From a virus: 26,049 nucleotides of DNA. A model generated the notes under the pieces. The model had not been told where the DNA came from and ran no database searches. It saw nothing but the letters and a program-made list of their open reading frames with translations. The stretch lies in the IMG/VR virus record IMGVR_UViG_3300022698_000005, positions 1 to 26,049 of that record. One strand, given 5' to 3'. The translations under genes were made by a program, and so were the position numbers. Of the stretch, positions 1-26,049 are shown piece by piece. How positions within the stretch are numbered: position 1 is the first letter of the stretch; each line of letters starts with the position of its first letter.

Positions 1-1035
1 GTTCTCATCAAAACATCAAGTTCTTTTTTCGGGATAGTCTCAGACATACCTTCGATGTATTTTGATAAGATCGTGACAGTATCTTCAGCTTCGTTGACGA
101 TGTCCTCGTCATCCTCCAGATCTAGATTGAGGTGATCATCCACAACCTGAACCTGAATCGGATCTTGCTTGATCAACTCATCCATATACTTGTCAAACCA
201 GTAGGGGTTGCTCACTGATTGTTTGATGACTTTGATATACGAACCAGCTGCAAGAGTAAAGTCATCAGAGGTAATCTCCTCTAGAGTCTTACCTTCGTCG
301 CTGTAGAAGAACTTGTGGAACATACCACGTGGGTTCTTAACAAACTCCAACTCACGAGTCTCAGTATCATAGATATGGAAACCTTTGGGGTCACCATAGT
401 CTGACCATGTCAACTCATACGGACAGCCCAGATAGTCGATGTTCTTAGTCGTAGACTTATGGTGGAAGTGCCCAGAGAATACACGGTCAAAGCGATCGAA
501 GTCGCTGATCTTCAGACCATGATCGTTCATGTTGGTACGATCCATCAAACAGCCAGCAATCTCAAAGTGACCCAACACAACTTGCGCTTCGGTGTTCTTC
601 ATGAACTCCATACTATCAGCGTAGTTGCTGTTGTTAATCCATGGGACGATAGCGTGGGGAATACCGTCTGCACATTTCCATAATGTCGGCTCAGAGTACC
701 AGTTGACGTCAGGGTAGTTCTCCATCAACTCACCCATCGCATTGATATCATTGGTATTTTTGTAAGGTACGTCGTGATTACCTACAATAACATCAACGCT
801 TATTCCTGCGTCTGCACACGGCTGAAAGAACACTTTCTTCATACGATTTAGAGTGACGTAGTTGATATACTTACGACGATCAACAATATCACCAAGGTGA
901 ATGATTTGATTAATATTCCGCTTCTTTAGCTCGGGAAAGAAAACGTTACTGTAGAAGTCTTCGAAGTAATCGAGGAATGCAATTGAGTCATTACGGACAC
1001 CGAAAGTGTGTGTCAGTAATAAGTGCGACTTTCAT
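1..1035 (-). CDS. 47: gp47-like recombination endonuclease subunit (SbcD/Mre11 family), 3'-truncated by window, frameshifted near start
   Basis: Nuclease subunit of the gp46/gp47 complex that resects DNA ends for recombination-dependent replication; calcineurin-like metallophosphatase family. Read on the minus strand from the ATG at 1033-1035 (strong GGAGG 8 bases upstream) it gives MKVALITDTHF and then stops at 991-993. Skipping one base at 1002 restores a frame that is open to the window edge and carries GVRNDS, the GD-x-x-D motif (HLGDIVDRRK), GNHD, a GHFE segment and GHFHH, all metal-site motifs of the family. About 345 codons are present, so only a short C-terminal end is missing. The broken motif is the first metal ligand set (D-x-H-F-G). 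The cause is either a sequencing error, a real lesion, or +1 frameshifting at TTT-CGG. Family assignment is secure; whether a full protein is made is not. Confidence 0.85.
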
Positions 1036-1090
1036 TACTGACCCTCCTTTTTGAGGCACTGCCCCAATGTTGATTGAACAAAAGAACTCA

Positions 1091-1930
1091 TTATTTTAAT
1101 GTCTCCAAATATCGATTAGATTGGGCTTTAGTCAAAAGACCGACGCTGACCATCCTATTCAGAATAGATACAGCATCTTCTTTGTAGACCGGCGGTACAT
1201 CATTCGTAGTATAACAAAAGTCCTCAACTAAGTCAACAATTTCTTTCTCATCCATAGGTCCATCCTTCCCGACCCTGAAGGCGGGGTCTATACCATTCAA
1301 ATAAAACTTCCTATACAGATGCTTAGAGATTCCTGTCTTGTCCGTAAAATCATTCCATCCCAAATAAACATCGCCATTATATTCTATACGAGTAGATAAC
1401 AATTCTTTAGATTTCTGAGCACCAACCTTTGCCCTTTTTCTCTGTTCTTCATAATATCCATCAAGATCTTCCCGCTTCCTTTTTTCAGTCAATTCCTTCA
1501 TCTTGACGGAAGCATTCCATTTTCTTTCAGAAGCACCAACCCATGACTGAGTAACTGCATCGGATAAATTTTTCGCCCAGTCAACACAGGTTCTAGATGG
1601 GTGATTGGAAGCAATAAACTCTGACCATTTTTTACGAAATACATCATAGCCTTTAGAAGATAAGACCTCAGTGTTTCCATAAACCATTCTGTGCATAGCC
1701 CACATCATTTTATAGTAGTCTTGACCTTCTGTAATTTTGGTCAATAATTTATGTGCAATGTAATGTTCCCTTGCGGTTAAGTTCACCAAGTTAGAATCAT
1801 CATCAGAACCGCCCATTGATCTTGGAACTATATGATGGGTTTCACAATACCCCTCACCCTTAACCAATGGAAACGTTTTTCTTTTTTCTATCAGAGAAAA
1901 ATAAATCTTTTTGTATTTGTTTTCTATCAT
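1091..1930 (-). CDS. Free-standing HNH homing endonuclease
   Basis: 279 residues. The N-terminal third holds an HNH nuclease core: C-E-T-H-H-I-V-P-R-S-M-G-G-S at about residues 29-42, followed by SNLVNLTAREHYIAH (46-60), the typical phage homing-endonuclease pattern with metal-binding and catalytic histidines and asparagine. The rest is basic and probably contacts DNA; the segment around 182-215 (YNGDVYLGWNDF..TGISKHLYRKF) looks like a modular recognition domain, an inference. It sits between gene 55 and gene 47, a pair of core T4-type genes, and appears visibly more AT-rich than its neighbours, consistent with insertion as a selfish element. A late promoter and hairpin lie directly upstream and overlap the start codon. 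The target site cannot be deduced. It is not inside a recognisable intron. Confidence 0.85.
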   Translation of the reverse strand: MIENKYKKIYFSLIEKRKTFPLVKGEGYCETHHIVPRSMGGSDDDSNLVNLTAREHYIAHKLLTKITEGQDYYKMMWAMHRMVYGNTEVLSSKGYDVFRKKWSEFIASNHPSRTCVDWAKNLSDAVTQSWVGASERKWNASVKMKELTEKRKREDLDGYYEEQRKRAKVGAQKSKELLSTRIEYNGDVYLGWNDFTDKTGISKHLYRKFYLNGIDPAFRVGKDGPMDEKEIVDLVEDFCYTTNDVPPVYKEDAVSILNRMVSVGLLTKAQSNRYLETLK

Positions 1931-1964
1931 TACTTACCCCAAGTAATTCGGTACTAGTAATGAT
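1926..1964 (-). promoter_or_regulatory. RNA hairpin occluding the HNH gene's ribosome binding site and start codon
   Basis: In minus-strand RNA, ATCATTACT (1964-1956) is a perfect 9-base complement of AGTAATGAT (1934-1926), which contains the ATG at 1930-1928. After a two-base bulge, TACC (1953-1950) pairs with GGTA (1938-1935), which takes up half of the GGGG Shine-Dalgarno. A competing shorter hairpin is also perfect: ATTACTT (1947-1941), loop GGGGT, AAGTAAT (1935-1929), which puts the Shine-Dalgarno in the loop. RNA started at the adjacent late promoter (about 1959) lacks most of the first arm and could form only the second structure. Pairing is seen; the regulatory role is inferred. Confidence 0.7.
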
Positions 1965-1972
1965 TATTTATA
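1965..1972 (-). promoter_or_regulatory. T4-type late promoter (TATAAATA) for the HNH gene
   Basis: Exact match to the T4 late -10 box recognised by gp55-RNA polymerase. Expected start of transcription is about 1959, giving a leader of about 29 bases to the HNH start at 1930. The box directly abuts the 5' arm of the hairpin at 1926-1964. Confidence 0.75.
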
Positions 1973-2004
1973 AAAACAAGGTTTTCAAAAAGCAATTTTC
2001 ATTA

Positions 2005-2562
2005 TTACTCTCCGACTGTCCGGCGAACCTTTTTCTTTTTGCGTTTGTTGGCTTCAAAGGTTTCAATAAAATCTGACATATACTCTTCAGTCCACTCGCT
2101 TGACTTAATACCGTCATTATAGTTTGTTCCGGTATCGTGACCTTGGCGGTCTGCGGTTTCGCCCAGAACATTGACGTGCTCAGTAACCTTATACTTGGTA
2201 TACAGATACTTTTTCTCTTTCTGAATACGTCTCAAGAATGCATAATAAATGATTTGAGTGAAATAAGCAAATGGATTCTTAGATTTTTCTGGGTTGAAGT
2301 TGTCGATATATTGAAGGCAGTTCTCAATGCCATCGCTGATCATATCGTCTCGGAATGAATAGTTCGAGAAGTTGGGCTTGTACGACAAGTGAGTCGCAAT
2401 CTTCATAATGCAATCAGCAATATACAGCGGGACTTTGGGTCTTTCAAGGTCGTTGTCTTTAGCGTGTTGTACGCTTTCACGGAACTCAATCATTGCGCCA
2501 AGGAACTTCTTGTTGTCTACGTAATACGGTTTCTTGCGCTTTTCTTCTCTAGTTTCTGCCAT
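2005..2562 (-). CDS. 55: gp55-like sigma factor for late transcription
   Basis: 185 residues, the same size as T4 gp55, the small sigma factor that directs host RNA polymerase to TATAAATA late promoters together with the sliding clamp and gp33. The middle region (about 83-135) has the sigma region-2-like pattern: RDDMISDGIENCLQYIDNF followed by NPFAYFTQIIYYAFLRRIQKEKK, matching the family's signature. The C-terminal end is highly basic (KRKKKKVRR), where T4 gp55 has its clamp-binding tail, but no clear clamp motif was identified. ATG start with GAGG about 6 bases upstream. It follows the 122-residue gene by 11 bases in the early/middle recombination operon, which fits the need to make gp55 before late transcription. 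The many TATAAATA boxes in this window are its expected targets. Confidence 0.93.
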   Translation of the reverse strand: MAETREEKRKKPYYVDNKKFLGAMIEFRESVQHAKDNDLERPKVPLYIADCIMKIATHLSYKPNFSNYSFRDDMISDGIENCLQYIDNFNPEKSKNPFAYFTQIIYYAFLRRIQKEKKYLYTKYKVTEHVNVLGETADRQGHDTGTNYNDGIKSSEWTEEYMSDFIETFEANKRKKKKVRRTVGE

Positions 2563-2573
2563 AATAACCTCAA

Positions 2574-2942
2574 TTATTGAAGGGTGGGTTTAGTAATATA
2601 ACCCGCCAGTTCGTCATCATCATCTTCTTCGATATCATCGTAACGCAATTCAGCTTTGTCGCCAGCGTCCGTCATAGCTTCCTGAACCCGATTGTAATAC
2701 TTCAGCAGTGCTTCAGTTGCGGGTAGAGTAGCAAGGATATGATCCCTGTTAATACCAATCAGATTCTCACGCTTGTCGACCGGAACCCAGAAGTCCATGA
2801 AGTAGATAACCTCATTGTCACTTTCCCGTTCCGTCAGCTGAAAAGGATTAATGACAGAAGTAACGTCACGACCCTCATCAACAACTTCGGCGATAACTAG
2901 ATCACCGTTTGACATTTTCAATATTTTAACTTCATCCATCAT
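2574..2942 (-). CDS. Small acidic conserved hypothetical protein, possibly Sm-like
   Basis: 122 residues, unrecognised by name. The N-terminus (VKILKMSNGDLVIAEVVDEG, residues 4-23) has the look of a small beta-barrel of the Sm/LSm type, in which a strand is followed by a G-D/E-x-V-I-A-x-V turn; this is a resemblance only. The C-terminal third is strongly acidic, with a D-D-I-E-E-D-D-D-D-E run near residue 105. Its ATG overlaps the uvsW stop as ATGA (2942-2939), with AAGG a few bases upstream, so it is translationally coupled to uvsW and followed closely by gene 55. Position suggests a role in recombination, replication or late-gene control, but nothing in the sequence proves this. Confidence 0.8.
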   Translation of the reverse strand: MMDEVKILKMSNGDLVIAEVVDEGRDVTSVINPFQLTERESDNEVIYFMDFWVPVDKRENLIGINRDHILATLPATEALLKYYNRVQEAMTDAGDKAELRYDDIEEDDDDELAGYITKPTLQ

Positions 2943-4408
2943 TTCAACCTTATGTTATAGATTTTATAATCAAATTCTTCTTCATTATACATTTTAACGC
3001 GAATAGCAAAGTGCTTTAGCGTATGGTTGTTATGTGATTTATAAGAGATATCATCGGCAATGTCATACAACGTCGCCATCTCTTTATTATCGCCCTTCCT
3101 CAATGCCCGTCCGATAGACTGTAAATTACGGACTCGAGACTTAGAGGGTGAAGCGAATATCACGTTGTGTAAGTTCTTGATGTTAACGCCAGTAGAGAAC
3201 GTACCGTAACTTGCCACGATAATTGCGTTGTCCTCTTTTTCTGTGATCGCCCTAACATCTTCCCTCACTGTAGCGTCTACCCCACCATGAATGAAAAATA
3301 CTTTTCTATCAGGTTCAACGCTATCTAAGATACTATCATATAGCACTTTACCGTGTTTTTCAACCATCTGGAACAAAACAAGGGTGTTACCTTTCCGTGA
3401 CACTGCAAGGTTCTTGATGAATGCGTTGCGCTGTTCGTTTGATACGAGGAAGTTGATCTCCTCTTGATACGACGCCTTCTTCAACTCCTTACATGTAGCT
3501 TCAGGATACTTCAACAGAAGACCCTTGATCCTGAATGACGATAGAGTTCCCTTCTCAATCAGTTCCTTGGTCTGGATGACTTTCATCACCGAACCGAACA
3601 GACCTTCCAATACTAACTTATTTGTCTGCGTACCGTCAAGCGTTCCCGTCAGTCCGAATCTATACTTGCACTGATCCAGCTTACCCATGATTGAGGTCAG
3701 GGAACTAGCCTTGAACTGGTGAGCTTCGTCTCCGATCACGACATCGAACTGATCGAACCACTTTTTAGGTTGCTTATAGATCGACTGCCACGTGGATACA
3801 AATAAATTTGAATTTTCGCAATCTTTTTGTTGACCTTGCATGATTAAGTGAGTAGAATAGAACTTGTCACTATGATTATCAGAATAGTCTTCGAAGTCGC
3901 TGTTCATCTGGTGAACCAAACTAACAGTAGGAACAATGAGTAATGCCTTGCGGCATTCTTGCGTCAGCAAGTATTTTAAGATACAGTAAATGATAAAAGA
4001 CTTACCAGATGCTGTGGGTGACAGGATCAACGCTCTGTTGTTACGCAAAGCATGAGCAACTGCTCGCAACTGATAGTCTCTAGGTTCGTATTTACCCTTC
4101 AAGAATTCTTCAAGTTCATTGATCGCAATATCATTGGTGATAGAGAGGTTCTCATCAATCACACACTCATAACCACGATCATGGCAGAACTTTTGTATTC
4201 TTCTAATCAGTCCCTTGTATATAGTATACGAGCCAGTGTTGAATAATCGAATCTTACCGTCCCACATTTTGTTTCGGTAACTTGGCATAAACTTAGCACC
4301 TGGAACCTCAAACGTGAAATAGTCTGATAGTTCCTGTGCGGTGCCCCGGTCGCACTCAACCTTTACATAAACCTCGTCCTTGGGATGTATTATTATTCTT
4401 TCTGTCAT
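2939..4408 (-). CDS. uvsW: UvsW-like RNA-DNA and DNA helicase
   Basis: 489 residues, close to T4 UvsW (about 500). UvsW is a superfamily 2 helicase that unwinds R-loops and branched DNA, moving replication from origins to recombination-dependent initiation. Visible motifs: PRDYQ near 109, Walker A SPTASGKS at 130-137, DEAH box GDEAH at 226-230, motif III GLTGTLD at 252-258, and motif VI QSIGRALRKG in the C-terminal RecA-like domain. The first 100 residues match the small N-terminal DNA-binding domain of UvsW. Its ATG overlaps the uvsY stop as ATGA (4408-4405) and its own stop overlaps the next start in the same way, so the three genes are tightly coupled. No motif is missing. Confidence 0.95.
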   Translation of the reverse strand: MTERIIIHPKDEVYVKVECDRGTAQELSDYFTFEVPGAKFMPSYRNKMWDGKIRLFNTGSYTIYKGLIRRIQKFCHDRGYECVIDENLSITNDIAINELEEFLKGKYEPRDYQLRAVAHALRNNRALILSPTASGKSFIIYCILKYLLTQECRKALLIVPTVSLVHQMNSDFEDYSDNHSDKFYSTHLIMQGQQKDCENSNLFVSTWQSIYKQPKKWFDQFDVVIGDEAHQFKASSLTSIMGKLDQCKYRFGLTGTLDGTQTNKLVLEGLFGSVMKVIQTKELIEKGTLSSFRIKGLLLKYPEATCKELKKASYQEEINFLVSNEQRNAFIKNLAVSRKGNTLVLFQMVEKHGKVLYDSILDSVEPDRKVFFIHGGVDATVREDVRAITEKEDNAIIVASYGTFSTGVNIKNLHNVIFASPSKSRVRNLQSIGRALRKGDNKEMATLYDIADDISYKSHNNHTLKHFAIRVKMYNEEEFDYKIYNIRLK

Positions 4409-4836
4409 CCAGTAGTGAACCTTAGCCAGTCAATGGCAGATTTAATTTGGAACCCACGATTGTTGACGCTTTTAATAACAGACTCAACATAGCTGACTTT
4501 CTCTTCTTGTAATGCCAGCTTTAGGTTCGCTTGAATAAAGTCATCGTCAGACTCAATGTAAGTCTCGACTTCGTTCTTTAGGATTTTCTTGTAGAACTGT
4601 TCACGCCCCAACTCTTCAAGTTCTTCTTGATCGAGTTCCCCCTGATAATATTCAATCAGAGTGCGCTTTAGTTTTTTGAGGTTGGCACGCATACGGAACA
4701 TTGAAGCCCGTTCGCCCATATAAATTTTGAGGTACTTATTGTGTACCTGAGGAATCTTTGATGACTCGTGACCTAGTTCGGTCTCGTCAATCTTACAGTC
4801 TTTGTCCCACTCAGCAATAATTTCTTCAATCTTCAA
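4405..4836 (-). CDS. uvsY: UvsY-like recombination mediator
   Basis: 143 residues from a proposed TTG start. UvsY loads the UvsX recombinase onto single-stranded DNA covered by gp32. The sequence has the helical, charged character of T4 UvsY (137 residues) and its conserved end, S-x-x-NRGFQIKSAIDWLRF near the C-terminus, which parallels T4's KSRGFAIKHI. An alternative GTG start at 4845 would add three residues, but its AGG would touch the start codon. With TTG at 4836-4834 the AGG is about 8 bases away and the N-terminus (KIEEIIAEWDKD) lines up with T4 UvsY from its first residue. First gene after the sigma-70-like promoter at 4871-4899 and coupled to uvsW by an ATGA overlap. Confidence 0.85.
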   Translation of the reverse strand: MKIEEIIAEWDKDCKIDETELGHESSKIPQVHNKYLKIYMGERASMFRMRANLKKLKRTLIEYYQGELDQEELEELGREQFYKKILKNEVETYIESDDDFIQANLKLALQEEKVSYVESVIKSVNNRGFQIKSAIDWLRFTTG

Positions 4837-4870
4837 TTCAATCACCTAATCAATAAAATAAAATAATGTA

Positions 4871-4899
4871 AGTATAGCGTATTATTCGATAGTAGTCAA
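4871..4899 (-). promoter_or_regulatory. Sigma-70-type promoter for the uvsY-uvsW-55-47 cluster
   Basis: Minus strand: TTGACT (4899-4894), a 17-base spacer, then TATACT (4876-4871); each hexamer matches the sigma-70 consensus in five of six positions. The -35 lies within the last codons of the upstream tail-tube-like gene. The start of transcription is expected near 4864, about 28 bases before the TTG of uvsY. No TATAAATA box lies here, so the cluster should be read by host polymerase before the late phase. Confidence 0.75.
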
Positions 4900-5409
4900 C
4901 TCATATTTTCTGTATGCAAAGTTAACGTCGGCTTGTAGATACTCAACATCGGTTTGCTCCACGCTAAACTCGACCGAGGAGAGGCTAACTGGGTACATAT
5001 CCACAAACTTGATTTCGATGTTAGGCTGGAAGGATGCTGTAGTAACAATCAAAGATCCGTCGGAGTAAATATCGCCTTTCTGTTGTATTCCTGCATTTGC
5101 GATATTTCTATACTGCTGGAAGTTATCCGGATAACCAAGACCAATCAACCAGTCGTATATCTCTGTGAAGTTCTTCATGTCTTCATCTACACGGAAACGT
5201 AGATTCAAAAGACCGAACTGCAACTTATCTCCAGGTACTGGCAGTTTAATGAAAGTGTTCTCTATCGTATCAATTTGACCCATGCTGATATCAGGAATAG
5301 AAGCAGTAGTACAAAAGTAAGATACGTGAGGCAACCGTTGGATAGAAAACTTAAACCCAAGCGGAGACAGAAAACTTTTATTAGTTGGTTGTGAGCCTTG
5401 TAGAGACAT
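4882..5409 (-). CDS. Tail-tube-fold virion protein (gp19/gp54-like), gene-3 position
   Basis: 175 residues. The layout is that of myovirus tail-tube proteins: an N-terminal FLSPLGFKFSIQRLP strand region, IPDISMGQ near 39-46, LPVPGDKLQFGLLNLRFRVDEDMKNFTEIYDWLIGLG (about 56-92), and a C-terminal strand pair ending in VNFAYRKYEL. The window's gp19 ends its fold in the same way (VTFAYDYW), as does T4 gp54 (DVTFAYR). It is therefore a second tube-like protein, possibly a tube initiator or adaptor. Marine T4-like phages often carry gene 3 (tail completion, about 176 residues) between 23 and uvsY, so that identity is possible by position and length. ATG with GAGGG 7 bases upstream; own late promoter at 5434-5441; terminator of gene 23 just before it. 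Confidence 0.75.
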   Translation of the reverse strand: MSLQGSQPTNKSFLSPLGFKFSIQRLPHVSYFCTTASIPDISMGQIDTIENTFIKLPVPGDKLQFGLLNLRFRVDEDMKNFTEIYDWLIGLGYPDNFQQYRNIANAGIQQKGDIYSDGSLIVTTASFQPNIEIKFVDMYPVSLSSVEFSVEQTDVEYLQADVNFAYRKYELTTIE

Positions 5410-5433
5410 GTATTACCCTCATCGTTACCATAC

Positions 5434-5441
5434 TATTTATA
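5434..5441 (-). promoter_or_regulatory. T4-type late promoter for the 175-residue tail-tube-like gene
   Basis: Exact TATAAATA on the minus strand. Expected start near 5428, leader of about 19 bases to the ATG at 5409. It lies right behind the gene 23 terminator (5447-5476), so this gene is an independent late unit. Confidence 0.75.
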
Positions 5442-5446
5442 CACAT

Positions 5447-5476
5447 AAAAAAAGGGAGCCTCGAAAGACTCCCTTT
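5447..5476 (-). terminator. Rho-independent terminator after gene 23
   Basis: Minus-strand RNA: AAAGGGAGTCT, loop TTCG, AGGCTCCCTTT, followed by a run of T (the A run at 5447-5453 on the plus strand). The 11-pair stem includes one G-U pair that would be a C-A mismatch in plus-strand RNA, and the T run is only on the minus side, so it acts in the direction of gene 23. The loop is a UUCG tetraloop. Confidence 0.9.
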
Positions 5477-5518
5477 AAAATCGGCTAGTGAACCTAGCTC
5501 TTTTTATTTTAACTCAAC

Positions 5519-6904
5519 TTACATCAAGTTGGTTACTTTGGTCAAGCGGTAGTAGATGTTACCATCGCCAGTACCCAATCGAGCAGCAACACCGTTAGCG
5601 TCGTTAGTTGCGAAGGGGTTCGCGACCATGCCGTAACGAGTCTTAAAGCCGATCTTAGGCTGGAAGCTGTTCTCGCCAACCGCACGAACCATCTGTAGAG
5701 GCACGTAAGGGCAGTAGAACAAACCAGCGTCAAAGGCATTAGAACCTTTGTAACCGATTGTGTAGTAGTTGTTTTCTGCGTCGCTGAAGTAGGGGTCGAT
5801 GTATACACGGATACGACCGTTCAAAACACCAGCAAAAGTATTACCAGTATCGTCTACGTTCAAGTTGTTGTTCAGAGCAGGAGCATAGTCCAGAACACCA
5901 GCCATCTGAAGAGCAGAAGCTACATCAGAAGAAGTGATCATGACGTTACCCTTACCACGACGAGTTGCCTTAGCAATTTCGTTCGCGTCACGCTCGATTT
6001 GGAACATCAAGCCCTTGAACTTCTCAACAGACCAACGACCGTTTGAGTCAGTGTCCAAGTCAAACGTACCAGCAGTGGTAGTGTTCTTCTGAGCACCAGC
6101 AACAGCTGAGTAGTTGATTGTACGAACGACTTCGCGGTTGATTTCTGACAAGATTTCGCTTGACAGGATGTTGCTCAACTCTTGCTCAGCGTCTAGACCG
6201 TGGACGGCTTTCAGGTCTTGAGCCAGTTCCATGGTGTATTCAGCTTTCAGTGCACGAGTTACAGCAGTAACAGCAACTTTCTCGATTGAGAACGCCATTT
6301 CTGCGAACTGATTACCAGCAGCGCCACCCAGTGCTTCGCCAGCAGCAGTAGTCATACCAGTGTGTACAGTATAGCCAGAACCAGAAGCACGATCGTTCGG
6401 ATCAGTACCAGTCTGAGTAGTACCAGCAGCACCGTTAGCAACGCCGTGGAAGTTAGCAGTGTTACCAGTTTCAGAACCGATAGCTGAGAACGAAGTATCA
6501 GCTTCGTTGAACATAGCTTCAGCGCCAGTCTGGCTGTTGTAGCGTGAACGCATTGCGAAGATCAAGCCAGTAGGACCAGTCATCGGCTGAACACCAGCAA
6601 TGTCATATGCGATCAGGTTAGGCATTGAACGACGAACTAGTGAAACTAGTACGGGGTCAAAGGTATCGATTGCGCCAGCACTAGCAGTAGACGAAGAAGC
6701 GCCCATTGCGTTAGTTGGTGCAGCTTCGCCCAACAATGATACAGAGTGTGATCCGCCTTGCTGTGAAGCCTGTTCACGAGCAGCTTGGACTTGGTTTTCC
6801 AAAAGTTGTGCAGTTACAGTACGTTTGTGAGCGTCTTTGATCTCAGGAAGATCGGCGTGCTCTAGAACTGGTTGCCACTTTTGAGTGAGAGCATCAGTAG
6901 CCAT
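5519..6904 (-). CDS. 23: Major capsid protein gp23
   Basis: 461 residues, somewhat shorter than T4 gp23 (521). It forms the hexamers of the head shell. The N-terminus (ALTQKWQPVLEHADLPEIKDAHKRTVTAQLLENQ) is the conserved delta domain that is removed by the prohead protease; a matching cleavage site (L/I-x-E) occurs at LLGE, Glu60, followed by AAPTN. The body carries the conserved segments RRSMPNLIAYDIAGVQPMTGPTGLIFAMRSRY (about 90-121) and VARTINYSAVAG-like helix region near 260, and ends in the usual EVQMVRAVGE..FQPKIGFKTRYGMVANPF block. ATG with GGAG 10 bases upstream. Own late promoter at 6941-6948 and a strong terminator after it, as expected for the most abundant virion protein. The codons are uniform with the neighbouring structural genes. 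Confidence 0.97.
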   Translation of the reverse strand: MATDALTQKWQPVLEHADLPEIKDAHKRTVTAQLLENQVQAAREQASQQGGSHSVSLLGEAAPTNAMGASSSTASAGAIDTFDPVLVSLVRRSMPNLIAYDIAGVQPMTGPTGLIFAMRSRYNSQTGAEAMFNEADTSFSAIGSETGNTANFHGVANGAAGTTQTGTDPNDRASGSGYTVHTGMTTAAGEALGGAAGNQFAEMAFSIEKVAVTAVTRALKAEYTMELAQDLKAVHGLDAEQELSNILSSEILSEINREVVRTINYSAVAGAQKNTTTAGTFDLDTDSNGRWSVEKFKGLMFQIERDANEIAKATRRGKGNVMITSSDVASALQMAGVLDYAPALNNNLNVDDTGNTFAGVLNGRIRVYIDPYFSDAENNYYTIGYKGSNAFDAGLFYCPYVPLQMVRAVGENSFQPKIGFKTRYGMVANPFATNDANGVAARLGTGDGNIYYRLTKVTNLM

Positions 6905-6940
6905 AATAGGTTTCTCCTTACGGTTTTATTTACCTGTTAT

Positions 6941-6948
6941 TATTTATA
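6941..6948 (-). promoter_or_regulatory. T4-type late promoter for gene 23
   Basis: Exact TATAAATA, expected start near 6935, leader about 31 bases to the ATG at 6904. It lies between the gene 22 stop (6953) and gene 23. Confidence 0.8.
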
Positions 6949-6952
6949 ATAT

Positions 6953-7981
6953 CTATTTTTTCAATGATCTTGTGATGGCATCCATGTATGCCGCCATTCC
7001 TGGATCAACTTTTTCTTCAGCTTCTTCGGTCAGCTCAAGAGGTTCTTCATCAACCGAAGTGTCTTCAGTGATAAGTTCTTCTGCGGGGAAGTAGTTCTCT
7101 TTCAGAGTATCTAGCTTCTCAGCATAATCGTCTTCTGATTCAAAGTCTACGCCTTCAGCCAACGACTTCAGCTTAACAACTTGTGACTCAGTAAGACCTT
7201 CACACACGCTAGTGAATACTGCCTGCTTCTTAGACTCAGCCAGCTCTTTGCGCAAGGAAATAGTTTTTTCCATCTCAACATTGACAGACTCTTCCAACTC
7301 AGCAACTTTGCCAGCCAGTTCGTCTACTAGGTCAACTTTTTCTTCAGGAATGTCAATATAGTTTTCAGTGAACAAGTCACGTAGACCAACCATAAAGTTT
7401 TCTACGATTTCAGAACGTACACTTGACTCTACAGCCAATTCGTTCTCTTGCATCCACTCTTCAACAACGTATTCTAGATAGTCATCTAGCTTAGTTGATA
7501 GCGATTCTTGGATATCCATTTTCTCGGCTTCTAGGTCAGCTTCCAAGTCAACAGTTACAGATTCTAGGATCTCGTTAACTTTAGAAACAACAGCAGCTTC
7601 AAAGATAGTAGTAGCTTTGTCAGCAAACTCTTCGCTTAGGTCTTGACCAGCGAACATAGCAGAAACGTCTTCACTAATGTCAACGTCTTCAGCAGAGATT
7701 TGCTTAATTTCTTTGATAGATGTAGCAGTAGTTTCTTCCTGCTCAACTTCTTCGCCCATAGCACGCTTGTACATGGCTTGAAGTTCATCTTTCTTCATAC
7801 CCTTCATAGCGTCAGCCATAGCGTTGATCATACCGACTTTAGTCTTCGGTGCGGCAACTTGCTTGGGTGCGCTTTTTTTGATTTCTTTGCCAGCGTCGTC
7901 AGCGACTTTTTCGCCGTCAACTTCAGGGGCAGCTTGGGCTTCATCTAGACTTACGTCTTCGATTTTGTCCTGTTCTTGCAT
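6953..7981 (-). CDS. 22: Prohead core scaffold protein gp22
   Basis: 342 residues, longer than T4 gp22 (269). Main internal scaffold around which the gp23 shell assembles; it is degraded to peptides by gp21 during maturation. The protein is very acidic, predicted almost wholly helical with long coiled-coil-like stretches (about 115-270), and has a conserved C-terminal end (DPGMAAYMDAITRSLKK) like that of other T4-type gp22 proteins. Several L/I-x-E sites suitable for the protease are visible (for example GLTE, LITE, LELTE). A lysine/alanine-rich stretch near residues 32-48 is followed by GMINAMADAMKGMKKDELQAMY. ATG with GGAG 8 bases upstream. It lies between protease and capsid genes, the order seen across T4-type phages, and has its own late promoter. 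Confidence 0.93.
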   Translation of the reverse strand: MQEQDKIEDVSLDEAQAAPEVDGEKVADDAGKEIKKSAPKQVAAPKTKVGMINAMADAMKGMKKDELQAMYKRAMGEEVEQEETTATSIKEIKQISAEDVDISEDVSAMFAGQDLSEEFADKATTIFEAAVVSKVNEILESVTVDLEADLEAEKMDIQESLSTKLDDYLEYVVEEWMQENELAVESSVRSEIVENFMVGLRDLFTENYIDIPEEKVDLVDELAGKVAELEESVNVEMEKTISLRKELAESKKQAVFTSVCEGLTESQVVKLKSLAEGVDFESEDDYAEKLDTLKENYFPAEELITEDTSVDEEPLELTEEAEEKVDPGMAAYMDAITRSLKK

Positions 7982-8015
7982 GTGGATTACTCCTTTAGTT
8001 AGATCGTATTCAATC

Positions 8016-8023
8016 TATTTATA
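8016..8023 (-). promoter_or_regulatory. T4-type late promoter for gene 22
   Basis: Exact TATAAATA on the minus strand, expected start near 8010, leader about 29 bases to the ATG at 7981. It lies just after the gp21 stop codon at 8029. Confidence 0.78.
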
Positions 8024-8028
8024 AAAAC

Positions 8029-8682
8029 TTATAGCTTACTGATAAAATCAGTAAACACGGCAAGTTTTGCTTCTTCTAGTTCAGAACGAGAGGCTTTCTT
8101 AATCTCGTTTTGATAATCAGCAATAGTAGCTTCACGGATAACGCCATTCTCCCAAACCCATTCTTTATTTTCCATAATACCTTGAACAAAGGCATCAGGG
8201 GCAGAAGGGTCAGCTACAATATCGGCAGCAGTCGCCAAGTAGAAGTCATTCTGAACTTCAGCGATTCCTTGCTTATTCTGTTTAACAGAACCCATACCAC
8301 GGCTTGATACACCAAGCTGTGCGCCTTCGTCCATCAAAGACTTGACGATAGCGCCATAAGGGGTTTCTGTCATAATCTTAGCACGACCCATAAAATTGGC
8401 TCCGTCGCGCTTCAATTCCGTAATCATATGCGATACACGCTCAAGGTTAATGCTTGGACCTTGGGGGTGACCTAGTTCGCCGTATGCACGTTTCTTATTA
8501 ACATAAGTTTCGTTATAACGTTGTACTTCTTTATCTAGGACTTCTGCCGGATAGACTCTGCCGTTGCGATTCTTGATATCGCCCTGCATGAATACACCTT
8601 CAATGAAGTATTGTTTCTTGCCATCTTCTTTGGCTTCCGAGATATACTGGATATCTTCGTTGACTTCGCAAATGAGTTTCAT
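8029..8682 (-). CDS. 21: Prohead protease gp21
   Basis: 217 residues from the chosen ATG (MKLICEVNED). Serine protease (herpesvirus assemblin-like fold) that sits in the prohead core, then cleaves scaffold, capsid and itself. Catalytic motifs are visible: GELGHPQG with His72, and GVSSRGMGS with Ser127; the 55-residue spacing equals that of T4 gp21 (His85, Ser140). FIEGVFMQGDIKNRNGRVYP near 26-45 and the ADPSAPDAFVQG segment after the serine are family signatures. An upstream in-frame ATG at 8733 would add 17 residues, but it lies inside the preceding gene. The ATG at 8682 follows that gene's stop as TAATATG with AGGG before it, and matches usual gp21 starts. Confidence 0.93.
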   Translation of the reverse strand: MKLICEVNEDIQYISEAKEDGKKQYFIEGVFMQGDIKNRNGRVYPAEVLDKEVQRYNETYVNKKRAYGELGHPQGPSINLERVSHMITELKRDGANFMGRAKIMTETPYGAIVKSLMDEGAQLGVSSRGMGSVKQNKQGIAEVQNDFYLATAADIVADPSAPDAFVQGIMENKEWVWENGVIREATIADYQNEIKKASRSELEEAKLAVFTDFISKL

Positions 8683-8683
8683 A

Positions 8684-8935
8684 TTAGTACCCTGTGCTCG
8701 CGATTTGTGTGCCGTAAAGCGTATTGGCTCCACGCAGACCCTGACCTAGTTCCAATGATACTTCCATACCAGCACCAGCGCCAACATAGATTGTACCAAT
8801 GCTTCCGTCGTCTGCTTCATTACGAAGCGTCACAACGCCAGCCGAGGTGTCTGTGTTGAACACATATACGTTAGTTGAAGTAGTGAACTTGGTATTTGCC
8901 GCAGCAAGTTCTGTAGCAGTTCCAAGAATCTTCAT
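8684..8935 (-). CDS. Small hypothetical protein of the head-assembly operon
   Basis: 83 residues, no recognised family. The composition is glycine-, alanine- and threonine-rich with alternating hydrophobic residues (KFTTSTNVYVFNTDTSAGVVTLRNEA), which suggests a small beta-sandwich, as in head decoration or fibre-tip proteins. It is inserted between a prohead core gene and the gp21 protease gene. Its ATG overlaps the upstream stop as ATGA (8935-8932) and its stop nearly touches gp21's ATG as TAATATG, so it is translated in a coupled series with core components. A virion or prohead role is inferred from context only. No L/I-x-E protease site stands out except within LELGQ, which is not a match. 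Confidence 0.75.
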   Translation of the reverse strand: MKILGTATELAAANTKFTTSTNVYVFNTDTSAGVVTLRNEADDGSIGTIYVGAGAGMEVSLELGQGLRGANTLYGTQIASTGY

Positions 8936-9408
8936 TTTTTGCCACCGCTCATTGCTAGGTCTAGAAGCTTCATCATAACTTCAGGAGACTTGTCGATTTG
9001 AGCTTCCATTTTCTTTTTGTTGGCATCGTTGACTTTGTCATACAACTTGGTCAAAGCACTTGCAGACTGCATGTCGACCTTAACTTTTTTACCATTAGAA
9101 AACTTTACCGAAGCTGCGCCTTTAGTTTTGACGATATCGCGGAGTTGATCCATGACACCTTCGGTCAGTTGGACTTCTTCTTCAATTTCTTGAACTTCTT
9201 CGGCTTCTTCTTTGACTTCTTTAGTCGTGCCGTCGAACTGAGAATCCTTCGCAACAGGATGCTTTTTCTTATCGGTTTTATGTTTGGCTTTGAAGTCACG
9301 TTCGCCCTTTGAGCGAGGCTCCATGCCTACCACTTCTTCGTCGCCGTCTTTGCGACCGACCATATCGGCTGCAGCTTCAGATACGAATTCGCTAAACTTT
9401 TTAATCAT
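8932..9408 (-). CDS. Prohead core protein, gp68-like by position
   Basis: 158 residues. Highly charged: an N-terminal MIKKFSEFVSEAAADM helix, a lysine-rich middle (FKAKHKTDKKKHPVAK, residues 39-54), an acidic glutamate-rich stretch (65-79), then a helical C-terminal domain after LTEGVMDQLRD. LTE at 81-83 is a good L/I-x-E cleavage site for gp21, as expected for an internal core protein. It lies between the 64-residue gp67-like gene and gp21, where T4 has gene 68. T4 gp68 is similar in size (about 141) but I cannot align it confidently. ATG with GGGG 6 bases upstream; its first 8 bases overlap the end of the preceding gene. Confidence 0.75.
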   Translation of the reverse strand: MIKKFSEFVSEAAADMVGRKDGDEEVVGMEPRSKGERDFKAKHKTDKKKHPVAKDSQFDGTTKEVKEEAEEVQEIEEEVQLTEGVMDQLRDIVKTKGAASVKFSNGKKVKVDMQSASALTKLYDKVNDANKKKMEAQIDKSPEVMMKLLDLAMSGGKK

Positions 9409-9595
9409 CTGTATCCCCTTCGATACTAGGTTCTTCTTGTCCGGTAGACATGAAGGCTCCAGATACTTCTAGCTTTTTCAGCTCAACGGCATCTTGGACC
9501 TTGTTCATCAAAATATCATTGACTGCGGTTTTAAACCCAGCCACGTCACCAGAGGATACCGCAGCGATTGCGTCCTGTGTAGTATAATCACTCAT
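9401..9595 (-). CDS. 67: Prohead core protein gp67-like
   Basis: 64 residues; T4 gp67 is about 80. The pattern DAIAAVSSGDVAGFKTAVNDILMNKVQDAVELKKLEVSGA (8-47) is the short helical repeat seen in small core proteins directly downstream of the portal gene in marine T4-type phages: a D-A-I-x-x-V helix, then a longer amphipathic helix, then an acidic tail. T4 gp67 is an essential, highly processed internal core peptide that affects head shape. Here VELKKLE gives a possible L/I-x-E site. ATG preceded by GGAG. Its late promoter would give a leader of only about 13 bases. Identity rests on size, position and helix pattern. Confidence 0.75.
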   Translation of the reverse strand: MSDYTTQDAIAAVSSGDVAGFKTAVNDILMNKVQDAVELKKLEVSGAFMSTGQEEPSIEGDTDD

Positions 9596-9613
9596 GTCAA
9601 ATCTCCTGTAACA

Positions 9614-9621
9614 TATTTATA
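9614..9621 (-). promoter_or_regulatory. T4-type late promoter for the gp67-like gene
   Basis: Exact TATAAATA on the minus strand. Expected start near 9608, where the sequence CAGGAG begins, so the Shine-Dalgarno would lie at the very 5' end of the RNA, about 13 bases from the ATG at 9595. Confidence 0.75.
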
Positions 9622-9625
9622 AAAA

Positions 9626-11107
9626 TTAAATTTCTTCATCTTCGGCTGGACCTTCTTGTTCGATCTGCGCGTCGACTTCCTCGATCTCTTCCTCGGTTTG
9701 CATCAATACGTTCTTGCGAACCCACTCAGCCGAGTAGTATTTCCCAACGTATTCATCAAGGTCACGCAACGTATTCAAACGTTCTCTTAGGATCTCAGCA
9801 TTCTTCAGTTCGGTGAAGTGGTTATCTTCGAGGAAGTCATAATAGATCTTGCTCTTGATATCGTTCCACTCAGACTTAGTGATAACGCCTTTCAGAATTA
9901 GTTGACGTTCAAGGATAGTCTGGAACAACTCGGTAAAACGAAACCGCAAACGAGTAATAAACTTAGAAAACTTCAACTCGTCTCGAGTAATTTCTGAACC
10001 ACGACCAAGGTTAAACTGCCCCTCTGACTCCAAACGAGTAGTCGGAACATTCAAAGACTCATACAACTTCTTACGGAAATACAGAACGTCTTCGATCTCT
10101 CCGAGGTTCTGACCTCCAGGAAGTGTAGTGATCTCGGTTGAACGACCTTCGCCACGACGGGGCAACCAGTAATCTTCAAGCATGGTTAAGAACTTACGGT
10201 CGTCACGGACTTCGCCAGTGTTTGCATCGTACACAAGCTTATTCTTGTGCTTAACCATCATGTCACGCAGGTACTGTTCAGCCTTAGCTTTAGGCAAGTT
10301 ACCCACGTCGATATAGAAAATTCTACGCTCAGGTGCACGGGCGAGACGATAGATTACCGTAGCGTCTTCTAGCATCCGTAGCTGGTTGAGCGGTTTGATC
10401 GCCTTATGCATATGACTCAAAACCATTCTGTTATTTTGGTCTAGCATACCAGAGTGACAATAAGCAATAGAATCAGGGGCAATCTTGATACCCTGATTAC
10501 CAGCACTTACGCCCTTCGACGAATATAGGAAATACTCTTCATACTTCTTATTGAATAAAGATTGAGTAACTGGTGCTTTAGTGTCTTTCTTTTCAACCCG
10601 AACTTTTTTAATTTTTCTCGGATCGATGTATCTAATTTCTTGGACACCCTTTCTTGGGTTTTTATTATCGATCATTAGATGATAATACAGTCTTCCATCA
10701 ACATACCAATTCTTGAAGATGTCATATGCTCTGTTATTGAAATTGAGCATACCCAAAATATCTTCAAATTCATTACGGACAATATCTTTGATTGAATCGT
10801 CCATCTCTTCAACATTATCCAGAACAATAGAGACTGGATAGTCTTTCTCATTACCAACAATGGCTTCGTTCACAATATCATCAATTGCACGTTCACATTC
10901 AGGCTGCGCTGACATGTCGCGATAACGGGTAATTAGTTGCGCTTCATTCTTAGATTCGCTAGATACGTCAACAGTTGTACCGTAAACGCCACCTTCAGTA
11001 ACAGCAAGCGAGCCGTCTTCATTAGGCGGTGGAGCGAAAGAAGTCACATTAGGTTTGGTTTCTTCTTCTTTTTTTCCGAGTTGGAAACCAAATAATTCGA
11101 TAGCCAT
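9626..11107 (-). CDS. 20: Portal vertex protein gp20
   Basis: 493 residues, near T4 gp20 (524). Dodecameric portal at one head vertex, the channel for DNA packaging and ejection and the initiator of prohead assembly. Conserved segments include LITRYRDMSAQPECERAIDDIVNEAIV (58-84), EIRYIDPRKIKKVR (about 150), LNQLRMLEDATVIYRLARAPERRIFYIDVGNLPKAKAEQYL (about 236-276) and the LNVPTTRLESEGQFNLGRGSEITRDELKFSKFI block (about 343-375), all portal hallmarks widely used as T4-type markers. The C-terminal end is acidic (EEIEEVDAQIEQEGPAEDEEI). ATG with GAGG 7 bases upstream. It starts the head-assembly set 20-67-68-21-22-23 and follows gp19. Confidence 0.97.
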   Translation of the reverse strand: MAIELFGFQLGKKEEETKPNVTSFAPPPNEDGSLAVTEGGVYGTTVDVSSESKNEAQLITRYRDMSAQPECERAIDDIVNEAIVGNEKDYPVSIVLDNVEEMDDSIKDIVRNEFEDILGMLNFNNRAYDIFKNWYVDGRLYYHLMIDNKNPRKGVQEIRYIDPRKIKKVRVEKKDTKAPVTQSLFNKKYEEYFLYSSKGVSAGNQGIKIAPDSIAYCHSGMLDQNNRMVLSHMHKAIKPLNQLRMLEDATVIYRLARAPERRIFYIDVGNLPKAKAEQYLRDMMVKHKNKLVYDANTGEVRDDRKFLTMLEDYWLPRRGEGRSTEITTLPGGQNLGEIEDVLYFRKKLYESLNVPTTRLESEGQFNLGRGSEITRDELKFSKFITRLRFRFTELFQTILERQLILKGVITKSEWNDIKSKIYYDFLEDNHFTELKNAEILRERLNTLRDLDEYVGKYYSAEWVRKNVLMQTEEEIEEVDAQIEQEGPAEDEEI

Positions 11108-11130
11108 TTCTTTTCCTCAATAAAATAATA

Positions 11131-11159
11131 GGGGCAACATAATACTATTTATGCGCCCC
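11131..11159 (-). terminator. Hairpin after gp19, possible weak terminator overlapping the gene 20 promoter
   Basis: Minus-strand RNA: GGGGC (11159-11155), G, CATAA (11153-11149), loop ATAGTA, TTATG (11142-11138), TT, GCCCC (11135-11131), then TATTATTTTA. Ten pairs with a small internal loop and a T-rich but interrupted tail. The CATAAATA box lies in the 5' arm and loop, so RNA started there would not contain the hairpin. Confidence 0.55.
11146..11153 (-). promoter_or_regulatory. Variant late promoter (CATAAATA) for gene 20
   Basis: One mismatch from TATAAATA at its first position. Expected start near 11140, leader about 33 bases to the gp20 ATG at 11107. Position relative to the gene equals that of the exact boxes elsewhere in the window. 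Confidence 0.6.
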
Positions 11160-11176
11160 CATAAAACATTATTTAA

Positions 11177-11728
11177 TTAGATGCCGCCAGCGTTGCCGGT
11201 AGTGCCACCTGATACAGTCCAGTAATCGTATGCGAACGTTACTTGGAACTCTTCAATTGCATCTCCATTTTCCCAACCCAAGTCGATAGCTGCAACTACT
11301 GTGGGGAAGATACCAACGAAGTCATATACACGCAAGATTTCACCAGTCTTAGAGAACTGAGTTACCTGTGCATTCGCTTTATACAATGATGGGGCAGTAC
11401 CGCCAGCAGTGTTAACGTTGCCTTGGAACGAGTTAATGGCGTTTGACCATTGTTCCATAGCATTACGAATAGCGAAGTCTTCGTCGTTGATAATTGTTGG
11501 TGACCACTCTGCAAAAGTACGAGTACCAGCCACTTTGACTTGTCTACCGAAATACGGCACGTCAATTGATGACAGTGTCGCTTCCGGAATCTGGGCTGCC
11601 TTACACATAAATGGAACCTGTGCGTCAGCAACACCGTTGATCGGGTTGGTAATTTGTACTTGGAAGAGGGAGGGTCTAGCCCCTCCCGCTTTCAGAGCAC
11701 CTGAAAATTCGTTTACATTAAACGCCAT
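11177..11728 (-). CDS. 19: Tail tube protein gp19
   Basis: 183 residues; T4 gp19 is 163. Hexameric rings of this protein build the inner tail tube through which DNA passes, surrounded by the sheath. Conserved pattern: N-terminal NEFSGALKAGGARPSLFQVQI, FMCKAAQIPEATLSSIDVPYFGRQVKVAGTRTFAEWSPTIIND (about 40-82), the FAIRNAMEQWSNAIN helix (85-99), then a beta hairpin with LRVYDFVGIFPTVVAAIDLGWENGDAIEEFQVTFAYDYW (132-170), the classic end of the T4 tube family. ATG with GGAG about 10 bases upstream. It follows the sheath gene by 26 bases with no promoter of its own visible, so it is probably co-transcribed with gene 18. Confidence 0.96.
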   Translation of the reverse strand: MAFNVNEFSGALKAGGARPSLFQVQITNPINGVADAQVPFMCKAAQIPEATLSSIDVPYFGRQVKVAGTRTFAEWSPTIINDEDFAIRNAMEQWSNAINSFQGNVNTAGGTAPSLYKANAQVTQFSKTGEILRVYDFVGIFPTVVAAIDLGWENGDAIEEFQVTFAYDYWTVSGGTTGNAGGI

Positions 11729-11754
11729 TTTTTAGCTCTCCTGTTTAACTCTAT

Positions 11755-13668
11755 TTAGCCTGCGCGACCGACGATTTCGCTGAATTCGACGCCAGTACGG
11801 ACTGCAACAAAGTTCAACTGAATGAAGTTAATAGAACGTGCAGGCTTAATGTAGATGTCGCCAACAAATTCGTTTCTATCAATCACTTCGCCTGTGTTAT
11901 TAGTTCCATCACATACGACTTGGAAGTCAGTGATACCACGGCGTCCTTGTACGTCACGCAAGAAGGGTTCAACCAAATTGCGGAACTGCGAACGAGTAAA
12001 GTCATCGTTGAATTCAAACAGCGTGAAGTTGGCAGCAGTAGAGATTGCTTTCTCCAACACGATGAACAAACGACGGACGTTAATGCGATCAAACGCTGAA
12101 GGTTTAGCCAACATAGTCTTATCACCGTACAGGATAGTGCCCTGTCCAGGGAATGTTACTACAGGGTTGACACCTTTCTTGTAAAGTTGGTCACGATCAG
12201 CCTTAGACGGATTGTATGCCAGCTTAATTACGTTCTTGACGTTGCCACGGTTGAAGCCAGCAGGCGAGAACCAAGGATCGCGAGTCAAGTCAGTCTGAAC
12301 CATCAGACCAGCAGTGTCAGCGTTCAACGGAACATAGCGGTATACATCGTTGTACTTATCGTACTGATACTTCCAGCCAGAATCCATAACAGCGTATGAA
12401 GACGAAGGCAGACCATCACGGAATGCGATAATGTCATCACGCTCCTTACCGTCATATGCATTGTTGTTAACAACGTCAGCACGCTCAGGTGACAATACAA
12501 CCAAACAATCCTTACGAGTCTCAGCAATATTAGTGATCAAGTGAGTCGCCAAAGTTGTGTCAGCGTCAGCACCCAAGATCAAAGATACATCAACGTCTTC
12601 GCTAGATTTGAACTTATTATAAGCTGGAATCTTTTGTGCAGAAGTAGGTTGAGCACCATCTTTACCGTCAGTCATACTATCAGTGACAGGCAATGCCGCA
12701 GCACCAAAAGTCTTATTGGAAGCAGATGTACCAGCATTAGTAATGCTAGAATTATGCCCACCGAACCAAATGTATGCAGACTGCTGATTGATTACGTCTT
12801 TGTAATAGTTAGTTGCGCCCTGTTCTGTTTTAGCATCAGAAGCAACTGAAACTTCTTCATAAACTTCTAGAACAGTTCCGCTTTGACCTGAGAACTTACC
12901 GTCTTCATCAACAACTACAACATGGATAGCGTCGCCAGTAGCTCCAGCGTCAGTACCAAAGGCTGTGGTAGTTGGTGCTTGATCGATGTTACCGAAATAT
13001 TCCCAACGACGAGTTAGTGCAGGTGCATAGTTAGTAACAGTGTTACCAGTATAATCGCTGGTCAATGTTACCGTGTTACCAGACAGAGCAGAAATCTTCT
13101 TAGGCTCTTTATCTGGACCAAGCAACAAGATGTCGCCTGTAACGAACTGTGCTTCAGCGTTAGAAGAACCTTGACCGTCACCAGCTAGTGTTACTGTTGC
13201 GCTGTTTCTAGTCGCGTAGTAATTAGTTGATATAGTAGATTCCCATGCGTCAGAACCCTGACATACAGAGATCTTCAGTGAGTTACCCAACTCGCCAGCA
13301 TACTTGGCAACCCAGTCACCATGACCGGCTTGTGCTTGATAAGTTTCGTTATAATATTCTTCGTTTTCCACATATGTGCCGACCGCACCAGTTGTTGCGT
13401 TATTAGCGCCATTAACTGAACGAACAACATAAAGCTGGTTGCCATATGACAGGAAGTTTGCAGCAGTGAAAAAATCTGTTGCGGTGTTTGCGTCTGGTTT
13501 ATTGAAAACGTTAACGAGGCGATCTTCAGAATCAATTAAGACTCTTTGATTGACTGGACCCCATCTAAAGTGTCCTGCTAGTGCACCTTCAGTGGTGCTG
13601 ACTGCAGGAACGACAGTAGTGAGATCAATCTCGCTTACGTTCACTCCAGGTGATACTTGGAAAGGCAT
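11755..13668 (-). CDS. 18: Tail sheath protein gp18
   Basis: 637 residues, close to T4 gp18 (659). Contractile outer sheath that drives the tube through the host envelope. N-terminal VSPGVNVSEIDLTTVVPAVSTTEGALAGHFRWGPVNQR (about 4-41) is the typical sheath start; a variable middle (about 100-330) forms surface domains; the C-terminal part has INVRRLFIVLEKAISTAANFTLFEFND, FRNLVEPFLRDVQGRRGITDFQVVCD and the last strands FVGDIYIKPARSINFIQLNFVAVRTGVEFSE, which make the intersubunit mesh. A PGQGTILYGDKTMLA segment near 510 is also family-typical. ATG with GGAG 7 bases upstream; own late promoter at 13714-13721; gp19 follows. Confidence 0.97.
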   Translation of the reverse strand: MPFQVSPGVNVSEIDLTTVVPAVSTTEGALAGHFRWGPVNQRVLIDSEDRLVNVFNKPDANTATDFFTAANFLSYGNQLYVVRSVNGANNATTGAVGTYVENEEYYNETYQAQAGHGDWVAKYAGELGNSLKISVCQGSDAWESTISTNYYATRNSATVTLAGDGQGSSNAEAQFVTGDILLLGPDKEPKKISALSGNTVTLTSDYTGNTVTNYAPALTRRWEYFGNIDQAPTTTAFGTDAGATGDAIHVVVVDEDGKFSGQSGTVLEVYEEVSVASDAKTEQGATNYYKDVINQQSAYIWFGGHNSSITNAGTSASNKTFGAAALPVTDSMTDGKDGAQPTSAQKIPAYNKFKSSEDVDVSLILGADADTTLATHLITNIAETRKDCLVVLSPERADVVNNNAYDGKERDDIIAFRDGLPSSSYAVMDSGWKYQYDKYNDVYRYVPLNADTAGLMVQTDLTRDPWFSPAGFNRGNVKNVIKLAYNPSKADRDQLYKKGVNPVVTFPGQGTILYGDKTMLAKPSAFDRINVRRLFIVLEKAISTAANFTLFEFNDDFTRSQFRNLVEPFLRDVQGRRGITDFQVVCDGTNNTGEVIDRNEFVGDIYIKPARSINFIQLNFVAVRTGVEFSEIVGRAG

Positions 13669-13713
13669 CGTTTATCTCCTTCTCATTTAAGAGCCATTTT
13701 TATATTCTCAAGG

Positions 13714-13721
13714 TATTTATA
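13714..13721 (-). promoter_or_regulatory. T4-type late promoter for genes 18-19
   Basis: Exact TATAAATA preceded by a run of T on the minus strand. Expected start near 13708, leader about 40 bases to the gp18 ATG at 13668. It lies between the gp17 stop (13733) and gene 18. Confidence 0.78.
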
Positions 13722-13732
13722 AAAACAGGTAT

Positions 13733-15367
13733 TTAGAATGAATCGAAATTATTTGGTGTGTACCCAAAATCAGAAGGATGATCATATGTTTCGACAACTT
13801 CTTCTGGCGGTTGCCCGTCATCAAAAATGCCGAAAGGTAACAATTCTTCTATCATTTCTTCTTCAGATCTTTGCCTCAATTTCCTTAGCGTATTGATGTC
13901 AGTCATTTCTTTGAAATACTGCTGGTCAGAAATCCAACCAAATAACACCAAGCACATAACCAAGTCGTCATGGCATCCGGATTCAGCTTCGTATGATACG
14001 CCTTTCCGAGAGAAGGTTGATAACTCATTTATCGTATCAAAGTCATTGACGATCAATTGATCTTGTTCAATCAACAACTTCAAAATAGAACAACCAACAG
14101 CCTTTACACTTTTAGTTGTTCGGATACCTTTATCTGCGTTTTTACCAAAACCTGAAGATATTCTCTTACCAGATCTGCCAGCCGACTCGGTGTATAGTAT
14201 GTTCTCATATTCGAAGTCGTAATGTAGAAGGTCTGATACCTGTTCTCCTATGTCGTTAACCTCAATTAGCACGACACAGTCATTATAATATTTCGCTGTT
14301 CTATGTATAACCTCGGCATATTCTACAGGGGTGATTGTATTTTCCCTGTATCTGCACACTTGCTTATACGGCATCTTGGTGACGTCAATAATCTGGAAAG
14401 CAGAGTAGTCAAGACCCTTACCCCTAGAAACGTCAACGATGCAAATGTATGTTCTGTTCTCAATTGGCTTCTCGTACATGGCCAGACCCGCACGCTCTTG
14501 AAGCGGGGTCTTTTGTACTAGGTTCTTGAGTTTATTACCGTCAATCAGGGTTCCTGAACTGCCGAGAAATTGACACTCAAATTCCTGAGCAAACTTCTGA
14601 TAATCGTAATCCATGGCGGCAAGGGTTTCGTCTTTCCACTTTTGATCGCGTCCAGGAACATCATTCCAAAATACCTCGACAAACTCATAGCCGTTTGTGC
14701 CCTCGCGTGCGCCCTCGCAAGTCTTGTAGAAGTGATTAAGACCATTGGGTGTAGAAGTAAAGAGAATCTTGGTGGTATTACCTGACGAGATTGTCGGGAA
14801 TACCGAAGCAAAGAACTCGTCCCAGTTTTCTACGAATGCGGTTTCGTCAATATAAAGGAGCGAGATAGACTTACCACGAATTGCTGAAGATGAAGTAGCA
14901 CCAGCAATAATCTTACACCCGTTCTCAAATTCAACCGAACCTTTGTTCCACTCAACCACACCTTGTTGCATCCACTTTGGCAATGCCTCGTATGCAACTT
15001 TAATTCGGTCTAGGATCTCACGAGCAGCATCGCCCTTGTTGGCAAGAAGAGCAACCGTCTTGTGGTCGTTGAACAGAACGTAGTGTAGAATAACACAGAC
15101 AGCAGTGGTGGTCTTACCTGCCTGACGAGAAGTCACAACAGTAACACGGCGATTGTTGGTGATCTTATCTACGATGTCTTTCTGGTAATCGTACATCGCA
15201 ATTGGAATTAGTCCATGGTCTACGTGGACAATCTTAATATACTTCTCAGCAAAATAAACTGGATCTTTGGCGCACTTAACAAACTCTTCAATCTTATCTT
15301 GAGTCCATTCTATAGAAACGCCCTTTCGCTTGATATTTACGTTGCCGTTATATCCACGATCAATCAT
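13733..15367 (-). CDS. 17: Terminase large subunit gp17
   Basis: 544 residues from the ATG at 15367. ATP-driven packaging motor with an N-terminal ATPase and C-terminal RNase H-type nuclease. Seen: Walker A SRQAGKTT at about 80-87, Walker B LLYIDET with the catalytic glutamate, coupling motif LFTSTPNGLNHFY, nuclease acidic residues in VDVSRGKGLDYSAF, VVLIEVNDIGEQ and CHDDLVMCL. Size is slightly below T4 gp17 (610). An in-frame GTG at 15373 would add two residues, but AAGGG lies 5 bases from the ATG and touches the GTG, so the ATG is preferred. It overlaps the end of gene 16 by 8 bases, implying coupled synthesis of the two subunits. The C-terminal tail (PPEEVVETYDHPSDFGYTPNNF) is acidic and aromatic. 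Confidence 0.97.
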   Translation of the reverse strand: MIDRGYNGNVNIKRKGVSIEWTQDKIEEFVKCAKDPVYFAEKYIKIVHVDHGLIPIAMYDYQKDIVDKITNNRRVTVVTSRQAGKTTTAVCVILHYVLFNDHKTVALLANKGDAAREILDRIKVAYEALPKWMQQGVVEWNKGSVEFENGCKIIAGATSSSAIRGKSISLLYIDETAFVENWDEFFASVFPTISSGNTTKILFTSTPNGLNHFYKTCEGAREGTNGYEFVEVFWNDVPGRDQKWKDETLAAMDYDYQKFAQEFECQFLGSSGTLIDGNKLKNLVQKTPLQERAGLAMYEKPIENRTYICIVDVSRGKGLDYSAFQIIDVTKMPYKQVCRYRENTITPVEYAEVIHRTAKYYNDCVVLIEVNDIGEQVSDLLHYDFEYENILYTESAGRSGKRISSGFGKNADKGIRTTKSVKAVGCSILKLLIEQDQLIVNDFDTINELSTFSRKGVSYEAESGCHDDLVMCLVLFGWISDQQYFKEMTDINTLRKLRQRSEEEMIEELLPFGIFDDGQPPEEVVETYDHPSDFGYTPNNFDSF

Positions 15368-15782
15368 CTTCACCCTTAATCAATTTTTGTAAGTCAGCTG
15401 TACTACCAACAAATAGCGCATTAGTCACGTTTTGCGTTGCGGGGTTTGCATCGCCGTCGTCTTTTTTCAGTTCTTTGACTTTCTTCTGAATGTCTAATAA
15501 GTCCTTGTTAGCGTCCACGAGAGTCTTTGTAAGGCTCCCTACAACTTCGAAAGCTCTGGGGTGTTCACTCGCCTTCGCCAACTCTAGTAAATATTCAAGA
15601 GCCTGAGAGCCTTGGTCGATAACGCCATATAAGTTGTCACGAGCATAATTATAGTCTTTGGTGATATCATCTTGCCCTTCGATTACCTTCTCGATAACCT
15701 GTTTGCTTTTGGGCTCAACATCAACCAACTCACCCTCAATCTCAAAAATTTGATTCAGGCTTTCTGTAGTTTTATCTATCAT
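15360..15782 (-). CDS. 16: Terminase small subunit gp16
   Basis: 140 residues; T4 gp16 is 164. Regulates packaging initiation by forming rings that stimulate the gp17 ATPase and recognise DNA. Mostly helical with a central coiled-coil-like region: YNARDNLYGVIDQGSQALEYLLELAKASEHPRAFEVVGSLTKTLVDANKDLLDIQKKVKEL (about 45-106) with minor spelling as read, a pattern shared by T4-type gp16 proteins, in particular the EHPRAFEVVGSLTKTL segment. The C-terminus (TNALFVGSTADLQKLIKGE) is the usual gp17-contact tail. ATG overlaps the gp15 stop as ATGA (15782-15779), and its own end overlaps gene 17. Identity follows from both sequence pattern and position. Confidence 0.92.
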   Translation of the reverse strand: MIDKTTESLNQIFEIEGELVDVEPKSKQVIEKVIEGQDDITKDYNYARDNLYGVIDQGSQALEYLLELAKASEHPRAFEVVGSLTKTLVDANKDLLDIQKKVKELKKDDGDANPATQNVTNALFVGSTADLQKLIKGEDD

Positions 15783-16609
15783 GATCCGTGACCGTGATCC
15801 TTATTATAAAAATAATCTTCTTTCTCGAAAGAGATCCCATAATCTGAGTTTGCAGATATCTGACTTGTCGGAATACTCAACGTAGAATCAAAAGTGGGAG
15901 AACCATTAGCGAGTAATGCTGGTTCTTTGACTATTCGAGAACTAACAGGGGTTTCAGTTGGTGTGTCTTGTGAAACGTCTAGTGTTACTCTTTTAATAAC
16001 ACCCTTATTAGTTACTGGTCCGAACAAATAACCCTTGACGGTAAATGTGAAAGAGTATATAATAGCTCTGCGGCTTTGATAATCTGATTCGTATGTGTCT
16101 TCAACTGTCATACCATTTAGTACAGTTGGTACGTCGAAATACTCTCCCATCTCTGGAACAAGCTTCATACTGTGAGTCCACTCAGGTCTGAAGAACGGAA
16201 GTATCTGTTCTACGACTTGAACCGCATCCTCTTGATTAGCAAACATACCATACAGGGTAAACTCCATATTGTACGGGACTGGCACGTGCTGTGATCTTAA
16301 CGTATCGCCACTAGCGCCAATTGCAGTGTTTCTTTGCAGTTTATTTAGTGCTCTTGTCGAATCGTATGAATAGCCGGTTACTTCGAAAGAAAGTCTTGGT
16401 AACTGGATTGCAGCCTGTTTATTTAGACTTGGATCTTGATTCAGTCTAGCCAAGTATGTTTCTTTCGGACCATAAGCAATCGGAACTCGGATAGTTTGCT
16501 TGGGGTTCCCGCTGTTGTCGTATCTGACCACATCAATATCATTGAACATATTACCAAACATGATAACATACTTTCTGATTGCACTGTGGTAGTAATTGTG
16601 TCCAAACAT
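15779..16609 (-). CDS. 15: Tail sheath stabiliser and completion protein gp15
   Basis: 276 residues, nearly the length of T4 gp15 (272). Forms the hexameric ring that closes the head-proximal end of the tail and joins it to the neck. N-terminus MFGHNYYHSAIRKYVIMFGNMFNDIDVVR matches T4's MFGYFYNSSFRRYATLMGDLF pattern; IRVPIAYGPKETYLARLNQDPSL (about 40-62), LPRLSFEVTGYSYDS (about 70-84), MEFTLYGMFANQEDAVQVVEQILPFFRPEWT (about 115-145) and ITYSFTFTVKGYLFGP-like strands (about 190-205) follow the family order. Its ATG shares bases with the gp14 stop (TAATG at 16609). The C-terminal 60 residues are serine/threonine/proline-rich and probably flexible. Confidence 0.95.
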   Translation of the reverse strand: MFGHNYYHSAIRKYVIMFGNMFNDIDVVRYDNSGNPKQTIRVPIAYGPKETYLARLNQDPSLNKQAAIQLPRLSFEVTGYSYDSTRALNKLQRNTAIGASGDTLRSQHVPVPYNMEFTLYGMFANQEDAVQVVEQILPFFRPEWTHSMKLVPEMGEYFDVPTVLNGMTVEDTYESDYQSRRAIIYSFTFTVKGYLFGPVTNKGVIKRVTLDVSQDTPTETPVSSRIVKEPALLANGSPTFDSTLSIPTSQISANSDYGISFEKEDYFYNKDHGHGS

Positions 16610-17343
16610 TACCAGCTACTCCCCTCTGAGAATGGGTTCATTTCACTGAAATCTATGAAGTCAGTATTTGATTGGAAGAACTCATTATTCGCAGCTGCGT
16701 CAGTATCTTCAATTCTATAAGATTCATTAACAACACGTTCACCACTTTCGAATTTCAGGACAGTGCCGTCTTCAAGTAGAACTTGAGTATTTTCTTTGAC
16801 TCCTGAGAATATATCTTCGATCTCATCGATCTCATCGATACCAGTATCAAACTCTTCATGACTATATTCAAACAACTCAAGTCTAAGGTCGAAAGTCTGC
16901 AGGGATCCCATCTGATAAAAGATAGCTTCATGCTCAACAAACTTAACCTCAAAGATTTTGTCGTTGATTGGGAAAAATATTAGATCCCCTTCCGCCGGTC
17001 TTCCCGATTCCTTAGTGGTTTCTTCATAGTGAACCTCTTCCGAGAATCTTCTCCGTGAGACCGTCAGAGTCATTTCATCTCGAACTTCTAAACCGAACTT
17101 GGAAAGGAAGTCTCCGTCGCCTTCAAACCCGTCTACAGACTTGATATACATTTCAACGGGGAATGCGTCTTCGAACTTCGAAAGAACATCTTCGCCGAAC
17201 AGATTATCTTCCTTGACCATTGTTCTGGGCATGTAAATGCATTCCACACCATAGATCTTGATCGATTCTATGATCAGATCTTCAATGAGGTTCTGTTCGC
17301 CACTGAATGCATAATTGTTAAAATAGAGGTTCGTGGTCGGCAT
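16609..17343 (-). CDS. 14: Neck protein gp14
   Basis: 244 residues; T4 gp14 is 256. With gp13 it forms the neck that seals the packaged head and receives the tail. Family features: YFNNYAFSGEQNLIEDLIIESIKIYGVECIYMPRTMVKEDNLFGEDVLSKFEDAFPVEMYIKSVDGFEGDGDFLSKFGLEVRDEMTLTVSRRRF, corresponding segment by segment to T4 gp14's ESIQMRGVECYYVPRE..LFGED and FSNFGMQVQDEVTLSI; then GDLIFFPINDKIFEVKFVEHEAIFYQMG in the second half. ATG lies 3 bases after the gp13 stop, with GGGG of the gp13 end serving as Shine-Dalgarno, and its stop overlaps gene 15, so 13-14-15 are translationally coupled. Acidic throughout. Confidence 0.95.
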   Translation of the reverse strand: MPTTNLYFNNYAFSGEQNLIEDLIIESIKIYGVECIYMPRTMVKEDNLFGEDVLSKFEDAFPVEMYIKSVDGFEGDGDFLSKFGLEVRDEMTLTVSRRRFSEEVHYEETTKESGRPAEGDLIFFPINDKIFEVKFVEHEAIFYQMGSLQTFDLRLELFEYSHEEFDTGIDEIDEIEDIFSGVKENTQVLLEDGTVLKFESGERVVNESYRIEDTDAAANNEFFQSNTDFIDFSEMNPFSEGSSW

Positions 17344-17346
17344 ACA

Positions 17347-18090
17347 TTACCCCATGAGGTCAAAAGAAGGCATTGAGTATTTGGAGATAACCTCTTCTTC
17401 AAGACGAAGAATTTCTTCATTCGCTTCTTGGTAGATTTGTTCACCATTAAATGTGACTCCACCCGGAAGCTGCATACCCGTGAACTTTTTGAGGTTAGTG
17501 CCCCATTGCTTTTTTATTAGCTGTGTGGCATACTTCCGCAACCAACGATCACCCCAAACATCAGAGAAAGATTCTGGGTCAGAAACACGATAACATTTGA
17601 TGATGATGTACTCGCCAGCAACTACACTATCTTCCCAGTCCATGTCAATATGGAGTTGATCTAGGTGGCGGTTGAATCTGAATGGCTGTCTACCAACAAA
17701 TAGTTCATTCAGGAGGGAAACCCTTTCCATGCTCATAACATAGTTTGCAAATTGACCGTTAGCCCAGTTATGAACTTCACTAAGACTAATTTGGTACTTT
17801 AAGTTGAATATGTTATTAGAACTCGTACCGCCTCCTATGGGAAAGATATCTACAACCCCAGTAATAGATTCAGGGAGCGTAATATATCCATTGTCGATAT
17901 CAGATTGTTCTACTTGGTGTTTGTAGTAATCTTCGTATGTACCATCATAATGGAAGTCGCGATAATACTCTAGAGCATCGTCGATCCTATCTTGAACTTG
18001 GTCTTCATCGACGTTAACTTCAATGACTGGGTGACCGAGTTCTCTCAAACAATATTTTTTGAACTCTGTTCTTGTTGTTGGGGTTGCCAT
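17347..18090 (-). CDS. 13: Neck protein gp13
   Basis: 247 residues; T4 gp13 is longer (309). Head-completion/neck protein that works with gp14. Signature: FKKYCLRELGHPVIEVNVDEDQVQDRIDDALEYYRDFHYDGTYEDYYKHQV (about 10-60), then ITLPESITGVVDIFPIGG, a NLKYQISLSEVHNWANGQFANYVMSMERVSLLNELFVGRQPFRFNRHLDQLHIDMDWED stretch, IIIKCYRVSDPE, and WLRKYATQLIKKQWGTNLKKFTGMQLPGGVTFNGEQIYQEANEEILRLEEEV near the end, all in the order found in T4-type gp13. The ATG has AGGA 8 bases upstream, but that AGGA lies in the 3' arm of a perfect hairpin (18097-18121). Its late promoter overlaps the other arm. It begins the 13-14-15-16-17 run. Confidence 0.95.
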   Translation of the reverse strand: MATPTTRTEFKKYCLRELGHPVIEVNVDEDQVQDRIDDALEYYRDFHYDGTYEDYYKHQVEQSDIDNGYITLPESITGVVDIFPIGGGTSSNNIFNLKYQISLSEVHNWANGQFANYVMSMERVSLLNELFVGRQPFRFNRHLDQLHIDMDWEDSVVAGEYIIIKCYRVSDPESFSDVWGDRWLRKYATQLIKKQWGTNLKKFTGMQLPGGVTFNGEQIYQEANEEILRLEEEVISKYSMPSFDLMG

Positions 18091-18096
18091 ATAAAA

Positions 18097-18121
18097 AGTC
18101 CTAGAGGTATAATCTAGGACT
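18097..18121 (-). promoter_or_regulatory. Hairpin covering the gene 13 Shine-Dalgarno, also terminator-like
   Basis: Minus-strand RNA: AGTCCTAGA (18121-18113), loop TTATACC, TCTAGGACT (18105-18097), a perfect 9-pair stem followed by TTTTAT. The AGGA that serves gp13 is within the 3' arm. RNA started at the overlapping late box (about 18115) keeps only three bases of the 5' arm. The hairpin may therefore both end transcripts from the fibre operon and hide the gp13 start on read-through RNA. Confidence 0.7.
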
Positions 18122-18128
18122 ATTTATA
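18121..18128 (-). promoter_or_regulatory. T4-type late promoter for genes 13-17
   Basis: Exact TATAAATA, expected start near 18115, leader about 25 bases to the gp13 ATG at 18090. Its last base is the first base of the hairpin stem. Confidence 0.8.
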
Positions 18129-18159
18129 ACTTTGCTAGTCGAGGGGTTATTAGATAGTT

Positions 18160-18732
18160 TCACACCCATTTGGGTCCATCGAACCAGCAAGCTAGACTAT
18201 ATCTTTTGCCTTTAGTCACTTTAGAAGCAGAGTGTTCGGTGAATGATGGGAAGAATGTAGCAGTTCCTCTTGATCGAACATCCTCAGCTTTGGGATAATG
18301 CATCGTGTGGTAGAACGACAAATCACCTCCTTCGTATTCAGAGGGGTCGGTCAGTTGAACAACGCAACTTAGTTTACGGTGAAACTTGGGGTCGCCGTTC
18401 ATCCAAAATACGTCATGATGCCTTTGATATTCGCCTTCGTAAGATGCGTCATACTCTGCTAACTGAATGTAATCTAGCTTGCTTATATTGAACCCAAACC
18501 AGTCATTGTTGGCTTCGCGAGCCATACGCCATAAGTCGTCATATAGCCACTGAAAGTTGGGGTCGTGCACAGGAATAAACTTAACTCTGGACTTGCGTAT
18601 CTCAGAAGTTTGTAGAACTCCATCGACCCCGATCTTAGAATCTTCAAATGGTATACTATCAGCCAATTCAATTATTCTATTACATTGCTCATCGCTAAAC
18701 CATTCTTTAAAGTAACACCATTCGCCTTTCAT
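18160..18732 (-). CDS. Fe(II)/2-oxoglutarate-dependent oxygenase, prolyl-4-hydroxylase-like
   Basis: 190 residues, the size of a single double-stranded beta-helix oxygenase domain. Such enzymes couple decarboxylation of 2-oxoglutarate to hydroxylation of proline or other substrates. Metal triad visible: His105-x-Asp107 in QRHHDVFW and His167 in FTEHSAS; ten residues later Arg177 in VTKGKRYSLACWF is the 2-oxoglutarate-binding arginine in the usual H-x9-R arrangement. The GGDLSFYH segment (136-142) is also typical. Marine T4-like phages often carry such genes with unknown targets. Here it is the last gene of the fibre operon, which also encodes a collagen-like protein with Gly-Pro-Pro triplets, a possible substrate. 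The ATG has a distant AAGGA (about 12 bases). Confidence 0.88.
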   Translation of the reverse strand: MKGEWCYFKEWFSDEQCNRIIELADSIPFEDSKIGVDGVLQTSEIRKSRVKFIPVHDPNFQWLYDDLWRMAREANNDWFGFNISKLDYIQLAEYDASYEGEYQRHHDVFWMNGDPKFHRKLSCVVQLTDPSEYEGGDLSFYHTMHYPKAEDVRSRGTATFFPSFTEHSASKVTKGKRYSLACWFDGPKWV

Positions 18733-18751
18733 AATATATCATTCCTTTATA

Positions 18752-19147
18752 TTAAATACTTAAATCGTCTTCATCATTCAACGAAGGGAACACAACAGTA
18801 AAGGGATTCTCAGTATTTTCTGGTAAATCCCTTAATGCTTGTCTATAATCCTTGTACACCTGAGGGACTTCAGCGCCTCTCTCATATGCTATCAAGATGT
18901 ATTTATCTGTAGAATTTAGGATGTCGTCGCGAACTTTTCTCACTTTAGCCCATTCTTCGAAGAGCTCTGATTCAGTTGGATCTCTATAGTACCAATCGGA
19001 ACCATCCCAATCGATAAATTTGCCAGCAACTGGTAGAGGTTTATTTGGAGATAACACCCACCCTTCAGAAGCAAGTTCTTCTTCAGAAAGAGCTTTTAAC
19101 TTTGGTGTTAGTAGTGTTGGATATTCTCCATTATAACTGTAAAACAT
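18752..19147 (-). CDS. Tail-assembly-chaperone-like protein (Phage_tail_APC type)
   Basis: 131 residues. The second half (about 65-115), EWAKVRKVRDDILNSTDKYILIAYERGAEVPQVYKDYRQALRDLPENTENPF, follows the pattern of the phage tail assembly chaperone-like domain: R-x-x-R-D-x-L-L-x-x-T-D, then W/Y-x-x-Y-R-Q-A-L-R-D-L-P. The N-terminal half (WVLSPNKPLPVAGKFIDWDGSDWYYRDPTESELFEEW) resembles the part that precedes it in fibre-associated proteins. Such proteins usually sit next to tail fibre genes and help assembly or cap fibres, which matches this position between a fibre-type gene and the oxygenase. ATG with AAGGA about 7 bases upstream. The exact role in this phage is inferred. Confidence 0.78.
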   Translation of the reverse strand: MFYSYNGEYPTLLTPKLKALSEEELASEGWVLSPNKPLPVAGKFIDWDGSDWYYRDPTESELFEEWAKVRKVRDDILNSTDKYILIAYERGAEVPQVYKDYRQALRDLPENTENPFTVVFPSLNDEDDLSI

Positions 19148-19158
19148 AATTCTTTCCT

Positions 19159-20010
19159 TTAAACAAATTTAGCGAATGCTACAAATACATAGTTGGTGGA
19201 TACTGTTCTACCGCCCCAATAAAAATCGTCTGCTGAACTATCACCAGCATTGGGGTTTTCGCATCCGAATGCATTTGTGGCGTTATTGCTTAAATACGGT
19301 CCACCGTTACCATCCAACCTTGTAGTCCCTATAGCAAAACCGAACGATCCGTCGTCACGTGAGAATTTAGAGGTAGCGTTATAACCACTTACGCCTGGAG
19401 CCTGTCCGTCCGAAAAGATAGTGCTAGTACCAGAAGTTGCAGTTTCGTGAGTTACGGTACCTAAGTTATTTACTACCTGTGCGTAAAGCGTTCTATCTTG
19501 GTTTGGGTTAAATAGATTTTTAAGAGGAGTGTCTCCGCTGTATTGATTATACATCATACAAGCAACTCCTGTAAAAGTAGTTCCAGAAAACCCAGCAAAT
19601 GCTATATAAGGATGTCCGTTTAAAGCTGTGTTAGAAAACCCATCAGAAGCTTGTATAGTCCCTGAGTCAAAGAGGTCGTATCTAAATCTACCAGATGATG
19701 TCAATGTTGTATTTTGACCAGCCATTAATTCAGCCATACCATTATATGTGGGTGTCATAATTACAGTATACCCAAGAGATTCAATATAAGAAACGATCGA
19801 AGAGGTGTTACTGTTATTAGTCCAACCATTACTGTTTAAGCCTGAGGCTATAGTAGAAATTTCAGAGCCTATGCCAATGACTTCTCCAAACTGAGTTTCC
19901 CAATTGCCTTCTTTTTGAGAAAAATAGTGTTGATCTTTCCCAGTTATAATACCATCACTGTAGTTATTAGGGTTTATTTCATTTAAGCCTTTATACTTCG
20001 AACTAGACAT
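19159..20010 (-). CDS. Putative tail fibre/adhesin-type virion protein, 283 residues
   Basis: No family recognised. Rich in Gly, Ser, Thr and Asn with low charge, as in phage fibre and adhesin proteins, and no signal peptide. The N-terminal part has HYFSQKEGNWETQFGEVIGIGSEIST (28-53), echoed by the 270-residue neighbour (HYDRKLDNDWETYAGEPPPGTDIST), so both may share an attachment or folding module; the rest differs. The C-terminus TVSTNYVFVAFAKFV is hydrophobic, like the buried end of a trimeric or beta-rich tip; the neighbour also ends in a short hydrophobic strand (NTLFIGWA). Its ATG follows the upstream stop as TAATATG with GGGTGG about 8 bases away. Function as a fibre component is inferred from composition and its place in the fibre operon. 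Confidence 0.7.
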   Translation of the reverse strand: MSSSKYKGLNEINPNNYSDGIITGKDQHYFSQKEGNWETQFGEVIGIGSEISTIASGLNSNGWTNNSNTSSIVSYIESLGYTVIMTPTYNGMAELMAGQNTTLTSSGRFRYDLFDSGTIQASDGFSNTALNGHPYIAFAGFSGTTFTGVACMMYNQYSGDTPLKNLFNPNQDRTLYAQVVNNLGTVTHETATSGTSTIFSDGQAPGVSGYNATSKFSRDDGSFGFAIGTTRLDGNGGPYLSNNATNAFGCENPNAGDSSADDFYWGGRTVSTNYVFVAFAKFV

Positions 20011-20011
20011 A

Positions 20012-20824
20012 TTAAGCCCACCCTATGAATAATGTATTGTTTTCTGTCATTCCACCACCGCTCGCGGTACTGCTATGGGCAGCTACCCTTATGATACTTC
20101 CAGGAGCTACTGTTATTAGTGGACTTCTTAACCAAACTATAGTGCTTAAAGTGGATCCACTAGTTTCTCTGTAAAGATAATTAGTACTGCTAGCTTGAGC
20201 GACTTGAAAGAAACCTGGAGTTGGGAGAATCGTATTTCCTGCAGACCCATAAGCAGTGGACAAGCCATCAGCTGCACCAGTGTAAGAAGAGCCAGTACTT
20301 GTAGTCCCGCCCCATCTAGAAGTCGAGGCGCTACCGATAGCCGTATAAGCGAGATTACTAGCCTCTATTGCTGTATCTGCGTTCGCTAACGGAGTCTGAG
20401 CGTTGCTTGTGTTCCAACCAGCAACATCGGTGCCATTACTAAATGAATAGCCATACAGCCTAGTAGTGCCTGAAGGATTTAGCACCTGGACAGCGCCAAC
20501 GCATAGATCGTTATAATAAGTAGTAGTTGCTGTTACATTACACCCTATGTAGATTCTTCCGGTGCTGCTAGTTACAGATGTATCAACCTGTACATCATAA
20601 ACATCATATGCAGCAGTAGAGTCTGCGGTAGATGGCTCTGTAAATATGTTTATGGTTGGAGAATATGAAACTGTAGATATATCTGTGCCCGGTGGCGGCT
20701 CTCCCGCGTAGGTCTCCCAATCATTATCTAATTTCCTATCGTAATGACGTTTACTATTGAAAACTCCTGCCGTAACATCAAGTATGGATTCTCCAATAAC
20801 TGTACCATTAAACGGGAATTTCAT
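20012..20824 (-). CDS. Putative tail fibre/adhesin-type virion protein, 270 residues
   Basis: No family recognised. Ser, Thr, Gly and Ala make up much of the protein; lysine and arginine are scarce after residue 40, typical of beta-rich surface proteins. An N-terminal block (FPFNGTVIGESILDVTAGVFNSKRHYDRKLDNDWETYAG) is followed by a proline stretch (EPPPGTD), then by repetitive strands and a Ser/Thr/Gly-rich region (about 155-190). The end, MTENNTLFIGWA, is hydrophobic. Shares the D/N-W-E-T-x-x-G-E and D/E-I-S-T motif with the 283-residue neighbour. ATG overlaps the preceding stop as TAATG, with no clear Shine-Dalgarno, so translation is probably coupled. A receptor-binding or fibre-cap role is possible but not shown. 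Confidence 0.7.
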   Translation of the reverse strand: MKFPFNGTVIGESILDVTAGVFNSKRHYDRKLDNDWETYAGEPPPGTDISTVSYSPTINIFTEPSTADSTAAYDVYDVQVDTSVTSSTGRIYIGCNVTATTTYYNDLCVGAVQVLNPSGTTRLYGYSFSNGTDVAGWNTSNAQTPLANADTAIEASNLAYTAIGSASTSRWGGTTSTGSSYTGAADGLSTAYGSAGNTILPTPGFFQVAQASSTNYLYRETSGSTLSTIVWLRSPLITVAPGSIIRVAAHSSTASGGGMTENNTLFIGWA

Positions 20825-21183
20825 TAGCTTATAATCTCATATGAACAAGTTGCTTCTAAGTAGCCACCGCTATTAGCTAACAATTGAAGTTCATCACCCT
20901 CTTCTAAGTAAATAGAAGAATCCTTAGATATCAACACTAGCGTTGAAGCATCAGGTACGTTAATTTCATCAGCAATCCTAACAGATGTGCCACTCAATTT
21001 GTTAATCCTAGCAGTAACAGTACCGTTAAAATCAGAAGTATTCACGTTAGCTATATGAAGACTGTTAATCTTAACTAAAGTGTTTGCCGAGGCTGAGACT
21101 ATAGTTCCATATGATGTTGATATTGCTAGCGTTGAAGTTTTACCATAAACCGCTGCTACACTTACTATGTTTGGGTTTGCCAT
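20824..21183 (-). CDS. Small beta-rich hypothetical virion protein
   Basis: 119 residues, unrecognised. Alternating hydrophobic and polar residues throughout ([43 protein letters not shown]) suggest an all-beta fold; the second half has [52 protein letters not shown], like the small jelly-roll or sandwich proteins that decorate phage fibres and tails, for example those where an exposed loop carries L-x-x-G-D-x-L-x-x-x-A. It lies between the collagen-like gene and the 270-residue gene. ATG preceded by AGG and a run of eight A. Cells expressing it should also express its fibre neighbours, as no promoter separates them. Structural role inferred. Confidence 0.72.
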
Positions 21184-21196
21184 TTTTTTTTCCTAA

Positions 21197-21649
21197 TTAT
21201 CCAAATACTATAGCCATTGCAATGGCAGATCCTAATCCGATACCTTCGGCGGCACCTGGAGGTCCAGGAGGTCCAGCAACCGTTGATGCGGGTCCAGTGG
21301 GTCCAGTGGGTCCAGGAGGTCCAGGAGGTCCAGCAACCGTTGATGCGGGTCCAGTCGGTCCAGTGGGTCCAGTCGGTCCAGTTGGTCCAGGAGGTCCAGG
21401 AACCGTTGAATCAGCTCCAGTTGGTCCAGGAGGTCCAGTATTACCCTGAGGTCCAGTTGGTCCAGTGGGTCCAGTTGGTCCAGTTGGTCCAGTTGGTCCA
21501 GTGGGTCCAGTTGGTCCAGTTGTCCCTGATGCCGCAATGAACCACAGCCCTTTAGTTGAGTTGTACTGATAGGTGACGTCGTTACCGTTAATATCAGTAA
21601 CGACAAACTCTGCCCCGTTAGCGGGAGAGTCTGGGAAGTTAATTGCCAT
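21197..21649 (-). CDS. Collagen-like Gly-X-Y repeat protein
   Basis: 150 residues in three parts. Residues 1-41 form a short head ([32 protein letters not shown]) of the kind that starts many marine phage fibre proteins. Residues about 42-135 are Gly-X-Y triplets, mostly Gly-Pro-Thr, with several Gly-Pro-Pro, interrupted by [10 protein letters not shown] and twice by [10 protein letters not shown]; such repeats form trimeric collagen helices in phage fibres. The end ([15 protein letters not shown]) is glycine-rich and hydrophobic. Its start lies 11 bases inside the end of the large fibre gene, with GAGGTG five bases upstream. Near-identical 9-base units at DNA level make length changes by recombination likely. 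Probably a rigid spacer or fibre accessory; the oxygenase in the same operon could act on its prolines. Confidence 0.9.
21247..21520 (-). repeat. Tandem 9-base repeats coding Gly-Pro-Thr
   Basis: Units read GGTCCAGTT or GGTCCAGTG on the plus strand, coding Gly-Pro-Thr in the collagen-like gene, with two longer near-identical blocks near 21259 and 21311 containing the AACCGTTGATGC interruption. Confidence 0.9.
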
Positions 21650-24600
21650 TCTTCACCTCAGCTAGTTCCTTTTTAAGTTGATCAATTTGTTCTTGCTGCT
21701 CTTTCATAGCTTCGATTAGTACTGCTACCATGTTACCATAAGCTACAGACTTTGTACCCATTTCATCGTCTTGAGTTGAGACTGCCTCGGGTACAACCGC
21801 TTCTACTTCTTGTGCGATTAAACCAATATGACGAGACCCGTCTTTATCGTACTCAACACCTCTTAGGGATTTAACCTTTTCGATAGAGTTATTTATAGTG
21901 GTGATATTATCTTTTAATCTTCCGTCTGACGTAGAAGTAACACTACCGGTAACAATTAAATTTCCTGTTAAGGTGAAGACTCCAGGAGAGGTTTCTTCAA
22001 GAGCCCCGCCTCCGCCTCCGCCACCGCCGACTTGTACCCACTGGTTAGAAGAACCGTCAGCGTAGTAGACATACATAAAACCGTATTGAGTATCGTACCA
22101 CAGATCGCCATCAGAAGGTGAAGAAGGAGGGGTGTCTGAAGTTTCTACCCCACCACCGCCGGCAGCATTAGATGTAGTGGCAATGGTCCAAGTTCTATTA
22201 CCTGTACCGTCTACGGACTGAGAAGCAGTACCTGTCACATCACCTGTTAGCGTTACAGTGTGGGTTCTAGCAGTAGTCCATTTATCTGCGTTGGGGTGGT
22301 AGCTATCGTGGAATAACTTATCAACTGATACCTGAACTAACCCTGTAGGTGCAGTCGTGGTTACAGAATCAAAATTATACGTTACTGTGCCGTATTGAGA
22401 TAATCTAGTAAAAGCTACTTGTTGGTTATAATCTGAAAGCAGTGCCCAAATTTCATAATTATTAGATGCATCCTGCTTATAGAAGAATTGCCAGTCATCA
22501 GTTACTGCCCCACTCTCCATCTGAAAGACTTTAAAATCTATAAATGTACGAGTGCCAATATGTATATGATAAGAAGCTCTAGTTGGATCACCATAATCAC
22601 CACTAGAAGATAGTATACCAACAACGCTGTCATCAAAATCATCTAGAGTAAATAATTTTACAAATCTTCTAGCTCCGCCTGATGAGCCGGGAGAAAACCA
22701 AAATTGTCTAGTAAATCTATTATCGGCTTCAGACTCAGTATAGTAACGGTCATCATGAGTATGATTAGCTGGAGCCGCACCTACATCACTAGCAGTAATG
22801 TTACGAGTACTTACAGTAGCATTAGCATCAGTAACGTGACCGAGAGTATCTGTGGTAACGTTAAAGTCTAGGTCGCTAATTACTGTTGCACCAGTAAGAG
22901 CACCTGTGTCTACATTAATATCATCCCCTGCATAGCTTGGGTGGGTATATACAGTATCTTGAGCCAGATTACGCCAAGCAGTCCAAGAGCCATTATAGTA
23001 ACTACGAGAATAAACATTTTGACTGTTATAGATGTAATATGTTTGGGCAGTATGAAAACCATTACCGTACATATCATCGTCAACAGTTAAAATGCCTGCC
23101 AAATTTTCTGGGTAATTGCTTCCTGCCGAAGCATCAGCATTGCTGTTTTGGGAATATACCCCTTGATTACGATAACTATTTAAGTCAGCACCTGAAGGGA
23201 TTTCGCCTCCATTTAAACGAATAAAGGAGTTAGATATAAAAGTACCAAAAGAAGCAGCTGCACTATATGTCGTGTCGGGAGGTGTCGCCCAAGTAAATGT
23301 TCCATCGCCATCAGAACGTAAATACTGTGTAGTATTTCCATTTCCGGATACATTTAATTCAGATGCACTAATTGAGTTGTCGTCAATTTGAGCAGATAGA
23401 GATACATTAGAACTACCGTCAAGAGATACTGAACCAGTTAAATCGCCACCTAAAGTTATTGTTCTAGCTGTAGTCCACTTGTCAGCATTGGGGTGATATT
23501 CATCGTGGAATACTTGTTCGCTGTTTTGTGTGATATTACCTTTGAAATCAAACGTGGCGTTATTTGTATCCCACGAAATAACTTCAGTTGTATTATCCGA
23601 CTCATAGAACTTTATTGTAGCGTCTGCACCAATCTCTAGATTACCTGCGCCATCGTGACGAACAAAACCTTGACTACCTGCAGTTGTACCGAACGTTACA
23701 CCTAAGTTATCAGTATTGTTGAACGTCAGCTGCCCAGTCATGGTATCGCCAGACTTTCTCACATAGCGAGTATCATGCGTGTGGCTGTCATTAGTGACGC
23801 TGGTAGTAATGTTGATGTTGCCCAGATCCGTCATCGTGGCAGTGCCAGTAACGTCGCCTGACAGAGTTACTGTTGGATCTGGTTTATTGGTTACGTTAGT
23901 CCAATCAAGGTAGTATGAACCATGTTGACCATCTAGTAGGTCTGCGTCTAATCCAGAAGCTGCACCATCAACGGTCTTGATTTTAGCTAGAACATCATTC
24001 GCTGTATATGAAGATGATGCAAGCTTGGCATTTAATTGTGTCTGGATATTAGAAGTAACGCCATCCAGATAATCATATTCGGTAGAAGTTACACCAGTCG
24101 CCCGAAGATCTTTGGCGTAGTTCAAGTCTGCGGCAACACCAGTGAACCCTTGCAGCTTGTTCAATTCTGCAGATGATGCAGTGACATTCGTGATACCGTC
24201 AGCAAGCTGTGCAGTACCCGTCAAGTTACCAGTTACGTTCGCATAAACGTTATTAGCTTGGAAATCGCCCATACGGAATGATGCGTGCTCAACATCAATG
24301 TTACCTTCAGGCTCCGGAGAGTATGCATCAAACACTTTGTAGCGATTATCGGTAACGTCATAGAAGAAACCGATGTGAGTATAACCGATACCTGTTGTTC
24401 CAGTGTTTCTGTTACCAACAATACCCAAGTCCACATTTACTGGAGTTGCAGTTGATTCCCATTTGTCGCTAGAGGTGTGACCTGTGGTTGCGTTAAACTC
24501 AACAGAAACACCCAATTCTAACTCTTGGGGCGAACCAGTGATACTTACACCAGTTGCTTCGGTAGTTGAGAAGTTATCTTTTGACCACTCGAATGTGTCT

Positions 24601-26049
24601 GGAGTTCCTGTTCCGTCAATACGGACATAGTATGTTGTAGCGGATGTACCTTCGAACGTTCCTGAGAATACTGCGTCATCCAGACCAGTACCAGTGAACG
24701 TTGTGTTGCCCATAGAACCAGAGCCACCCAGATATACAAACGTATCGTCTACGACAAGGTTGTTTACCGCAACGGTTGACTGTGTACCGAGAATGTTCAA
24801 GTCACCAGCAATTGTCACGTTTTCATCAAAGCGAGCATCACCCGTGACCCTCAAAGTCTCGAACGTGTGTGACTCCACATCAACATAAATACAGCCCGAT
24901 GTGGTATTAGCAATCAAACACAAACCAATATCAACAGTGAAGTATGGGTATGTCGGTGCTGTTGATTGGAGTTGTCCGTTAGCTACTGCAACATGAACTC
25001 GTTCGCCTACCTGAAGGTGGGCTGTATTGATATCACCAACCAAACCACGTGTAGTAACGAAACCGAAAGATTCATTGTCAATATCATGAGTGGCGATACC
25101 TACTGCGGATGAACGCATTTCAGTTTCGGCTGAAGCTAATGAAATTGTGGGAACTGTATTCTGTTCGCCGCTCAAGTATACAGGAGAACCGTTGGTAATT
25201 GTTGCGCCCGAGTTGTTGTATACTCGGATCCATTCTTCCTGACCGATCTGGAGAGTGATATCATCAACGTTGTTGTAGAAGGCTAGTGCCTCATTACTAT
25301 GATCGTAAAATAAACGACCTTCGTTATGATCCGGTGTAGTATTGACGCAGAGGTCGATGTAGTTGTCTACACGTAAACGAGAAATTTCAACGTTTGATGC
25401 CAGATCAGTTGTTATATTAAGTGTATTAGAACTGAACGATCCAGACCCCGAAACATCGCCGGTTAGGTTGACTGAAGCAGTTGCACCTAATCTTGAGTTG
25501 ACCAAAGACAAAGTATTCGCAACTTGCATACGATCGTTCGTTATTGCGAGCGTGTTAGCAACTTGCATTCTGTCATCAACCAATGACAAAGTATTGGCGA
25601 CCTGCATTCTATCACCAACCAACGAAATAGTGTTGGAGACCTGCATACGGTCTGCGACAAGCGTGTTTACGTTGGCAACCTGCATACGGTTGCGGACACT
25701 TGCATCAGAGATAGCGAATAGCGAACTCACGTTAGCGACCTGCATTCTATCCCTGACTAGGGTGGTTGTATCATTGATAAATGATACTACGTTAGCAACC
25801 TGCATCCGATCGGAAACGTCACTGTTTGTCGCAGTAATTAAAGAATTGACGTTAGCGACCTGCATTCTGTCATTGACTAGAGATACAGTATTAGCGACCT
25901 GCATTCTATCATCAACAAGAGCGTTAGTGTTTGCAACCTGCATACGATCGGCAACCAATGCATTTACATTGGCGACCTGCATTCTGTCGTTAACCAATGA
26001 CAAAGTATTGGCGACCTGCATTCTGTCATTGACTAGAGATACAGTATTA
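21639..26049 (-). CDS. Giant tail fibre protein with repeat shaft and C-terminal S74 chaperone, 5'-truncated by window
   Basis: More than 1460 residues; the frame is open to the right edge, so the true start lies outside. At the visible N-terminal end, twelve units beginning MQV(A/S)N, each 13 or 20 residues, form a shaft (25491-26049). Next comes a long beta-rich body with repeated LTGDV(T/S)G strands, two copies of [12 protein letters not shown] near 23490 and 22290, and H-x-H motifs ([16 protein letters not shown]), which in long tail fibres bind metal along the trimer axis. A run of eight glycines lies near 22010. The last 96 residues start SDGRLKDNI and contain [17 protein letters not shown] and a heptad-like tail: the S74 intramolecular chaperone, which trimerises the fibre and then cuts itself off near that serine. 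Probably the main receptor-binding fibre; the collagen-like gene follows. Confidence 0.9.
21890..21897 (-). promoter_or_regulatory. Possible internal late promoter (TATAAATA) within the fibre gene
   Basis: Exact TATAAATA on the minus strand, but inside codons for Thr-Ile-Asn-Asn of the S74 domain. RNA from about 21884 would supply the collagen-like gene (start 21649) and those after it, which otherwise show no promoter in this window. Could be chance, since the spacing to a start (about 235 bases) is much longer than at the other boxes. Confidence 0.3.
25491..26049 (-). repeat. Tandem 39/60-base repeats coding the MQVAN fibre shaft
   Basis: Twelve full units plus a part unit at the edge. Nine are 39 bases (13 residues, for example [13 protein letters not shown]) and three in a row are 60 bases (20 residues). 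The last 39 bases of the window repeat exactly at about 25857-25895, so units are close to identical at DNA level. Confidence 0.9.

Follow-up and report, generated by a model that had tools for sequence, protein, structure and literature searches.

A MobE-type HNH homing endonuclease gene between gp55 and gp47 that is probably expressed only late, through a hairpin cut off by its own late promoter

Two reviews set out a late-promoter hairpin mechanism explicitly for I-TevI, I-TevII, I-TevIII, T4 segB and Aeh1 mobE, with e, soc and others as further examples (PMC2988022, PMC3014915). In the T4 leaders of I-TevI, segB, e, soc and 49, early read-through RNA hides the start codon, and a late promoter yields RNA from which the 5' strand of the hairpin is dropped. 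We describe here a gene with a leader of the same kind in a 26,049-nucleotide stretch of viral DNA, the whole of which we call the window. The T4 genes differ from it in that they encode other proteins (GIY-YIG endonuclease, lysozyme and so on) and have independent sequences.

Aeh1 mobE offers a more direct comparison. Like the gene in the window, it is a free-standing HNH gene inserted in a core gene region, and the two HNH domains are 47% identical over 83 amino acids. It also has a start-hiding hairpin, with a late promoter-like TCTAAATA within the hairpin region, and the predicted drop in the cost of opening the start on going from read-through to late RNA is 9.5 kcal/mol, against 7.2 in the window. 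Aeh1 mobE differs in its insertion site (nrdA, as opposed to gp55/gp47), in its unrelated leader sequence and in its longer, G+C-rich stem, and no second hairpin has been proposed for it. Because this published case is a free-standing HNH gene of the same family, the mechanism is not new and the HNH protein in the window is not the "unrelated" endonuclease that the initial annotation took it to be.

The mobE genes of Vibrio phages phi-pp2 and TCU_VP02_YC belong to the same HNH family (55% identity over the N-domain). There, TATAAATA overlaps TAGTTCATA/TATGAACTA, running straight into a 9-bp arm that pairs with the start codon region and leaves the Shine-Dalgarno sequence (SD) in the loop. These genes differ from ours in lying between nrdA and nrdB and in having no second hairpin; the consulted passages of the Vibrio phage genome paper make no mention of hairpin regulation of mobE. 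The same calculation gives drops of 7.5 kcal/mol for a Vibrio mobE homologue, 11.6 for T4 segB and 14.4 for T4 e. T4 I-TevIII was uninformative as a control: it gave no drop, and the start annotated for it belongs to a defective, deleted gene.

An HNH gene at the gp55/gp47 junction

The open reading frames and profile searches identify the minus strand of the window as a T4-type late and recombination region. Its genes uvsY - uvsW - small ORF - gp55 - HNH - gp47 form a string on one strand, with the following features:

4405..4845, minus strand: UvsY recombination mediator, with a sigma-70-like TTGACT-17-TATACT (4899-4871) ahead of it
2939..4408, minus strand: UvsW helicase, upstream of the HNH gene and transcribed in the same direction
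2005..2562, minus strand: gp55 late sigma factor, directly upstream of the HNH gene
1985..2002, minus strand: ATGAAAATTGCTTTTTGA, probably left over from an ancestral gp47 start, right behind gp55 and immediately ahead of the insert
1091..1930, minus strand: MobE-type HNH homing endonuclease gene, 279 aa (PF01844, phrog_655)
3..1035, minus strand: gp47, SbcD-like recombination nuclease subunit, directly downstream of the HNH gene
minus strand: portal, sheath, terminase and neck genes, named from ORF inspection alone

The HNH protein matches PF01844 with 22.6 bits (cut-off 21.4) and the homing endonuclease family phrog_655 with E 5e-40. Its alignment keeps the catalytic HH, N and H columns, and its N-domain is 47-56% identical to MobE/MobD-like HNH proteins. 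Judged by its sequence, the gene is a MobE-type free-standing HNH homing endonuclease. These two profiles and the neighbouring genes bear out the earlier proposal that a string of T4-type recombination genes carries an HNH homing endonuclease. In several of the closest gp55 relatives no gene separates gp55 from gp47, and we therefore regard the gene as an insertion. Evidence for the remnant ATGAAAATTGCTTTTTGA comes from relatives without the HNH gene, which read GGAGTAA(A/C)ATGAAAATCGCTTTGAT..; in the window, gp47 now starts on the far side of the insert. Near 1001 the record has a one-base shift in the gp47 frame, owing to a sequencing error or to a broken gene.

The C-terminal module of the HNH protein (residues ~181-226) has no match in annotated phages and is common to a GIY-YIG endonuclease found at the same junction in other viruses. 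In these four loci (L086-L089), the GIY-YIG gene lies at gp55/gp47, and the C-terminal modules of its product and of the HNH protein in the window share 58% identity. Two different nuclease domains, HNH and GIY-YIG, have thus become attached to a single presumed recognition module at one junction, a case of domain swapping between homing endonucleases.

The HNH genes most closely related to that in the window are found in four other contigs (L001-L004, with HNH starts at 4001, 4001, 4001 and 2402). They lie out of frame inside intein-like inserts in the terminase large subunit gene, and both frames are open in all four. An HNH insert concealed out of frame has been described in a phage methylase (PMC11855218). 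Elsewhere in the window, 21197-21649 and 21639-26048 hold tail-fibre-like ORFs with collagen-like GPTGPT and MQVAN-type repeats.

Predicted start sequestration on read-through RNA and its predicted loss on late RNA

The start of the HNH gene is surrounded by the following elements:

1965..1972, minus strand: late promoter element TATAAATA, directly adjoining the 5' arm of hairpin 1
1956..1964, minus strand: hairpin 1 5' arm ATCATTACT, 5 of its 9 bases absent from RNA starting at 1959
1950..1953, minus strand: TACC, which pairs with GGTA (1938-1935) to give hairpin 1 four inner pairs
1937..1940, minus strand: GGGG, Shine-Dalgarno-like, half covered by TACC/GGTA
1926..1934, minus strand: hairpin 1 3' arm AGTAATGAT, holding the HNH start codon ATG (1930-1928)
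1929..1947, minus strand: hairpin 2, ATTACTT-GGGGT-AAGTAAT, weak (-4.2 kcal/mol) and not clearly above chance

ATCATTACT and AGTAATGAT are a perfect 9-bp inverted repeat. The sequence features and pairings first noted here are real and all exact, and the position of the late promoter against the arm that pairs with the start was confirmed base for base. TATAAATA occurs 8 times in the window, where 1.5 copies are expected, and all 8 are on the coding strand; since the virus also encodes gp55, T4-type late promoters are credible here. In T4, TATAAATA lies at -13 to -6 relative to the RNA start. By this rule, late RNA of the HNH gene would start at about 1959.

We consider it likely that the MobE-type HNH gene between gp55 and gp47 is expressed late only, by way of a hairpin that its own late promoter cuts off. 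RNA reading through from uvsY-uvsW-gp55 would cover the HNH gene and carry the arm AUCAUUACU; we found no terminator-like site on the HNH strand between 3942 and the HNH gene. Pairing of AUCAUUACU with AGUAAUGAU, extended by UACC/GGUA, would bury the start codon along with half of the SD, and ribosomes would be unable to initiate there. Late transcription directed by gp55 would begin at TATAAATA, with its start near 1959, giving RNA without most of the arm. The start on this RNA is predicted to be about 7 kcal/mol easier to open, and endonuclease would then be made.

Folding energies are consistent with this scheme. Hairpin 1 has a minimum free energy of -12.5 kcal/mol (z -3.1), a stability reached in 0 of 200 shuffles, and shuffling the 5' part gave a 9-bp stem around GGGG in 20 of 5000 cases. 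Opening the start region costs 13.9 kcal/mol. This makes it the second hardest to open among the 27 gene starts in the window, and only 1.7% of minus-strand ATGs have an opening cost at least as high. From the SD to the AUG, the cost is 13.1 kcal/mol on read-through RNA versus 5.8 on RNA from 1959. The drop of 7.2 was reached in 0 of 1000 randomisations of the 5' part that is absent from late RNA, and the contrast between the two RNAs persists at 20-25 C. Of six further late genes in the window put through the calculation, five gave drops of 0.9-3.7 kcal/mol. The claim that the late promoter is placed so that late RNA loses the start-sequestering 5' arm is thus supported. Late RNA does keep some structure (opening cost about 5), which counts against this scheme. 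The proposed likeness to the silenced T4 genes can be kept as regards late-only expression, for which the energies argue well; its novelty and its "unrelated" endonuclease cannot, given Aeh1 mobE.

Alternatively, the hairpin could be incidental, a late promoter having come to abut a chance inverted repeat in an AT-rich leader. Such leaders fold readily, and the GIY-YIG gene at the same site has no hairpin. Like the HNH gene, that gene occupies the gp55/gp47 junction, and it has a TATAAATA of its own 28 nt upstream; it differs in its nuclease domain and in its open, unstructured leader, for which the drop is about -0.5. A late promoter with an open leader at this junction implies that a hairpin, or silencing, is not obligatory at the site. 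The randomisations speak against a chance origin, as does the recurrence of the design in homologous mobE genes, and we judge an incidental hairpin unlikely.

The initial annotation went beyond silencing and proposed a switch with two states, in which hairpin 1 silences early RNA and hairpin 2 (ATTACTT 1947-1941 and AAGTAAT 1935-1929, loop GGGGT) presents the SD in its loop and aids late translation. ATTACT does occur twice, and each copy is able to pair with AGTAAT. If the RNA starts at 1958 or later, hairpin 2 becomes the minimum free energy structure and the SD is 68-77% unpaired. However, hairpin 2 is worth only -4.2 kcal/mol, the AU of the AUG is paired within it, and stems as long around GGGG arose in 107 of 5000 shuffles (2%). 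Late RNA as a whole is no more stable than its own shuffles. Late RNA from 1959 was said to form only the second structure; this is wrong, because the remnant of hairpin 1 (UACU/AGUA with UACC/GGUA) forms at least as well from that position, at -4.7 kcal/mol, and neither it nor hairpin 2 is better than shuffles. Folding both RNA versions therefore upholds sequestration of the start on read-through RNA and does not yield hairpin 2 alone on late RNA. We find this two-state refinement improbable.

The inverted repeat might instead work at the DNA level: the endonuclease could bind it as an operator at the late promoter and so repress its own gene, as I-TevI does. According to the review literature, the operator of I-TevI coincides in part with its late promoter and is similar to its homing site. 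Beside the promoter in the window, TCATTACTAGTACCGAA agrees at 13 of 17 positions with the 5' coding region of gp47, which could plausibly be the homing target; AGTAATGA is found again where gp47 starts. A 13/17 match was nonetheless reached by 328 of 2000 shuffles, and RNA pairing already explains the arm that covers the start codon. An I-TevI-like operator seems to us no less improbable than the two-state switch, and we retain the silencing hairpin as the preferred reading.

Searches of IMG/VR with the HNH protein, a degenerate start pattern and a pattern of promoter plus both arms found no second copy of this leader, and an Rfam scan of the window gave no match.

Two other late leaders stand out. 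At 18090-18130 of the window, the gp13 late promoter abuts a hairpin arm, with GTCCTAGA/TCTAGGAC followed by TTTTT. The hairpin is terminator-like, late RNA would be without it, and the drop in opening cost is 9.9. In another locus (L029), a late gene near gp55 whose product begins MYLTKQDV has NATAAATA 28 nt upstream and a very strong sequestering fold; its drop of 17.7 is the strongest in the survey.

Late promoters and leaders across the HNH family

In the cyanophage literature, the late motif is NATAAATA. We surveyed 85 distinct HNH leaders from IMG/VR and named phages, a set in which de-duplication removes kinship only in part, and found NATAAATA within 75 nt in 56 of the 85, against a shuffle mean of 4.15 (maximum 10). 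For the 25 leaders whose promoter lies at -20 to -60, pairing of the arm ahead of the RNA start is stronger with its own start region than with those of other loci (mean -6.3 vs -5.1 kcal/mol when swapped, permutation p about 0.001). This result also speaks against incidental pairing. Clear cases are L093, L100, L102 and L126, where the bases around the end of TATAAATA complement the start region, for example ATAAACAT/ATGTTTAT. The drop in opening energy has a median of 4.5 in HNH leaders vs 3.3 in a mixed control set of 40 other late genes that includes the known silenced T4 e and segB (p = 0.045). So modest a difference across the family counts against silencing and in favour of an incidental hairpin, although the silenced genes among the controls temper this.

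Two further leader types were seen in the survey. About 20 HNH genes have a conserved structured leader RNA, GTAGTTCGCG..CCAACTACTCTAAYGCTT..AAGGAGCATCAGCA ATG, that starts right after NATAAATA (L106, L110, L111, L113, L115, L130, L134, L138, L143, L148-L151, L154, L155, L157, L165, L169, L172, L173). In an alignment (A4) spanning about -75 to +22 of the HNH starts, 10 of 13 pairs have changes on both sides, with 53 cells vs 14 in shuffles and 0-3 in slid controls. The ATAAATA at these loci is also complementary to TATTTAT just past the start codon. Rfam gave no match to the structured leader in 14 scanned loci, ten of them structured-leader loci. Fourteen HNH genes have NATAAATA exactly 13 nt ahead of the ATG (L103, L114, L123, L125, L141, L144, L146, L156, L159, L163, L168, L170, L171, L177). 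By the T4 rule, late RNA from such a promoter would start at the A of the AUG and would be leaderless. Several of these loci have terminator-like and sigma-70-like sequences upstream, as judged by eye. Near one HNH gene of the survey we noted a permuted tmRNA match (L110, 1474-1826), and around another lie eight clustered tRNA matches (L139).

One could envision that phage HNH homing endonucleases have repeatedly evolved late-only translation, by a promoter placed in the hairpin arm, by a leaderless start 13 nt from the promoter and by a structured leader of about 70 nt, with the gene in the window an example of the first design. We offer this as a tentative proposal that may well prove wrong.

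For the gene in the window, we infer both an effect of the leader on HNH translation and a biological benefit from it. The mechanism itself is already known from T4 and Aeh1 mobE; what is new is the insertion site, the leader sequence and the uncultured virus in which they occur. The locus would extend the classical late-promoter and hairpin regulation of T4 to a MobE-type HNH gene in a new location, between gp55 and gp47. Given the enrichment of NATAAATA ahead of HNH genes (56 of 85, against about 4 expected), late-only expression may be general in this endonuclease family and a general rule for HNH selfish genes.
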